Below are positions 1-64,000 of a stretch of 64,000 bases of DNA, in pieces. A model generated the notes under the pieces. It was not told the origin of the DNA and did not search any database. It was given only the letters and a program-made list of their open reading frames with translations. This DNA is from Hyphomicrobium sp. (GTDB lineage: Bacteria; Pseudomonadota; Alphaproteobacteria; Rhizobiales; Hyphomicrobiaceae): the NCBI GenBank assembly GCA_002928955.1, contig PERT01000008.1, forward strand, positions 1 through 64,000. The letters are read 5' to 3'. The translations under genes and the position numbers were made by a program. Position 1 is the stretch's first letter, and each line of letters begins with the position of its first letter.

Positions 1-68
1 TCCTTTTGGCGGCGACGTTCGCTCAACGCCCGCCGCAGGATGTCACGAACGTCGCGGCCGGGACACGG

Positions 69-229
69 GTGGCCCATTGCGCCCAGATCGCATCATGGCC
101 GCGACCCGGTTCGGTTTCGCCGCGACATGAGGGTCACGAGCAACATCATTGGCTTAGTGTCGCGTTTATCGCGCCAAGGCTGACATGAGCCTGGCCGCAC
201 CAGCAGTCAACTATGGCGCGATGCGACAC
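69..229 (+). repeat. Paired-hairpin repeat, subfamily 2 (C+D), degenerate copy
   Basis: The second hairpin (157-229) is clear: outer arms GTGTCGC at 157 and GCGACAC ending at 229, with inner arms TCGCGCCA near 168 and TGGCGCGA near 214. It is preceded by a 16-base spacer (141-156) and a decayed first hairpin (about 69-140) whose right end resembles that of the copy at 20508. The spacer CAACATCATTGGCTTA resembles CAAAAACAATGGTTTA in that copy. The first hairpin's left arm is poorly preserved. Confidence 0.65.
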
Positions 230-233
230 TCGT

Positions 234-354
234 CCAAAAACCAAATGTTCGATGCAAAAGCTACACTCGCAGCATCGCCTTGCCCGTGTTCCTGACGGTT
301 CCGATATTCGCTCCGGAGCTCCACGAGGGGACGCAAATGTCTGCACCTGAACAT
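234..354 (+). repeat. Paired-hairpin repeat, subfamily 1 (half A + B), decayed
   Basis: Only the right arm of hairpin A remains (ACCAAATG, then GATGCAAAAGCTACACTCG to 269). A 16-base spacer (270-285) and hairpin B (286-354, GTGTTCC ... TGAACAT) follow. The spacer length equals that of the intact copies at 14987 and 20343. It directly follows the subfamily 2 copy, so the two types are adjacent here as they are at 20343-20673. Confidence 0.6.
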
Positions 355-562
355 GAGGAATATCGGCCATGGTCATCTCTCGGAATCTTGGTCATCGTAT
401 CGACGGGATACCAAGGGGCCATGAGGCGTGGTCCGCATCGCGTTTGTCAACTGAAGCTGCCATCGCCAGAGGCTGGGTCGACAAATGGCCAGGTCACCAG
501 ATCCACGCCTTCGACGGCCCTTGCCCGCCCCTTTTCACCGGTTACGCTCGTACTTATATCCC

Positions 563-726
563 ACATGTAGCGGACAGACGTTTGGTCTCCAATCGCGGCA
601 GGTCCAAGAACCAAATGTCAGATGTGTAAGCTACACTCGAATCATAGCCTTGCTCGTGTTCCTTTTGGTTCCAGCATCTGCTCCAAACAGCGCTGCGACT
701 AGAAGCAAATGTCGGAACCGGAATAC
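563..726 (+). repeat. Paired-hairpin repeat, subfamily 1 (A+B)
   Basis: Hairpin A spans 563-639 (ATGTAGC, then ACGTTTGGT near 578; ACCAAATGTCAGATG near 610; GCTACACTCG ending at 639). A 16-base spacer (640-655) leads to hairpin B (656-726, GTGTTCC ... GGAATAC). Loops and parts of the stems have diverged from the intact copy at 14987. The rest of the 863-base stretch before clpB shows no convincing gene; its short reading frames have no recognisable product. Confidence 0.65.
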
Positions 727-863
727 GAGCCGGCCCCAAGCCACGAATGCCGCGTCCGGGTTCGAGAGATGGCTTGTTGCCGATCCGACGTCGATCATGG
801 TGCTGGTCCGTGCCCTCGCGTAGCTTGGTCGGGGCGGTCGCGGCACGCTAAGGAGATCTGCAC

Positions 864-3464
864 ATGAACTTCGAGCGATATACCGATAGAGCTAAAGGTT
901 TTATTCAGTCGGCCCAGAGCCTTGCCACGAGGGAGGGGCATCAGCAGTTTGCTACCGAGCATCTGCTCAAAGTCCTCATCGACGATCCGGAGGGGCTAGC
1001 AGCCGGCCTCATCGACCGCGCCGGTGGCCGCCACCGTGATGCCTTGGCGGCGGTCGAGCGCGCCATGCAGCGCCGGCCGAAAGTGAGTGGAGCAGGCGCC
1101 GGACAAGTCTATCTTGCGCCTGAGTTGGCGCGTGTGTTCGAAGCAACTGAAAAGTTGGCCGACAGCGCCGGCGATCGTTTCGTGACTGTTGAGCGGCTAC
1201 TGCTTGCGTTGGCTGTCGACAAGTCCACGGAAGCTGGGCGCATATTGATTGAGGCTGGCGTCTCGGCCGAAAAGATCAACGAGGCGATCAACGCCATCCG
1301 CAAAGGTCGCACTGCCGATACCGCGTCCGCCGAGCAAAGCTACGATGCGCTGAAGCGCTATGCCCGCGACCTGACCGAGGCGGCTGCGGCCGGCAAACTC
1401 GATCCGGTTATCGGGCGCGATGAGGAAATCCGGCGGACCATTCAAGTGCTGTCGCGGCGAACCAAGAACAATCCGGTGCTGATCGGCGAACCGGGCGTCG
1501 GCAAGACCGCGATTGCCGAAGGTCTCGCGCTTCGCATCATCAAGGGTGACGTGCCTGAGAGTTTGCGTGACAAGAGATTGCTCGCGCTCGACATGGGTGC
1601 GCTTATTGCAGGCGCCAAATACCGCGGCGAGTTCGAGGAACGGTTGAAGGCGGTGCTCAGCGAAACGCAAGCCGCGGCTGGCGGCATCATTCTATTCATC
1701 GACGAACTTCACACCATCGTGGGTGCCGGCAAGTCCGAAGGATCGATGGATGCGGGTAATCTTTTGAAGCCCGCGCTTGCCCGTGGCGAGTTGCACTGCG
1801 TGGGCGCCACCACGCTCGACGAGTATCGCAAGCACATCGAGAAGGATGCGGCACTCGCTCGTCGCTTCCAGCCGGTGTTCGTCGGCGAGCCGACCGTCGA
1901 GGATACGATATCGATCCTGCGTGGCCTCAAGGAAAAGTACGAACTGCATCACGGCGTTCGCATTGCCGACAGTGCGCTGGTGGCGGCGGCCACGTTATCG
2001 AACCGCTATATCACCGACCGCTTCCTACCGGACAAGGCCATCGACCTCATGGATGAAAGCGCGTCCCGGCTCCGGATGCAGGTCGACAGCAAGCCCGAGG
2101 AGTTGGACGAGATCGACCGGCGATCGGTGCAATTGAAGATCGAGCGGGAAGCCCTGAAAAAAGAAAGCGATCCGGCGTCGCGCGACCGGCTCGGGCGCCT
2201 TGAAAGAGAAATCGCCGATCTCGAGGAAAAGTCGAACGCCATGACCTCGCGCTGGCAGGGTGAAAAGAAGAAGCTCGGTTCGGCGCAGAAGCTCAAGGAA
2301 GAACTGGAAGCCAGGCGCAACGAGCTCGAGCAGGTCAAGCGGCGCGGTGAATACGTGCGCGCCGGTGAGCTCGCGCATAGCGTCATACCCGAGCTTGAAA
2401 AGCGCCTGAAGGTGCTCGAGTCGGCCGATGGGCAGCCGACGCCCATGGTCGAAGAGGCGGTGACACCAGACCACATCGCCTATGTCGTGTCGCGGTGGAC
2501 CGGTATTCAGGTCGAGAAAATGCTCGAAGGCGAGCGCGACAAGCTGCTCAAGATGGAGGCCGCGCTCGCCAAGCGCGTGATCGGCCAGCAGGAGGCGGTG
2601 ATTGCCGTGTCGACAGCGGTGCGCCGGGCGCGTGCGGGATTGCAGGACCCCAACCGTCCGATCGGCTCATTCATGTTTCTCGGGCCCACCGGCGTCGGCA
2701 AAACGGAACTGACGAAGGCGCTGGCCGCGTTCTTGTTCGACGACGACAACGCCATGGTCCGCATGGACATGAGCGAGTACATGGAAAAGCACTCGGTTTC
2801 ACGGCTGATCGGCGCGCCTCCTGGCTATGTCGGCTACGAGGAGGGGGGCGCGCTGACCGAGGCCGTCCGCCGCCGCCCCTATCAGGTGATCCTGTTCGAC
2901 GAGATTGAGAAGGCGCATCCGGACGTGTTCAACGTGTTGTTGCAGGTGCTGGACGATGGGCGATTGACCGATGGGCAAGGCCGCACGGTGGATTTCAAGA
3001 ACACCATTATCGTTCTCACGTCCAATGTCGGCGCCGAATACCTCGTTGCCCAGAAGGAAGGCGAGGATACGGACCTGGTGCGCGACGAGGTCATGGCCGA
3101 GGTTCGTGGGCGCTTCCGGCCGGAATTCCTCAACCGGCTCGACGAGATCATTCTGTTCCATCGCTTGCAGCGGAGCGAAATGGTCGAGATCGTCGATATT
3201 CAGATGCGGCGGTTGGCGAAGCTGCTGACGGATCGAAAGATCCAAGTCGTGCTTGACGACGCGGCGCGGACCTGGCTCGCCAACCGCGGCTACGACCCGG
3301 CCTATGGTGCCCGCCCCTTGAAACGCGTGATGCAGAAGCACATCCAAGACCCGCTGGCCGAGCAGATCCTGGCAGGCGGGGTCAAGGAAGGCGATACCGT
3401 CCAGGTGTCGGTCCGCGACGGCGTTCTCATCATCAATGGCTGGCCAGTGAAGGCTGCCGCCTGA
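864..3464 (+). CDS. clpB: ATP-dependent chaperone ClpB
   Basis: Cytosolic Hsp100 disaggregase that works with DnaK/DnaJ/GrpE to resolve aggregated proteins. At 866 residues it has the family's usual length. Visible in order: Clp N-domain (about 1-150), AAA+ module 1 with Walker A GEPGVGKT near residue 208 and Walker B IILFIDE, the long coiled-coil middle domain (about 405-525, rich in Glu, Lys and Arg), and AAA+ module 2 with Walker A GPTGVGKT near 610 and Walker B VILFDE. It ends in the Clp C-terminal domain. The ATG is preceded by AGGAG at 851-855. It is convergent with the next gene, 40 bases apart. No sigma-32 promoter was identified in the repeat-filled upstream region. Confidence 0.97.
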
Positions 3465-3504
3465 CCGCGTGGGCTGTGCTCCCGACCGAGCCCAGCCAAA
3501 ACCG

Positions 3505-5559
3505 TTACCGGCTTTCCTGCATGACCGGCGCGCGCCGCATCAGTTCGTCGACGCGTGCGCGTTCCTTTTGATAGTCAGCGAGCTGTTTGCCAGCGAGTTG
3601 GCGCTCACGCGGGACTTGGATCGACAACGGATCGACGAACCTGCTGTTGACCAACACCTCGTAGTGCAGGTGCGGGCCTGACGAGAGGCCGGTCGAGCCG
3701 ACGTAGCCGATGATCTGCCCTTGGCGGACTTTCGCGCCATCCTGGACGCCGGGAGCGATGCGCGAAAGATGGCTATACGTCGTCTGATAGCCGTTGGCGT
3801 GGCGGATGCGGATGTAGTTGCCGTTGTAGCCCTTGCGGCCGGCCTCCTCGATGACGCCGGTTCCGGCCGCCAGGATTGGTGTACCGGTCGGCGAGGACCA
3901 GTCGACTCCGGTGTGCATTTTCCGCTCGTTGAGCAATGGGTGGAAACGCACGCCAAAGCCGGACGTCAGGCGCACGTCGTCCCCACGCACCGGTCGGCGC
4001 ATCAAGAACTTTCTCGAATTGTTACCTTGCTCGTCATAGTAGTCGACGATGCCGTCACCGGTCCGGAAGCGCCAGAACCGTGAGGTGTCTCCCCCGACCG
4101 TGATTGAAGTGTAGAGCAGTTCGCCGGGCGGGCCGTTGGTCGCCGCCTCGTCCTTCATGTCGAAAAAGAACTCGACCATGTCGCCGGCACGGATACGGCG
4201 ACGGAAATCCGTGTCGTAGGCGTGAATTCGCAGGATCTGCAAAATCGATTCCGGCGGCACGCTCTGCGTCAGACTAGCGTGATAGAGGCTCGAATAGACG
4301 CTCGATGACTGCGGCTGATCGCTTTCCGAAAGCGCCGCGCGGGCAACGGCCTTGTCGTCGATCGGAGTGCCGCTCGCGACGAACTCTCCGGCCGCGTTTC
4401 TCGCCACCGTGACGCGGTGAACATGGCCATCGTCGAACACACTGAACCGCGATGGATCCATGCGGTTGGTCTGGGTTAAAGACGGCACGAGCGTGATGTG
4501 CACCTCCTGGCCAGCTGACAGCGCTGGCTCGGCGAAGATGCTTTTGGCCACCTCGGTCATGGCGCGGGCTTGCCAAATGTCGCTGCCGGCTTTGGTCAAG
4601 ATCTTGACTAAGGTGTCGCCGCGCGCGGCCTTTACGACACGCACTTCGCGTCGCTCGAGGTCGTCGCTCGCGTCGTCGCTGTCGGACGTGTTCTTGGTCA
4701 GCTGAGTAGTGTTGGGTGGAAGCGGTTCGACTTCGGCTTTCTCGCGCTGGCCGCCAGCGACCTCGCCCGCAGCCGCCAGCGCTGCGAGTTCCCCTGGTTT
4801 TTCGCCATTGCTTGACTGCTCGACGAGATCGGAGACCTCCTGGGTGTCAAGCTCTTGTCCGTCTTCACCAGGCAAAATACCGCCGAGCAGCTCGACCACC
4901 TTGATCGCGACGTCGCCCTTGGCATTGCCCGCACTGCCATCGGCATCGTCATCCTCGCCAGAACTGACCGGACGGCTGTTGGCGTAGAGACGGAACGGGT
5001 TGAACGCTGGAATGACGTCGCTGAAGGCGGAGTTCTGCGGGACCGGCGCTAGGCGGGCTACGACGCGGGCATAGGGTTTGGCGTGGAGATACTCGCGGCC
5101 GTTGCGCCGCTGCTTGATGGTCTCGTGGATGATGAACCGGGTTGAACTCGCGCCCGTCGCCGGTTGCAGCCGATCGGTCCTCGGAACCGACCACTTGAGG
5201 CCGCCGTCACGACGTGGCTCCGGCGTGACCTCCGGCGCGCTCGCTTTCTCGCGCATCCGCTTCAGCGTCGGCACGATCCCGCCGCTGCTGTCTTGTTGAT
5301 CGCTCGATCCATAAATGACCACGAAAATAGCCAGGGCACCGACAGCGCCGGCGAGGCATGTGCTGACGAGCCACCGGAAGCGACCGCCCTCGCGGGCTTC
5401 TGCGTGATCGCTGTCATAGAGGTCGCGCCACCGCTTGCGTGACCGTCCGCGATAGACGCGCGACAATCCATCACCCCGCGTGCCGGCAGGAGCCTTCATG
5501 CGGCTGGGGTGTGGCGCGGTTGGACTGCGATCGAGCACGAACGAGAGCCCCTTCCCCAT
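3505..5559 (-). CDS. Membrane-anchored M23 murein endopeptidase
   Basis: Likely a murein DD-endopeptidase of the MepM/NlpD-like M23 family acting in the periplasm. The N-terminus is cytoplasmic and basic, followed by one membrane segment (about residues 63-84, LVSTCLAGAVGALAIFVVIY). A long acidic, low-complexity linker and an OapA/LysM-like middle region follow, then a C-terminal M23 domain (about 545-645). The zinc ligands look intact: HTGVD, YSH and the HLHYE motif, so it should be active. At 684 residues it is longer than typical MepM because of the linker. It stands alone, convergent with clpB; ATG at 5559 has GGAAG just upstream. Confidence 0.9.
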   Translation of the reverse strand: MGKGLSFVLDRSPTAPHPSRMKAPAGTRGDGLSRVYRGRSRKRWRDLYDSDHAEAREGGRFRWLVSTCLAGAVGALAIFVVIYGSSDQQDSSGGIVPTLKRMREKASAPEVTPEPRRDGGLKWSVPRTDRLQPATGASSTRFIIHETIKQRRNGREYLHAKPYARVVARLAPVPQNSAFSDVIPAFNPFRLYANSRPVSSGEDDDADGSAGNAKGDVAIKVVELLGGILPGEDGQELDTQEVSDLVEQSSNGEKPGELAALAAAGEVAGGQREKAEVEPLPPNTTQLTKNTSDSDDASDDLERREVRVVKAARGDTLVKILTKAGSDIWQARAMTEVAKSIFAEPALSAGQEVHITLVPSLTQTNRMDPSRFSVFDDGHVHRVTVARNAAGEFVASGTPIDDKAVARAALSESDQPQSSSVYSSLYHASLTQSVPPESILQILRIHAYDTDFRRRIRAGDMVEFFFDMKDEAATNGPPGELLYTSITVGGDTSRFWRFRTGDGIVDYYDEQGNNSRKFLMRRPVRGDDVRLTSGFGVRFHPLLNERKMHTGVDWSSPTGTPILAAGTGVIEEAGRKGYNGNYIRIRHANGYQTTYSHLSRIAPGVQDGAKVRQGQIIGYVGSTGLSSGPHLHYEVLVNSRFVDPLSIQVPRERQLAGKQLADYQKERARVDELMRRAPVMQESR

Positions 5560-5989
5560 TCTTCCGACTGCACCTCTGACCTTGGGATTGGGCCGAAATT
5601 AAGCCGCACCGGGAGCGGAGATCGCGTCGGATAATCCTAGATCGAAAGCCCGGAAGTCAACCGGAGACGGCAGCTGCTGGCGCGGTTGTCATCTGTTTTC
5701 CAGGGTCGGACCGAACCTGAGCGTCGCAATTTTGCTGCAAACTGGCTTCGCAGGTTGAGATCGGGCCCGACGGTGCATCAGGTCTTCTGGTGCCTTGCCT
5801 TGCACAATCGCGCATAGCGCTCGCGTGCCAGCTGCGACATTGGCTTCTCTCGCCAAGCGCTCCAGAGTTCGTGCCGGACCCTAAAAAACACGAGCAACGT
5901 TATGTTTTGATTTTATTTTCAGCGTCTAGCGTTGGCACAGAAATCAGTCGCGGGCGGGGCCAAACCGTCATTTGCGCGACACGAGGGTG

Positions 5990-6241
5990 ATGTTTTCGAC
6001 AGCCCGACCGTGCCGCCGTCGCCAATGGACGATGCTGCACCGCAACCAGCCTGTGCCGATTTTCTGCTGATGCCTCCTGGTTTTGGTAGATTTTCAGGGT
6101 CGCCACATGCGGAGTCTGGTTCATCGCGCGCAATCGCGTGACGAACGCGGCTGTGTCGAAGCCCTTGTCGGCCCCGAGCGTGCGAAGCGGATGCTTGGCC
6201 GGCACGCGCTCTTCCAGGTCGACGTAGGAAAACAGCGATGC
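5990..6241 (-). pseudogene. IS5/IS1182-like transposase relic with internal deletion
   Basis: Reading the minus strand from 6241 gives LFSYVDLEERVPAKHPLR, typical of the N-terminus of these transposases. This runs straight into TLGADKGFDTAAFV and RLRAMNQTPHVA, which normally lie far downstream near the C-terminus. The central catalytic part is therefore missing (join near 6190). Beyond about 6060 the similarity fades. No inverted-repeat ends were identified. The rest of the gap between the M23 gene and 6430 holds nothing else that I can support. Confidence 0.6.
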
Positions 6242-6429
6242 AGAGGAGAAGCAGAGGAGTTGTCCGACCCGCGCATCGAGGCCCCCGTGCTCCCGGCGAC
6301 GTCACAGAATCATATTTGCCCGTCCCTGTCAGCAGCCGAGAGTTTCGACAGCTTGATAATCGTCCGCATGCGCAGATATAGGTGCCACGATAACGATCGA
6401 TTTGAACCGAAACCGAGGTAACCACCGCC

Positions 6430-7323
6430 GTGTATTCGAAGCTACACGCTCTCCTCATTCAATCTTTTGTGATTCTCGCGTTGAACGCGGTCGTCGCCAG
6501 CGACTGCAACGATTGCCCCGAACTCGTGCTCATTCCGGCAGGTTCGTTCATCATGGGCTCGCCCGAGGATGAACCTGAGCGCGAAAGCTGGCAGGTCGGC
6601 ACCGAGAGCCCGGCGCACTCCGTTTCATTTCCACATCATTTCGAGATGGCCGTCGCTGCCGTGACCGTTCGGGAGTTCCGTCAATTCGTCCTGGCCACGG
6701 GTCACGCGACCGACGGGGGATGCCATATGTTCGATGGAAGCGAATGGCGGCTCGATGCTGCCGCGTCATGGCAGGCGCCCGGCTACACCCAGTCCGATGA
6801 CCACCCGGCCGTATGTCTGTCTTGGCATGATGCATCAGCATACATTGCATGGCGGAATTCGATGGTCGCGCCAGGCTCGAAACTCTTTCAGCTTCCGACC
6901 GAGGCCGAACGCGAGTATGCGACGCGCGCCGGCACCACGACGCCATTCTGGTGGGGGCAGACGATTTCACCGAAGGACGCCAACTACGACACGCGCGAGA
7001 TATACGCGGGCAATGGAGTTCGCGCGCCCTATCTTGGCCGAACCGTCCCTGCCCGCTCCTTCGCAGCCAATTCATGGGGCCTCTATGGTGTTCACGGCGG
7101 GGTCTGGGAGTGGATGGCGGACTGCTACAGCGACTCGCATGCCGGGAAACCCGAGGCCGTTCGCGCTTCCGGCTCGACGCCGCGGTTGGATGCTGGTTGC
7201 GACCGCCGTGTGTTGCGCGGTGGAGCGTTCAACCGCCACCCCAGGACGCTCCGCGCCGCCTATCGCACGGGTCTCGATCCGAACTTCCGCGGACACAGCA
7301 TCGGCTTTCGCATCGCTCGATGA
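6430..7323 (+). CDS. Secreted SUMF1/FGE-fold protein
   Basis: Belongs to the formylglycine-generating-enzyme (FGE-sulfatase, SUMF1) fold family. It shows ELVLIPAGSFIMGS near residue 32, a PTEAEREYATRAG stretch, then GVWEWMADCY and a final RVLRGGAFN with GFRIAR. GTG start, with GAGGT about 12 bases upstream; the first 23 residues form a signal peptide ending near VAS, so it is probably periplasmic. The cysteine pair of true FGEs, expected just after the RGGAF-type motif, is absent (RHPRTL instead). Formylglycine formation is therefore unlikely and the substrate is unknown. No partner gene is adjacent; sugar genes lie downstream on the other strand. Confidence 0.8.
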   Translation: MYSKLHALLIQSFVILALNAVVASDCNDCPELVLIPAGSFIMGSPEDEPERESWQVGTESPAHSVSFPHHFEMAVAAVTVREFRQFVLATGHATDGGCHMFDGSEWRLDAAASWQAPGYTQSDDHPAVCLSWHDASAYIAWRNSMVAPGSKLFQLPTEAEREYATRAGTTTPFWWGQTISPKDANYDTREIYAGNGVRAPYLGRTVPARSFAANSWGLYGVHGGVWEWMADCYSDSHAGKPEAVRASGSTPRLDAGCDRRVLRGGAFNRHPRTLRAAYRTGLDPNFRGHSIGFRIAR

Positions 7324-7708
7324 ACGCACGCCCGTAGTGAGTGTCGTACCTGAAGAGTACTTGAACTCCCGCTGCAGGGTTGCAGGCGTCGAAATACTTT
7401 CCATTGCGACCCTCCATCTCGGAGCCCCGACAAATTTGTGAGAGATTATCGCGTCGACCACGTCGTGCGAGCGCAAGCGCACGGTTCCGTCGCGACGACG
7501 ATCCAGTGTCCGCACGCTGGGGGCGCCAACTTCAAGGAAGCGATAATCACCCGGCTGTTCATGGTCGATCCTCGGGATGGGATTGCTCTGCCGTGCGTTA
7601 TGAGGGAGCAGATCACCTCGATCCAGTCGAGGACGACGTGCCCCGCTCCTCCCGCGATCTGAAGCTCGTCTTGACCGAAGCCGTGCTAGCGGTGGCCGGC
7701 TTCGGTGA
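7324..7708. other. Gap with no supported gene
   Basis: Short reading frames exist on both strands (for example 7438-7662 plus), but none has a recognisable domain, a convincing ribosome site or continuity with a neighbour. It may be decayed coding DNA left between the SUMF1 gene and the glycosylation operon. Confidence 0.5.
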
Positions 7709-8479
7709 TCAAGCGACCGTCAGGGGTTTGCTCTGCGCTACCAGCTTCGCCCATCGGAGATTGAGCTCCGCGCCATTGACCTCGTGTTGCACGCCAAATC
7801 CATAGCGCTTGTCGAACGGGTCGCGTCGGGGAGCAATACTCAGCTTCCGCGCCCGGAAAGCGGCTGTCCACGGGCTGAAAGCGTACCACCAGACCGCTCC
7901 GAAATCCGACGTGCCGTCCACGATACCGGGCAGGTGCGTGCCATGACGTCCTGGTGTGTAGGCGCCTATGGCATAGCGGTGATACAAGCGGTTGCGAGTG
8001 GGAAATGACAGCCCGGGAATGCGCATGGCGTTGAAGTCGAAAGCGCTTTCGAAAACGCCCGACGCCTTTTGGGAGACCAACGGACGCTTGTAGTCCGGCT
8101 CGGCGGTGGGGTCGGGATCGATCATGATCGCGCCCGGCAACCGCATGCCTGTCAAATTGTTGGCAAGGATCAACTGCTCGGCCTGCGCCAGGTTTGACGC
8201 GATGAGGAACTCGGTTGTATTTAGTGCTATTTTCCAGCAGTCCGGAAAGCGCTGCTCGTGCTTCATGACTTCGAAATCGGCCATAACAGCCGCGAAATTG
8301 GGATTTTCCGACGCGATGATCTCCCACGATGGAACGAGCTCTCGACAGATCGCGGCGGATTCGTCGGTCGAGGCGTAGTCGATCAACACGCCATGCTCGA
8401 ATATCTCGCGGTGATGCTTGAGCCACCACGGAAGCAAATACGACTCATTGAAGAAGTGGGAAAAAACTATCCTGCGCAT
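7709..8479 (-). CDS. Glycosyltransferase family 2-type protein
   Basis: 256 residues resembling the Glyco_tranf_2_4 group of bacterial GT-A glycosyltransferases. The N-terminus (FFNESYLLPWWLKHHREIF) and LIDYASTDES match the family's start and nucleotide-sugar-binding turn; IMIDPDPT may be the metal-binding region. It is the last gene of a minus-strand operon, starting 6 bases after the methyltransferase stop. The context suggests transfer of a sugar made or altered by the two upstream enzymes. The acceptor is unknown; flagellin or surface polysaccharide is possible because of the neighbours. No membrane segment is visible, so it is probably cytosolic. Confidence 0.75.
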   Translation of the reverse strand: MRRIVFSHFFNESYLLPWWLKHHREIFEHGVLIDYASTDESAAICRELVPSWEIIASENPNFAAVMADFEVMKHEQRFPDCWKIALNTTEFLIASNLAQAEQLILANNLTGMRLPGAIMIDPDPTAEPDYKRPLVSQKASGVFESAFDFNAMRIPGLSFPTRNRLYHRYAIGAYTPGRHGTHLPGIVDGTSDFGAVWWYAFSPWTAAFRARKLSIAPRRDPFDKRYGFGVQHEVNGAELNLRWAKLVAQSKPLTVA

Positions 8480-8485
8480 ACGTCC

Positions 8486-9730
8486 TCAACTGAATTCTTT
8501 GATCTCTGGGAAGAAGACAACGAACCGGTTATTTCTTGTTGGACGCAGCGCGCGCACTTTTCCCGCTAGTTGCTCTGTGAAATTCCATGCGCCGATGATG
8601 AACACGGTATTTTCGTCCAGTTCGGCAGCGTTTCTCAACGGCTGGATGGCCTTCGACGAGCCTGGCACGAAGCGTCCGCATTTCAGTGCAGACTCGTCTA
8701 GGAAATAGTCGGGTGTGATTCCGGCTGCGACAATGAATGTCATGGCTTTTGCGGCTACACCGATAAGTGCAATTGGACTGCCATCGCGGCGCGACCGAGC
8801 GATCAAATCCACCGACTGCTTGATCACGGTCTGAGCGCGTTCGGAAAATCGACGATAGTATTGTTCTGCGCTGCCCTGCGGCGGATCGATGGCCAGGATA
8901 CCCGGTTCGGGATTTGGCCAAGGCAGATCGAATGCACCGCCGCCTACAAAAGATGCGGTGCCCGGCGGGGCTCCGGCGCAATAGAAGGTAGATATCAGGC
9001 TGCTGCCGTGCACGGAAACAATATGACGCGACCCGAGTGTCAAATCGGCATTGGCGGCAAGCCGGTACATGGAATGCGGCGTAAAGAACGAGTAGTGCTC
9101 GTGATATATCGTATCGAATTCTCCATTGATCAGCATGAACGCCTGGCTGGTCTGAACGATCGCAATACCGTCCGGTTTCAGGAGCGAGCGAATTCCGCGC
9201 ATCAATGCTGCGGGATCTGGTGTGTGGGCCAGCACGTTCATCGCTATGATCGCGTCGAATGCGCCGTCCGGGCGCGTCTCTGGAAAAAATCCCGTCAGGA
9301 CGTGGTGACCTCTGGAGCGGGCCAAACTCGTGAGATTGGCGGCTGGATCGACGCCGCAAGCGTCCAGTCCCGCCGCGCGCAGGCAGTCGAGGAGGGAGCC
9401 GTCGTTGCAGGCAATCTCCAGTACGCGCGCGCCCGGACGCAACGAAGCGGCCAGCGACGCTGCGAACCATTCAAAATACGGCTTCAGCGCCTCGCCAGTG
9501 CCGCTCGCATAGAGGTAGTTGGCAAAAAGTCTCTCAGGCGGCACGAAGTGTGTGAGTTGGCCGTGTGAGCACTCGGGACAGGATGCCAAGCCCAGTGGAT
9601 ACCTTTCGTACGCCTCGGTTGACGATCCGAGCAACGCATTCGCAAGAGGCTGCTTAGCGAGGTTCAGGCAAACGAGCGTGTCAGCGCCGCACACGACACA
9701 AGGCAAGAGCCTGGTTGCGGAGCTGCTCAC
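8486..9730 (-). CDS. Zinc-binding class I SAM methyltransferase (sugar C-methyltransferase type)
   Basis: Three-part architecture of sugar C-methyltransferases: an N-terminal zinc-binding segment (CVVCG, then CPECSHGQL), a Rossmann SAM-binding domain (VLEIACNDGSLL near residue 100) and a C-terminal Methyltransf_14-like domain. This family includes TylC3-like enzymes acting on dTDP-sugars. I chose the GTG at 9730: it overlaps the upstream stop as GTGA and places the CxxC segment near the N-terminus. An in-frame ATG lies at 9751. Length is then 414 residues, usual for the family. It is the second gene of the three-gene operon; sugar methylation is inferred from family and context. Confidence 0.82.
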   Translation of the reverse strand: MSSSATRLLPCVVCGADTLVCLNLAKQPLANALLGSSTEAYERYPLGLASCPECSHGQLTHFVPPERLFANYLYASGTGEALKPYFEWFAASLAASLRPGARVLEIACNDGSLLDCLRAAGLDACGVDPAANLTSLARSRGHHVLTGFFPETRPDGAFDAIIAMNVLAHTPDPAALMRGIRSLLKPDGIAIVQTSQAFMLINGEFDTIYHEHYSFFTPHSMYRLAANADLTLGSRHIVSVHGSSLISTFYCAGAPPGTASFVGGGAFDLPWPNPEPGILAIDPPQGSAEQYYRRFSERAQTVIKQSVDLIARSRRDGSPIALIGVAAKAMTFIVAAGITPDYFLDESALKCGRFVPGSSKAIQPLRNAAELDENTVFIIGAWNFTEQLAGKVRALRPTRNNRFVVFFPEIKEFS

Positions 9731-10626
9731 GAAGCAAGCTCGACATGGCATGCCGGGTAGGAGGCGCTGAACTCCTGGCATCTTTGCGCAATCGAGACGG
9801 ACCGGGGCGGACCGCAAAGTGCGCGCATCTGGTCACAGTTCATGCGGAATGAGTACGTCTTGGCGTCCGGCTGACGGACCGTGGGCACGCCATGGAAGTC
9901 GGCAATCGCGAGGGCAAGTTCACCGATGGTCAGGTTTTGTGTGCCCGCATTTATGATCTGCGGAAGCTCGTCTCGTACCTCCATCAGGGCCAGCACATAG
10001 TGTGCCAGATCGTCGAGGAACAGAATGCTTCGCCAAGCGTGAACGTTGGCTACGGGCACGAACCGCCGCTCGAGGGCCGATCGGTTCATCGCGTTGAATA
10101 TCAGTTCTGCGCGCAACTTCGGACCATACCCGCATACGGTTCCAAGGCGAAGACCCACGACGTTCGACGCGAAGCATCGCGCCAGTGCGTCAAAGGAGAT
10201 CTTGGAACAATCGTAAGGATTGACAGGACTGAGCTTGGTCTCGTTCTCGGCAAGCTCTGGCGGGGGCATGCTGAGCGCGTCCGACAGCTCGGTGGAATAG
10301 ACGCTGCCTGTGCTGGCATAGATCAATCGCGTTCGCGGCAATTTCCGACGGGCCAGCGAGAGGAGATCGAAGCAGTTGTTGGCTACCGCGCCATCAGGAT
10401 CCTTGATCGACATCGGGACACTGGAATGCCCAGCGAACCATAAGATCACATCGAACTCGCGGAAATCCTTGACCGTCAGTTCTTGATAGGCGCAGGGCAA
10501 TGCCGTGCTAACGCCCGCGAGGCTCTCGAGACGGCGGTCGCAGACGACGACATCATGACCCGCCGCCGTTAGACGAGGGTAGAGATACGAGCCGATGTAG
10601 CCGAAGCCGATCAGAAGCACATTCAT
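9727..10626 (-). CDS. NAD-dependent epimerase/dehydratase
   Basis: Extended short-chain dehydrogenase, probably acting on a nucleotide sugar. It has an N-terminal Rossmann motif GFGYIG, a serine in YASTGSVYS, and a catalytic YDCSK (YxxxK) motif. Start chosen at ATG 10626 (MNVLLIGFGYIG), which puts the NAD motif at residue 7 as usual; more upstream codons would add only non-homologous sequence. Length 299. It is the first gene of the minus-strand operon, with a 4-base GTGA overlap to the methyltransferase. It is divergent from the O-GlcNAc-transferase-like gene, leaving 180 bases for both promoters. Confidence 0.82.
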   Translation of the reverse strand: MNVLLIGFGYIGSYLYPRLTAAGHDVVVCDRRLESLAGVSTALPCAYQELTVKDFREFDVILWFAGHSSVPMSIKDPDGAVANNCFDLLSLARRKLPRTRLIYASTGSVYSTELSDALSMPPPELAENETKLSPVNPYDCSKISFDALARCFASNVVGLRLGTVCGYGPKLRAELIFNAMNRSALERRFVPVANVHAWRSILFLDDLAHYVLALMEVRDELPQIINAGTQNLTIGELALAIADFHGVPTVRQPDAKTYSFRMNCDQMRALCGPPRSVSIAQRCQEFSASYPACHVELAS

Positions 10627-10806
10627 GGAGCATTGATTCTCATTTGAAGCGCGGAGCAGCAGGCTAGCTGCGCAGGCTTGCGGGAGCCTTTCGCTCGTCG
10701 GCAAGCTCGCCGGTTGCAAGAGTTGCCCTTGGACTCTTTCGACCTTCAGCCTGACGCAAGCTTGGCGCCGGAGAAACGCTGATCGGCTGCCAGGAGTGGT
10801 CTGACC

Positions 10807-13800
10807 ATGAACCGTCATGCACGACGCGCTACGAAGAAGGCCGCTGCCGCACCGGCCTCGCAAGTTCCGGCATCGAGGCAGCTCCATTCTACCTCGCTGG
10901 CCGACTTCCGAACCGCCGTGCGGTTGATGCGCGAGCAACGCTGGGCCGAATCAGAAGCCGCCCATGCCAAGGTTCGAACGAAGAACCCGAGACATGGGCC
11001 AACCGTGCACCACCTCGGGTTGATCGCGTTCAAGCTGGGCGAGACCGACAAATCTATTCAATTGCTCCAAAGCGCGCTCGATATCGAGCCGGATTGTCAC
11101 GATGCACGCCTTCACTTGGCCGTCGTCCTCAAAGCCAGCGGCCGCGCGGAACTCGCCGCCAAGCACTGCCGAATGGTCGTTGAATCCGACACGCGCAATG
11201 CCACGGCCCTGGTCGAGCTTGGAAACTGCCTGAAGCAACTGGGGCAGACAAGCGACGCTGTTCAAGCCTATCGCCGCGCGCTCGTGCTTTCGCCGGACGA
11301 CACCAGGACGGCAGAGAAGATTGCACAATGCGCACTTGAGGCGCGCGAATTGGAGGACTGCGTGAAGGCCTGCCGCGCGCTCCTCGCGCGCGCTCCGGAC
11401 AATGCCGCTGCCCGGAAGATCTTGGCTCACGCTCTCATTCTCGCAGGCGGTATTGACGTCGGCAAGACCTCCGATGCCATCGAGGCCTCGTGCGCTAGCG
11501 AAGCGGAACGCATTGATCTCGCGCTCGAGATCGCCATGACGCGCCACGCCGACGGCCACAGCGCCGAAGCTCTCACCGGGCTGGACCAAGCTCGCCGGCG
11601 TCATCCCTTGTCCGCGAGGATCTGCATCGCCCAGGGTAGGATCTTGAGGGAGATCGGCGAGCCTGATGCCGCCTTGGCAGCACTTAAGGCCGGTCTCGAT
11701 CTCGACGGTTCCGATCCCGTGGGCTACCATAACATGGGCCAAGTGCTATTCAGCCTTGGCGCACTTGACGGTGCCGTGACGGCATTGCGCCGCGCTTCCG
11801 AACTGAACCCGAACTCACCCGACGTCTTGACGACACTGGGCACGGTTCTGCACGCGATAGGCCATAACACCGAGGCACTGCAGGCACTGAAATCGACGTG
11901 TGATCTCGATCCGACCAACTTGGCGGCGCGCACGGCCTACTGCAGCATTCGCCGTTATTTGTGTGACTGGGACGGGCTGGACGAACTCGAGCGGCAACTC
12001 GTCCACGACCTGCGAGCCAGTACACAGCCTGTCGCACCCTTCCAACTACTAGGTGCGCCCGTGTCCAATTCCGACATGCGTGTGGTTGGCGAGCGCTATG
12101 CCAATCGACTGAAAGAACTGGCTGGCATCAAGGCTTCCGCGACGAGTGCTGCGCCGTTGGCGAAGCCCGGCGGCAGGATCCGCATCGGCTACTTGTCGTC
12201 GGACTTCAGCCACCACGCGACGTCGATGTTGATCGTGGAGCTGCTCGAACGGCATGATCGCAGACGCTTCGAAACGTTTGCCTATTGCCACAGCCCGGAT
12301 GACGGAAGCGCGCTGCGCCAGCGAGTGCAAAATGCGTTCGAGCATTTCAACTGCGTCGGCCAACTCAGCAATCGCGCGACCGCTGACAAGATTCGTAGTG
12401 ACGGCGTCGAGATCCTCATTGATCTAAATGGATATACACGGGGCATGCGGCCGGCAATCCTGGCCCTTCGTCCCTCCCCGGTGCAAGTGACCTACCTTGG
12501 CTATCCCGCGACGACAGGTGCCGATTACATCGACTACTTGATCGCCGATCCGGTCGTCGCGCCGTTGGAACACCACCAAGACTATTCAGAGAAAATCGTT
12601 CAACTCCGGACCTGCTATCAACCCAACGACAGTAAGCGCAAGGTCAAGCCTACGCACTGGACCCGCACCGATGTCGGCCTTCCCGAGCATGGGTTTGTGT
12701 TTTGCTCCTTCAACAATAACTTCAAACTCAACGCGACGTTCTTCCGGGTCTGGATGGACCTGCTTCACCAGGTTCCGGGGAGTGTGCTTTGGCTGTTGCA
12801 GAAATCGCCGGAGGTCGCCGCCCATCTTCGCGGCGCGGCGGTATCTCACGGGATCGATCACAGCCGGATCGTGTTCGCGCAAAATGTTCCCAACGACCAG
12901 CATTTGTCCCGGCACGCGCTCGCCGACCTCTTCCTCGACTCACTTCCCTGTAGTGCGCACACGACTGCCAGCGAAGCGGTGTTTGCCGGGTTGCCGCTCC
13001 TGACATGCCTGGGTGAGAACTTCGCGGGGCGCGTCGCGGCGAGCGTGCTGACATCGTGCGGCTTGCCGCAATTGATCGCGTCATCGCTGGAAGATTATCG
13101 CGCAATCGCGCTGCGGCTGGCACGGAGCCCGCGCGAGATTGCCGACCTCAAGGCACAGCTGACGGACCGTCGCTCAACTATGCCCCTGTTCGATACCGCA
13201 GCCTATGCGCGCGAGTTCGAAGGTGCCCTCTCGCATATCTCACATCGCATCCGGGGCGGTCTGCCGCCGCAGAGCTTCGCCGTCAGCGACGCTGATTGCG
13301 CTGTCTCTGATGATGGCGCGTTGTCCGACGGCGAAGCCCCGATCTCCGATTCCAAAACCGTTGCCATAGAGTGCGCAGCGACCATGCTGGCGCAGATTGA
13401 AGCGTGTCGCGCATCTGGCCGCAATGTCGAAGCGGCCCGCCTCTGCGGTGAACTCTTGATGCGCGAGCCGGCCAATCACGCGCCTTACCTGCACTTGGCA
13501 GAGCTCGCGGAATTGGCTGGGGCTGAACAAAAGGCCGCAAATTTCTTAACAGAAGCGATCCTGCTCGAACCCGGTTGTGGCACCGCCCATATTCAGCTTT
13601 ACAAACTGCAAAAAGCGATGGGCCAGCTGCGTCCCGCAGCAAATTCTCTAAGCACTGCCATTACCCTGGGTTGCGCCCTTCCGGAACATCCACTCGAGTT
13701 GGCAAACTTGCTCTATGAGATTGGCGATACGTCGGCGGCGATAGTGGGCTATCGGGATGCGCTTTCCCGGAATCCGTCGTGCGGCATGAGCCAGGCCATG

Positions 13801-14745
13801 CTCACGTTGCTCGCTGCTTCCGAGCCGGCACCGAAGCCGGCGCAAGCCACGGTGACTGTAGCAACCGATGAGCTCCCGCCACAGTGGCGCAATGTCAATC
13901 TTTGCATCATTGCACCACCCGGCAATGGCCATTGGCAGGCTTTTTCCGACATTGCCACCGGATTTGCCTACGCCCTGGCCGAACTCGGCGCCGACAGCAC
14001 CGTCACACTCAACGAAATCCAGAGCGATGCGCAGAACATCGTATTCGGCGCGCATCTCATTCCGACTCTGGAAATGGCCCGCGGCATTTCGCCTGAAACG
14101 GTCCTGTTCAACCTAGAACAGATCGACGGCATCGGATTGCAGAGATATCCGGTGTACCACACGCTGCTGGCGAAGTTGCCAGTGTGGGACTACAGTTCCC
14201 GCAATATAGCGCGCATCCGCGAGCTAATGGGGAACAGCAATATCCACCTCGCCCGGGTTGGATACTCAGCGAGCCTGGAACGAATTGGCCGGTCGTCGCA
14301 CCATGCGACGGATGTGCTGTTCTACGGCAGCCTCAACGATCGCCGCATTGCCATTCTGAACCAACTCACCTCGGCCGGCCTCCGCGTGCGACATCTCTTT
14401 AACGTCTACGGCGAGGCGCGCGACGAGGCGATCCGTCAAGCCAAGGTCGTGCTCAACATGCACTTCTACCCGGACAGCATCCATGAAATCGTCCGGACGT
14501 CGCTTCTGCTCGCCAACAGAAAGGCCGTCGTGTGCGAATGCAATGCGAGCACCGAAATCGACGACGACCTGCGGCCAGCGATGAGAGCCGTACCATATGA
14601 GCACCTGGCAACGGCGTGCATGACCCTGGTTCGAGACGATGCTGCGAGGCTGGCACTCGAATCGTCAGCCTATGAGATCTTCAGCTCACGAAAGCAGTCT
14701 GATTTCCTCCGTCAGGTTATCTTGGCCTGCGCATCGAGGCGATAG
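10807..14745 (+). CDS. TPR/GT41 O-GlcNAc-transferase-like protein fused to a second glycosyltransferase-like domain
   Basis: 1312 residues. Order: basic N-terminus; TPR superhelix (about 30-400); GT41 catalytic region (about 455-810), with GYLSSDFSHHATSML near 461, LIDLNGYTRG near 537, FNNNFKLN near 635 and PCSAHTTASEAVFAGLP near 714; an acidic Ser-rich linker (about 820-850); a second TPR stretch (855-1000); and a C-terminal domain (1028-1312) resembling GT-B glycosyltransferases of the CgeB/GT1 type. GT41 enzymes move GlcNAc from UDP-GlcNAc to Ser/Thr of proteins. No signal peptide is seen. Family members of this size exist, but two transferase regions in one chain is notable. Protein or flagellin glycosylation is an inference from context. 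GGAG lies 10 bases before ATG. Confidence 0.88.
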   Translation: MNRHARRATKKAAAAPASQVPASRQLHSTSLADFRTAVRLMREQRWAESEAAHAKVRTKNPRHGPTVHHLGLIAFKLGETDKSIQLLQSALDIEPDCHDARLHLAVVLKASGRAELAAKHCRMVVESDTRNATALVELGNCLKQLGQTSDAVQAYRRALVLSPDDTRTAEKIAQCALEARELEDCVKACRALLARAPDNAAARKILAHALILAGGIDVGKTSDAIEASCASEAERIDLALEIAMTRHADGHSAEALTGLDQARRRHPLSARICIAQGRILREIGEPDAALAALKAGLDLDGSDPVGYHNMGQVLFSLGALDGAVTALRRASELNPNSPDVLTTLGTVLHAIGHNTEALQALKSTCDLDPTNLAARTAYCSIRRYLCDWDGLDELERQLVHDLRASTQPVAPFQLLGAPVSNSDMRVVGERYANRLKELAGIKASATSAAPLAKPGGRIRIGYLSSDFSHHATSMLIVELLERHDRRRFETFAYCHSPDDGSALRQRVQNAFEHFNCVGQLSNRATADKIRSDGVEILIDLNGYTRGMRPAILALRPSPVQVTYLGYPATTGADYIDYLIADPVVAPLEHHQDYSEKIVQLRTCYQPNDSKRKVKPTHWTRTDVGLPEHGFVFCSFNNNFKLNATFFRVWMDLLHQVPGSVLWLLQKSPEVAAHLRGAAVSHGIDHSRIVFAQNVPNDQHLSRHALADLFLDSLPCSAHTTASEAVFAGLPLLTCLGENFAGRVAASVLTSCGLPQLIASSLEDYRAIALRLARSPREIADLKAQLTDRRSTMPLFDTAAYAREFEGALSHISHRIRGGLPPQSFAVSDADCAVSDDGALSDGEAPISDSKTVAIECAATMLAQIEACRASGRNVEAARLCGELLMREPANHAPYLHLAELAELAGAEQKAANFLTEAILLEPGCGTAHIQLYKLQKAMGQLRPAANSLSTAITLGCALPEHPLELANLLYEIGDTSAAIVGYRDALSRNPSCGMSQAMLTLLAASEPAPKPAQATVTVATDELPPQWRNVNLCIIAPPGNGHWQAFSDIATGFAYALAELGADSTVTLNEIQSDAQNIVFGAHLIPTLEMARGISPETVLFNLEQIDGIGLQRYPVYHTLLAKLPVWDYSSRNIARIRELMGNSNIHLARVGYSASLERIGRSSHHATDVLFYGSLNDRRIAILNQLTSAGLRVRHLFNVYGEARDEAIRQAKVVLNMHFYPDSIHEIVRTSLLLANRKAVVCECNASTEIDDDLRPAMRAVPYEHLATACMTLVRDDAARLALESSAYEIFSSRKQSDFLRQVILACASRR

Positions 14746-14986
14746 GGAGGCTCGGCGTCAGTGGCCGGACCACCAAGCGTCGTCGTGAACCACCGTCGAG
14801 CGGGCTCTGTTGCAAGATCGGCGTGACGGCAAATCGCTTGTTCGGCTCCGGTTTCAGGCCGTATGGATGCCCGATTTTGTCCGATAGACGGTGTCTAGGT
14901 GCCACAACGCGAACAGGGCCTAACCCGACCATTTCACTGGGTCGCGGCTGGTCATCGCATGAGCGCGAGCCTGTGAGAAGGTCGGG

Positions 14987-15153
14987 CTAGTGTAGCGCAT
15001 CTGACGTTTGGTCCCCACTCTGGGCTGCCTCGAAACCAAACGCCAGATGCAAAAGCTACAATAGAATCATAGGTTTGCTCGTGTTCCTTAGGCGCCGACA
15101 TTTGATCTGGAGCGCGTTGCAACGGGAATCAAATGTCGGCGCCGGAACACTAG
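14987..15153 (+). repeat. Paired-hairpin repeat, subfamily 1 (A+B), best-preserved copy
   Basis: Hairpin A: CTAGTGTAGC at 14987, 16-base arm 14997-15012, loop, arm 15035-15050, unpaired AAAA 15051-15054, GCTACAATAG to 15064. Spacer 15065-15080 is 16 bases. Hairpin B: GTGTTCC at 15081, unpaired TTA, then a perfect 16-base arm pair (15091-15106 with 15128-15143) and GGAACAC to 15150. The element ends in CACTAG, so its two ends CTAGTG and CACTAG form an inverted repeat. Very similar to the reverse-oriented copy at 20343. The rest of the 14746-15482 gap holds no gene that I can support. Confidence 0.85.
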
Positions 15154-15482
15154 AGTCAAAAGCCGGGCGCCGAGCGACGACCCGTCATCATGGCCGGATC
15201 GACGATCGTCGCGAGTTTGGGCAGGCGTCGCGTGAAGGCTTCGATGAGGTTCAAGAGCTGTTCGAATGCGACGCCACCCGCAAGTCGATCCACGTTTGAT
15301 GCGGGAACTCTCCGTCGTCAGGCTTATTGAGACAGGTCGACGGCTGAACAGAGGGAGTTTTCTTCGGAGGTACTGTTGCGCCGCGGCGACAGTGTTTTGT
15401 GACTTTTGCCGGACCCGATCGGGAGCGTCGTCAGGCCTTCGTCGAACAGCTAGTCATAGTGGCGTGAAGGTGGAGTTGCAGC

Positions 15483-16985
15483 ATGCGTCGTGCGTTGAAG
15501 GCGTTCTTGGTAGCTGCTTTGGTCCTATCGGGCATTGCGCCGGCCATAGCGGTCGAGCCTCCGGCGACTGCGGCCGTCGAAGTCGCGAATGCGTCGACCG
15601 CGGGGGCAGCCACGATCGAAGCGGTCGGGACACCTGGTCCTACCCCGGCAGCGCACCCTTCTGATCCGACCAATCCCGAAGACCGCATCGTTACGATCGT
15701 CTTCGGCGGTGACCTTGGCCTCGGTGGCAGCAATCAGCCCGTCCTTTCGAGTGGAGCTCTACGGCACGGCAAGCGACATGTCTGGTCCGATTTGACTTCC
15801 GGCATCGCGCCGCTCGTCGACGGCGATATCAACTTCGCCAATCTTGAAACCGTCGTCACCGAGCGCAACGACCTTCGGGCCAATCCCAAGGCTTTCAACT
15901 TCAAGAGCCATCCAGCCGGCGTGCGGCACCTCATCGATCGGGGCTTCAACGTCTTCTCCCTCGCCAACAATCATGCGCTCGACTACGGCGAGTCCGGTGC
16001 GCGCGAGACAGTGCGCCACCTCGAGTCGCTTGCCGACTATGGACTGAAGGCGTGGCCCGGTCTCGGCGTCGGGCGCGAGCAAGCGGCCCGGCCTGCTGAC
16101 GTGACAGTGAAAGGCGCGCGCGTGCGCATCTCGGCGATCGGCATTGGCGGCCATGGTTTGGCAGTGCAGAAGGCCGACGGCGATCAGCAACGCGCCGGCA
16201 TGCTGAATTACAATCGAACCGGGGACTACTACGAGACAATTGATCGCCTCGCCGACGCAGAAGGTGATCTGCGCATCCTTTCGGTGCACTACGGCACGGA
16301 GTTGCAGGTTCGCGCGGCCCGTACCGACGTGTCGAAGCTTCGTGACGAAGCGCTCAGAAGGGCCGGCATCGACATCGTCGTTGGGCATCATGCGCATGTG
16401 CCAGCGGGCGTCCAGATCGTCGACGGCAAACTGATCCTTTATGGGCTCGGCAACCTACTGCATCCCGGAATGCAGGATATGGCCGGCTTCGGCATCTGCC
16501 GGGACTACGGACTCCTGATCCGTGTGCATGCTGTGCGCGAGCATCGCCGTCTTGCTATCCGTGCCGTCGAGGTGGTGCCGCTGACCGATATGCATATCTT
16601 GACGAGGCCGCTCAAGGGCGAGGCCGGCCGTCACCGGGTCGAGGTGTTGAATCATCTTGCTGCCGATCTCGATGCGCCCGACGCCCTGGCGAGCGGCGTT
16701 CGGTTTGTGCCAATGCCGGATGGAAGTGGACTGCATTGTATGCCTGGCGCCGATCGCGAGCCTGGCCGGATCGGATCGCTCTGCAAGGGCTGGGAGCCGC
16801 CGAGGCCGCCCCCCGCTGAGCTGTCGCGTCGCATCGCCAGTTCCTGTGGCGGGTCGGTCGTCGCCCGGAGCCGCGTCGGATCGGATGACGAGCGCCGCGC
16901 CGGTCGGGAACGCGCACGCGTCTCCCGCCATCGGCCCGATGCGCCGGGTGCCGGATCGTTGCTCTCGAGCTATTTTGGTTGGTGA
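15483..16985 (+). CDS. CapA family (poly-gamma-glutamate synthesis type) secreted protein
   Basis: CapA/PgsA-family protein with a calcineurin-like metallophosphoesterase fold. Signal peptide in residues 1-23 (ends APAIA), then a low-complexity Ala/Thr stretch. The core motifs are VFGGDLGLGG near 77, NFANLETV, SLANNHALDYGES near 160 and VVGHHAHVPAG near 304. These are the family's metal-binding positions. The last 70 or so residues are rich in Arg, Pro and Gly with no visible homology. There is no capB or capC nearby, so capsule synthesis is not shown; many alphaproteobacterial CapA proteins have unknown roles. It stands alone. ATG at 15483 has GGTGGAG upstream. Confidence 0.85.
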   Translation: MRRALKAFLVAALVLSGIAPAIAVEPPATAAVEVANASTAGAATIEAVGTPGPTPAAHPSDPTNPEDRIVTIVFGGDLGLGGSNQPVLSSGALRHGKRHVWSDLTSGIAPLVDGDINFANLETVVTERNDLRANPKAFNFKSHPAGVRHLIDRGFNVFSLANNHALDYGESGARETVRHLESLADYGLKAWPGLGVGREQAARPADVTVKGARVRISAIGIGGHGLAVQKADGDQQRAGMLNYNRTGDYYETIDRLADAEGDLRILSVHYGTELQVRAARTDVSKLRDEALRRAGIDIVVGHHAHVPAGVQIVDGKLILYGLGNLLHPGMQDMAGFGICRDYGLLIRVHAVREHRRLAIRAVEVVPLTDMHILTRPLKGEAGRHRVEVLNHLAADLDAPDALASGVRFVPMPDGSGLHCMPGADREPGRIGSLCKGWEPPRPPPAELSRRIASSCGGSVVARSRVGSDDERRAGRERARVSRHRPDAPGAGSLLSSYFGW

Positions 16986-17254
16986 CGCCTTTGGCAATAC
17001 TGCCGTGTTCCCCGAACCTTCCGGTGGCCGGTTGATTCGCGGCAGAGGTGCGACAGAAATCGGGGATTCGGTCAGCACTGCCCCGCTTGTTCACAGGCAG
17101 GCACAACCGCGATGGTGCTCCCAAGTCGATTGACTAAAGGGCATCGGTATTCGGACCTTTGGGCGCGAACGAGATCCAACAAGCCGATCCGTGGTGTCCG
17201 CGGCGCATTGCCATACAATGGATCCTCTCGGCCTTGGCTTGCTGGCCAGAAGAT

Positions 17255-17668
17255 TTAGGTTTCGTCGGATTGCACCAGAGCGCCTGTCTTGTCGAAGGTG
17301 TCGTCGACCAGATCACGGCAGAGCGAACGCACGAGGACGGCGCTGATCGTAGCGTCGTCCTCGTTGGCGATCAGTTCCTGCAGAATTCTGCCTTTCACCC
17401 TCAGGTCCCCGGTCGTTCGAGCACGCAACCGGCTAAGGCGGCGTGCAACGTCGAAGATGTGGTCCAGTTCCTGACCAACCAACTCCTCAAGCTGCTGGTA
17501 TCGCAACCCGTCGTCCCTCTCCAAGAAAACTATCTGGAGGTTCAGGGATTGCATCAAGACCTGGTGCTTCCGAAGACTTCTCATTGCATCTCGAAAAGCG
17601 GGGCTGGGGTCGGAATGCCCGTCCCCAGGTACCTGCAGTTGCTCCCACTCGCCGTTGTCGGTGACCAT
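17255..17668 (-). CDS. Hypothetical protein at the end of the luxR-luxI-dioxygenase cluster
   Basis: 137 residues, not recognised. Mostly helical and charged, with a mid-region that looks coiled-coil (FLERDDGLRYQQLEELVGQELDHIF is interrupted by aromatic residues). No signal peptide, membrane segment or cysteine cluster is visible. ATG at 17668 lies 12 bases after the dioxygenase stop, so it is probably cotranscribed and may assist or regulate that enzyme. The overlapping plus-strand frame 17159-17839 is less protein-like. Confidence 0.6.
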   Translation of the reverse strand: MVTDNGEWEQLQVPGDGHSDPSPAFRDAMRSLRKHQVLMQSLNLQIVFLERDDGLRYQQLEELVGQELDHIFDVARRLSRLRARTTGDLRVKGRILQELIANEDDATISAVLVRSLCRDLVDDTFDKTGALVQSDET

Positions 17669-17680
17669 GAAACGTGCCCG

Positions 17681-18652
17681 TCAAGCCACAGCGCGCTGCA
17701 CCTGGCGGCGCCAAGCAATGGGAAAATCCGGACCATTAAGCGGCTCGCCTTCAAGCATTTCGGTCGTCAGGTGAAGCTGCTTTGGCGCCCATGGTCGCCG
17801 CGTCACACGAATGTCGTCTCCGCAGTAGCGGATCGATAGCGCGCGCCGCACTTGATAGCGCGAAAGGTTTCCACCAGCGCCATGCAGCGTCCGATAGTGG
17901 TGCACCAGAACGTCACCAGGCTCCACGTCGAACTGAACAAGATCGAAATCATCGGGCCGTCCCTCGATGTCGGGAAGATCCGCGCCTTGCGCTCCGGGGA
18001 GAGCTGTTTGCGATACGAACACATTGGGTTTGTAGAGCTTGCCGTCCCGGTGGGAACCGCGAACGTACACCATGCCGCCATTTTCCTTCGAAACCGGATC
18101 TACCGGGATCCACAACACACAACATTGATCGCCGTCGATCTCAAAGTAGGTCGCATCTTGATGGAAGGCCGTGCGCTCACGCGTTCCTGGTTCCTTGACG
18201 AACATCTGGTCACCAAAGTACCGAACGACCTCGGAGCCGAGTAATGCGCCTGCGATATCCCCGGCTGCACCGTCGACTGCGAATCGACGCAATGGGGGCA
18301 CGCGGGTGGTCACGGCGGTGTCCACGAGGAAACGGCCGTCGCGGTCTGACGGATCGGCGTCAAACAGCAGCGGTTGTTCACTAGCCCGAATGTGCTCGAC
18401 GATCGCGCTGACCTCATGTTGACCACCGTCAGCCCCGCGGAGCACGTCGTCCTCACGCCGCTCCATGGCTCGTGTCAAACGACTGAAGTCATAACCTTGT
18501 TTGCTCGCCGCGATCGTATTGGCCGCCTCGTCGATTGAGCGGCGCAGCATGTTCACTGTCGCCAGATCGAATACGCCTCGGAGGTGAACCACGCCAGCGG
18601 TGTGATAGGCGGCCACCTCGTCGAGTGTGATGGGACGCGAGAGTCTTTTCAC
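17681..18652 (-). CDS. Phytanoyl-CoA dioxygenase (PhyH) family oxygenase
   Basis: Fe(II)/2-oxoglutarate-dependent oxygenase of the PhyH family, 323 residues, complete. The iron triad is visible as H164 and D166 (FHQDATYF) and H257 (TLHGAG), with R269/R270 available for 2-oxoglutarate. Family members hydroxylate acyl chains, ectoine or small metabolites. GTG start with AGGAAA upstream. It starts only 55 bases after luxI on the same strand and is followed 12 bases later by a small gene. The position suggests that it acts on the homoserine-lactone signal or an acyl precursor, or makes a quorum-controlled product. That substrate is inference; other PhyH substrates are equally possible from sequence alone. 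Confidence 0.85.
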   Translation of the reverse strand: MKRLSRPITLDEVAAYHTAGVVHLRGVFDLATVNMLRRSIDEAANTIAASKQGYDFSRLTRAMERREDDVLRGADGGQHEVSAIVEHIRASEQPLLFDADPSDRDGRFLVDTAVTTRVPPLRRFAVDGAAGDIAGALLGSEVVRYFGDQMFVKEPGTRERTAFHQDATYFEIDGDQCCVLWIPVDPVSKENGGMVYVRGSHRDGKLYKPNVFVSQTALPGAQGADLPDIEGRPDDFDLVQFDVEPGDVLVHHYRTLHGAGGNLSRYQVRRALSIRYCGDDIRVTRRPWAPKQLHLTTEMLEGEPLNGPDFPIAWRRQVQRAVA

Positions 18653-18707
18653 GGAAATTTCCTTTCGTGTTGAGCTTCATCGGTAATGATCGGCGTGAGG
18701 TCGTATA

Positions 18708-19361
18708 CTAAGCGGCGCGCGGCAGGACTGGGCTGTTCCGACGGAGATCGATCCCGTTCACGAGACCGCCAAAGGCGCGCAGATCGTCGATGACTTTGTC
18801 CGTCACGGGGCAGCGGATGGCTATGGCTTCGCCTCCGCCCTGGACACGAGGCCCGCCGCCGTACGGATGAGCGAGGCCGAGAGGGCGGACGTCAGGCGTC
18901 ATCTCAACATAGCTGGCAAGCATGCGGCTTTCGACGATGACTTGAATGTGGGTGGCTCCCACGGACTTCGACCACTCGAACATGGCTACCAACAACTCCG
19001 CCTTTGCGGCCTTGTTGCTGATCTTTGAACCTTTGCGTGGGTTAACAATCAGCCGCGTGCCTTCGAAAATCGTAGCTGAGCGGATATCAACGTCCGTCTC
19101 GACCAAGTGTGGGAAGCAATCGGCCAGGAGCGAACTGGTGACCGAAGGCGTGAGGCGGACGTGGCTCCGGAGGAAGTTTTCTTCGTCGAGTCCGTAGAAG
19201 TAGATGCTGTCATCACGATCGTACTGATCGATTTCCGTGCCGTTCCTTGTCGGCAGTGTCCATTGCCGGTCTCTCACAAACGTGTCGTAGCGCAAACGAA
19301 AAAGCTGATGGAAGATGTTGCTGCAGGCGTTCCTCTGGTGACCTTGGAGGGTGATAATCAT
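18708..19361 (-). CDS. luxI: Acyl-homoserine-lactone synthase, LuxI family
   Basis: Makes an N-acyl-homoserine lactone from SAM and an acyl-ACP or acyl-CoA. With the ATG at 19361 (MIITLQGH) the protein is 217 residues. The canonical LuxI positions then fall exactly in register: R24, F28, W34, E43, D45, D48, R69 and R103. The longer frame from 19433 would shift them, so the short start is preferred. No catalytic residue is missing. It lies between luxR (96 bases upstream) and the PhyH gene. The acyl specificity cannot be read from the sequence. A 10-base palindrome AGAGCGCTCT lies just before the start; it is too short to call a lux box. Confidence 0.93.
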   Translation of the reverse strand: MIITLQGHQRNACSNIFHQLFRLRYDTFVRDRQWTLPTRNGTEIDQYDRDDSIYFYGLDEENFLRSHVRLTPSVTSSLLADCFPHLVETDVDIRSATIFEGTRLIVNPRKGSKISNKAAKAELLVAMFEWSKSVGATHIQVIVESRMLASYVEMTPDVRPLGLAHPYGGGPRVQGGGEAIAIRCPVTDKVIDDLRAFGGLVNGIDLRRNSPVLPRAA

Positions 19362-19456
19362 GAAGAGCGCTCTCGTTTTTTGGCCTCGGATCGCCCGAGT
19401 GTGATGATCGGCCACGGCAGCCGCCATCCTCAAAAAACAGGAGGCAAGAAATCGGG

Positions 19457-20197
19457 TCAGAGAGATATCTCGCCGCGTCGGAGGGCCTCGACAACTGCCA
19501 GAGTACCCTTGGTGGCGTTGAGCTTTTTCTTCGCATTGTCGACGTGGGTCCGCACCGTTGTGACACCAATCGTCAGGATGTCACCGATCTCGTCGACCGA
19601 CTTACCAACGGCGAGCCACTGCAGGACTTCTCTTTCCCGCCCTGACAGAAGATTGGATCGAGAGACTTCTAGTGGGACGCTTGCGCGCCGAAGCGCCTGA
19701 TGAGCCGCGATTCCAATGATTTCAACCGCCGATCGGGCACGGGCGGTGAGAAGTGGGTTGTTACCGCAAGGGGCAAAAATCGAGATGCTTCCGGCTGTGC
19801 TCACGATCGGGACGATAAGACCATCCGTTGCTCCGAAGTCCGCCGCCTCACCCATGATTGCGTATTGTTCTCGCGACAGCCGCCGCCGCGCCTTCACATC
19901 ACTCCAGCTGAACGTACTGAGTGTCTTTTTTAGTTCAACAACAACGGGATCTCGGCACGCGTAGTTTTTCTCGGCGTATCGTTGGAGGTATTCTACGGGT
20001 CTATTGTTCAGAAGAATGGACTCGAGTGGCGATTGACCAGGTGGCGGTACCACTGCGCAGGTCACGTGGCTGAAGCCGAAGCATGTCATCGCCTGGTAGG
20101 TTAGCGCTCCGATGCTCGACTTGTTCTTTAAAGCATTGACCTCTTCGCAGAACCGAAATGCCTCCAGGGCAAACTCGTCTGGTTTGGCGCGTGACAT
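19457..20197 (-). CDS. luxR: LuxR-family quorum-sensing regulator
   Basis: 246 residues with an N-terminal autoinducer-binding domain (about 15-170) and a C-terminal LuxR helix-turn-helix (183-246, LSGREREVLQWLAVGKS). Compared with TraR, the ligand-pocket residues are Y70 (TraR W57), Y74 (Y61), D83 (D70), P84 (P71), W98 (W85) and G126 (G113). The usual tryptophan is thus replaced by tyrosine while the rest is kept, which could reflect an unusual ligand. It lies 96 bases upstream of luxI on the same strand and probably binds that synthase's product. No clear 18-20 base lux box was found upstream. Confidence 0.93.
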   Translation of the reverse strand: MSRAKPDEFALEAFRFCEEVNALKNKSSIGALTYQAMTCFGFSHVTCAVVPPPGQSPLESILLNNRPVEYLQRYAEKNYACRDPVVVELKKTLSTFSWSDVKARRRLSREQYAIMGEAADFGATDGLIVPIVSTAGSISIFAPCGNNPLLTARARSAVEIIGIAAHQALRRASVPLEVSRSNLLSGREREVLQWLAVGKSVDEIGDILTIGVTTVRTHVDNAKKKLNATKGTLAVVEALRRGEISL

Positions 20198-20342
20198 GGT
20201 GTGTACCCATGGTTATGCTTGAACGCTGTCTGCCTAGAACTCCGAACCCCGGAACTTGGCCGATGCTGGAGAGTATCAGCGCAGTTGATAGTAATTTGAC
20301 AGCGAATTTTGTATCAGTGGCGCCGTGTTGAGATCTAGGACC

Positions 20343-20511
20343 CTAGTGGTCCGGCGCCGACAAGTGTTTCCCCTTGCAACGCGCTCTAGATCAAATGTCT
20401 GCGCCGTAAGGAACACGAGCAAACCTATGATTCTAGTGTAGCTTTTGCATCTGGCGTTTGGTTTTGAGTCCAGCCCCGAGTGGGGACCAATCGTCAGATG
20501 CGCTGCACTAG
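20343..20511 (-). repeat. Paired-hairpin repeat, subfamily 1 (A+B), reverse orientation
   Basis: Same element as at 14987 on the opposite strand: hairpin B at 20346-20416, 16-base spacer 20417-20432, hairpin A at 20433-20511. It is bounded by CTAG at 20343-20346 and 20508-20511. Hairpin A keeps the unpaired TTTT (AAAA on the element strand). The last CTAG is shared with the next element, so the junction reads CACTAGTG. Confidence 0.85.
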
Positions 20512-20673
20512 TGGCCTGTCTCGCCTAAATCGCTGTACTGGCGGCAACCGCTGACGATTTAGGCGAGACATGAAGGCCACTAGCAAAAACAATGGTTTAG
20601 TGGGGCGTTCATCGCGCCTTAATTGACGACCAGCTTGCCGCTCGCACAGGTCAATTTAGGCGCGACGCCACAC
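20508..20673 (+). repeat. Paired-hairpin repeat, subfamily 2 (C+D)
   Basis: Hairpin C: CTAGTGGCC 20508-20516, perfect 16-base arms 20517-20532 and 20555-20570, unpaired TGAA 20571-20574, GGCCACTAG to 20583. Spacer 20584-20599 is 16 bases. Hairpin D: GTGGGGCGT at 20600, unpaired TCAT, arms 20613-20627 and 20650-20664 with one mismatch, ACGCCACAC to 20673. Arm sequence is unrelated to subfamily 1 but the layout is the same. A decayed A-like hairpin may follow (about 20674-20735). The remainder of 20198-20900 shows no gene. Confidence 0.85.
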
Positions 20674-20900
20674 TTGACATTTGGTTTCGAGACCGGTTGG
20701 AAGGGGAGCGAGGGCAAACGTCCGATGTGGGGCACGGGGAGGCGTTTGCGAGATGCAACCAATCGTGGCCGCGATCGGCACGATCGCCGCCAACCGAGAC
20801 CGGCTTCCGAACTGGTGGCCGAGGAGCAACCGGTCGGCGCGCGCACGCGATTTTTGTTTGCAACGTCAGCGATGGAATGATTGGCTACGCCGCGAGTCTT

Positions 20901-21374
20901 TCAGGTGTTGGCGCCTCCGGCAATCTCCGAGTGGTTCAGTTCATATGTGCTGAGATGCGTTTTCCTTACGGCAGCCAGGCAGTTCGCGAGCTTTGCGGTA
21001 TTCACCAAGGCGACAGGAGATGGATTGCTGAAGCGCAGATAGTCGATCTCGACGGCAGCCGTCAGCGATTCAAGATGCAGTCGGAAATAGACATTTATCT
21101 CGCTGTGTCTGAGTTCGAGGTCGATGGACAGCCGTGGTCGCCGATCCCATGCCAGATCAACCCCACTGATACGGACGAATTGAATCGTGCCCGGCTGGAA
21201 TGCAAATTCGATCGACGAACTGATCAGGCTTTCCACGTTGCCGCTTTTTCTTTGGCTACCCACGGCGACGAGATGCTCTAGGTCAAGCAGCCGCAAATCG
21301 TCGGCCAGCGGCACCATGGCTTTGGCAAGGATGCGCTCGCAGTTCGTGAGGTCTTCCCAATCAGGCTTCATCAT
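20901..21374 (-). CDS. Hypothetical protein downstream of flhB
   Basis: 157 residues, not assigned to a family with confidence. It starts at one of two adjacent ATGs (21374 or 21371) directly after the flhB stop, so it is the last gene of the motA-fliM-fliN-fliG-flhB operon. The N-terminal third is helical and Leu-rich (CERILAKAMVPLADDLRLLDLEHLVAV); the C-terminal part alternates hydrophobic residues in a beta pattern. No membrane segment is seen. A small gene in this position is also known beside flhB in Sinorhizobium, so a motility-related role is plausible. Confidence 0.65.
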   Translation of the reverse strand: MMKPDWEDLTNCERILAKAMVPLADDLRLLDLEHLVAVGSQRKSGNVESLISSSIEFAFQPGTIQFVRISGVDLAWDRRPRLSIDLELRHSEINVYFRLHLESLTAAVEIDYLRFSNPSPVALVNTAKLANCLAAVRKTHLSTYELNHSEIAGGANT

Positions 21375-21376
21375 GG

Positions 21377-22465
21377 TCACGCTCGCAATGTCTTGGCTGT
21401 CATCGGATTGCTGCGGCGCTGAAGCATGATCAGGATTTCCGCGATGGCTCTGTAGAAAGCCGCCGGTATCGCCTGGTCGACCTCGACCGCATTGAATAGA
21501 GTTCGTGCAAGAGCCTTGTTTTCGACGACGGGAATGCCGCTCTCCTCGGCGAGCCGGCGGATCTGCAACGCTATGAGATCTGTGCCCTTGGCAACGACCA
21601 TCGGGGCGCCGCCCTCGGTTCGGACGTAACGCATGGCGACGGCGTAGTGTGTCGGATTGGCAACCACAAGGGTCGCCTTTCCGACATTCGCCATCATGCG
21701 CTTGCGACTGCGTGCCCGTGCCGTGGCGCGGCGGCGCGAGTCCAAGGCAGGGTCTCCCTCCTGCTGCTTGTGCTCGTCCCGCACCTCTTGCTTGGTCATC
21801 TTGAGTTCGGTGGTCCAGTGCTGCCGGGTCCACAGCACGTCGGCGATCGCAATCGCCGCCGCGGCGCCGGCCACGTACCACATGACGGAAGTGACAGCCT
21901 TGAGCGATAGCTGAGCGATGCCTTCGAGCGGTACGTCCATCGAAGCGATGATCGGCGATCCCTCGGTCAAAACGAACGCTGCTCCGATGGCACCGACGAC
22001 GCCGAGCTTGACAATACCCTTTAGCAGCTCGGCTATTCCATGAGCCCCGGTGATGCGCTTCCATCCCGACTTCAGAGACAAGCGCGACATTTGCGGCTTG
22101 ATCCGGTCGATCGCAATGCGCGGTGGAGACTGCAGCCCCGTCGCCGCAATTCCGGTCACCAAAAATGCCAGCGTCGCAGCTGCAAGCATAGGCGCCATCG
22201 CAACTGAGAGGACTTGGATCAGCAGCGCGACGTCGCTGGCATTTGCAAGTCGGAATTCATGCGGCCGTTCAATAAAGGATTGCAGGACCCCGGACATGGC
22301 TGCGAACAGTCCAGGGCTGAACCCCAGGACGATGATGAGTGTCGAGAAAAACACGAAATGCGCAACCTCGCGCGAGATCGGCGCATTGCCCTTCTCAAGC
22401 GCGTCCTGCTGCTTTTTTTCTGTCGGCAGCTCGGACTTGCTTTCCTTGTCCTTTTCTTCGCTCAC
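21377..22465 (-). CDS. flhB: Flagellar export protein FlhB
   Basis: Export-gate subunit that switches substrate class after hook completion. 362 residues: charged cytoplasmic N-terminus, four membrane segments (about 34-55, 85-110, 140-165, 185-205) and a cytoplasmic autocleavage domain with the NPTH motif (VVANPTHYAVAMRY, near residue 268). The cleavage Asn is intact. GTG start overlaps the fliG stop (GTGA). Confidence 0.97.
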   Translation of the reverse strand: MSEEKDKESKSELPTEKKQQDALEKGNAPISREVAHFVFFSTLIIVLGFSPGLFAAMSGVLQSFIERPHEFRLANASDVALLIQVLSVAMAPMLAAATLAFLVTGIAATGLQSPPRIAIDRIKPQMSRLSLKSGWKRITGAHGIAELLKGIVKLGVVGAIGAAFVLTEGSPIIASMDVPLEGIAQLSLKAVTSVMWYVAGAAAAIAIADVLWTRQHWTTELKMTKQEVRDEHKQQEGDPALDSRRRATARARSRKRMMANVGKATLVVANPTHYAVAMRYVRTEGGAPMVVAKGTDLIALQIRRLAEESGIPVVENKALARTLFNAVEVDQAIPAAFYRAIAEILIMLQRRSNPMTAKTLRA

Positions 22466-23487
22466 GGTTCGTTCTCCACCGTGTTCGGCAGCTCTATGGC
22501 GCCAGTCGAGGCGAGGTTAAGGACGGCTTGTGCGATCATCCGCTTGGCTTCGGTCACTGCCTTGGGCTGAATAGGAGAATCGTTCTTGAGTTCCGACTCC
22601 GCCATGCGCCGCGCCCGTGGTGCCATTGCACCCAGTACGGTCTCCTGCAGGGCTGGCGGAGCGTCACGCAGAGCGATGACGATGCGTTCGACCGGCAAGC
22701 GCTCCACGACAACGCCGAGCGATCGAGCCGACAGGCGCGGAAGGTCCTCGAACTTGAACAGCATCTTGCGCACGATGCGTGCGTCCTCCGGGCGTTGCCG
22801 GGAGATATAATCGAGGGCACCTTCCGAGCGCTCTTGGTTGAATTCGTTGAGCACGCCAGCGACGAGCTGATGCGCCCCGCTGCCCGATTTCGATTTCGAG
22901 ATCAGATCTTCTCGTACAGCCTCTTCGAATGCGCGCTGTATACTCTTCGGCAGTTCCTTGACCGTAAGCAGACGAGCCAGGAGATCGTTCGCTACGCCGG
23001 GCTCCATGGATCGCAGCAGCTCGGCGCTCTTGTCTTGTTCGAGGTTCGAGAGCAGGAATGCAGCAGCCTGGGGATGTTGGGCCGTAACGTACGCAACGAG
23101 AACATCGTCCGCAAGCTGACCGACCTCGGCCCATGGAGGGTCCAGAGGTGCCTCGACCGCGGACGGCGCGGTCAACGCCAGGTTCGCGCCGTCGTTTCCC
23201 AGTGCTTCCTCAACCAGAAGCCGGACCTCGTCGGCCGAACCGATGAATTTCACGCCCTCGTTGAACGACGATTCGAACTCCGAAATAATCGTGTCGAGCA
23301 GTGGGCCTTCGACCAGCTTCAGCTCAGCCGCGCGACGCATGATGGCGCGGACGTCCTCAGTCGCGAGCGATTTCAGCAGTTCCAGCGCCTGGCTGCGATC
23401 CATCGCCAACAGCACCAGGGCCGCTTTCGCCGCGCCGCTGTAGGCCGGTTCGGGAGACACGTCGATGGCCGTGCGGTTGGTGCGCAT
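22462..23487 (-). CDS. fliG: Flagellar motor switch protein FliG
   Basis: C-ring component that contacts MotA and FliF. Start chosen at ATG 23487 (MRTNRTAIDVS), just past the fliN stop; the longer open frame to 23634 reads antisense-like sequence within fliN. 341 residues: N-terminal MS-ring-binding domain (AALVLLAMD), middle domain and C-terminal torque domain with charged residues in IVRKMLFKFEDLPRLS. Fourth gene of the motA operon, followed directly by flhB. Confidence 0.95.
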   Translation of the reverse strand: MRTNRTAIDVSPEPAYSGAAKAALVLLAMDRSQALELLKSLATEDVRAIMRRAAELKLVEGPLLDTIISEFESSFNEGVKFIGSADEVRLLVEEALGNDGANLALTAPSAVEAPLDPPWAEVGQLADDVLVAYVTAQHPQAAAFLLSNLEQDKSAELLRSMEPGVANDLLARLLTVKELPKSIQRAFEEAVREDLISKSKSGSGAHQLVAGVLNEFNQERSEGALDYISRQRPEDARIVRKMLFKFEDLPRLSARSLGVVVERLPVERIVIALRDAPPALQETVLGAMAPRARRMAESELKNDSPIQPKAVTEAKRMIAQAVLNLASTGAIELPNTVENEP

Positions 23488-23506
23488 CTGGGTTCGCTGA
23501 TCGGGG

Positions 23507-23905
23507 TCAGTTCGCGGCGGGCCGCTGAGGGACGATCTCAGTAATGGAAATTCCGAGCTGACCCGTTGCTTCGTCGACGACGACGATCTTGCCACGGGCA
23601 AGGGTGCGGCCGTTGACGACGATATCCGCGGCATCGCCAGAACGCCGGTCGAGCGTAACGATCTCGCCGCGCTTCATGCGCGAGAGCGTGGAAACCGGCA
23701 TCGTGGCGCTGCCGAGCACAACCTTCATGACGACCGGAATTTGCATGACAAGATCGAGATTTATCACGCCGGTGGCGACTGGGCGCTCGGCTTGTATTCG
23801 TGGATCGGCCAGCCGATCTGATCCGGTCTCGTCGGCAATCTGAGCGAGCTCGTCGGCGAACTCGGCGATTGCCGCGCCGGGTTCATTATCGATGATTTGA
23901 CCCAC
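23507..23905 (-). CDS. fliN: Flagellar motor switch protein FliN
   Basis: C-ring subunit with a single SpoA domain in its C-terminal half (INLDLVMQIPVVMKVVLGSA to the end); the N-terminal 45 residues are acidic. 132 residues. The GTG at 23905 is preceded by GGGA and by an in-frame TAG, which limits the start. It lies 36 bases after fliM and 19 bases before fliG. Confidence 0.95.
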   Translation of the reverse strand: MGQIIDNEPGAAIAEFADELAQIADETGSDRLADPRIQAERPVATGVINLDLVMQIPVVMKVVLGSATMPVSTLSRMKRGEIVTLDRRSGDAADIVVNGRTLARGKIVVVDEATGQLGISITEIVPQRPAAN

Positions 23906-23941
23906 GGCGATTCCCAGCTAGTCGGTTCATTGAGTGGCGGT

Positions 23942-24913
23942 TCACTGAAGCGAATTCAGAATGTGGGTGCGGGCTTGCCCAGGGCTGACTGCCTTGCTCT
24001 GGTCGACCTCCTGACCCGGGAGATCCTCTTCGGCGGAGCTCCAGATCCGAAGCACAAGTCGTTCGGCGTGCCGCCCCAGTTCGCACATCGCGAGAGGCAT
24101 GTTCGCGCTCTCGAGGGACACGAGTGCCCCCTTTCTCGCATCCAAAGGCAGGACCTGACCGACCTTCCACCGGAGGACCTCGCCGAGGTCGACGTTCGCT
24201 ACCGTCAGCACCGAGCACACCTCCACCGAGGTGTTGGCCACCTGCTGTTCGATCAGTGACACCCAATTGCGGTCAACCGGAGAATCGGTGCCGGCCGCTT
24301 GCTCCGTTGCGATCTTGTCGCGAAGACTGGCACAAAGCGCTTCGGGAATGAGGACACGAAGTGTGACCGCAGACGTCGCCGATCCGACCAGAGCCTCGAT
24401 CATGACCACATTCTGGAGCTGGCGCAGTGCCGGAATCTTGGCCGGATCCGATGCCACCGCCTCGACTTCGAGCCCAGGATTGTGACCCGTGTGATAGAGT
24501 GCCTGCGCGAAAGTTCCGAGCGCCTGATCGAGCAGCAACCGGCACAGTCGCGCGTCGACCGCCGACAGATTCCGAGGTTGCCCCACCCCGCCGTCGCCAC
24601 CCAGCAAGCGATCGACCCATTTGTCGACCGCTCGGCCGTCCAATTGGAACAAGATGTTGCCGACAGGGTTCGCCATTTTCGCAACCAGCATGACGCCGAA
24701 TGCCATTCGGTCGCCGAGCACCGACGACAGTGGAGCCGCGGTGATGTTGCCCATCGTGACGATCGCGCCAGGAGAGATTTCGGTGATGCGCTTGCCGAGG
24801 AGGTCGCAAAACGAGGCTGCCGCCTTGGTGATCTCTGGCGATACGTCGAGGTCGCTGCGAGTTGTTCGATCGGCAAAGATCGAAGCTGGCGGACTGTCTT
24901 TGGGCTTCCCCAT
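23942..24913 (-). CDS. fliM: Flagellar motor switch protein FliM
   Basis: C-ring subunit between FliG and FliN, of the divergent rhizobial FliM type. 323 residues from ATG 24913, which has AGGAGAGGG just upstream; a TTG at 24940 would overlap motA and is less likely. The middle CheC-like part (about 30-215) and a C-terminal SpoA-type domain (about 240-300) are recognisable. The GGXG motif appears as LLGGDGGVG. No N-terminal CheY-binding EIDAL-type motif is obvious. Confidence 0.92.
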   Translation of the reverse strand: MGKPKDSPPASIFADRTTRSDLDVSPEITKAAASFCDLLGKRITEISPGAIVTMGNITAAPLSSVLGDRMAFGVMLVAKMANPVGNILFQLDGRAVDKWVDRLLGGDGGVGQPRNLSAVDARLCRLLLDQALGTFAQALYHTGHNPGLEVEAVASDPAKIPALRQLQNVVMIEALVGSATSAVTLRVLIPEALCASLRDKIATEQAAGTDSPVDRNWVSLIEQQVANTSVEVCSVLTVANVDLGEVLRWKVGQVLPLDARKGALVSLESANMPLAMCELGRHAERLVLRIWSSAEEDLPGQEVDQSKAVSPGQARTHILNSLQ

Positions 24914-24936
24914 TGCCCTCTCCTGGCCCAGCTCCG

Positions 24937-25815
24937 TCAAGCAGCTTTGGAGGCAGGCGCTGCTGAAGCGCCCATGGTCGCGTTCTCGACGGCGTCAATG
25001 GCAGGCCGCTCATAGCTCGGGATCATCTTACGGCCATGCTCGATGGCGACTTGAGGGATCGCTCCGTTCATGAACGCCAGTAGCGTCTGTTTGACAATGA
25101 CATAGAGACGAAGGTGCTTCTCTCTCACCATCTTCACCTTCGTGGCTATCGGACCCACCACCGAATACGAGAAGAAGATGCCCGCAAAGGTACCGACCAG
25201 CGCCGCGGCGATAAGGCCACCCAGAATTTCCGGTGATTGGTCGATCGCGCCCATGGCTTTGACCACGCCCAGAACCGCCGCGACGATTCCGATCGCGGGC
25301 AGGCCGTCACTCATGGTGACAAGTGCATGATAGGCCTTCATGCGGTCGTGCTTCACGGTTTCAATTTCCTCCTCCATCAGCGCTTCGATCTCGTGAGTTC
25401 GCGCGTTGCCCATAACAATGAGGCGGACATAGTCGCAGATGAACTCTGTCAGCGTCTCGTTGGCGAGCACGGTTGGCGCCATCTTGAAGATCTCCGATTC
25501 GGCCGGCGCATCGATGATCGCCTCCACTTCGGATCGCGACTTGCTCCGCACGATCCGCATCAAGGCGAACATCAGTGAGAGGGTTTCGATGTAGTGCAGG
25601 TCGGTCGGCACAGCGTTCTTGAAGGCCTCGCCGAGTGCTGCTCCGGCGTCCTTTATCGTTTTTACCGGATTGGCGACGATGAACGTGCCGAAGGACGTGC
25701 CGAGAATGATCACGTACTCCCAAGGCTGCCAGATCACATAGACCTTGCCGCCCATGGCCATGAACCCACCGAGCATGCACACGAGCGTTACGACCAGGCC
25801 GACGATGATGGTCAT
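24937..25815 (-). CDS. motA: Flagellar stator protein MotA
   Basis: Proton-channel stator subunit, 292 residues, complete from ATG 25815 ([11 protein letters not shown]). Four membrane segments: about 2-22, 33-52, 170-190 and 203-222. The cytoplasmic loop holds the charged residues that touch FliG ([22 protein letters not shown]). The channel proline lies in [15 protein letters not shown]. First gene of the minus-strand operon motA-fliM-fliN-fliG-flhB-orf; its 120-base divergent gap to the DUF1217 gene must carry promoters for both directions. MotB is encoded separately near 42.3 kb. Confidence 0.96.
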
Positions 25816-25935
25816 GGAAGAATCCCTGAATCGAATCTTGATGCCACATTGCTCCGAAGCCGCTTGCGCGGGCCTTTCGAGGCAAGCCACGGTCAAGCCT
25901 TGGCAGTTAGATTTCTCAGACTTCAGCGGCGCGGG

Positions 25936-26733
25936 ATGAACATGGTCAGCACACTGATATCATATCAAGCGATCACACGAGACATCGGTAGATCGTTGGC
26001 GCTCGCGACGTCGGATCGCATGACGCAACGGGACAAAACCTACTATCTGGCCGAAATCAGCAAGATCGACTCGATTGATGACTTCATGTCGAACCAGCGC
26101 GTGTTGAGTTTCGCCATGCGCGCTTTTGGCCTAGAGGATATGCTCAACTCGAAAGCGCTGATCCGCAAGGTGCTCGAGGGCGGCATCGACGATCGGCGCA
26201 GTCTGGCCAACACCCTGGCTGATCCGCGATTTCGCGAATTCGCGGAGGCCTTCAATTTCAAGCGCTATGGGGCGACGACGACATCTTTCGGGCGGACGCA
26301 GCAAGGCACCGTCGACCGCTTCTTGAGACAAGCGCTGGAGACGAACGCAGGCCGTAGCAACGAAGGTGTGCGGCTGGCGCTTTACTTCGAGCGCAAAGCA
26401 CCCACCATCAACAGCGTCTATTCGCTACTCGCCGATCGGGCGATATACAAGGTTATTGAGACGGCGCTGGATTTGCCCACCAACCTGCCGAGCGCCGGCA
26501 TTGAAAAGCAGGTCGCCCTGATCAGCCAGAGGCTGGATATTGCCGACCTCAAGGACCCTAAAGAACTTGCCAGATTTATCAGCCGCTTCGCCAGCTTGTG
26601 GGATATCGAGAATGGCGGCAGCGCAAGCACAAGTGGAGTCGTGGGGATCGCGCCGCTTACATCGGGTCAATTCGGAATATCCTCTGGTACCCTCGCCTCG
26701 ATCCAAGCACTCCGACTGAATCGGGGACGATGA
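25936..26733 (+). CDS. DUF1217 flagellar-locus protein
   Basis: 265 residues of the DUF1217 family, which in rhizobia sits between motA and flgF, as here. It is mainly alpha-helical, with repeated patterns of the type [20 protein letters not shown] and [15 protein letters not shown]. No signal peptide or membrane segment is seen. Its function is not established; a role in flagellar assembly is inferred from constant linkage. Start at ATG 25936, or six bases later at a second ATG. First gene of the plus-strand operon, ending just before flgF. Confidence 0.85.
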
Positions 26734-26734
26734 C

Positions 26735-27454
26735 ATGCAGTCAAGTGTTTACGTCGCGCTGTCCGCTCAAAAAACGCTGCTCAAGCGGCTCGACAGCATC
26801 GCCAACAATGTCGCCAACGCTTCTACGCCGGGGTATCGCTCCGAGGAGATCGCCTTCTCGACGCTTGTTTCCGACCGCACGTCGGATCCAGTCAGTTTCG
26901 CGATGCAGGGCAAGGACTATCTCTCAACCCGCTCGGGCGCACTGACCCGGACCGACAGTCCGCTAGATCTGGCAATCGCGGGGGATGCATGGTTCGCAAT
27001 CGAGACCGCGCAAGGCTTTTCGTACACGCGGGACGGTCGTTTTCAGATGAGCGCCAACGGCGATCTCGTGACTGTCACAGGCGATCGCGTGCTGGATAGC
27101 GGCGGTGCTGGGCTTCAGCTCAATCCCGCTGGCGGCCAGATCGTTGTTGCGCGCGATGGTTCCGTAACCCAGGACGGCCGCACCATAGGAGCCGTCGGAC
27201 TCTTCCAGATACCGGAGAGTGCCAACCTGCGGCGCGCGGCAAACGGAAGCGTTGTATCGGATCAACCAGCCGTACCGCAGCTCGACTTCAACCGGGTCGC
27301 GGTGGCACAGGGCTTTATCGAGCGATCAAACGTCGATCCCGTACTCGAAATGACTCGGCTTATCGGGATCCAGCGTGCTTTCGATTCGATCACCAATACG
27401 GTGTCCGAGGTCGAGTCTTCGATGAACGAAGCGATTAGAAGCCTCGCGGGCTAG
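26735..27454 (+). CDS. flgF: Flagellar basal-body rod protein FlgF
   Basis: Proximal rod subunit exported by the flagellar apparatus. 239 residues with the rod N-terminal motif (SIANNVANASTPGYR) and the C-terminal heptad helix (ERSNVDPVLEMTRLIGIQRAFDSI). It starts one base after the upstream stop. Its own TAG stop lies inside the CTAG that begins the solo hairpin repeat at 27451, so the end of the reading frame is formed by the repeat boundary. Confidence 0.96.
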   Translation: MQSSVYVALSAQKTLLKRLDSIANNVANASTPGYRSEEIAFSTLVSDRTSDPVSFAMQGKDYLSTRSGALTRTDSPLDLAIAGDAWFAIETAQGFSYTRDGRFQMSANGDLVTVTGDRVLDSGGAGLQLNPAGGQIVVARDGSVTQDGRTIGAVGLFQIPESANLRRAANGSVVSDQPAVPQLDFNRVAVAQGFIERSNVDPVLEMTRLIGIQRAFDSITNTVSEVESSMNEAIRSLAG

Positions 27455-27529
27455 TTTAGCGCATCTGATGTTTGGTCCCCACTCGGTGCTGGACTCGAAG
27501 CCAAACGTCAGATGCAAAAGCTAAACTAG
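27451..27529 (+). repeat. Solo hairpin A of subfamily 1 between flgF and fliI
   Basis: CTAGTTTAGC at 27451, arm GCATCTGATGTTTGG, loop, arm CCAAACGTCAGATGC, unpaired AAAA, GCTAAACTAG to 27529. The outer stem is a perfect 10-base pairing. Relative to the copies at 14987 and 20433, one outer base pair has changed on both sides (G:C to T:A), which keeps the stem. Hairpin B is absent. In the transcript it would form a stem-loop between flgF and fliI. Confidence 0.85.
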
Positions 27530-27560
27530 TTTCATTCTCGATATCGGATTGGTTTGAAAC

Positions 27561-28925
27561 ATGCGCCGGCTTCTCGCGCTCGCCGAACTGAATCGCCGGT
27601 TCAACGGCCGGGACCGTTCTGCCGATGTTTCTGGAACAGTGGCTGAAATTCTACCGCATGCGATCACGATCCGCGGTCTTTCCAAGTGGGCGAGTTTGGG
27701 CGATCTCGTCGCGATAGAGGCGGCGAATGGACCTGTTGTGGCCGAGGTCCTTCGCGTTGGCGGAGATCGCACCGTGGTGGTACCGCACCAGCAGGGCGGC
27801 TCGATCGCGATCGGCGCCGAGGGCCGCTTGGGTGGACGCTTGAGCTTGCGGCCACATAGCGCCTGGCGGGGTCGCACCCTCGATCCGCTTGGAGCGCCGC
27901 TAGACGGCAGAGGTGCGTTGCCCGATGGCTCGAAAGAAGTTGGACTTGATCGCGAGCCGCCGGCTGCGCTTGACCGGCATAGGGTGGAGCGCCCGATCCG
28001 GACCGGGGTCAAGGCAATTGACCTCTTCACGCCGATATGTGCAGGCCAGCGGCTTGGGATCTTCGCGGGGTCCGGCGTCGGCAAGTCGACGCTGCTGTCG
28101 ATGCTGGCAGCTTTGCCAGAGGTCGATACGGTGGTCATGGCGCTGGTTGGCGAGCGCGGCCGAGAAGTGCGTGAATTCCTCGAAGACACACTCGGCGCCG
28201 TCCGGGATCGCGTCGTCGCCGTCGTGGCGACAGGCAATGACAGCCCTATGCTGCGGCGCCTCGCACCGCTGACGGCGATGGCAATCGCGGAGCACTTCAG
28301 GGACGGTGGCCAACACGTGCTGGTGATCGTCGACTCGCTCACGCGCTTTGCGCATGCGCAGCGTGAATTTGCCTTGGCCTCGGGCGAGGCACCCGTCGCG
28401 CGCGGTTATCCGCCAAGTGTGTTTCAATCGATGGCCAAACTGCTGGAGCGAGGAGGTCCCGGAACGGCTGGACAGGGCGCGATAACACTGATCACCTCGG
28501 TGTTGGTGGATGGCGACGACCACAATGATCCGGTCGCCGACGCGGCACGAGGCATACTCGATGGACATATCATTCTGGACCGGCGTATTGCCGCCCAGGG
28601 CCGATGGCCAGCTATTGATCTGCTGGGTTCGATATCGCGCTTGGCCACGAAGGCGTGGACAAACGAGCAGCGCGAGCTCGTCCAGCAGGCGCGCGCGCTT
28701 GTTGCACGCTTCGAGGAAACGAGGGATCTGCGATTGATCGGCGGTTATCAAGCGGGCCAGGATCCATACCTCGATCAGGCTGTGGCGCTTGCGCCACATA
28801 TCTATAATTTGACAGCCCAATCTGTTGCTACTGCAGATTGTTTTGATTGCTATGCGGCGTTGGCCGCAATACTTCCGAACCCGGCGAGCAAGGCCACCAC
28901 AGAGGTGCGTACACCCAACGTCTGA
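27561..28925 (+). CDS. fliI: Flagellum-specific ATPase FliI
   Basis: Export ATPase, 454 residues, related to F1-beta. Walker A is FAGSGVGKST (near residue 173); Walker B is HVLVIVDSLTRFA with the catalytic GERGREVREF upstream. N-terminal beta-barrel and C-terminal helical domain are present. ATG 27561 fits the family start. It lies about 30 bases after the solo hairpin. FliH, its usual partner, is encoded at 41630. Confidence 0.96.
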   Translation: MRRLLALAELNRRFNGRDRSADVSGTVAEILPHAITIRGLSKWASLGDLVAIEAANGPVVAEVLRVGGDRTVVVPHQQGGSIAIGAEGRLGGRLSLRPHSAWRGRTLDPLGAPLDGRGALPDGSKEVGLDREPPAALDRHRVERPIRTGVKAIDLFTPICAGQRLGIFAGSGVGKSTLLSMLAALPEVDTVVMALVGERGREVREFLEDTLGAVRDRVVAVVATGNDSPMLRRLAPLTAMAIAEHFRDGGQHVLVIVDSLTRFAHAQREFALASGEAPVARGYPPSVFQSMAKLLERGGPGTAGQGAITLITSVLVDGDDHNDPVADAARGILDGHIILDRRIAAQGRWPAIDLLGSISRLATKAWTNEQRELVQQARALVARFEETRDLRLIGGYQAGQDPYLDQAVALAPHIYNLTAQSVATADCFDCYAALAAILPNPASKATTEVRTPNV

Positions 28926-29139
28926 TGGCATCGCAAATGCAGATGCATATTCGGTCGCAGGCCAATGGGATCGCCTGCATGCACGTACTGGTTGAGCCCC
29001 ATGACCTCTCGGCATTGTGATGCCCAAGGGCAAGTTCTTGGATATACAAAGACCGCATTTCCAGTGGCATCAAATGCGCCAAAATGTGGTCCGGATCAAA
29101 ATTACAGTATCCGCATCTGATAGATCTAACGAAGCTGAC

Positions 29140-29814
29140 ATGACGCTGAAAGATTCGGGTGAAATGGAGGCCAAGGACTTCGGCCAGCGATTGCGCAGGT
29201 TGCGAATCGCGCGTGGCTTCACAAAAGCGCGGCATATCGCGACAAAGCTCGGCGTCAACGAGAATACATACTCGCGGTACGAGCGTGGTCTGAACGTGCC
29301 CAGCTTGCAACTTCTCAAGCTCATCTGCGTGACGCTGGACGCCTCGATCTACGATTTGCTCCCGTACAGGGGAAAATCGCAAAGTACGCCATCGTCTTTG
29401 GTGGTGCCGGCGACGTCCGGCGACTGCGTGGTGCTGGAGGGTCCGCGGCAAGCTTGCGCCACGGTGGGCGAGTTGCGGCTTGACAGTCAGAACTGCCAAG
29501 CTCAGCCCAGACCGATGTGCAATCTATACCTAGAGTGCAGCATGTCGGCGTGGGCCGTCGCGGAAGTAGCGGCGAAGTTGCCGGCCGGCAATCTCTCGAC
29601 CCACAACGAACGGGTGAGCAGCCTCGCAATCGCCGCCTCCATTTATCTGAAACTGAAGAGCGATCCGTTCGGCACCATTTCGCTGATCGTGGAAGATTTG
29701 AAGGTTTCTGGTGCCGACGCAGAGGTTTGGGAGCGAATAAGTCGGTCGGTGGATCAATTTGCCGCCAGTTACAGGACCTATCGCGGGTCTCTGCGAGAAC
29801 TTGAAAACGACTGA
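29140..29814 (+). CDS. Xre-type helix-turn-helix regulator
   Basis: 224 residues from ATG 29140. An N-terminal HTH_XRE domain occupies about 14-70: FGQRLRRLRIARGFTKARHIATKLGV, then NTYSRYERGLNVPSLQLL. The C-terminal 150 residues are not recognised. It sits between fliI and flgB, where rhizobia usually have at most one small gene, so it looks inserted. A motility-related target is only inferred. The preceding 28926-29139 gap holds no gene. Confidence 0.8.
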   Translation: MTLKDSGEMEAKDFGQRLRRLRIARGFTKARHIATKLGVNENTYSRYERGLNVPSLQLLKLICVTLDASIYDLLPYRGKSQSTPSSLVVPATSGDCVVLEGPRQACATVGELRLDSQNCQAQPRPMCNLYLECSMSAWAVAEVAAKLPAGNLSTHNERVSSLAIAASIYLKLKSDPFGTISLIVEDLKVSGADAEVWERISRSVDQFAASYRTYRGSLRELEND

Positions 29815-30141
29815 TCGATCGTACGTCTTGGGACAGCCGCTCGCTGCTCAAGGTCCTGCTCGCACTGACGCGCTTGGCCCCTTGAAGAACAGTCATTTTT
29901 TGACGATTGGCTTGTGCCCCAGTCTCCCTCGGAGAGCCTTGCGGAGGTCGCGGCTGCAACCATCAGAAAATGGTCACTTGCTCTGTGAGCCGAGGAAGTA
30001 ATCAACATATTTTTACGATTTTTCTGCCTTTGAGGTCTTGGGATTGGGCAGTTTTGTGGCAGTTTCGACTGCGGCAAGGGTGCCAAGGCATGCGATTCGC
30101 CGCATTTTTCTCAGGGGTGGTTGTTTTCGGGGACTATTTTT
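29815..30141. other. AT-rich intergenic stretch before the GntR gene
   Basis: No gene supported. The last 150 bases are clearly richer in A and T than the surroundings (runs such as AACATATTTTTACGATTTTT), consistent with a promoter region for the GntR gene. No dyad operator was identified. Confidence 0.4.
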
Positions 30142-30876
30142 ATGAAAATTGTAGAAAATGGGGGCGAACAGCCGACGCTGCAGCCGCTTTACGGCCAGGT
30201 GCGCGACAGATTACTGAGGCGGATTGTGCAGGCGGAGTGGTCCGCGGGTGAGGCTCTGCCCAACGAATTCAAACTCGCGTCGCAATACAACGTGAGTATC
30301 GGCACAGTGCGGCGTGCGGTCGCCGCACTTGAGCAGCATGGCATCGTCAAGCGGGTTCAGGGGCGTGGCACGTATGTCGCGGGCCAGGGCTCCCAAGCGC
30401 TTATTCAGAAGTTCGAGCCCCTGCGGCTCCGCGATGGAAACAGCTTCGTGCCGAACTTCGAATTGGTGTCGGTAAAGCGGGAAGCGCCGTCCATTGAAAC
30501 CGCCACGGTTCTGGGGCTTGGTCCGAAAGAGGACGTCTTCGCCGTGACGAAGCTCCTCTATCACGAAAAGGAAGCCGTCGGCGTGATCCACTCCTTCGTG
30601 CCGGCTTCACTGGTGCCGCGCCTCGAAGAGCAATTGCGTTACGGCCAGCACTTGTATCCGTTGCTCGCTGATTACGGCCTGATCGTCGTCAGGACGGAAG
30701 AGAGTTGGAGTGCTGACCCTGCAGGCGACGGTTTGGCTAATCTGCTGGGGCGGACGGGCGAATGCATGGTGCTCAATTCACGGCGCGTCGCCTACGTGTT
30801 GAACAATGTTCCGATCGAATTCAGAACATCAGCATTTGTTCCATCATCGATCCAAGTTGTGCATGTCGAACAGTGA
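30142..30876 (+). CDS. GntR/HutC-family regulator with UTRA domain
   Basis: 244 residues. N-terminal winged helix of the GntR type (LYGQVRDRLLRRIVQAEW, LPNEFKLASQYNVSIGTVRRAV, VQGRGTYV; about 14-80), followed by a UTRA ligand-binding domain (about 95-240). HutC-subfamily members respond to small metabolites such as sugars or histidine-pathway compounds. Start at ATG 30142; a TTG at 30121 is an alternative. It is placed upstream of flgB, interrupting the flagellar operon, and has no catabolic gene beside it. It could control the flgB operon or be unrelated to it. Confidence 0.88.
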   Translation: MKIVENGGEQPTLQPLYGQVRDRLLRRIVQAEWSAGEALPNEFKLASQYNVSIGTVRRAVAALEQHGIVKRVQGRGTYVAGQGSQALIQKFEPLRLRDGNSFVPNFELVSVKREAPSIETATVLGLGPKEDVFAVTKLLYHEKEAVGVIHSFVPASLVPRLEEQLRYGQHLYPLLADYGLIVVRTEESWSADPAGDGLANLLGRTGECMVLNSRRVAYVLNNVPIEFRTSAFVPSSIQVVHVEQ

Positions 30877-31045
30877 TGGACCGTAGCCCCCGCAGGCTAG
30901 GCTCGTCCACCTTTGAATGGTCGCATTGACGGCAGGGATGAACCGGCCAAGTCAGCTGCCGCGAGCCACGCTGCTTTTGGGTTCGACGGTAAGGCCGACG
31001 CAAGACTCAGGGTTGACACTGAAGACGTGTCACCATGAGGCTACG

Positions 31046-31432
31046 ATGTTGACGAATAACATTTTTCAAGTCGCCGCTGCGCATTCCGAATGGCTCGCGC
31101 ACCGCCGTACGGCTATCGCGAGCAATGTGGCGAACGCCAATACGCCCGGCTACCAGGTGCGCGACGTCGCGGGGTTTTCGCTCGACCTGGCGGCAGCCGA
31201 AGCGTCCATCGGCATGTCCGCAACTCATCCGCTTCATCAGCTGGTCGCCGTCAATGTTGCGTCTGCCCTAGAGGGTGCGGAGGGCGTCTCGCGTGAAGGT
31301 CACCACTCCGGAAACAACGTCAATCTCGATGACGAAATGCTGAAGGCTGGTCAGATCGCAGGCCAGTCGGCACTCAACGCCGGCGTCGTCCGTGCTTTCC
31401 ACCGTCTCTTGTTGGCCAGCACGAGGGCATGA
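31046..31432 (+). CDS. flgB: Flagellar basal-body rod protein FlgB
   Basis: Proximal rod subunit, 128 residues from ATG 31046 (MLTNNIFQVAAAHSEWLAHR) with GAGG upstream. The rod motif is IASNVANANTPGYQ. It begins the flgB-flgC-fliE-flgG-flgA-flgI-motE-flgH-fliL-fliP run. The 169-base gap after the GntR gene probably carries a promoter. Confidence 0.95.
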   Translation: MLTNNIFQVAAAHSEWLAHRRTAIASNVANANTPGYQVRDVAGFSLDLAAAEASIGMSATHPLHQLVAVNVASALEGAEGVSREGHHSGNNVNLDDEMLKAGQIAGQSALNAGVVRAFHRLLLASTRA

Positions 31433-31436
31433 GCAC

Positions 31437-31856
31437 ATGGATCCTTTGCTCGCTGCAATACGGGTCTCGCAGAAGGGGATGGCCGCGCAATCAACGCGCA
31501 TGCGCGTGGTTGCGGAAAATCTCGCCAACGCCAACGTGACGGGCGCAAGCGCAGGCTCGGACCCCTACACCCGCAAGACAATCTCGTTCGAGTCGCAAGT
31601 CGATGAGGCCGCGGGAGCAGATATTGTCGCGGTTTCGGAGATCGGCCGCCACAACGCGCCGTTTCGCACGCAGCACGATCCCGGTCATCCCGCCGCCGAC
31701 GAGCGCGGCTTTGTGAAGCTTCCGAATGTCGATCCAGTCGTCGAACTCGCGGACATGCGCGAAGCGATGCGATCATACCAGGCCAACATTCAAATGATCA
31801 AAAACGCGCGGGAGTCCATCTCGATGGCGATTGATCTATTGAGGAGCAGCTCATGA
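31437..31856 (+). CDS. flgC: Flagellar basal-body rod protein FlgC
   Basis: Rod subunit, 139 residues from ATG 31437 (MDPLLAAIRVSQKGMAAQ), four bases after the flgB stop. Rod motif VVAENLANANVTG; C-terminal helix VDPVVELADMREAMRSYQAN. The stop overlaps the fliE start as ATGA. Confidence 0.95.
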   Translation: MDPLLAAIRVSQKGMAAQSTRMRVVAENLANANVTGASAGSDPYTRKTISFESQVDEAAGADIVAVSEIGRHNAPFRTQHDPGHPAADERGFVKLPNVDPVVELADMREAMRSYQANIQMIKNARESISMAIDLLRSSS

Positions 31857-32158
31857 TCGATATACGCACGGCCGGATTGGCGTCGCTCGGGGCCATCGCA
31901 CCATCCGCTCCGCGGCGGAGTACGGCCGAAACTTCGAACGATTCGAGCTTCGGCGATCTCATCGCCGCTGGTCTCCGCGATACGACCCGTTCGGTGAATG
32001 CGGCCGAAAGCGCGGCGATTTCGGGTTTGACCGGAGCGATGCCCGTCCAGGAGGTCGTCAGCACGGTGATGGGCGCTGAGCAGAAGTTGCAACTCGCCGT
32101 GAGTGTTCGCGACAAGATTGTCGCGGCGTATCTCGAAGTTTCCCGTATGCAGATCTGA
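31853..32158 (+). CDS. fliE: Flagellar hook-basal body protein FliE
   Basis: MS-ring to rod adapter, 101 residues. The C-terminal helical half carries the family signature (VQEVVSTVMGAEQKLQLAVSVRDK and AYLEVSRMQI). Start overlaps the flgC stop; flgG follows after 9 bases. Confidence 0.95.
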   Translation: MIDIRTAGLASLGAIAPSAPRRSTAETSNDSSFGDLIAAGLRDTTRSVNAAESAAISGLTGAMPVQEVVSTVMGAEQKLQLAVSVRDKIVAAYLEVSRMQI

Positions 32159-32167
32159 GGTAAAACC

Positions 32168-32956
32168 GTGCGCGCTCTTTCCGTAGCGGCGACTGGCATG
32201 TCTGCGCAGCAGACCCAGGTCGACGTGATCGCCAACAACATTGCGAACGTGAATACGACGGGGTTCAAGCGTTCGCGCGCTGAATTCACGGATCTGCTGT
32301 ATCAGACGGATCGGGTTGCTGGCGTTCCGACCCGCGGCGGCAATTCGGTGGTGCCGGAGGGCACGTCCGTGGGGTTGGGCGTACGTACGGTCGCTGTCCG
32401 CAGCCTGCACATGCAAGGGTCTTTGATCAAGACCGCAAACCGTTTCGATATCGCGATCAACGGGCAGGGCTGGTTCCAGGTTGCCGGTAGCGACGGCGAG
32501 ACGTTCTATTCTCGCTCCGGTGCCTTCAGCCCTGATGCCAACGGCCAGCTCGTCACCCTCGATGGGCTTGCGTTGCAGCCTGCCATCACCGTCCCGCAAG
32601 GTGCGACCGAGGTGATGGTGAGTGACACCGGTCAGGTCTCGGTACGCGTCGGGAACGCGACGGAGTTGACGCCGGTTGGACAGCTAACGCTTGCCTACTT
32701 CCCGAACAACGCTGGCCTTGCGCCGATGGGCCAGAACATGTTTCGCGAAACTCCAGCTTCAGGAACGCCCACGGTCGGGGTGCCCGGAGATCCGAGCATC
32801 GGAACGCTGAAGCAGGGTTATCTGGAAGGGTCCAATGTCGATCCGGTGAAGGAAATCACCGAGCTGATTGCATCGCAGCGCGCCTATGAGATGAACTCGA
32901 AAGTCATCCAGGCCGCCGACGACATGTATGGCACGGTCAGCAAGGGCCTGAGATAG
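32168..32956 (+). CDS. flgG: Distal rod protein FlgG
   Basis: 262 residues, the normal FlgG length, with GTG start. N-terminal [10 protein letters not shown] and [20 protein letters not shown], a central [19 protein letters not shown]-like rod-specific stretch and a C-terminal [22 protein letters not shown] motif. Forms the distal rod crossing the peptidoglycan and P/L rings. Confidence 0.97.
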
Positions 32957-32958
32957 CC

Positions 32959-33453
32959 ATGCGCTTGTTGTTGTCCAGGGTTTCAAAGGCATGCGGATTG
33001 ACGATGCGCTTGGCGATCGTCTGCGCAACGGCGGTTCTTCCCACCGCAGGCATATGCGAGAGCACACGCATGCTTCCGGTGCCGGCGGTAACCATCTACC
33101 CCGGTGACAATATTACCGAGGCCTCGCTCGTCCCACGCGCCTTCCCGGCACAGAACGCATGGATCAGCACTATGATTGCGGCGCAGGATGATGCCGTCGG
33201 CAAGGTCGCCCGGCGTACGCTACCGGCCGGCAGCCCGATTCCCATCGGGGCCGTTCGTGCGGTCCATCTCGTGACGCGTGGCCAATCAGTGACGCTCGTC
33301 TACAAACTCGGCGCACTCACCATAACGGCCAGCGGACTTGCGCTGCAGCCGGCCGGCGATGGCGAGCGGCTGGCGGTGCGTAACTCGGATTCGGGGCGCA
33401 CAGTCCACGGACTTGTTCAAGCCGATCAAACGGTGCTGGTGGAGAACAAGTGA
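32959..33453 (+). CDS. flgA: P-ring assembly chaperone FlgA
   Basis: Periplasmic protein needed for FlgI ring assembly. 164 residues with a signal peptide (hydrophobic stretch about 12-32) and a C-terminal SAF-like domain (PAGSPIPIGAV, VTLVYKLGALTITASGLAL). Two bases after flgG; its stop overlaps the flgI start. Confidence 0.92.
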   Translation: MRLLLSRVSKACGLTMRLAIVCATAVLPTAGICESTRMLPVPAVTIYPGDNITEASLVPRAFPAQNAWISTMIAAQDDAVGKVARRTLPAGSPIPIGAVRAVHLVTRGQSVTLVYKLGALTITASGLALQPAGDGERLAVRNSDSGRTVHGLVQADQTVLVENK

Positions 33454-34577
33454 TGCGCGCCGCAATGCTGGCCGCGGCGTTTCTGGCTGCTGCGCAAATC
33501 GCAATCTACACAGCCGCGGCCATGGCCAATCCGAACCAGACACGGATCAAGGACGTGACGTCGGTGGTTGGTGTGCGGCCCAACCACCTCGTCGGCTATG
33601 GGCTGGTGATCGGACTGAACGGCACGGGTGATGGACTGCGCAACTCGCCCTTCACGCAGCAATCACTGCAGTCAATGATGGAGCGGCTGGGAGTCAACAT
33701 TCGCAATACCCAGCTGCGGTCCCGCAACGTCGCTGCGGTCATGGTTACAGCAGAGCTGCCGCCATTTTCGACCAGCGGCAGCCGGATCGACATCACGGTT
33801 TCATCAATGGGCGATGCTACGTCGCTTTCAGGAGGCACCCTCTTGATGACGCCACTGCGCGGCGGCGACGAAGTGATTTACGCAGTGGCGCAAGGCGCGG
33901 TCACAGTTTCCGGTTTCCAGGCGGGAGGGCGCGCTGAGGCGGTGACGCAAGGGGTGCCGACGAGCGGTCGAATTGCCAATGGCGCTCTCGTCGAACGCGG
34001 CGCACCGGGGACGTTCGAGTCGAGGGGGCCTATCGCACTCGAGCTGCGCAACCCGGATTTCCGGACGGCCGTGCATATCGTTGACGTCATCAATGTCTAC
34101 GCGAAGAGCCGCTTTGGACGGAAAGTCGCGCGCGAACAGGACTTGCGGCTTGTTCAACTCGATACCCCGAGCAACATCAGCACTGCCCGGTTCATGGCGG
34201 AGGTCGGTGAATTGATCGTCAAGACCGATACGCCCGCGCGCGTGGTTATCGACGAGCGGACGGGCACCATCATCATCGGCAAGGATGTCCAGATCGCCAC
34301 CGTCGCCGTCTCGCACGGCAGTCTCAACATCCGTGTCACTGAAACACCGCGGGTCAGCCAGCCGCAGCCGTTCTCCGAGGGGCAAACAGTCGTCACGTCC
34401 GATACGCAGATCGACGTAAACGAAGCTGGAGGTGCAATCGGCGTCATGCGCGGCTCGAGTCTCCAGGATCTCGTCACAGGGCTCAATCGTATGGGACTGA
34501 AGCCGACCGGCATTATCGCGGTGCTGCAGGCGATTAAATCTGCGGGAGCACTACAGGCGGAGCTGATCGTGCAATGA
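33450..34577 (+). CDS. flgI: Flagellar P-ring protein FlgI
   Basis: Periplasmic ring around the distal rod. 375 residues with an N-terminal signal peptide and the strongly conserved RIKDVTSVVGVRPNHLVGYG and GLVIGLNGTGDG motifs. The GTG at 33450 overlaps the flgA stop; an ATG follows directly at 33453. The C-terminus ends MGLKPTGIIAVLQAIKSAGAL as in the family. The stop overlaps motE. Confidence 0.97.
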   Translation: MMRAAMLAAAFLAAAQIAIYTAAAMANPNQTRIKDVTSVVGVRPNHLVGYGLVIGLNGTGDGLRNSPFTQQSLQSMMERLGVNIRNTQLRSRNVAAVMVTAELPPFSTSGSRIDITVSSMGDATSLSGGTLLMTPLRGGDEVIYAVAQGAVTVSGFQAGGRAEAVTQGVPTSGRIANGALVERGAPGTFESRGPIALELRNPDFRTAVHIVDVINVYAKSRFGRKVAREQDLRLVQLDTPSNISTARFMAEVGELIVKTDTPARVVIDERTGTIIIGKDVQIATVAVSHGSLNIRVTETPRVSQPQPFSEGQTVVTSDTQIDVNEAGGAIGVMRGSSLQDLVTGLNRMGLKPTGIIAVLQAIKSAGALQAELIVQ

Positions 34578-35446
34578 TGGGTCGCGACAGCTATCGCAGG
34601 CGGGTTTCTGGACGACGGTCCGTGAGAACATTTCAATTGGGAATCGCCGTACCGTGCCTCGTGGCGATACTTGTATCTGGTCCGCTAAGCATCACGGTGT
34701 TTGCCAACGACAACTGGGTCACGACCGTCGCGCCAGGTGCAGACAAGGTCAGAACGGCTGCCGCAGAACCCAAGGAGTTGTCGCCTGGCGAGCCTCAGAA
34801 GGCTGCTTTGCCCGTTGCTTCCCCTCCATCCGTACCTGCAAACGTACCGGCGTCTTTGCCCGCGCCTGCGCCAGCAACGGCTGCAAAGCCTCCGTCAGCT
34901 GCGCGATCGAGCGCAGGATTGGTGCCCACGCCCACGCCGTCGCAAGCCAAGAGTCACGCCGACAAAGCGCTCCAACCCGCGCCATCTGTCAGCCTGCCAC
35001 AGTCGGACGCAGACGAACCCGACGGCGAGACCGCCCGGCAATACTGTCGTGTGGTCCTCGACCGCGCGACACGCGAGCGTCTGACATCCGAAAGCGAAGC
35101 GACGGAGGCCTTGAAGAAGGAAATCGACGATCGACTTGCCAAGCTCAAGGCGGCAATCGCAGAGCATGAACAGTGGTTGAAGCGACGGCAGGATTTCCAA
35201 AAAAAGGCTCAAGACGGCTTGGTCAAGGTCTACGCGGCGATGGCGGCGGAAGCGGCGGCATTGCGGCTTGGGGCGACGGACGAGACCATCGCAGCGGCTA
35301 TCCTCTCGATGCTGGCGCCAAAGGCCGCAAGTGCGGTCCTAAGTGAAATGCCGCCGGACAAGGCGGCCCGCCTTACAGCAAACCTGGCCGGGGCGGCAGC
35401 CATCCGCGGCGACGACGCGAAACCGGAAAAGGGGGCGCGACCGTGA
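34574..35446 (+). CDS. motE: MotE-type periplasmic MotC chaperone
   Basis: In Sinorhizobium, MotE is a periplasmic chaperone for MotC. Here the 290-residue protein has an N-terminal membrane/signal segment (about 22-45), a Pro/Ala-rich linker (60-145), a charged coiled-coil (about 160-225) and a C-terminal MgtE-N-like segment (AAILSMLAPKAASAVLSEMPPDKAARL). Position between flgI and flgH is as in rhizobia. motC itself lies at 43545. Confidence 0.85.
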   Translation: MMGRDSYRRRVSGRRSVRTFQLGIAVPCLVAILVSGPLSITVFANDNWVTTVAPGADKVRTAAAEPKELSPGEPQKAALPVASPPSVPANVPASLPAPAPATAAKPPSAARSSAGLVPTPTPSQAKSHADKALQPAPSVSLPQSDADEPDGETARQYCRVVLDRATRERLTSESEATEALKKEIDDRLAKLKAAIAEHEQWLKRRQDFQKKAQDGLVKVYAAMAAEAAALRLGATDETIAAAILSMLAPKAASAVLSEMPPDKAARLTANLAGAAAIRGDDAKPEKGARP

Positions 35447-36159
35447 CAGTTCGCCTGCTGCCGGCCTTGGCCGCGGTCGCGATCGGGGCGTGCAGTACGA
35501 CGCCGCGTGATTTCGCACGCGAGCCGCATTTGACGCCGCTCGGTTCCGGCATGATAGCCGATCGTATCGATACGCTGCAGGAAGTCCGACCGTCGCGGCA
35601 TCCGCATGCCTTGAATTCGACCTGGCGCGACAGCAGCGCCGACTTCTTCCGAGACGCTCGTGCTGGCCGTGTCGGCGATGTCATCACCGTCAAAATCGCA
35701 ATGAAGGACAAGGCCTCGCTCGACAATACCTCCAACCGCTCGCGTGACAGCTCGAGCGGCCTTAGTGGCACGCTTAAATACGCGCTTGCGGCGTTCGGAC
35801 TGGCTGGCCAGGGCGACGGCGATCTGAATGTCGACGTCAAAGGCGCCACCTCGACGCAAGGCAAGGGTGCGATATCCCGTTCTGAAAGCATCGATCTGAT
35901 GCTGGCAGCAGTGGTGATGGATGTTCTGCCAAACGGCAATCTCGTGATCAGCGGTTCCCAGGAAGTTCGCGTCAACTTCGAGGTCAGGGTGCTCAACGTC
36001 GCAGGGATCGTGAGGCCGCAGGATGTGGGCTCGGAAAACCAAATCTCTTACGACAAGATTGCCGAGGCCCGGATTTCCTATGGTGGACGCGGGCGGATCA
36101 CGGAAGTGCAGCAGCCGGGGTGGGGGCAGCAGATCGTCGATACTGTAGCGCCGTATTGA
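35443..36159 (+). CDS. flgH: Flagellar L-ring lipoprotein FlgH
   Basis: Outer-membrane ring of the basal body. 238 residues, GTG start overlapping the motE stop. The lipobox is AIGAC, with the lipidated Cys near residue 17. Conserved internal motifs are LFRD-like SADFFRDARAGRVGDVITVKI and the C-terminal VRPQDVGSENQISYDKIAEARISYGGRG. Confidence 0.96.
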   Translation: MTVRLLPALAAVAIGACSTTPRDFAREPHLTPLGSGMIADRIDTLQEVRPSRHPHALNSTWRDSSADFFRDARAGRVGDVITVKIAMKDKASLDNTSNRSRDSSSGLSGTLKYALAAFGLAGQGDGDLNVDVKGATSTQGKGAISRSESIDLMLAAVVMDVLPNGNLVISGSQEVRVNFEVRVLNVAGIVRPQDVGSENQISYDKIAEARISYGGRGRITEVQQPGWGQQIVDTVAPY

Positions 36160-36183
36160 GGACTTTGAGGAGTTCGATCAGCA

Positions 36184-36666
36184 ATGGCCGTTGAAGGGGA
36201 CGCGACCCCGGCATCATCCGGTCCTGGCCTTGTCGCGATGCTGGTCGCCATGGTCGTCCTGACGCTGGTGGCGGCTGGCGGCGGCTTTGGCGTCGCCTGG
36301 CTTGTGAATGCCAAGATTAACGCGGCCAAGCAAGCCGTTGCCAACGACGCCAACGCAGCGAAACCGCCGGAAGCAAAATTCATCGTCAAAGAACTTCCCA
36401 CGATATTGACCAAGCTATCAGGGAGCCAGGCACCATGGTTGAGGCTCAACCTATCGATTGTCGTAGCGAAAGGGACGCCGGAACTGGATCGCTTCGCCGA
36501 GACGATCGCGCAGGACGTTCTGGCATTCGTCAGCAATCTTCCCGTCGATCAGGTCACGGGGCCAACCAACTTCGACATTCTGCGAGCCGACCTGCAGGAG
36601 ATCTTGCGCATACGCAGCAAGGGAGCCGCGCACGAGCTATTCATTCGCGGGATGTTGATGGAATGA
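36184..36666 (+). CDS. fliL: Flagellar basal body-associated protein FliL
   Basis: Inner-membrane protein that surrounds the stator and supports torque. 160 residues: one membrane segment (about 16-40), then a periplasmic domain. The ATG is preceded by GAGGAG. Last bases overlap the fliP start as ATGA. Confidence 0.9.
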   Translation: MAVEGDATPASSGPGLVAMLVAMVVLTLVAAGGGFGVAWLVNAKINAAKQAVANDANAAKPPEAKFIVKELPTILTKLSGSQAPWLRLNLSIVVAKGTPELDRFAETIAQDVLAFVSNLPVDQVTGPTNFDILRADLQEILRIRSKGAAHELFIRGMLME

Positions 36667-37406
36667 GATGGGCTCCGGTTCTGCTCTTGGCCGCCGGTAC
36701 CATGGCTTTCAGCGAGAGCGCTTCCGCTCAGACAATCGATCTGACCAATATCCTCGATCCCAAATCCGGCACGACAGCCGGCCGCATAATTCAGTCGATT
36801 CTGGCGCTCACGGTGCTGTCGCTCGCACCGGGCATCCTGATGATGGTGACCTGTTTCACCCGGTTCATCATCGCATTCTCATTTCTGCGCGCCGCGCTCG
36901 GGCTGCAGACGACGCCCAGCAACCTGATCCTCATCAATCTGGCGCTGTTTATGACGTGGTTCGTGATGGCGCCGACCTTCGACCGGGCCTGGCAGCAGGG
37001 TCTCAAGCCGCTGGTTGCGAACGAAATCACCACCGAGGCGGCCATGCCACGTATCGTCGAGCCGTTCCGCGAGTTCATGAAAGGCAATGTGCGGGAAGCA
37101 GATCTGCGTCAAATGCAGATACTGGCAGAGGAACGCAGCCTACTGCCACAGGGTGGTTCCGAATCCGATCTGTCGGTGCTTGTGCCCGCATTCATGTTGT
37201 CTGAGCTCAGACGCGGCTTCGAGATCGGATTTCTCATCGCGCTGCCATTTCTGGTCATCGACATGATCGTGGCGACCATCGTCATGTCGATGGGCATGAT
37301 GATGCTCTCGCCCGTGGTGTTCTCGCTGCCGCTCAAAGTACTATTCTTTGTTCTCGTCGACGGATGGAGCATCCTGGTTTCGGGGCTCGTCCGGTCCTTT
37401 GCTTGA
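36663..37406 (+). CDS. fliP: Flagellar export gate protein FliP
   Basis: Core export-channel subunit. 247 residues from ATG 36663, with a cleavable signal peptide (to about 25, ASAQ) and four membrane segments. Family motifs are visible: TCFTRFIIAFSFLRAALGLQTTPSN and VPAFMLSELRRGFEIGFLIALPFLVIDM. FliO was not found, as is common in rhizobia. Confidence 0.97.
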   Translation: MRWAPVLLLAAGTMAFSESASAQTIDLTNILDPKSGTTAGRIIQSILALTVLSLAPGILMMVTCFTRFIIAFSFLRAALGLQTTPSNLILINLALFMTWFVMAPTFDRAWQQGLKPLVANEITTEAAMPRIVEPFREFMKGNVREADLRQMQILAEERSLLPQGGSESDLSVLVPAFMLSELRRGFEIGFLIALPFLVIDMIVATIVMSMGMMMLSPVVFSLPLKVLFFVLVDGWSILVSGLVRSFA

Positions 37407-37605
37407 GTGAAGCTTGCGACAACGATTGCAGATCACGAATTGGCACTTATCGGGCGAGTCTCGTCATTTAGTCGGTGTTATTGTTTGGTGATTCGCAGAT
37501 AGGGGCTCAGTCAAGACGGTTCGTCGCAAGTGGCGTAGCGCGGTCGATCAGTCCGCGGGTGGCAATGACGGGCCTTTTGGGACTCGAGTCGGTGGGGGCA
37601 CCAAC

Positions 37606-38544
37606 GTGAACAGCATCAAGACGAACTCTGCCGCGATGACTGCGCTGCAGTCGCTCCAGATGACCAACAAAGAACTGTTGATGACGCAGCAGCGGATTTC
37701 GACGGGCTTCAGGGTCGGATCGGCAGAGGACAACGCGGCCTATTGGTCGATTGCTACGACCATGCGGTCCGACAGCAAGTCGCTTTCGACCGTGCGTGAT
37801 GCGCTCGGCCTGGGCAGCGCGACCGTCGATGTGGCCTACACCTCGATTGAGAGCGCGATCGACGTCGCCAGCGAGATCAAGGCAAAACTCGTCGCAGCTC
37901 GGGAGCCGGGGATCAATCGTGGTGCCATCCAGAGCGAGCTGACCGAGTTGCAGAGCCAGCTTGCAAATATCGCAGGCTCATCGAGCTTTTCCGGTCAGAA
38001 CTGGCTTTCAGTCGACTCTGCGAGTGCAAACTATAACGCGACCGCGTCAGTCGTCTCGTCGTTCTCCCGCAAAGCAGATGGGACGATCGAGATCGGCACG
38101 ATCAGCGTCAATGTCACCAATACAAAGTTGTATGATGCGTCTGCTTCGGCCGTCGGCATCCTTGATGGACTTCGCGATTCCACGGGCGCCATAGCGGCCT
38201 CGGGGTTCTCGGTGGCAAGCTTGTCCATAGGCGCATTGTCCGATAGCGCTGGGGACCTGTCGACACTCGAGAGCTACATCATGGGCGTCGACAAGGCGAT
38301 CACGGAAATGACCGGTGCCGCCACGTCGCTCGGTTCGGTGAAGCAGAGGATCGGACTGCAGCAGGAATTCGTTAAGATGCTTCTCGATTCGATCGATCGA
38401 GGCATCAGCACGCTCGTCGATGCCGACATGAACGAAGAATCCACCAAGCTACAGGCGCTTCAGGTTCAGCAGCAGCTCGGCGTGCAGGCTCTCAGCATCG
38501 CCAACAGCTCGAGTCAGAATATCCTCGCCTTGTTTCAGCAATAG
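37606..38544 (+). CDS. Flagellin 1
   Basis: Filament subunit, 312 residues, GTG start. N-terminal D0/D1 helices (NSIKTNSAAMTALQSLQMTN, RISTGFRV, AEDNAAYWSIATTMRSD) and C-terminal helices (LGSVKQRIGLQQEF, ADMNEESTKLQALQVQQQLG) are complete. The variable centre (about 150-230) is short and rich in Ser, Thr and Ala, giving possible O-glycosylation acceptors. It is close to the next flagellin in the terminal regions. The 200-base upstream gap probably holds its promoter; no consensus was assigned. Confidence 0.96.
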   Translation: MNSIKTNSAAMTALQSLQMTNKELLMTQQRISTGFRVGSAEDNAAYWSIATTMRSDSKSLSTVRDALGLGSATVDVAYTSIESAIDVASEIKAKLVAAREPGINRGAIQSELTELQSQLANIAGSSSFSGQNWLSVDSASANYNATASVVSSFSRKADGTIEIGTISVNVTNTKLYDASASAVGILDGLRDSTGAIAASGFSVASLSIGALSDSAGDLSTLESYIMGVDKAITEMTGAATSLGSVKQRIGLQQEFVKMLLDSIDRGISTLVDADMNEESTKLQALQVQQQLGVQALSIANSSSQNILALFQQ

Positions 38545-38811
38545 CTTTTCCGCCGTTCCAGGCAAAAAGGGATCGACCTTTCGGACCGCAAACCGTCGGC
38601 GCCACACGGCGCGACGTGGCGGTGCTTCGGCGGATCGAGACCATCCCGTCGATCTCATCTCCAATTTTTTTAAACGTTTTACAACACTCTTCCGCTAGAT
38701 ATTGGCGCACGGAGAGTTGGGGCGAACCCAAAGGCATCAAGCCGCCTCGCCGTCCCGGCCGATCCGGAATGTCCCCGTCAGTGAAACCCCTTAGTGGTCT
38801 GGGACAATTCC

Positions 38812-39747
38812 ATGAACAGTATCAAGACGAATTTTGCCGCTATGACTGCGTTGCAGTCACTGAACTCGACAAACAAGGAAATGCTGAAGACGCAGAGCCG
38901 CATCTCGACTGGCTTCCGCGTTGCAACAGCAGAGGACAATGCGTCCTACTGGTCTATCGCGACGACCATGAGGTCCGACAGCAAAGCGCTTTCTACGGTC
39001 AAGGATGCGCTGGGTCTCGGCAGTGCGACGGTCGATGTCGCCTACACCGCCATCAACAGCGCGATCGACGTGACGAGCGAGATTAAATCCAAGCTTGTGG
39101 CTGCGCGAGAGCCTGGTATCGATCGGGCCAAGGTCCAGGGCGAGATCAAGGAACTCCAGAACCAGCTGAAGAGCGTCGGCGACTCGGCCGTCTTCTCGGG
39201 TCAGAACTGGTTGTCGGTCGATTCCGCGGCGTCGAACTACAACGCCTCCAAGTCGATCGTTGCGTCGTTCACGCGCGATTCATCGGGCGGCATTTCCATC
39301 AATACCATCTCCGTGGATACGGCAACGATCAAGCTCTATGACTCGTCGGCATCGGCTGTTGGCATCCTCGATGGTCTACGCGGCAGCACCGGCGCCATCG
39401 GGGCCTCGGGTGCCTCGGTAGCATCGTTGGACATCTCGGCACTCACCGACAGCGCGGCTGACCTGACGACGCTCGAAAACTACGTCAAAGGCGTCGACTC
39501 CGCGATCAAGGAAATGACCACTGCCGCCACCAACCTCGGCTCGGTGAAGCAGCGCATTGGCATGCAGAAGGACTTTGTCGGAGCGCTCATGCAGGCTATC
39601 GATCGTGGCGTCAGCACGCTCGTCGATGCCGACATGAACGAGGAATCGACGAAGCTTCAGGCCCTTCAGGTCCAGCAGCAGCTTGGCGTGCAGGCAATGA
39701 GCATCGCCAACGGTTCGTCGCAGAATATCCTTTCGCTCTTCCGTTAA
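38812..39747 (+). CDS. Flagellin 2
   Basis: 311 residues from ATG 38812 (MNSIKTNFAAMTALQSL). Very similar to flagellin 1 in the D0/D1 ends and diverging in the Ser/Thr-rich centre, so a tandem duplicate. The 267-base gap between them includes an AT-rich tract near 38664-38700 (ATTTTTTTAAACG), a candidate separate promoter. Two tandem flagellins before fliF resembles the Bradyrhizobium lateral flagellar arrangement. Confidence 0.96.
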   Translation: MNSIKTNFAAMTALQSLNSTNKEMLKTQSRISTGFRVATAEDNASYWSIATTMRSDSKALSTVKDALGLGSATVDVAYTAINSAIDVTSEIKSKLVAAREPGIDRAKVQGEIKELQNQLKSVGDSAVFSGQNWLSVDSAASNYNASKSIVASFTRDSSGGISINTISVDTATIKLYDSSASAVGILDGLRGSTGAIGASGASVASLDISALTDSAADLTTLENYVKGVDSAIKEMTTAATNLGSVKQRIGMQKDFVGALMQAIDRGVSTLVDADMNEESTKLQALQVQQQLGVQAMSIANGSSQNILSLFR

Positions 39748-39842
39748 ACGCGAAGTTCAAGCGTGGTGACTGGTGGCTACCTCCACCAAGCTTGCGGACC
39801 GCACCTCATCGGCCCGCAACCAGTCCAACGCGCTTTGGAGGG

Positions 39843-39900
39843 CGGCGGACCCGGAAATCTCCCCACCGGGTCCGCCGTTGGCGCAACCGCCGTTTGGCGG
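39843..39900 (+). terminator. Strong stem-loops between flagellin 2 and fliF
   Basis: A perfect 12-base stem (39843-39854 with 39866-39877, CGGCGGACCCGG) with an 11-base loop is followed by a second small stem CCGCC/GGCGG (about 39887-39900). There is no long T-run, so it may attenuate read-through or protect the flagellin mRNA 3' end rather than act as a classic terminator. Confidence 0.5.
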
Positions 39901-39968
39901 CCTTCCGTCATTCTCACGCAAGGCAAACACGTGAAGTTTCTCTCTCGTCACAAGGCTGGGAGAGACGT

Positions 39969-41633
39969 ATGGACTTGGCGGCATTGCTCGTCGCGCTCAA
40001 GGACAATTTGTTGCGACTTGGTGCACGCCGTCTCGCCATTCTCGGTGCGGTAGGCCTGTTCGTGTTCAGTGCTGTCGGGATAGGCAGCTACTTTCTTTCA
40101 AAGAGCCGCCTTGCTCCGATCTATGTAGGCCTGACTGCGAACGACTCGAGCCGTATGGCCGCCGCGCTCGAGTCCTTTGGTGTTCCCTTTGAAGTTTCGG
40201 CGGATGGCAGCCAAGTCAGCGTTTCGCCGGACAATACCTACCGGGCGCGGGCATTGCTCGCGGAACGAGGTCTACCGACCCATGGTGCCGCTGGCTACGA
40301 ACTCTTCGACAAGCTCGGCCCGCTCGGCCTAACCAGCTTCATGCAGGAAGTCACCCGCGTGCGAGCGCTGGAGGGTGAGATCGCGCGGACGATCCAAAGT
40401 ATGCGCAACGTCCGCAGCGCGCGCGTACACATCGCGATCGGTGAAAGTGCAGGTTTTCGGCGCAACGCTCAGCCGTCGACAGCATCGGTCGTAGTGCGAT
40501 TTGATGGAACTCAGTCGCAGTATCCGGTGCAAGCCATTCGCCAGCTGGTCGCCGCCGCAGTTCCCGCTCTCGCACTAGAGAACGTCCGAGTCATGAGTGC
40601 GGATGGCACGGTTCTGGCGGCCGGCGGCGACGAGGCCAACGGCGGGTCATCGCGGATGGTCGACCTTGAGCGGACCATCTCGCGACAGCTTCAGAACAAC
40701 ATCAGTCTTACGTTGGCGCCGCACCTCGGCCGCGAGAATTTCGAAACCAGCGTCGCCGTGCGGCTGAACCTGGACAAGAAGCAGACCAGCGAAAACGTCT
40801 TCGATCCCGAATCCAAGGTCGAGCGATCCGTCAGGGTTGTGAAGGAGACGGGCAGCGCGCTCAACGCCGCCAATAAATCAAGTACCAGCGTCGAACAGAA
40901 CATACCCGGCGCAGGCGACGCCGGACCAGGCGGGCCGCAGAGCCAGAAGTCCAATCAGCGCCGTGACGAAGTCACCAATTACGAGATCAGCTCGAAGGCG
41001 ACGACCACGACCAGCGAAGGCTACCGTCTCGAAAACGTGACCGTGGCCGTGGTCATCAATCGGAAGAAGCTCGTTCAGCCCGACGGCAAACCGCTCACCG
41101 ACCAGGCAATGAACGAGAAGATCGCCGAAATGGAGAAACTGATCGCGGCAGCTTCCGGGGTTGATCAGAAGCGGGGAGACCGTGTCACGGTTTCGGCCCT
41201 CGACTTCGCGTCAGATCCCGCAGGGAGCGAAGCGCAGGGCAGCGGGTTCCTCGCCACGCTGGGTAACCACACCGGTACCTTGATCGTTGCGGTTGCGATC
41301 GTGATCGTGACGCTTCTCATCGTTTGGTTTGGATTGAGGCCACTGGCAAGGTCGCTGGCGGGTCCGCGCGCCGACATGCCTGGGCTGCCGCAGCTCGGCA
41401 ATGAGGCGGCTGGTGAAGCGCGCGAGCAGTTGTTCACACCGGCTGTTGCGCCGATGTTGTCTGATTCGAACGAGCCGCAGTTCGGCGCCGCGCCGCAGTT
41501 CGGGAATGCATCCGACGCGTTGGGTGACCTCGCGCCGTCGCCAGCGGAACGCCTGGACAGGCTGGTTGGATTGGATCGTGACCGAGCGCTGGCGGTTCTC
41601 AGGCGCTGGATCAGCGAGGAGCGGACCCAGTGA
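39969..41633 (+). CDS. fliF: Flagellar MS-ring protein FliF
   Basis: 554 residues from ATG 39969, with GGGAGAG just upstream; the longer open frame reads non-homologous sequence. Membrane segments at about 22-44 and 435-457 bracket the periplasmic ring-building domains (YVGLTANDSSRMAAALESFGV; LAERGLPTHGAAGYELFD). The C-terminus carries the FliG-binding tail (LDRLVGLDRDRALAVLRRWI). Overlaps the fliH start as GTGA. Confidence 0.97.
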   Translation: MDLAALLVALKDNLLRLGARRLAILGAVGLFVFSAVGIGSYFLSKSRLAPIYVGLTANDSSRMAAALESFGVPFEVSADGSQVSVSPDNTYRARALLAERGLPTHGAAGYELFDKLGPLGLTSFMQEVTRVRALEGEIARTIQSMRNVRSARVHIAIGESAGFRRNAQPSTASVVVRFDGTQSQYPVQAIRQLVAAAVPALALENVRVMSADGTVLAAGGDEANGGSSRMVDLERTISRQLQNNISLTLAPHLGRENFETSVAVRLNLDKKQTSENVFDPESKVERSVRVVKETGSALNAANKSSTSVEQNIPGAGDAGPGGPQSQKSNQRRDEVTNYEISSKATTTTSEGYRLENVTVAVVINRKKLVQPDGKPLTDQAMNEKIAEMEKLIAAASGVDQKRGDRVTVSALDFASDPAGSEAQGSGFLATLGNHTGTLIVAVAIVIVTLLIVWFGLRPLARSLAGPRADMPGLPQLGNEAAGEAREQLFTPAVAPMLSDSNEPQFGAAPQFGNASDALGDLAPSPAERLDRLVGLDRDRALAVLRRWISEERTQ

Positions 41634-42292
41634 ATAGAGGTGGCAGCTATTTCCTCATGCTGTCCGATCATCGGGACCGGCACGTCGACGAATTCCCGAT
41701 GCGTGGGGAGGCATTCGAGCCCTACTGGTCGGAACGACCGATCCAAGACCGCTCTGTCGAGAATACCGAGGCGCAACGTCAAGAAGCCTTACGGCAGGCC
41801 GTCGATGAGGCATACGCCCGCGGACGACAGGATGGATCGCGTGCCAAGGCGGCCGAGATGGAGGAATTCGTCGCCCAGAGCGTGACAAACTGCGAGACCG
41901 CAGTCGCGTCTGCAGAAGCAAACTTCATTGACAATCATGCGCAGCATTTCGCGGCCGGATTGGCCGCGGGCTTGGAACAGATCGGTGTCGAGCTTGACGC
42001 TGCCGTGGTCGAGGTTATCGCCCCGCTCATCAAAGATCGAATGAAGCGTGAGCTTGTCGAGGATGCCATGCGGGCGGTCGCACGCGCCGCTGACGCAGCG
42101 ACTGCGACTACTGTCAAAGTTCGTGGACCAGATCGGTTCGTCAAGGTCATTGCCGACGAGCTGCAGAAGAAGGGCGTCGGAGTCGTGGGGAATGTCGATG
42201 AAGGCTCCGAACTGGAGATCGCCATCGACGGTACTCTGATCAGGACACGATTGCAGGATTGGCTTAGAAAACTGGAAGGGGCGTTGCAATGA
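41630..42292 (+). CDS. fliH: FliH-like flagellar assembly protein
   Basis: Probable regulator/stator of the FliI ATPase. 220 residues, GTG start. N-terminal variable part, a charged helical region ([21 protein letters not shown]) and a C-terminal FliH/VATPase-E-like globular domain (about 120-215). Sequence similarity within this family is low, so position between fliF and motB supports the call. Ends with ATGA overlap into motB. Confidence 0.8.
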
Positions 42293-43548
42293 GCGGCGAT
42301 GGCGAAAACGAAGCGCTCCGCCATATCGTTATCGTGCGTCGGAAGCGCGGTGATCACGATGACCATCATGGCGGCGCATGGAAGATTGCTTACGCTGATT
42401 TCATGACGGCGATGATGGCATTCTTTCTCGTCATGTGGCTCGTGAACATGACCGACGACAAGAAGATCGTCCAAATCGCCGCATATTTCAATCCGCTGCG
42501 ACTGACCGACAAGTCCCCCAGCCAGAAGGGGTTGCAGGACGCGACCAAGGATGAACTGCCGCACGCGGGCGGCGCGGAGACTGAAAAGGGCGCGGGCGGC
42601 GCCAGCAAGGAAAAGGACAAGAGCAAAGAGAAGGACAAGGAAAAGCAAAAACAACAACAACAACAACAACAAGAGAAAGACAATGCGCAGGGACCAAAAG
42701 ACAAATCAAAGGCGGAGACAATCAGGGAGCAGAGGTCGAATACGAAGTCGGCTCATGTCGAATCTGAGTTGTTCGTCGACCCGCTGAAGACTATCGCGAA
42801 AATCGCCGACAAAGCACCGCCGACGCCTCCTTCCGCAGGGGCGGGGACGAAGCCATGGGGCCATCCTTCGGCGGTTTCCGGAAAAGCACTACTCGATCCG
42901 TTCGATCCAGCTCACCGAGGAAGCAACGCGATACAGCCGCCGTCACATCCATTGTCACTCGACAAGGGCAAGTCTGCGGTACCTGAAGCCTTGAAGCGGG
43001 AGCAGGGCACCTTGGACCATCAGACCCCGAAAAAATCGGCCGAAGGACCGCCGTCTGCCACGTTGCCGGTCCTTCCCGACCCCGCCACCAAGTCGGCAGC
43101 CTCAATCGAGAACGAAATCAAAGCGGCGCTGAGAGGTGTCACGGGGCCACAACCCCAGGTCGCCGTGAAGGCCACGCCGGAGGGTATACTGATCCGGTTG
43201 GCGGACGACGTCGATTTCGGAATGTTCGCGATTGCCTCGGCCGAGCCGCTGCCGGCAACGATCAAGTTCATGGACCGTATCGGCGCAATTCTGAAGGAGC
43301 GCGCCGGCCAGATCGTCGTGCGGGGACATACGGATGGACGGCCCTATCGCAGCGGCGCCTATGACAATTGGCGACTATCGTCGGCACGGGCTCATATGGC
43401 TCAGTACATGCTGCTGCGGGCAGGGGTCGCCGCCGATCGCATAATCCGCGTTGAAGGACATGCCGACCGCAACCTACTCGACACGAAGGACAAAGAGGCC
43501 TCGCAGAACAGGCGCATCGAGATCCTTGTCGGAAGTACGCGACCATGA
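42289..43548 (+). CDS. motB: Flagellar stator protein MotB
   Basis: Peptidoglycan-anchored stator subunit. 419 residues. One membrane segment (about 37-59) with the proton-binding Asp in [21 protein letters not shown] long linker (about 75-270) follows, then an OmpA-like domain (285-415; [18 protein letters not shown]). The linker has a Lys/Glu/Asp-rich tract around a run of seven CAA codons (42652-42672) encoding polyglutamine. The family's linker is usually shorter; low-complexity expansion may have lengthened it. Confidence 0.96.
42652..42672 (+). repeat. (CAA)7 microsatellite inside motB
   Basis: Seven tandem CAA codons encode seven glutamines in the periplasmic linker of MotB. The unit is three bases, so copy-number change would keep the frame and only alter linker length. 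Confidence 0.9.
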
Positions 43549-44768
43549 GCGGCAATGTATCGCTTCTGCTCGCGGCTTCGGTGTCGAGCCTCATCTGGGG
43601 CGACGCGCCCCCTCCTCCGAAATTCCAGCCTCACAAAGTGACCGAGGTCATGGCGGCCGTTCGGGATCTGCAACGAGCGGCCGATGCCGTCGTAGATGGC
43701 GTGGCGGGATCGTACGAGCACCGGTTGGAGTTGTCTGAGCGTATCGCGGAGCGGCTTCGTGCCGCGTCCTCTGACGTATGGCGCGGGCCATCCGATGTTC
43801 ATGCGCTATTGAGTTATGTTCTGGTCGGCGGCGACCCCGGCGTGTTGCGCGATATCCTGCGTCGCGGGGCTATCGGCGAGGCTCAGAGAGGCATAGCACT
43901 CGGGGTTCTCGCTTTCGCCGAGCAACGTCGCGAACAGGCCAAAGTTCACCTTTTGAAAGCCAACCTCGATGCGCTTCCGACAGACGTCGTCAATGCAGTG
44001 GCTTTGGCCCAGGCAGCCATCATAGCCGAAGAGCGACCAGCCGAGGCGATCGAGAAGTTCGAGGTTCTGCGGCTGAACTCGCGCTCGACGCAAATCGAGG
44101 CCTCCGCGTTGCGCCAAATCGCCTTGGCTGCGATCCGGAGCGGACAGCTGGCCGATGGGCTGGCCACGATCCAGAGGTACCTGAGGCGGTTTCCGCGCTC
44201 ACTATTCAACGAGCAGTACATCACGCAGTTCGCCACCGAGATTGCATCGGCGCCAGGCGATGCCGCGACCAAGTTGATCCCACGAGCCGGCCTCGACATT
44301 GCCGCCCAAAACCCGGAGGCCGGTGCCAAACTGCTGCTTGAGCTCGCCCGTGAGGCGGTGTTCAGGGGGCAATTGGATCTGGCGGTCGCGGCTGCCAGCG
44401 CCTTGGCAGCTGTGCCGGGGGGCGACGCCGATACCAAGAGACGCGCCGCACTTTACAGGCTTGCCGCTGAGGCGGCCACCGGCGCGGGCGCCCAAGCGCG
44501 CGAAGAACTCCTTAGCCTTCCGAGCGACGGTTTATCCGCCTCGGAGATCGAGCTTCTTGACGCCTCGATCGCCATTTCGTCACAAGTCAAAAGCCGCCGA
44601 TTGCCGGCCGCCGCCGTTGCTCCAGGCCCGGCCGAAAGCAAGTCGAAAACGGACAAGGGCTCTACCCCGTCCGAACGATCATCGCCACTCAATGCTGAGC
44701 TCGTCAACCGGGCAAAAGGCGTGCTCAAGGCTGCCGACGATGCGATCGTAAAAAGGAGGACCAACTGA
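43545..44768 (+). CDS. motC: Periplasmic motility protein MotC
   Basis: Rhizobial protein that associates with the MotB periplasmic portion and affects flagellar rotation speed. 407 residues, signal peptide about 1-18, then helical, Ala-rich TPR-like repeats throughout. ATGA overlap with motB and TGATG overlap with motD show tight cotranscription. Confidence 0.9.
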
Positions 44769-46315
44769 TGGATTCTGGGGCGACAGGAGCGCTGATGGGT
44801 GTACCGTCCCGTCCGATTTCCAGTGAGCTGAGAGTAAAGTCGTCGAACGGTTCCGATGCTCGGCAAGAGGATCTGTGGGAGCGGACCATTGCCAGCGAGA
44901 AGATCGTCGCAGCGAGGTCTTCGGCTTCGTCTGGCGGATCCCCCATCGCGGCCCTGCGAGACATGATTTCTGGGGCTGGAGGCAATCGCGAGCACGCCGG
45001 TGCCGCAGTCGAAGCCGAGGATCTGCAGGGCGGGTCGCGAAAGCCGGATAATGTGCACGGTCACAACCATGAAGGACGCGGCAGCGAGGCTGTCCTGTTG
45101 TCCGCGCTACTGGCTGCGGCTGAAGCAGCACCGCTTGCCGGTAGCTTCGTTCAGCTCACGCCAGCTTCGATCGAAGGCGCGACGGCAGGGTACCCACACC
45201 AAATTGGAGTGTCACAGTCAGCTGACGTTCTTTCTTGGGGCGGCCGGGGGCCGATAGCCGGCGCACTGCGCTCGCTTGATCTTGCCGAGGACGCTCTTGT
45301 CGATAGGGTCTTGACCGTCAAATCCATGGAGACCCATCGAGCCGTCGGGACTGTTGCGACGTCCCTTCCGGCGATCGACGCCAGTGGCGCTGCTCTTGCT
45401 GCCGGAAAACCCGACGGGGCAATATCGGGGGCAATGCAACGTGCGGCGCAGCCGAGTGGCAGCGACCTGGCGACGCATATGGGTGTCGCGGCGGAACCGG
45501 TTGCGACCGATCCCGACTTGGCGCAACCATCGTCGACCGAGCCAGGTCGGTCCGGTCGCAAGTCCCACCGAGCCGACGCCTCAAGCGGTCGACCGTTGAC
45601 AGGCGAGCTGACTGCGACACTCGATGAGCTGGGTGGTCGAAGCCGAGCGCACCTAAGGACGATGGTCATCGGAGTGGAAGCTGGATCCGGCACCCGAACG
45701 GATGGCGCTTCGGCGTCGCCGGTCATGGCTGATCATGATCGGCCCCAGCAGCCGACTCAAGTGATGGCTCAGATCGGTGGGGCGATACTGCGCGAGTTCA
45801 GGCAGTTGGTGGATGACGGGCATGGGGCGTTTGCCGCGAGCGGAGGCAGTTTTGAAACTGCCGCAGGCTGGCGAAGCGAAGCCACCGTGGTCAAGCAACT
45901 CGTGATCGAACTGGAGCCCGCTGATCTTGGCCGCGTGAGCGTCCGAATTCGGCTCAATGAGGGCGAGCTGGATCTGATGTTCCGAACCGATCTCGCCAGC
46001 ACCAGTGTGCTGATCGCTGAACAGATCGGCGATCTCGGTCAGCGGTTGGGCAGTGCCGGCTATGCTGTCGACGCAATCAGAGTCGCGGCGGCGGGCGACC
46101 GCTCCGAGGTTCCGGGTGACGTACCGAGTCAACGAGAGCCGCAGTCCCAATGGCCGGGCCGGGAGGCCGGTTCAGGCGACACCGGCAGCCGGCGCAATCA
46201 GACCCACGGCGATCAACAGCGAAACAATCAGTCGTTCGGCGGAACTGGATCAGTTGCCGATATAGACCGTCATGCGGCGTCGCCAACCGTCAGAAATGAC
46301 GGTGTCTTCGTTTGA
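44768..46315 (+). CDS. fliK: Flagellar hook-length control protein (MotD/FliK)
   Basis: Molecular ruler for hook length; named MotD in older Sinorhizobium annotation. 515 residues: a long low-complexity, disordered N-terminal region (about 1-340) and a C-terminal Flg_hook domain (VIELEPADLGRVSVRIRLNEGELDL, then IGDLGQRLGSAGYAVDAIRV, about 370-440). The tail is Gly/Asn/Gln-rich. Last gene of the motB-motC-motD run. Confidence 0.9.
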   Translation: MDSGATGALMGVPSRPISSELRVKSSNGSDARQEDLWERTIASEKIVAARSSASSGGSPIAALRDMISGAGGNREHAGAAVEAEDLQGGSRKPDNVHGHNHEGRGSEAVLLSALLAAAEAAPLAGSFVQLTPASIEGATAGYPHQIGVSQSADVLSWGGRGPIAGALRSLDLAEDALVDRVLTVKSMETHRAVGTVATSLPAIDASGAALAAGKPDGAISGAMQRAAQPSGSDLATHMGVAAEPVATDPDLAQPSSTEPGRSGRKSHRADASSGRPLTGELTATLDELGGRSRAHLRTMVIGVEAGSGTRTDGASASPVMADHDRPQQPTQVMAQIGGAILREFRQLVDDGHGAFAASGGSFETAAGWRSEATVVKQLVIELEPADLGRVSVRIRLNEGELDLMFRTDLASTSVLIAEQIGDLGQRLGSAGYAVDAIRVAAAGDRSEVPGDVPSQREPQSQWPGREAGSGDTGSRRNQTHGDQQRNNQSFGGTGSVADIDRHAASPTVRNDGVFV

Positions 46316-46357
46316 AGAAGGCCATTATTTGCCCGTTCGACCGGGGAGGGATAGAGG

Positions 46358-46723
46358 ATGATGAATACCGAACTGAGTGGCCCCTACCGACTCGTCTACG
46401 ACGAGATAACATTCTTTGTGCGGACGGCCAGCAAGGGCGTCTACATGCTGGGGCAGCAGGGTCAAGCCAACCGCTTCCTGGTCAGCTACGTTGGCGCCGG
46501 TTTCACTGATGTCCGTTCGGAACTGCTGGACCGAATAGGCACTGCATCAATGTTCAAAGTTCAGCTGACGACTAGCGCAGACGCCGCCTTCAGCAAGCAG
46601 TGCGGTTTATTCCACCAGTTCCAACCTAGTGGTAATTTCGTGCACCCCGAGAGGCCTCGCGGTTCGTCGGTTCAATGTCCTTATTGTGCGCTTCCAAAGA
46701 ACGCCGTTGTTCGACGTCGTTGA
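46358..46723 (+). CDS. GIY-YIG-like small protein with terminal CxxC
   Basis: 121 residues. GVYMLG near residue 27 and FLVSYVGAG near 40 match the two short strands of a GIY-YIG-type fold. AAFSKQCGLFHQFQP and NFVHPERP follow, then CPYC (one CxxC). This pattern occurs in small bacterial GIY-YIG-like proteins of unknown role. Nuclease activity is not certain because the exact catalytic Arg/Glu positions are unclear. It begins 42 bases after motD and its 3' end overlaps the convergent next gene by 98 bases. Confidence 0.6.
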   Translation: MMNTELSGPYRLVYDEITFFVRTASKGVYMLGQQGQANRFLVSYVGAGFTDVRSELLDRIGTASMFKVQLTTSADAAFSKQCGLFHQFQPSGNFVHPERPRGSSVQCPYCALPKNAVVRRR

Positions 46724-46880
46724 GAGCTTGGAAATAGCCAAGGTGCCAATAAAGACGCTCCACTGTTCCCGCATCCAGATGCTTCTGCTCGATCAGACGG
46801 GTGGCGTTCTCTTGATCAAGCCAAACGGCAAGTTCCTCGATCCTTTTTCGGATCTGGAAGTCCAGGTCGTCGGTCGCCAC
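46626..46880 (-). CDS. Small hypothetical helical protein
   Basis: 84 residues, not recognised. The N-terminal half is one long amphipathic helix (FQIRKRIEELAVWLDQENATRL), followed by HLGYFQALNDVEQR. GTG at 46880 has AGGAG seven bases upstream; a GTG at 46901 is possible. Last gene of a four-gene minus-strand block (PilZ, PilZ, J-domain, this gene). Overlaps the opposite-strand GIY-YIG-like gene at its 3' end. Confidence 0.5.
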   Translation of the reverse strand: MATDDLDFQIRKRIEELAVWLDQENATRLIEQKHLDAGTVERLYWHLGYFQALNDVEQRRSLEAHNKDIEPTNREASRGARNYH

Positions 46881-46990
46881 GGCAACACTCCTACGCACCA
46901 CACGATTTCGATGTCGGAGATCGTAGCAGACGGGAATTGCGCTTCATTCAAGTCTGACGAGCAAATTGAACGCCTTTTGTTGAGACGTTC

Positions 46991-47437
46991 TCAATCATTG
47001 GCGGAAAGCGCTGAAAGTCGGTCGTCGATGATCGCATTGGCGATCTTCATAAGGTCTTCGGCCCGATTTCGCCGAGCCGAGGGCACCACGTCCGGGTGAT
47101 AGCGGCGAGCAAATTGTCGACGTCGTGCAAAGAGCTCGGCGCGGGTCGACGCCGCGTCGATGCCCAGGATGCTTTCGACGTCTGAATGTGATGATGGAAA
47201 CAAGTCCGGAGATGCGCCGTGGTCGGTCCCGGCATCGTCGAGATAGCGATTGCGGGCTTGGGCGGTTGGCTGAGGAACCGCCACACGCTCTGCTTCGAGC
47301 AATCTGGCGAGAGCCATTTCAAAGTATGAAAAATTTGTTCTTCGGACCGCCGACTGTCGTTCGATGTCGTTTTGCTCCGCGTGAGCCAGAGCTTCGTCGA
47401 ATGCGTCGTCGACCCTGTCCAACAAGTGTCGCTGCAA
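46991..47437 (-). CDS. Protein with C-terminal J-domain
   Basis: 148 residues. The C-terminal part (about 88-145) is DnaJ-like: LGIDAASTRAELFARRRQFARRYHPDV contains the HPD tripeptide required to stimulate DnaK, followed by a helix III-like IANAIIDDRL. The N-terminal half is an unassigned helical region. No Gly/Phe or zinc region, so a type C J-protein. The start is uncertain: TTG at 47437, with an in-frame stop just upstream. A specialised DnaK partner for motility or c-di-GMP proteins is possible from context only. Confidence 0.65.
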   Translation of the reverse strand: MQRHLLDRVDDAFDEALAHAEQNDIERQSAVRRTNFSYFEMALARLLEAERVAVPQPTAQARNRYLDDAGTDHGASPDLFPSSHSDVESILGIDAASTRAELFARRRQFARRYHPDVVPSARRNRAEDLMKIANAIIDDRLSALSAND

Positions 47438-47487
47438 GTCGTGTCACTCCGGCTGCGGCTCTCAATGCTGCAACTGCGCGTCGCAAG

Positions 47488-47898
47488 CTATTCGCGCTGC
47501 TTCGCAATTTGGAATGACACGATTCGTGTGTAGAAACCTGAACCTTCCGATACGGCATCGGGTCGGTCATGAATATCGGGAACGAGGGACGCGAAGCTGA
47601 TGCCGACCTGTTGCTGAGCGATCCAGGCGACCCTTCCGATAACGGTGCTGCCGTCGATGAAACGAAGCTGAACCGGCTCGTCGAGAGCCGGGACAAGACC
47701 CTTCGGGCAGACGATGCATGCTCCGCCATACGACAGATTAAGGAGCTCGCACGTCAACTGATCGCGGCGGTGAACCAACTTGCCCGGTCCTGCCGCCAGC
47801 TCACGTCGATGCTTGCGCTTGTTGATCCGTTCGCGCGTCCCTTCCGTCGGCCTGTCGGCTCCTGCTGTCGAACGGCGTGTCATTGTGCTGGTTCTCAT
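47488..47898 (-). CDS. PilZ domain protein
   Basis: 136 residues. PilZ c-di-GMP-binding motifs are visible: RKHRR near residue 28 and NLSYGGACI near 55, followed by the beta-barrel strands to about 105 (GRVAWIAQQQVGISF). The tail (110-136) is not assigned. Lies between motD and ftcR on the opposite strand; likely a c-di-GMP effector of motility. Confidence 0.85.
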   Translation of the reverse strand: MRTSTMTRRSTAGADRPTEGTRERINKRKHRRELAAGPGKLVHRRDQLTCELLNLSYGGACIVCPKGLVPALDEPVQLRFIDGSTVIGRVAWIAQQQVGISFASLVPDIHDRPDAVSEGSGFYTRIVSFQIAKQRE

Positions 47899-47953
47899 GC
47901 TCGCTGCGTAAACCGGGACCGACGGTTCGCCCGCCGGTCCTGGTGGCTTTGGT

Positions 47954-48763
47954 TCAAATTCTCACGAAGTCGACCGGGTCGATAAGGTTGTCTGCCTCGA
48001 TGCCGGCTTCGCCGTTGTTGGTCCAGATCACGTATCCTTTGACGAATACGCCTTCGTCGGAGCCAATGACGACCTCTTGACCAATCGTTAGCGGGAGGCT
48101 TGTTTCCAGCTTCATGCCGCCTGGCGAAACGTTGACCACCGTCCCGAGCCCCTCGGCACGATCAGTCGCAATGCTTACGCGACGGCGCGTCTCGCAACGA
48201 GCTCCGAAGCGCCGCTCGGCCCAGCCGGGAATGAAAAGGGTCCCGGATTCGTCGATGCAAGGTGAGTTCCCTCCGCACGCTTCGCGTAGCAGCCGCCTAA
48301 TCCCCGCCGGACTGGCTTGCTCATCCTCGATATTCACGGGGAGTTCGCGCTCGATTACGATACCGGCCACGACACAGGCACTCGCCGCCCGGTTCCAACT
48401 CTCGGCCACCGCTCCGAGGAGTTCGGGTGCACCCGATTTCGCGGCGACGGCAGTCACGTTTCTTGCCAACCCGATAAGTGAGATGAGCCGGTTGATGGCG
48501 CTGGCGATGGTGCTGTCAATGCGTTCGTGTTTTCCGGCAAGCTCCAGGCATTTCACGAGCCCGTCGCACGTTGGAGCGAACTTGAACATTTCAAGTATCG
48601 TGTACTTGCTGGACCGCTTCGTTATCCCCGCATTGGCGATGCTGCAGACGATCGATAACGAAAGGCTGATTTCGGTTAGTTCCGATTGGATCAGCGAAAG
48701 TTGCGGAACGCTCTGTGTCGGCGCGGTGTCGCAACCCTGATACGGACTATTTGACGCTTGCAT
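47954..48763 (-). CDS. Helical protein with C-terminal PilZ domain
   Basis: 269 residues from ATG 48763 (a GTG at 48793 is also possible). The N-terminal 170 residues are helical and unassigned. The PilZ domain is C-terminal (about 170-269), with RFGAR and ETRRRV and the NVSPGGMKLE motif intact. First gene of the minus-strand block, divergent from ftcR with a 340-base gap. Probably couples c-di-GMP to an unknown output or partner through its N-terminal half. Confidence 0.82.
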   Translation of the reverse strand: MQASNSPYQGCDTAPTQSVPQLSLIQSELTEISLSLSIVCSIANAGITKRSSKYTILEMFKFAPTCDGLVKCLELAGKHERIDSTIASAINRLISLIGLARNVTAVAAKSGAPELLGAVAESWNRAASACVVAGIVIERELPVNIEDEQASPAGIRRLLREACGGNSPCIDESGTLFIPGWAERRFGARCETRRRVSIATDRAEGLGTVVNVSPGGMKLETSLPLTIGQEVVIGSDEGVFVKGYVIWTNNGEAGIEADNLIDPVDFVRI

Positions 48764-48918
48764 GGTGAACTGAACACTCCGGCTGCCCGGCACCTCGGCG
48801 CTATCATATCGCTTGAGACGCCAACATAAGGGGGCAGCGCAGCAACATCGCGCAGCTCGGAGGGAGGTTACGACGGCGCGCGTAAAAGAACATTGAACGC
48901 GGCGGAACTCGTCATCAA

Positions 48919-48932
48919 GTCATTCGAATGAC
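48919..48932. promoter_or_regulatory. 14-base palindrome in the ftcR upstream region
   Basis: GTCATTCGAATGAC is a perfect palindrome in the A/T-rich divergent gap (48764-49103) between the PilZ gene and ftcR, flanked by GTCATCAA and ATCAAAT. It could be an operator for one or both genes. The regulator is unknown. Confidence 0.4.
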
Positions 48933-49103
48933 ATCAAATATGAACGAGCATTTTAATGCCGACATTCTCACTCAGCTGACTTGAGCGCAATTCTGCAACC
49001 TGTGACTCGGCCGCTATTTGGGTAACGACTCGTTCACCACAATATGAGTTCAACGCCGCAGTGATTCGCTGCCGCTTTGACTGGAATTTCGGGGGGCTAT
49101 TTG

Positions 49104-49880
49104 ATGTTCGTCATGGTGGAGGATCGTCCGGAAGTGAGTTCCGCTTACCTGGCCGGATTTGAACGAGAAGGTGTTTGCGCCGTAAATTTTGGCACGCGCG
49201 TGTTCGGCGAGTGGTTCGACAGTCTCGCACTCAGCGAGTTGTCTGCGATTGAAGCATTTATCGTCGGTGAGGGGGGCGAGAAGATCGCGAACATCGGGCG
49301 GCGTGTCCGGATGCGTGTCGCGGCTCCGCTGATCGCCCTGCTGGACCGCAAGACTCTGAATGACACGCTGACGTTGCTTGATGCCAGTTTCGATGATGTC
49401 CTCGGGAAGCCGGTCCACGCGCGTGAGATCCTCGCGCGCGCCAGCGCCATCAAGCGGAGGAACCGATCGATTATTGCATCGTTCTCGGAAATTGCCGTTT
49501 TTGCCGACGGCCGCGACGCCATCGTCGGCGGGGAAACGCTGCCGCTTCCGCGCCGTGAGCGACGCATTCTCGAGTGCCTTGCGGAGTCAAGGTCTGCTTG
49601 GATCACCAAATCCCAGATCTTCAGCCGTGTCTACGGCATTCACAATGACGAGTTCGACGAGAATGTCGTCGAGAGCCACGTCTGCCGGTTGCGCCGTCGG
49701 CTCCGGTTCAGGCTGGGCTACGATCCGATCGAGTCGCAGCGTTTTCTTGGATACCGGCTCGTGCTTCAGAGCGCAGCCGCGTCCGGTACGTCCGGCGCCG
49801 CAAGCACCGGCGGCGCAAGCTCAGTGCAACCGCCGACGGCGAGAGTGGAGATGGAACTGACTGCTGCTGATGGGGGCTGA
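49104..49880 (+). CDS. ftcR: Flagellar transcriptional activator FtcR/Rem
   Basis: OmpR-like regulator that activates flagellar genes in rhizobia and Brucella. 258 residues from ATG 49104 (MFVMVEDRPEV) with a GGGGGG tract upstream. The N-terminal receiver-like domain (about 1-115) lacks the phosphorylation Asp: the site reads FIVGEGGE. The C-terminal winged helix (about 135-230, LPRRERRILECLAES, NVVESHVCRLRRRLRF) is complete. An Ala/Ser/Gly-rich tail of about 30 residues is extra. It ends 3 bases before flgE and probably drives the hook operon. Confidence 0.92.
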   Translation: MFVMVEDRPEVSSAYLAGFEREGVCAVNFGTRVFGEWFDSLALSELSAIEAFIVGEGGEKIANIGRRVRMRVAAPLIALLDRKTLNDTLTLLDASFDDVLGKPVHAREILARASAIKRRNRSIIASFSEIAVFADGRDAIVGGETLPLPRRERRILECLAESRSAWITKSQIFSRVYGIHNDEFDENVVESHVCRLRRRLRFRLGYDPIESQRFLGYRLVLQSAAASGTSGAASTGGASSVQPPTARVEMELTAADGG

Positions 49881-49883
49881 ATT

Positions 49884-51143
49884 ATGAGCATTTACGGGGC
49901 GATGCGTACCAGTATTTCTGGAATGAATTCCCAAGCTGATCGGCTCAGCTCCATCTCTGACAATATCGCCAACGTCGGAACCTCGGGGTACAAGCGGTCG
50001 TCGACCGAATTCTCGACCGTTGTTTTGCAAGCGTCAGAAATGCAGTACGAATCGGGCGCCGTCGAAGTCCGGCCGCGCCGCCATGTCTCGGAGCAGGGGG
50101 CGTTCGACTACTCGAGCTCGGTGACAGACCTGGCCATCAGCGGCGAAGGATTCTTTGTTGTCGAGAATTCGTCGGGCGCGGTCATGTTGACGCGCGCGGG
50201 CGCTTTCGTGCCCGATCAGGACGGCAACCTCGTCAACTCGGCCGGGGCAAGGCTTCTCGGGTACGACCTCGGAGACGCCCTTGGCGGACCCGTTGCGAAT
50301 GGACCCGCCGGGCTCACATCTGTGAATGTGGGTGCGCTTGCGCTCAGTGCGCAGCCCTCGACCGGCGGATCGCTGCAGGCCAACTTGCCAGCTGGTGCGA
50401 CGGCGGTTGCCGCGGCCAGTCTGCCGAGTACCAACGCTGCGGCAGCCAGCTATTCCGCGCGAACGTCGCTGGTGGCCTACGACAATATCGGTACTCAGGT
50501 GACGCTCGACCTGTACTTCTCAAAGTCGGCCGCGAGTGACTGGGAGGTCGCCGTGTTCGATCGTTCCGCTGCCTCCGCGACTGGTGGCTTCCCATACTCC
50601 GCTGGTCCGCTCTCCACGTCGACGATTACCTTCGACAGCGCAACCGGGCGGTTGGCGTCGGCCAGTCCGACTTCGATCAGCGTTGCCGTGCCGAATGGTC
50701 AGACGGCCGCTATCGACCTCAGGCAGGTTTCGCAGTTCAGCGCCGATTTCGCGATTTTCGATGCCGACATGAACGGAACGGCTCCGACCCCGATCGAGAA
50801 GGTTGATATCGGCGCAAATGGCGTTCTGACCGTCGTTTACGAGAACGGCTCACGCACCCCGGCCTACCGGATTCCGGTCGCACACGTCAGGAGTCCAGAT
50901 CGCATGGAGGCCGTAACTGGAAATCTGTTCCTGCCGACGTCGACCTCCGGCGAGATGCTGATCGGTTCGGCTGGCTCGGGCGGAATGGGCTCGGTGGTCT
51001 CCGGTGCGCTTGAGCAGTCCACCGTCGACATTGCGCAGGAGTTGACCGCCATGATCGAGGCGCAGCGGAACTACACGGCCAATTCGCGGGTGTTCCAGAC
51101 GAGTTCGGACCTCACGGATGTGTTGGTCAATCTGAGATCGTAA
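49884..51143 (+). CDS. flgE: Flagellar hook protein FlgE
   Basis: Hook subunit, 419 residues. N-terminal MRTSISGMNSQADRLSSISDNIANVGTSGYK (interrupted variable positions) and C-terminal EQSTVDIAQELTAMIEAQRNY motifs complete. Central hook D2-like domain present. First structural gene after ftcR. Confidence 0.96.
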   Translation: MSIYGAMRTSISGMNSQADRLSSISDNIANVGTSGYKRSSTEFSTVVLQASEMQYESGAVEVRPRRHVSEQGAFDYSSSVTDLAISGEGFFVVENSSGAVMLTRAGAFVPDQDGNLVNSAGARLLGYDLGDALGGPVANGPAGLTSVNVGALALSAQPSTGGSLQANLPAGATAVAAASLPSTNAAAASYSARTSLVAYDNIGTQVTLDLYFSKSAASDWEVAVFDRSAASATGGFPYSAGPLSTSTITFDSATGRLASASPTSISVAVPNGQTAAIDLRQVSQFSADFAIFDADMNGTAPTPIEKVDIGANGVLTVVYENGSRTPAYRIPVAHVRSPDRMEAVTGNLFLPTSTSGEMLIGSAGSGGMGSVVSGALEQSTVDIAQELTAMIEAQRNYTANSRVFQTSSDLTDVLVNLRS

Positions 51144-51187
51144 CTTGGTCGGGCGGGCTTGGTACGGCCCGAACTTGGAGAAGCTAA

Positions 51188-52660
51188 ATGGCGCTGGGAG
51201 TTGCATGGGGCGTCGCCAGGACGGGGCTATCGGTGGCCTCGGACCAGATCGCCATTGTCTCGCGCAACGTCGCCAATGCTCAAAATCCCGACTCGACACG
51301 CAAATATGCCGAGGTCACGACGCGTGGAAACGGCGGCGCCCTGATCGCGGATATCGGGCGTGTCACGAACCGCCCGATGCTCGAAGCCTACCTCAATTCG
51401 AGCAGCGACGCTGAAACGCAGCGCGCGATCGTGGCTGGCGCGGATGCGCTTTCGGCGGTGATCGGGGATCCGGCGCTCGGTAACTCGCCGGCCGCGCTAT
51501 TGGCCAATCTTGAATCGACGCTCCGGACCTTTGCGGCCCGGCCTTCCGACACCACTGTCGGCCGGAGCGTGCTGGCTGCCGCAGACGCCATGGCAGACAC
51601 CCTCAACTCCGGGGCGGAATCCATCGCAAAGATCCGGAACGACGCGGATCAGGCGATTGGCGGGGCGGTCGCGACGGTAAACCGGCTGCTGGCCGACCTG
51701 GAGCGGAGTAATGCCCAGGTTCTCAAACTTACCGGCAGCGGCAACGATGCGACCGACGAGTTGGACAAGCGCGACGCCATCCTTAAGAATCTTTCGGCCG
51801 AGATCGGCATTCGGGTCATTCCGCGATCAAGCAATGACGTGCTGGTTTATTCCGACAGCGGAATCGTGCTGTTCGAGACCGTAGCCCGAACCGTTTCGTT
51901 TCAACAATCGAGCCCTTTGGCGCCTGGTGCCGCCGGCGGACAGGTCTACATTGATGGCATGCAGGCGACGGGTCCAGGCGCCGTGATGCCGATCTCCTCG
52001 GGACGTATCAAGGGGCTGGTCGAAGTTCGAGACAACATTGCGCCTGTTTTCGCCAATCAGCTCGACGAGATCGCGCGCGGCCTCGTCGAGGCATTCGCCG
52101 ACCGTGATCGTTCAGGCGGTGGAGGACCGGACCTGCCCGGGCTTTTCACCTGGTCAGGTGGTACTGTACCGCCGACCGGGGTGCTGTCGCAGGGACTGGC
52201 TTCGAGTATCGTGGTCAATCCGGGGGTCGATCCGGCACGCGGCGGAGATCTTCGATACCTGCGCGACGGCGGTGCATCCGCGCCAACCAATCCGAACTAC
52301 CGGGCCAATGCCACGGGCGCCGCCGGTTATTCGGCGCGATTGGAGGAGCTTGTTTCCGGGCTCTCGGCACCGCGTGGTTTCGCCTTCGAAGCCGGCCTTT
52401 CGACATCAGCATCGCTATTGGACTTTGCTTCTGGATCGGCTGGCTGGATCGAGGAAACCCGCAAGGTATCGGGCCAGAGCCTGGAATCGAGCGATGCGCT
52501 CCGGGTGCGCTCGTCCGAGATCCTGTCCGGTGCCACCGGTGTCAACATCGATCGTGAGATGGCCGACATGCTGCAACTTGAGCGGGCCTACCAGGCGTCG
52601 AGCCGCCTCCTGTCGACGGTCGATCAGATGTTCGAGTCACTCTTCAGCTCTACGAGGTAG
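51188..52660 (+). CDS. flgK: Hook-filament junction protein FlgK
   Basis: 490 residues. Rod/hook-type N-terminus (IVSRNVANAQNPDSTRKYAEV), long helical middle, and a C-terminal GVNIDREMADMLQLERAYQASSRLLSTVD motif. Follows flgE after 44 bases; flgL starts 4 bases after its stop. Confidence 0.95.
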   Translation: MALGVAWGVARTGLSVASDQIAIVSRNVANAQNPDSTRKYAEVTTRGNGGALIADIGRVTNRPMLEAYLNSSSDAETQRAIVAGADALSAVIGDPALGNSPAALLANLESTLRTFAARPSDTTVGRSVLAAADAMADTLNSGAESIAKIRNDADQAIGGAVATVNRLLADLERSNAQVLKLTGSGNDATDELDKRDAILKNLSAEIGIRVIPRSSNDVLVYSDSGIVLFETVARTVSFQQSSPLAPGAAGGQVYIDGMQATGPGAVMPISSGRIKGLVEVRDNIAPVFANQLDEIARGLVEAFADRDRSGGGGPDLPGLFTWSGGTVPPTGVLSQGLASSIVVNPGVDPARGGDLRYLRDGGASAPTNPNYRANATGAAGYSARLEELVSGLSAPRGFAFEAGLSTSASLLDFASGSAGWIEETRKVSGQSLESSDALRVRSSEILSGATGVNIDREMADMLQLERAYQASSRLLSTVDQMFESLFSSTR

Positions 52661-52664
52661 AACC

Positions 52665-53714
52665 GTGGTCCTCGTACAATCACAGTCCAGCCTGTCACGG
52701 GTCCTGTCGACCCAGTCGCAGTTGGCGCGACTCGAGAAGCAGGTTGGCGAAGCGCGCCGGGAGTTGGCCACTGGGCGTCTGGCAGACGTCGGTCTCGCAC
52801 TCGGCGTGAGGACCGGCGATGCTATCGCGCTGCGCCAGGAGTTGACGCGGATCGAGTCCACCACCAATACCAACAGCCTCGTGTCGACCAGGCTCGAAGC
52901 AACACAATCGTCGTTGCGAACCATTAGCACCGGCGCGTCTGATTTCCTCGAGGCTCTTGTGGCAGCGCGCGGCAATGCCTCGACCCGCGAAATCGTCGGG
53001 CAGCACGCCAAGGATGCACTCGGGCGCGTGGTCGAGGCGTTGGGCACGCAAGTGGCCGGGGCGAACCTGTTCTCCGGGATCAATGTCGATCGCAATCCGT
53101 TGGAACCTTACTTTGCCGAACCAGCTCCGCCCTCGCGCAATGCCGTCGGCGCGGCGTTCTCGACGCATTTCGGTTTCAGCCAGTCGGATCCGGCCGTCGC
53201 CACAATTTCCGCCAGCTCCATGCAGACTTACATGGATACCACTTTTGAAGGATTGTTTTCCGATTCGTCCTGGCAGGCCAACTGGTCCGCAGCCGGCGAA
53301 CCTTCGACCAGCATCGTGACGGGTGGCGTCATCTTGACGTCGTCGGTCACAGCCAACGAGGGTTCGATCAGGAACGTCATGCGGGCTTTGGTCCTTATTG
53401 CTGACAGCGGGACGGCGCAACTGAATACGCCTGCCTACGATGCCGTTGTCGACGAAGCTATACGGCTGGTCGGAGAAGGCATGGCGGGGCTGGCCGATCT
53501 CGAAGGGCAGGTCGGCACGATGCAGAGCCGGGTCAGCGATGCGAGCGAGGGACTTGAGTCGCGACGTGTGTTGTTGACGCGGACTTTGGGCCAAATGGAA
53601 GATGTTGACCCGACGGAGTTATCGACCCGGTTGAGTGAATTGCTCAATCAGATCGAGGCGGCCTACACGATCACTGCAAGGCTTCAGAGGATAAGCCTGC
53701 TCGACGAGCTGTAG
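52665..53714 (+). CDS. flgL: Hook-filament junction protein FlgL
   Basis: 349 residues from GTG 52665 (VVLVQSQSSLSRVLSTQSQL). The open frame continues upstream within flgK, but that part is antisense to family expectation, so the GTG is chosen. Flagellin-like N- and C-terminal helices (RRELATGRLADVGLALG; LLNQIEAAYTITARLQRISLLDEL). Confidence 0.92.
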   Translation: MVLVQSQSSLSRVLSTQSQLARLEKQVGEARRELATGRLADVGLALGVRTGDAIALRQELTRIESTTNTNSLVSTRLEATQSSLRTISTGASDFLEALVAARGNASTREIVGQHAKDALGRVVEALGTQVAGANLFSGINVDRNPLEPYFAEPAPPSRNAVGAAFSTHFGFSQSDPAVATISASSMQTYMDTTFEGLFSDSSWQANWSAAGEPSTSIVTGGVILTSSVTANEGSIRNVMRALVLIADSGTAQLNTPAYDAVVDEAIRLVGEGMAGLADLEGQVGTMQSRVSDASEGLESRRVLLTRTLGQMEDVDPTELSTRLSELLNQIEAAYTITARLQRISLLDEL

Positions 53715-53759
53715 ACGCAGAACCGCGAGCAGATGGAATCGCCGGGGAGGCGAACAGCC

Positions 53760-54107
53760 GTGTATCACTTCACTTATTCAATGGTCGTCGCCGAGGGTTC
53801 GCAGACTACGCGTGCGGCCGAGCGCGAGGTGCTGCTTCAATCCGTCGAGCTGATGGAGCAGGCCGAACTCGCCGGAGCCGCGTCCCGGGAGGCGATTGAT
53901 GCCGTGTACTTCGTCAGCCGGCTCTGGTGCCATTTTATCGAGGATCTCGGTAGCCCGGACAATCATCTGCCGAACGACATTCGTGCCCGGCTGATCTCCA
54001 TCGGGCTGTTCATGATCCGCAGAGCAGATAGCATCCGCAACGGCTCCGAGACGAGTTTTCGCGGAATGATCGACATCACACGAACCGTGGCGGAGGGGCT
54101 CAAATGA
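53760..54107 (+). CDS. flaF: Flagellar biosynthesis regulator FlaF
   Basis: 115 residues from GTG 53760 (VYHFTYSMVV), with GGGGAGG ten bases upstream; an ATG at 53733 would add nine non-conserved residues. FlaF promotes flagellin translation and secretion in Caulobacter and Brucella. All-helical. Ends in ATGA overlap with flbT, its functional antagonist. Confidence 0.92.
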   Translation: MYHFTYSMVVAEGSQTTRAAEREVLLQSVELMEQAELAGAASREAIDAVYFVSRLWCHFIEDLGSPDNHLPNDIRARLISIGLFMIRRADSIRNGSETSFRGMIDITRTVAEGLK

Positions 54108-54553
54108 GCGGCACACTTCGAATCTCGCTTAGAGCCGGCGAGCGAATCTATATCAATGGGGCGGTGTTTCGTGTCGATCGCAGGGTGTCGCTCGAGCTGC
54201 TCAACAGCGTCACGTTTCTCCTTGAGCAGCACGTCATGAAGCCAGAAGACACCACGACGCCGCTGCGTCAGCTCTACTTCATGGTGCAGACCGCTTTGAT
54301 CGAGCCGGGAGGTGCGCCCCAGGCCGTCGAAATGGCGCAGGGCTCGCTGAAACTGCTGAAGGCTGCGTTTTCCAACGAGCAAGTGCTTGCGGGCCTTGAA
54401 GAAGTCGATGCGTTGCTCGTTCGGCAGCGCCTGTTCGAGTGCCTCAAGGTCATCCGTGGGCTCATCGTGATTGAGGCGAAGATCCTGGCCGGTGACAACT
54501 TGCGGTCAGAAACCCACATGGGCATCGAGGAAAGGGCAATGGCATGCAGGTAG
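54104..54553 (+). CDS. flbT: Flagellin mRNA regulator FlbT
   Basis: 149 residues. FlbT binds the flagellin mRNA 5' region and represses (Caulobacter) or promotes (Bradyrhizobium lateral, Brucella) flagellin synthesis. The family start RISLRAGERIYINGAVFRVDR is clear. Overlaps flgD by ten bases. Confidence 0.93.
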   Translation: MSGTLRISLRAGERIYINGAVFRVDRRVSLELLNSVTFLLEQHVMKPEDTTTPLRQLYFMVQTALIEPGGAPQAVEMAQGSLKLLKAAFSNEQVLAGLEEVDALLVRQRLFECLKVIRGLIVIEAKILAGDNLRSETHMGIEERAMACR

Positions 54554-54948
54554 CCAATGTAACAGGCGCGGCGGGGTCAGCCGCTTCGAAGCAAGCAACG
54601 GGCGGAACAGATACACTGATTGGTCGGGACGCCTTTCTTCAGCTCTTGCTGGCGCAGCTCAAATATCAAGACCCGCTGAAGCCCATGGAATCGACGGAAT
54701 ACGTCTCACAGCTCGCGCAATTGTCGAATCTCGAACAATCGATCAAGCAGGGTGAAAAACTCGACAGTATCCTTGTCGCATCGTCCTTGTCGCAGGCCAC
54801 GTCGATCGTTGGGCGAACAGTGACGTCCCCCGACGGCGCAATTTCAGGAAAAGTGGTCGGCGCACGCGTTACTTCGGACGGGGTCGTAGCAGAACTTTCG
54901 TCGGGTGAGACATTGCTTGTCTCGAGTGGCGTCAAGGTCAGCAACTGA
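54544..54948 (+). CDS. flgD: Hook-cap scaffold protein FlgD
   Basis: 134 residues, the short rhizobial form lacking the extra C-terminal domains. Conserved DAFLQLLLAQLKYQDPLKPM and EYVSQLAQLSNLEQS. Caps the growing hook. The stop overlaps the fliQ start as TGATG. Confidence 0.94.
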   Translation: MQVANVTGAAGSAASKQATGGTDTLIGRDAFLQLLLAQLKYQDPLKPMESTEYVSQLAQLSNLEQSIKQGEKLDSILVASSLSQATSIVGRTVTSPDGAISGKVVGARVTSDGVVAELSSGETLLVSSGVKVSN

Positions 54949-55214
54949 TGAACGCATTGGATGCGAGGGAGCTCCTGCAGCTCGCGATCTGGGTCTGTCT
55001 GATGACCAGCGCACCGGTGGTTGTTGCGACAATGACGGTTGGTCTCGTCGTGGCGATCTTCCAGGCTCTGACACAGATCCAAGAAGTGACTCTGACTTTC
55101 GTGCCGAAGATCGTGCTGGTGCTGGTGATGCTCGTTGTCACCGCGCCGTTCATGGGTTCGCAGATCGGCGTGTTCGCGCAAGTGGTCTATTCCCGCATCG
55201 ACAAGGCTCGGTAG
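54948..55214 (+). CDS. fliQ: Flagellar export protein FliQ
   Basis: 88 residues with two membrane segments (about 14-38 and 50-74). Export-gate subunit packing around FliP/FliR. Family motif VGLVVAIFQALTQIQEVTLTFVPK is recognisable with a short break. flhA follows after 61 bases. Confidence 0.96.
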   Translation: MNALDARELLQLAIWVCLMTSAPVVVATMTVGLVVAIFQALTQIQEVTLTFVPKIVLVLVMLVVTAPFMGSQIGVFAQVVYSRIDKAR

Positions 55215-55275
55215 GCCTGCCGCTCCATTTCGAGCGGATCCAACCGGACCCGGAACGGTGCCATAGCGAGAACGT

Positions 55276-57369
55276 ATGACCATGGCGGCAACTGCAACTG
55301 AACCGCTGGAACAGCCTAGCTCCCTGTTCAATGAGACGGCGTTTGCCCTTGGCATCATCTGTATTCTGCTGGTTCTGTTTATTCCGCTCCCGAGCGTGCT
55401 GCTCGATCTGGGGCTTGCGTTCTCGATCACGGTTGCCATTCTCATTCTGATGGTTTCGTTGTGGATTACCCGCCCGACGGAATTCTCGTCTTTCCCGATG
55501 ATCCTGCTGCTCGCCACAATGCTGCGGCTGGCGCTCAACGTCGCAACCACGCGAATTATCCTTAGTCATGGTCACGAGGGTCCGCACGCCGCCGGCCACG
55601 TGATTGCTGGGTTCGCCAGTTTCGTCATGGGCGGTGACTTCCTTATCGGCTTGATTGTGTTCGCCATTCTGCTCACGGTCAATTTCATCGTCATAACCAA
55701 GGGCGCCTCCCGCATCGCGGAGGTGGCGGCGCGCTTCACGCTCGACGCGATGCCGGGCAAGCAGATGGCCATTGACGCTGATCTTTCAGCCGGGTTGATC
55801 GACGAGCGCGAGGCGACCCGCAGGCGGCGAGAGGTCGAGGATGAAGCCGCGTTTTTCGGCGCAATGGACGGCGCTTCCAAGTTTGTGCGGGGCGACGCGA
55901 TCGCCGGCCTCATCATCACGGTGATCAATGCCTGCGGCGGCGCCATGATCGGCGTGCTCCGCCACGGCATGAGCTTGGAAAAGTCGATCGACTACTATCT
56001 CAAGCTCAGCGTCGGCGACGGATTGGTGACGCAGATTCCGGCACTGGTCATTTCGTTGGCCGCCGGTCTGCTCGTATCCAAGGGCGGCGTCCGCGGTTCA
56101 GCGGACAAGGCGGTGCTCGATCAGCTGGGGGGATATCCGCGGGCCATGCTGATCTCGGCCGGTGTTGTCGGCGCTCTAGGCCTGGCCCCCGGCCTTCCGT
56201 TCCTGCCATTCGCCGCCCTTGCCGGAGGGCTCGCGACGTTGGGCTTCGCGATCCCCCGCCGCGAGGCGGCGGAGCGCCAGAGGCGTGACGACGGCGCGAA
56301 GGAGGTTGCACGGGTTCAGGAGGAGAAATCGAAGCAATCGGTCAAGGAGCTGCTCCGCACCGCGGATATCGAGCTTCAGTTCGGAAAGCAGTTGTCGCGC
56401 CTGTTCGTCGATCCCGGCTCCGAGTTGGGTTCTCGTACTGCGCGATTAAGGCGCAAGTTCGCGCGGCAGTACGGCTTCGTGGTCCCGGAAATCCGGGTGT
56501 CGGACGAATTGGCTATTTCTCCCAAATCGTACCAAATCCGCATCCATGGCTCGGTCGTGGCCGCCGGTGAGTTGCGACCCGGGGACGTTCTTGTCGTTGT
56601 CGGTGATGGCGAGAAGCCCAACTTTCCGGGAGATGAGACGCGCGAACCAGCCTTCGGCATGCGTGCCTTCTGGGTTCCGGAACTCTACTCGAGTGATCTG
56701 AAGCGAGAAGGCTATACGCCCGTCGACAATGTCTCGGTGCTGCTCACCCATCTGGCCGAAGTCATCGGAACAAACCTTGCGCAATTGCTCTCCTACAAGG
56801 ACATGCGAAGTCTCATCGACCGTCTCGATCCCGAATACAAGAAATTGGCCGACGAGATCTGCCCCGCCCATATTACCTATTCGGGTCTGCAGGCGGTTCT
56901 GAAGATGCTGCTCGCCGAAAGGGTCTCGATCAGGAATCTCCACATCATCCTGGAAGCGATCGCCGAAGTTGCGCCGTTCATCCGCCGCGTGGAAGCCATC
57001 GGCGAGCATGTCCGTCAGCGTATTGCCCAGCAGATCTGTGGCGACCTTAGCGAGGGCGGGCGGCTCAAGGTTGTAAAGCTCGGCAATCGTTGGGAACTGG
57101 CATTCCACCAGGCGCTGCGTCGCGACGCGAAAGGTGAAATCGTCGAATTCGATCTCGATCCGCGGCGTATCGAGCAATTCAGTACCGAGGTCGGTAAGCT
57201 CGTCAACAAGCTACAAGGCGAAGGCCATCAGTTCGCGATCGTATCGACCGCCGAAGCCCGGCCGTATTTGCGCATGTTGATCGAACGCTTGTTCCCATCC
57301 CTCGTCGTTCTGTCGCATGCCGAGATCTCGCGATCGGTCAACGTCACTGCCATCGGCAGTCTGTCGTGA
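55276..57369 (+). CDS. flhA: Flagellar export protein FlhA
   Basis: 697 residues, usual length. Eight membrane segments in the N-terminal half, the FHIPEP region ([20 protein letters not shown]) and a large cytoplasmic domain (about 350-697) that docks chaperone-substrate complexes. Stop overlaps the fliR start as GTGA. Confidence 0.97.
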
Positions 57370-58121
57370 GCGACGGTCTCGAGCGGAATGCCATGATTGT
57401 AGCGCTGGTCTTCTGCCGCATAGGAGGCTGCATGCTGTTGTTGCCGGGGTTCTCCGGTCCCCGGGTACCAATGCAGTTGCGGTTGTTCATCGCGATCGCC
57501 GTGTCGTTGTCGGTTGCCCCGCTTGTGGCGCCCAGCGTCAAGTTGCGCGTGCCGGATTTCTCGCCTGTCGGGCTCTTTGACACCATGTTCCTGGAGACGG
57601 CGATCGGCGTTGCGTTCGGGCTGACGATCCGCCTGTTTCTGCTGGCGTTGCAGTTCACTTCGACGATGATTTCCAGTCTCATGGGCTTTGCTACCCCGCC
57701 GCAGCCGTCGGTTCACGACGACGAGTTGTCAACGCCCTTTGCCGATTTCATCCTCTTGTCGACCATCACGCTGATGTTCAGTCTCGGTTTGCACCTCTCC
57801 CTGTTTGAGGCCCTGATCGACACTTACATCGCTCTGCCGGTTGGCGGGGGAATGGAACCGGGCGCGGCGCTGCAGCAGATCCTCAGGGCCACGAGTGCCG
57901 CGTTCGCGTTGACCATTCGCTTAAGCGCGCCGTTCATCGTCTACTCGTTGCTCGTCAACACTCTACTCGCCGTGGCAAATCGTTGGGTGCCTCAGATTCC
58001 GATTCAGCTCATTTCGGCACCGGCTGTGCTGGCTGGCGGGCTGCTGGTCGCCTATCTCACGATCCCGTTCTTAGTAGACAGCTTCCTGGACGCTTTTTCA
58101 GCCTGGTTGAAAACACTCTGA
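57366..58121 (+). CDS. fliR: Flagellar export protein FliR
   Basis: 251 residues, GTG start, six membrane segments. Conserved [17 protein letters not shown] and [19 protein letters not shown]. Completes the export gate with FliP, FliQ, FlhA and FlhB. Confidence 0.95.
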
Positions 58122-58128
58122 GAGCGCC

Positions 58129-58551
58129 ATGGATCTTGAGACGTTAGCTCGCATACGCGCCATCAACAAAACAAAGCAGTTGATGCTGGAAGCGCGCCGC
58201 AGTCAGATCCGGCAGGGTATTGCAGACGGCCAAGCGCTGGCAGAGAAGTACAAGGAACTCGATTGCGGCCTCGGGCCGGCCGCCGAAGTCGGACTGTCTC
58301 ATGTGGCACGAACACTCGGCGTGATCGACCGCGGTATTGCCGCGCTTGGTCAGCAGCACGCTTCTGTACTAACGCAGCTTGGAGTGATTGATACGGTCGA
58401 AAGCCGGATCTCGGAATTGGCGGCAGAGGCCGAGATTGACCTGCGGCGCCATCATTCGGACGCCGAATTGGTCGAACTGCTCGAACGGCAGGTGAGCCCG
58501 CTCAAGTCTGGCGTAAGCGATACGGCAGAGTATCGCGACGACGAGATCTGA
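58129..58551 (+). CDS. Coiled-coil protein downstream of fliR (FliJ-like candidate)
   Basis: 140 residues, almost entirely helical with heptad-like Leu/Ile spacing and no membrane segment. Size and shape suit a FliJ-type export chaperone, which is otherwise missing here, but sequence similarity is not evident to me. It starts 7 bases after fliR and is followed by the rod-binding protein. Confidence 0.65.
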   Translation: MDLETLARIRAINKTKQLMLEARRSQIRQGIADGQALAEKYKELDCGLGPAAEVGLSHVARTLGVIDRGIAALGQQHASVLTQLGVIDTVESRISELAAEAEIDLRRHHSDAELVELLERQVSPLKSGVSDTAEYRDDEI

Positions 58552-58571
58552 AACGTTTGGGCGCGAAAAGC

Positions 58572-58949
58572 ATGATCGAGCGGACTTTGGGCCAAGCCAA
58601 ACTTGTCGGCCCGGCTGTTGCAGTCGGTCCATCGCTGCCGCGATCTGACGGGAAGGCGGCAGCGTTCCAGGCCGAGCTTTCTCGCGCCGACGCGAATGTC
58701 CAGTCAGCTCGGGTGGATAGCCATCTACCGGCCGCTGACGTCGTTGCCAGATTCACGCCTCTGCTTCTGACAAAAATGTTCGAGACCATGCTGCCCCGTG
58801 GCAAGTCGGTGATGGGCGAAGGGCTGGCCGGTGACGTCTGGCGATCCTTCCTCTCACAAGAGCTGGGCAGTCTTCTGGCGCGCCAGATGGCCGCGCAACC
58901 GGCGGTTCCTCCGACCGGCGCAGGGCGGGTTCCGGGAGATAAGCCGTGA
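58572..58949 (+). CDS. Rod-binding protein (CheL / FlgJ N-domain type)
   Basis: 125 residues from ATG 58572 (a TTG lies at 58557). The rod-binding domain is clear: FTPLLLTKMFETMLPRGKS and GEGLAGDVWRSFLSQELG. It corresponds to the N-terminal half of FlgJ without the muramidase, called CheL in alphaproteobacteria. It probably caps the rod during assembly. Confidence 0.9.
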   Translation: MIERTLGQAKLVGPAVAVGPSLPRSDGKAAAFQAELSRADANVQSARVDSHLPAADVVARFTPLLLTKMFETMLPRGKSVMGEGLAGDVWRSFLSQELGSLLARQMAAQPAVPPTGAGRVPGDKP

Positions 58950-59434
58950 GACAAGAGTGGCGAGCAACTGCTGTGAACAGCGCACATACACCTCCCGCAC
59001 CGGTCCGTGCAACGCCTGGGCAGGCGGCGTCGGCAAATCCCGTCAGACCGGTGACGTCTCGTCACGGAACAGGCGCCAGCGAGGGTGGCGTCTTGAATGG
59101 TCTTGTCGAGCGGGTCATCCAAGTCGTTATCGAAGAAATCGATTGCCTTCGCGCCAATCGGCTCGATGACCTTCCGCGGCTGACGGAGCGGAAGGGTCAG
59201 GCGCTGCTTGAGATCATGCGGCACGAGCGTCTGAGACCAGGGTCCAAGCCGGACCCGGTGCTGGTGGCCGCCATGGGACGACTGAGGTCCAAGCTGGATA
59301 TCAATCAGCGTCTGCTGAAAAATCATATCGGGGCGGTCGTCGAAACCACGCGGATATTATCGCAATCCTTCGCTGAGTCCGAGGGCGACGGCACTTATAC
59401 GCCGTTTGCCGGCAGGGCGGGCGGTCTGAGGTGA
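58946..59434 (+). CDS. FlgN-like export chaperone
   Basis: 162 residues, GTG start overlapping the previous stop. After a disordered Pro/Ala-rich N-terminus, a helical region (about 48-145: LVERVIQVVIEEIDCLRANR, LTERKGQALLEIMRHE) resembles FlgN-type chaperones of FlgK/FlgL. In rhizobia such a gene follows the rod-binding gene. The call is by pattern and position. Confidence 0.7.
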   Translation: MRQEWRATAVNSAHTPPAPVRATPGQAASANPVRPVTSRHGTGASEGGVLNGLVERVIQVVIEEIDCLRANRLDDLPRLTERKGQALLEIMRHERLRPGSKPDPVLVAAMGRLRSKLDINQRLLKNHIGAVVETTRILSQSFAESEGDGTYTPFAGRAGGLR

Positions 59435-59883
59435 TAAAACTTGTCGCTGTGGGGGTCTGGGCGATCCTGGTCACCGTCGGCGCCGCGTTCGGAGCGATCG
59501 AGCTAGGCCTCGTGCAGAGTATGCTGCAGGGAAAAGGTCAACTGTCGGCGCGGACAGAAACGCTGAATACCCCCACGATTAGTGTTCCAATCATGCAAGG
59601 CGGATCGGTCGTCGGCTACATTCTGGCGAAGTTCGCCATAGGCGTCACGCTGGAGCCTGGGACGACGTCGACTGGGCGCCTGGCAGACTTGGTCGCTGAT
59701 GAAGCGTTCAAGGTCATCTACCAGCAGTCCGCCCAGGACGTCAGCGACGCGCGGAAGCCGGCATTGGCCTTGCTTACGAAGGCTATTCAAGATGGCATCA
59801 ATGAGCGGGAGAAGAAGAGCCGGGTGCAAGAAGTGTTGATCAAGGAATGGTCGTACCTCAAGAAAGAGGATGCGCGACGGTGA
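59431..59883 (+). CDS. Small membrane-anchored protein of the flhA operon
   Basis: 150 residues, GTG start overlapping the upstream stop as GTGA. One N-terminal membrane segment (about 4-24), then a probably periplasmic domain with beta pattern (ISVPIMQGGSVVGYILAKFAI) and a helical charged C-terminus. Layout resembles FliL, but FliL is already encoded at 36184 and similarity is not evident. Function unknown. Confidence 0.75.
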   Translation: MIKLVAVGVWAILVTVGAAFGAIELGLVQSMLQGKGQLSARTETLNTPTISVPIMQGGSVVGYILAKFAIGVTLEPGTTSTGRLADLVADEAFKVIYQQSAQDVSDARKPALALLTKAIQDGINEREKKSRVQEVLIKEWSYLKKEDARR

Positions 59884-60473
59884 GACCTCGAGAGCCAGCG
59901 GCGCCAATGTTTCAAAGTCAGTCGCCTGTCGTCCAAGGCGCGGAGCGCGCCGCCGCGAAGCCGGTGGGGAAGGTCAAAAGCCGCCCGGGTCATTCACTCC
60001 TGACGTGGCTCAAGGCCGTCTCGGCCGGCGGATTTGTCGGTTTGGTGTTCGCTTCAGGATTTGTTTTGTCCGGGCTACTCGGACTGCCAGCCTCGTCAGA
60101 ACTCTTCGTCGGTCTTGGCTGTATGTTTGCGCTTCTGGCAAGTTTCCTCGTCCTTATTGCCCGTGCACTGGTCGAGTTAAGGGCGCTGGTCGAGGCAAGC
60201 CGCTTCGAATTCGAGATGCTGAACGGCCAGGTGATTGCTCTGCAGGGCGAGGCCATCATGCTGCGAGAAATCGCGAAGGCCGGACTGCCGTCGGCCGACA
60301 AGCGGCCGGTGATCAGCGGAGGTGTCAAATTCGGGACGCTGAGCGGGCGGCCATGCGCGGTGCTGGGGAACGGAAACATGATCGTCTCAACGCTGGTCGG
60401 ATACCGAAGGTTCAACACGCAACAGGATGCCGAGGCGTTCGTTGGGGCAGCAGAGCTCAGTTTGGCCGACTGA
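59880..60473 (+). CDS. Two-segment membrane protein ending the flhA operon
   Basis: 197 residues from GTG 59880, which overlaps the previous stop as GTGA; an ATG at 59847 is possible. Two membrane segments (about 47-66 and 74-97), then a helical stretch likely to coil (EFEMLNGQVIALQGEAIMLREI) and a small C-terminal domain. Not recognised. Gene overlap suggests that it works with the preceding small membrane protein. Confidence 0.75.
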   Translation: MRPREPAAPMFQSQSPVVQGAERAAAKPVGKVKSRPGHSLLTWLKAVSAGGFVGLVFASGFVLSGLLGLPASSELFVGLGCMFALLASFLVLIARALVELRALVEASRFEFEMLNGQVIALQGEAIMLREIAKAGLPSADKRPVISGGVKFGTLSGRPCAVLGNGNMIVSTLVGYRRFNTQQDAEAFVGAAELSLAD

Positions 60474-60806
60474 CATACGTCCTCGGCACTCGGGATGACC
60501 GGTTTACCTTTTGTTTGCCTAATCCGGCCTAATATGCGTCATCCGACAGGCGTCGCAAATGCCCACGATGGGGCCAGCGGCGGGCATCACGCCACCCTTC
60601 GTCGCGCCAGGCGAGCTGGCATTCCCTAGACACAAATCTGAATTCGCTCCGTCAATCCGACGAGTCTCGATTGCTCATGGCACGTGAAAGTGCGGTTGTG
60701 GCGTCGAAGCACTTGTCTGGTTTTGACACTTGTCGAGGTGTCGCGCACGTCGTGAACGGCCGCGGCAGGGCAGCTCATCAGCGTGGTTTGTACCAGGAGT
60801 CGTCGC
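60474..60806. other. Intergenic gap between flagellar and PilZ/GGDEF genes
   Basis: 333 bases with no supported gene. It separates the flagellar run from the c-di-GMP genes and so probably contains a terminator and a new promoter. Neither was identified with confidence, although an A/T-rich patch lies near 60500-60540. Confidence 0.4.
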
Positions 60807-61442
60807 ATGAAGGGTGTCGCCACAGCCACCAAGAGCAGCGTCTCGATAGTCGACGACGCATCGGTGCGTGTGTCCGCCAGCACCTTCGCGCAACGACACG
60901 AGGCCGCGACACCGGGGATTGCCGAAGCGCCCCAGAAATCCTTGCCATCAGGCACCAATGTCCGACGGCTCCGCGTGCGGCCGAGAAAAAGCGCGGCTGG
61001 AAGTATTGTGCTTTCGGTCGACGAACAGTTCACGGTCGCCGAGCTTGTGGACGTGTCCGAAACCGGAGCGGGGCTGCGTACGCTCGTTCCGCTCGCCGTC
61101 GGAAGAATGGTCACGCTTCACTTCGCCGACGGGCGGGTGATCAAGGGCACGGTCAATTGGATCAACGGCAAACGTACGGGGATCGAATTCGAGTTGACTG
61201 CGGCGCAGCCTCCGACGCCCCCGATTTCGCCGGCCATTCCACCGGGGCTTTTCGCCGGTCTTTGGCGACGCTTGACGGGTGATGCCGCGCAAAGTGTCCC
61301 TAGCCAGAGGTTGATCGAGCGGGCCTGTCGAGAGAACGGAATGGCCTGGCTAGCAGGTGAAGATGCTGAACAGGAATTCGGCGGCCCAGGCGGTCGCACG
61401 GTGACTGAATCGAACAACAAAGAACACGAGAGCACGAGATGA
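60807..61442 (+). CDS. PilZ domain protein
   Basis: 211 residues from ATG 60807, with AGGAG at 60794-60798. A central PilZ domain (about 53-130) has RRLRVR and ELVDVSETGAGLR, then INGKRTGIEFEL. The Pro-rich linker and a C-terminal 70-residue tail are unassigned. Overlaps the GGDEF gene start as ATGA, so receptor and cyclase are cotranscribed. Confidence 0.87.
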   Translation: MKGVATATKSSVSIVDDASVRVSASTFAQRHEAATPGIAEAPQKSLPSGTNVRRLRVRPRKSAAGSIVLSVDEQFTVAELVDVSETGAGLRTLVPLAVGRMVTLHFADGRVIKGTVNWINGKRTGIEFELTAAQPPTPPISPAIPPGLFAGLWRRLTGDAAQSVPSQRLIERACRENGMAWLAGEDAEQEFGGPGGRTVTESNNKEHESTR

Positions 61443-62551
61443 CGAATACTTTCCAGTTGCGCAAAAAGCCAGAACTTCCGCTTTTGGCGATCTTTGGTCT
61501 CGGGTACGGATCATCGCTATTGATGCCAGCGCCGAACATGACGTCGGTCTCATCGATCCTGTTAAACCTGACGAAGCCAGAAGTTTTCGTGCCTGTGTTC
61601 CTGGCTGCTTTCCTGATCGTCAGTATGTTCGTGCTCGGCGAGTCGCGGCGACAGGAGGCTCTCACTTCAGAAGCCGCCAAGCGTCGCGCCAAAATCGCTC
61701 TGCGTGGCGACAGCGAGACCGGAGATGCCGAGATCGGTGGCGCGAACCCTGTCGTCGCTCAAATGCTTGCGCGTACGCGGGACGAACTCGAGCAACAGGT
61801 GCACGGCGCTTTCTCCACCGTCGGCGAGTTCATCGTCAAAAATGGCAAGTACGCAAAAAAGCTCGATGACGCGCGCAGCGAACTCGGAGCCGAACTGACG
61901 CTGGAACAGATCCGCGCTGTAGCGGAAATGCTGGTCAGGGAGAATGCTGTGGCATCCGAAGAGACAAAATTGCTTCGGTCCAGCCTCGATCAAGCACGAA
62001 CCCGGATCGCTGAGATGAAGGACCGGCTCGAGGCTGCCAAGTTGGAGGCGTTCACCGATCCTTTGACAGGCGTCGGCAACCGGAGAAGCTTCGACCAGTG
62101 TCTTGAGGCCGAGGTGCGCCGCTCTCACGCCGAGCATACGCCGCTCTGTCTCATCATGGCCGATATCGACCATTTCAAGCGGGTTAACGATACCTTTGGC
62201 CATCAGGCGGGCGACGATGTGCTCGAACAGGTCGCGAGCATCCTGAAGGGCAGCGTCAGGACAACAGATTTCGTCGCGCGCTACGGCGGGGAGGAATTCT
62301 CCGTGCTGCTGCCGCGAACCACGACGGGCAACGCGCTAGGTATCGCAGAGCGCATCCGGACAACTCTGGCTGCCAAACCCATTTTCTCCAACGGCCAGCC
62401 CATAGGCAGAATCACGGCGTCGTTCGGTGTAGCCGCGGTTCAGTCCAACGAGTTGCCCAGCGATCTGGTGGGTCGAGCCGACAAGAAGGTCTACGAAGCC
62501 AAGTTGAAAGGGCGAAATCGTGTCGAGATCGATAGCGCATCCAGTGCCTAG
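61439..62551 (+). CDS. Membrane-associated diguanylate cyclase (GGDEF)
   Basis: 370 residues. Hydrophobic N-terminus with one or two membrane segments (about 14-30 and 48-66), a helical linker (about 100-200) and a C-terminal GGDEF domain (about 200-368). The active-site loop reads YGGEEF, a functional variant, with DIDHFKRVNDTFGH upstream. An RTTD five residues before the loop fits the inhibitory I-site. It makes c-di-GMP from two GTP. Adjacent PilZ genes are probable receptors; high c-di-GMP usually lowers motility. Confidence 0.93.
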   Translation: MTNTFQLRKKPELPLLAIFGLGYGSSLLMPAPNMTSVSSILLNLTKPEVFVPVFLAAFLIVSMFVLGESRRQEALTSEAAKRRAKIALRGDSETGDAEIGGANPVVAQMLARTRDELEQQVHGAFSTVGEFIVKNGKYAKKLDDARSELGAELTLEQIRAVAEMLVRENAVASEETKLLRSSLDQARTRIAEMKDRLEAAKLEAFTDPLTGVGNRRSFDQCLEAEVRRSHAEHTPLCLIMADIDHFKRVNDTFGHQAGDDVLEQVASILKGSVRTTDFVARYGGEEFSVLLPRTTTGNALGIAERIRTTLAAKPIFSNGQPIGRITASFGVAAVQSNELPSDLVGRADKKVYEAKLKGRNRVEIDSASSA

Positions 62552-62789
62552 AAATTGCCCGGTCAGGTTCTGTCGTCAGGAGGCTGCCGCCGGCGGTGAT
62601 GTCCAAGTGAAGCCGCCGGCGGGTCGACTAACGCAAACGACCAATGCACGCGGCACGATCCAGCCCCGCTTCGGGCATAACGCCCGACTTGGGAATCCGA
62701 TGACGGGCCGGACTTCAGCCATTCACCAGAGCACAAATTGAAAATCGATCATCGAACCGAACAGCCAGCCGTCATGATTGGAGAATAGA

Positions 62790-63161
62790 ATGAAAGTTGA
62801 ACTTGAGCGTCGTCAATTCGGCCGACGAACAGTTCGCCAGCACGCATGGGTTCTCGTTTCCAAACGGGCACGTTTGTCATGCCTTGTTCTCAACCTATCG
62901 AAACAGGGAGCCTTCTTGGAGTTCGATCCGCCGAAATGGTTGCCGCATGCGTTCGATCTTTTGCTTGAAGATGGGTCGGTTGTCATAGGATGTGAGGTCC
63001 GGCACTACGCCAAAATGGGAGTTGGAGTGAATTTCGTAGAGGCGCAAGTGGTCGCAACTCCAGAGCCGGTCGCCGCCAACCCCATCGTCAACACAGGCCT
63101 GTGGACCGGCTCGGACCAGGCCAATCTGAGAAATGCATTAGCGTCCAGGCGCAGGCGATGA
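62790..63161 (+). CDS. Single-domain PilZ protein
   Basis: 123 residues from ATG 62790 with GGAG nearby (a TTG at 62778 is an alternative). PilZ motifs RQFGR near residue 7 and LNLSKQGAFLEF near 36 are intact. C-terminal 35 residues unassigned. ATGA overlap with the next PilZ gene indicates a two-gene unit. Confidence 0.87.
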   Translation: MKVELERRQFGRRTVRQHAWVLVSKRARLSCLVLNLSKQGAFLEFDPPKWLPHAFDLLLEDGSVVIGCEVRHYAKMGVGVNFVEAQVVATPEPVAANPIVNTGLWTGSDQANLRNALASRRRR

Positions 63162-63529
63162 CCGCCCCGGGTCAGAGTGCGCTCGCTTTGCTAGAAATGC
63201 GCCGAAGCTTCGGCCGGCGCAAGGTATGCAAACAAGCGGCAATCATCGGTGAAGACCGGCTTCGCCTCGAGTGTACCGTTGTCGACCAGAGCGAGGCTGG
63301 TGCTGGCTTGCGTGTTTCGGACATGTCCGCTGTGCCCGAAATGTTCAACTTGTGGATCGAATGCGAAGACTGGGTCGTGCTGTGCCGCGTCGCGCACAGA
63401 ACCAACGGCATTGTCGGCGTTCGATATCTGCGTGCGCCGCGCAGGGCATCGCGGATCGGGACGCCCGGCGCTCGCAGAGCAGAGCAGGTCGTAAAGGCGG
63501 TCCTCGCCCCTCATCGAAACAAGCGGTAA
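63158..63529 (+). CDS. Single-domain PilZ protein
   Basis: 123 residues. RSFGR and VVDQSEAGAGLRV are the PilZ motifs, followed by CRVAHRTNGIVGVRYL. Basic C-terminal tail. Tandem paralogue of the preceding gene, with diverged barrel strands. The next 300 bases (63530-63829) hold no supported gene. Confidence 0.85.
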   Translation: MTAPGQSALALLEMRRSFGRRKVCKQAAIIGEDRLRLECTVVDQSEAGAGLRVSDMSAVPEMFNLWIECEDWVVLCRVAHRTNGIVGVRYLRAPRRASRIGTPGARRAEQVVKAVLAPHRNKR

Positions 63530-63829
63530 TTCATCTTTCAGTTCGGCGCCGGTCGTAGCATCGACAGCTGCACACGACTTATCTATCGAGCGGCCTGCGT
63601 CCCGAGAACTGAGTACAAAAGCGCCAAAATTCAAAGCTGTGGACGCACAGCGGTCGTGGAACTCGTCCAGGCGGCAGCGTTAGGGGTTGTCGACACTTCG
63701 GCGCGGCCGGGACAACCGATTGGACGCGCAGACGACGGGCCTTCACTTGTTCAGGGTTTGAGGAGCAAGAACGCGCTCCGTAATTGACCCGCCCTATTCC
63801 AGGACGAAGGGAGCGAAGCCGAATGGCAT

Positions 63830-64000
63830 CTACGCCGCTTCCACGTCGTCGACCTCCTCCGCTTCACCGCCGCTCGCCCGACCCAATGCGAAGCTCGTCG
63901 CGAGCCATAGAAGCGCCACCGGCACGGTGACCAGCGCGATAGTCGCCATGCCAAGACCAAGGCCCTTCGACAGGCCGTTGAACAGCCAGCCCGACATGGC
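63830..64000 (-). CDS. C-terminal end of a membrane protein (partial, runs off the window)
   Basis: 57 codons read in from the window edge to a TAG at 63830-63832. The residues include a membrane segment (GLGLGMATIALVTVPVALLWLATSFALG), then an acidic tail EEVDDVEAA. The pattern fits the last helix of a multi-spanning transporter (for example MFS or ATP/ADP-antiporter type), but the family cannot be fixed. An ATG at 63997 could also begin a 55-residue protein. Confidence 0.6.
   Translation of the reverse strand, partial: AMSGWLFNGLSKGLGLGMATIALVTVPVALLWLATSFALGRASGGEAEEVDDVEAA

Follow-up and report, generated by a model that had tools for sequence, protein, structure and literature searches.

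A luxR-luxI-phyH cassette in a Hyphomicrobium-like genome has its own oxygenase subfamily and may tailor an acyl-homoserine lactone signal

The window, by which we mean the whole 64,000-nucleotide stretch of DNA that was analyzed, derives from a genome of a Hyphomicrobium-like genus and carries luxR, luxI, phyH and orf4 in succession on the minus strand (Table 1). The intergenic gaps are 55 bases between luxI and phyH and 12 bases between phyH and orf4, and the G+C content by codon position is coding-like in all four frames. The initial annotation had described these genes, their coordinates and spacings, together with an intact LuxI and an intact PhyH metal-binding triad, all of which we confirmed from the sequence and from Pfam matches. 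The cassette lies between a PGA_cap protein on one side and flagellar genes, starting from flhB, on the other (Pfam). Near both the cassette and the flagellar genes, positions 10807-14745 encode a 1312-residue TPR protein that matches Glyco_transf_41 (O-GlcNAc transferase-like) twice.

Table 1. Positions of the cassette genes and their diagnostic residues in the window
Feature	Position	Strand	Details
luxR	19457-20197	minus	Pfam PF03472 Autoind_bind E 1.2e-23; PF00196 GerE E 1e-14
LuxR Trp57 to Tyr (residue 70 of window LuxR)	19988-19990		alignment with other LuxRs
luxI	18708-19361	minus	ATG at 19361; Pfam PF00765 Autoind_synth E 1.1e-20
LuxI motif YGGGPRVQGGG (GGGxxxxGGG, residues 168-177)	18831-18860		motif scan
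phyH (type A)	17681-18652	minus	GTG start; Pfam PF05721 PhyH E 1.1e-26
PhyH metal ligands H164/D166	18155-18163	minus	
PhyH metal ligand H257	17882-17884	minus	
PhyH probable 2-oxoglutarate Arg269	17846-17848	minus	
orf4 (137 aa)	17255-17668	minus	no Pfam match

A promoter and terminator scan of the window returned no excess of terminators over chance and none between luxI and phyH. These two genes are probably co-transcribed. A lux-box search found no inverted repeat in the window. Upstream of luxI in two related cassettes from a distant alphaproteobacterial family (L002 and L003, positions 5917-5938 in each), the inverted repeat TTGTCCTAG-N4-CTAGGATAA is a candidate LuxR binding site.

Judged by its family (PF00765 match of 74.4 bits against a cut-off of 24) and its intact catalytic residues, with R24, F28, W34, E43, D45, D48, R69, E100 and R103 in register as read from the sequence, the window luxI encodes a predicted acyl-homoserine lactone (AHL) synthase. 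By the same kind of evidence, phyH is assigned to the Fe(II)/2-oxoglutarate oxygenases of the PhyH family, type A: its PF05721 match reaches 94.8 bits against a cut-off of 22, and H164, D166, H257 and R269 are invariant across 12 type-A sequences. The predicted PhyH structure, made from a shallow alignment of the window protein and proteins of related loci, has a mean pLDDT of 37 and is unusable for fold comparison.

The last gene, orf4, has no Pfam, NCBIfam, PHROG or plasmid match and, lying 12 bases from phyH, is probably co-transcribed with it. Its only relative in 103 genomes of the family is a weakly matching small helical protein encoded away from any luxI, and no counterpart stands beside the other type-A phyH genes, which rules orf4 out as a member of the cassette. 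This relative occurs as a tandem pair (G027; L187, 3832-4278 and 4769-5185), whose members share the pattern LKxKxxxLL...D...LAxSLxxDL, are distantly related to orf4 and possibly represent an undescribed small-protein family.

We found 11 relatives of the window PhyH at 52-61% protein identity, all of them linked to luxI; the type-A clade has support of 99-100 in the PhyH tree. In each of the resulting 12 genomes, luxI lies directly upstream of phyH in the same orientation and luxR precedes luxI. The genomes represent five families, as labeled by the search database: Hyphomicrobiaceae (two genera), three more of the same order and one distant alphaproteobacterial family. They comprise the window, G077 of the same family, G228 and G487 (matching L003 and L002, respectively) of the distant family, and eight genomes in three further families, which came to light among 249 genomes sampled across the order. 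Among the genomes sampled, none had a type-A PhyH away from luxI, and in a phylum sample of 249 genomes only the window's own PhyH reached the score that marks the subfamily. As read from translations, the cassette is flanked by a transposase remnant and a sucrose synthase gene in G077, and by a lipoyl-pathway/rodA region and a CBS-domain protein gene in L002 and L003. Since the flanking genes differ wherever both sides were inspected (the window, L002/L003 and G077), the linkage is not merely an inherited neighborhood. These data confirm that luxR-luxI-phyH is a real conserved unit and that the luxI-phyH adjacency exceeds chance; the adjacency that the initial annotation had proposed to follow across genomes is thus conserved far beyond one strain. 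At one locus (L198, G559), luxI is split over two frames (2503-3144 and 2961-3200) upstream of an intact phyH, by a frameshift or a sequencing error.

The same survey bears on the idea that the adjacency has no functional meaning and that phyH is a passenger beside luxI. In a class sample of 385 genomes, phyH adjoins only 4 of 77 luxI matches, two for each of the two PhyH types distinguished below, and a sister genome has luxR and luxI with no phyH detected, as would be expected of a passenger. On the other hand, the luxI linkage of all 12 type-A phyH genes extends over five families at this degree of protein divergence and with differing flanks where these were inspected, and a second, independent luxI-phyH association exists. 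We therefore disfavor this idea and regard it as very improbable.

The sister genome, Hyphomicrobium sp. bin.114 (G093; contig L001), belongs to the same genus and supplies the nearest LuxI in GTDB contigs (90% identity), its luxR and luxI both being about 90% identical to those of the window. The tail of its LuxI is altered, and a search of the assembly returned no phyH. An insertion-sequence-like end lies at the 3' end of luxI: the contig stops 68 bases past the gene, within a repeat that resembles the start of a transposase and is present at a second contig end as well. In this genome phyH may be either lost or unassembled. Given this luxRI without phyH, phyH may be dispensable. The transposase-like repeat just after luxI (L001:6001-6701 and G093:C22:1-67) is accompanied by an IS66-like element upstream of luxR, and the luxRI of this sister species is thus bracketed by mobile DNA.

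We also compared the signal synthases and receptors of these cassettes with those found elsewhere. The type-A cassette LuxIs form one clade (support 99-100 in the LuxI tree) and carry a glycine-rich motif, YGGGxxxxGGG, after the conserved LG motif. It was present in every cassette LuxI whose C-terminal part could be read, among them the one from G093, which lacks a detected phyH, and in none of 95 other alphaproteobacterial LuxIs (motif scan). The receptors are likewise marked at canonical Trp57, a residue that touches the lactone in known LuxR structures: Tyr occupies this position in 12 of 12 cassette LuxRs, and among LuxRs without an adjoining PhyH, Trp57 is kept in 60 of 68 and replaced in the other 8. 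The window LuxR retains the equivalents of Tyr61, Asp70, Pro71, Trp85 and Gly113. In the sphingomonad-type set, Trp57 is mostly kept, and 5 of 8 LuxRs have a changed Tyr61, versus 5 of 68 (Fisher p 6e-4). All three traits are clade-level and reflect few evolutionary events each, Tyr57 and the Gly motif a single event apiece, inherited within one clade, and ligand preference is not deducible from them; they would fit an unusual ligand.

The luxR-luxI-phyH adjacency itself is not new, having been described in Novosphingobium, Sphingobium and further Sphingomonadaceae (novR-novI-phyH, topology T) (PMC3704786, PMC4288048, PMC5012321); the window cassette is a variant whose oxygenase forms a separate subfamily. 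Among the 76 proteins of a PhyH tree, the sphingomonad type and type A lie in distant halves, and a single clade uniting them is rejected (AU p 3.9e-41); the background sampling was query-driven, and the tree therefore describes the separation of these two types and not the whole family. The LuxIs of the two sets are also rejected as one clade (AU p 3.5e-4), both trees being quick searches with one support measure. A single origin of the window and sphingomonad luxI-phyH pairs is thus rejected, and because this holds for the PhyHs as well as for the LuxIs, PhyH-family oxygenases joined luxI at least twice. The sphingomonad type of PhyH is found next to LuxIs of more than one lineage; three of the luxI loci concerned are in Hyphomicrobiaceae (L018, L027 and L028).

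In L147 (G106:C11:392334-399212), the order luxR-luxI-phyH-luxR-luxI on one strand places a sphingomonad-type phyH between two LuxI/LuxR pairs that have diverged. A Sphingomonas paeninsulae plasmid (L076:2177-6600) carries luxR-luxI-phyH-GntR immediately ahead of a lasso peptide cluster of the benenodin type. On plasmid pSRL2 of Sphingobium indicum B90A (L077:2944-6522), a LuxI-family synthase gene has a P450 gene upstream and is followed by genes for an acyl carrier protein of its own, for a protein resembling cyclopropane-fatty-acyl synthases and for a fatty acyl-AMP ligase; this looks like a dedicated acyl supply for an AHL or acyl amino acid of an unusual kind.

What PhyH does beside luxI has been asked for sphingomonads since 2013 or earlier; the authors of those studies suggested, as a speculation, that phyH is under quorum-sensing control, and they described its reaction as one not yet reported (PMC3704786, PMC5012321). 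Novosphingobium luxI introduced without phyH into Agrobacterium and Escherichia coli yields C8, 3-OH-C8, 3-OH-C10 and related AHLs, much like the native strains (PMC5012321, PMC11674143). Because luxI alone gives 3-hydroxy-AHLs, sphingomonads do not require PhyH for ordinary 3-OH signals, and the possibility that PhyH makes the ordinary 3-OH group is not favored. PhyH might still oxidize the chain or the ring at another site, or turn the signal over.

The reading that we prefer, although our confidence in it stays slightly below an even chance, is that PhyH serves specifically to tailor the cassette's own AHL signal. LuxI would make an acyl-homoserine lactone, and PhyH, using Fe(II), O2 and 2-oxoglutarate, would hydroxylate or otherwise oxidize either this AHL or the acyl donor of LuxI, elsewhere than at the customary 3-OH site; LuxR, its pocket altered by the change of Trp57 to Tyr, would then read the oxidized product and activate its own cassette. 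We infer the AHL or its acyl precursor as the substrate, as well as the site of oxidation and the preference of LuxR for the oxidized product. Tailoring is supported by the obligate luxI linkage in 12 of 12 cases, by the occurrence of two unrelated PhyH subfamilies beside luxI, and by the cassette-specific traits of LuxI and LuxR. In particular, a signal-related role becomes more likely because a second, unrelated PhyH subfamily is always luxI-linked in the sampled alphaproteobacteria. Weighing against it, the major sphingomonad AHLs, 3-OH-C8 included, form without phyH, no phyH was detected in G093, and the Tyr57 and Gly motif traits belong to a single clade. The tailored-signal interpretation of the initial annotation is upheld in part, as to the conserved adjacency and the traits specific to the LuxI, LuxR and PhyH of the cassette; orf4, which it had included, is not conserved, and the luxRI-phyH pairing had already been published. 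Our literature search found neither a known action of PhyH on AHLs nor the acyl-modifying genes next to an AHL synthase in Mesorhizobium that had been put forward as a precedent.

The initial annotation had further assumed that acyl chains are often the substrates of PhyH enzymes. This premise carries little weight here, because the nearest solved enzymes by sequence are MysH (E 7e-33) and SnoK (E 3e-17), or DhiD and AndA for the sphingomonad type, with human PHYH (2a1x) far behind at E 4e-4. Another close solved relative is 1-deoxypentalenic acid hydroxylase, and its substrate, like those of MysH and SnoK, is a soluble natural product; given these enzymes, a non-AHL substrate is possible. PhyH could thus be a quorum-regulated output enzyme, co-transcribed with luxI, that hydroxylates some other small molecule or a lipid while the AHL is an ordinary one. 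Besides the natural-product substrates of its relatives, this would agree with the quorum-regulated phyH already hypothesized for sphingomonads (PMC3704786, PMC5012321) and with the major sphingomonad AHLs, which need no PhyH (PMC5012321, PMC11674143). However, no other biosynthetic gene travels with phyH, the next gene varying by locus and orf4 being unique to the window; two unrelated PhyH subfamilies occupy the same place beside luxI; and the cassette-specific motif lies in LuxI itself. We consider an output role rather unlikely on balance.

A PhyH that turns the signal over is less probable still, and we would be surprised to find it. Here, oxidation of the acyl chain would inactivate the AHL and provide negative feedback or a reset of the circuit. 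In peroxisomal alpha-oxidation, chain shortening can begin with oxidation by a PhyH-family enzyme; the gene is placed as expected of a feedback enzyme, and loss of phyH in a relative of the same genus that keeps luxRI would be tolerated. Nevertheless, the Tyr57 found in the LuxR of all cassettes fits an altered ligand better, and no linked gene encodes a partner enzyme that would shorten the chain.

Returning to tailoring, it may be extended into a broader and distinctly more doubtful proposal, which we hold with about the assurance due to a minority view: that a LuxI with YGGGxxxxGGG and its PhyH form an undescribed AHL branch, producing a non-canonical oxidized AHL (neither 3-hydroxy nor 3-oxo) sensed by a Tyr57 LuxR, and that oxygenase-tailored signals evolved at least twice in the alphaproteobacteria. 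If PhyH does tailor the signal, a new class of oxygenase-modified AHLs would have been missed by targeted methods that use only 3-oxo and 3-OH standards. Twelve genomes are now at hand for testing the role of PhyH.

The cassette can be set against several known systems. The TraI-type AHL synthases of Rhizobiales resemble the window LuxI in family and catalytic residues, and the NCBIfam TraI model matches it at E 1e-13; however, the score of 50.9 bits is far under the TraI cut-off of 250 bits, and the window LuxI differs by its cassette-specific Gly motif and by the oxygenase downstream. MysH (PDB 9pze, 9c9n), the top solved relative of type-A PhyH, has the HxD, H and GDD...RP motifs in common with it, but only about 170 residues align well, and MysH works in mycosporine-like amino acid synthesis, not in quorum sensing. 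Phytanoyl-CoA dioxygenase (PHYH, PDB 2a1x) belongs to the same Pfam family and has the same arrangement of metal ligands, although at E 4e-4 it is very distant from the window PhyH and gives no pointer to acyl-CoA as the substrate here. The closest parallel in layout is the sphingomonad system, in which gene order and orientation are the same as in the window and a PhyH-family gene comes within tens of bases after luxI. Its PhyH (for example in L076 and L079) nevertheless belongs to another subfamily, with 28% identity to the window's over 110 residues, and its nearest solved relatives are DhiD, AndA and AusE, in contrast to MysH and SnoK for the window type. The sphingomonad LuxIs lack GGGxxxxGGG and are not sisters of the window-type LuxI, and their LuxR partners mostly keep Trp57 and often change Tyr61, whereas the window-type LuxRs have Tyr57.
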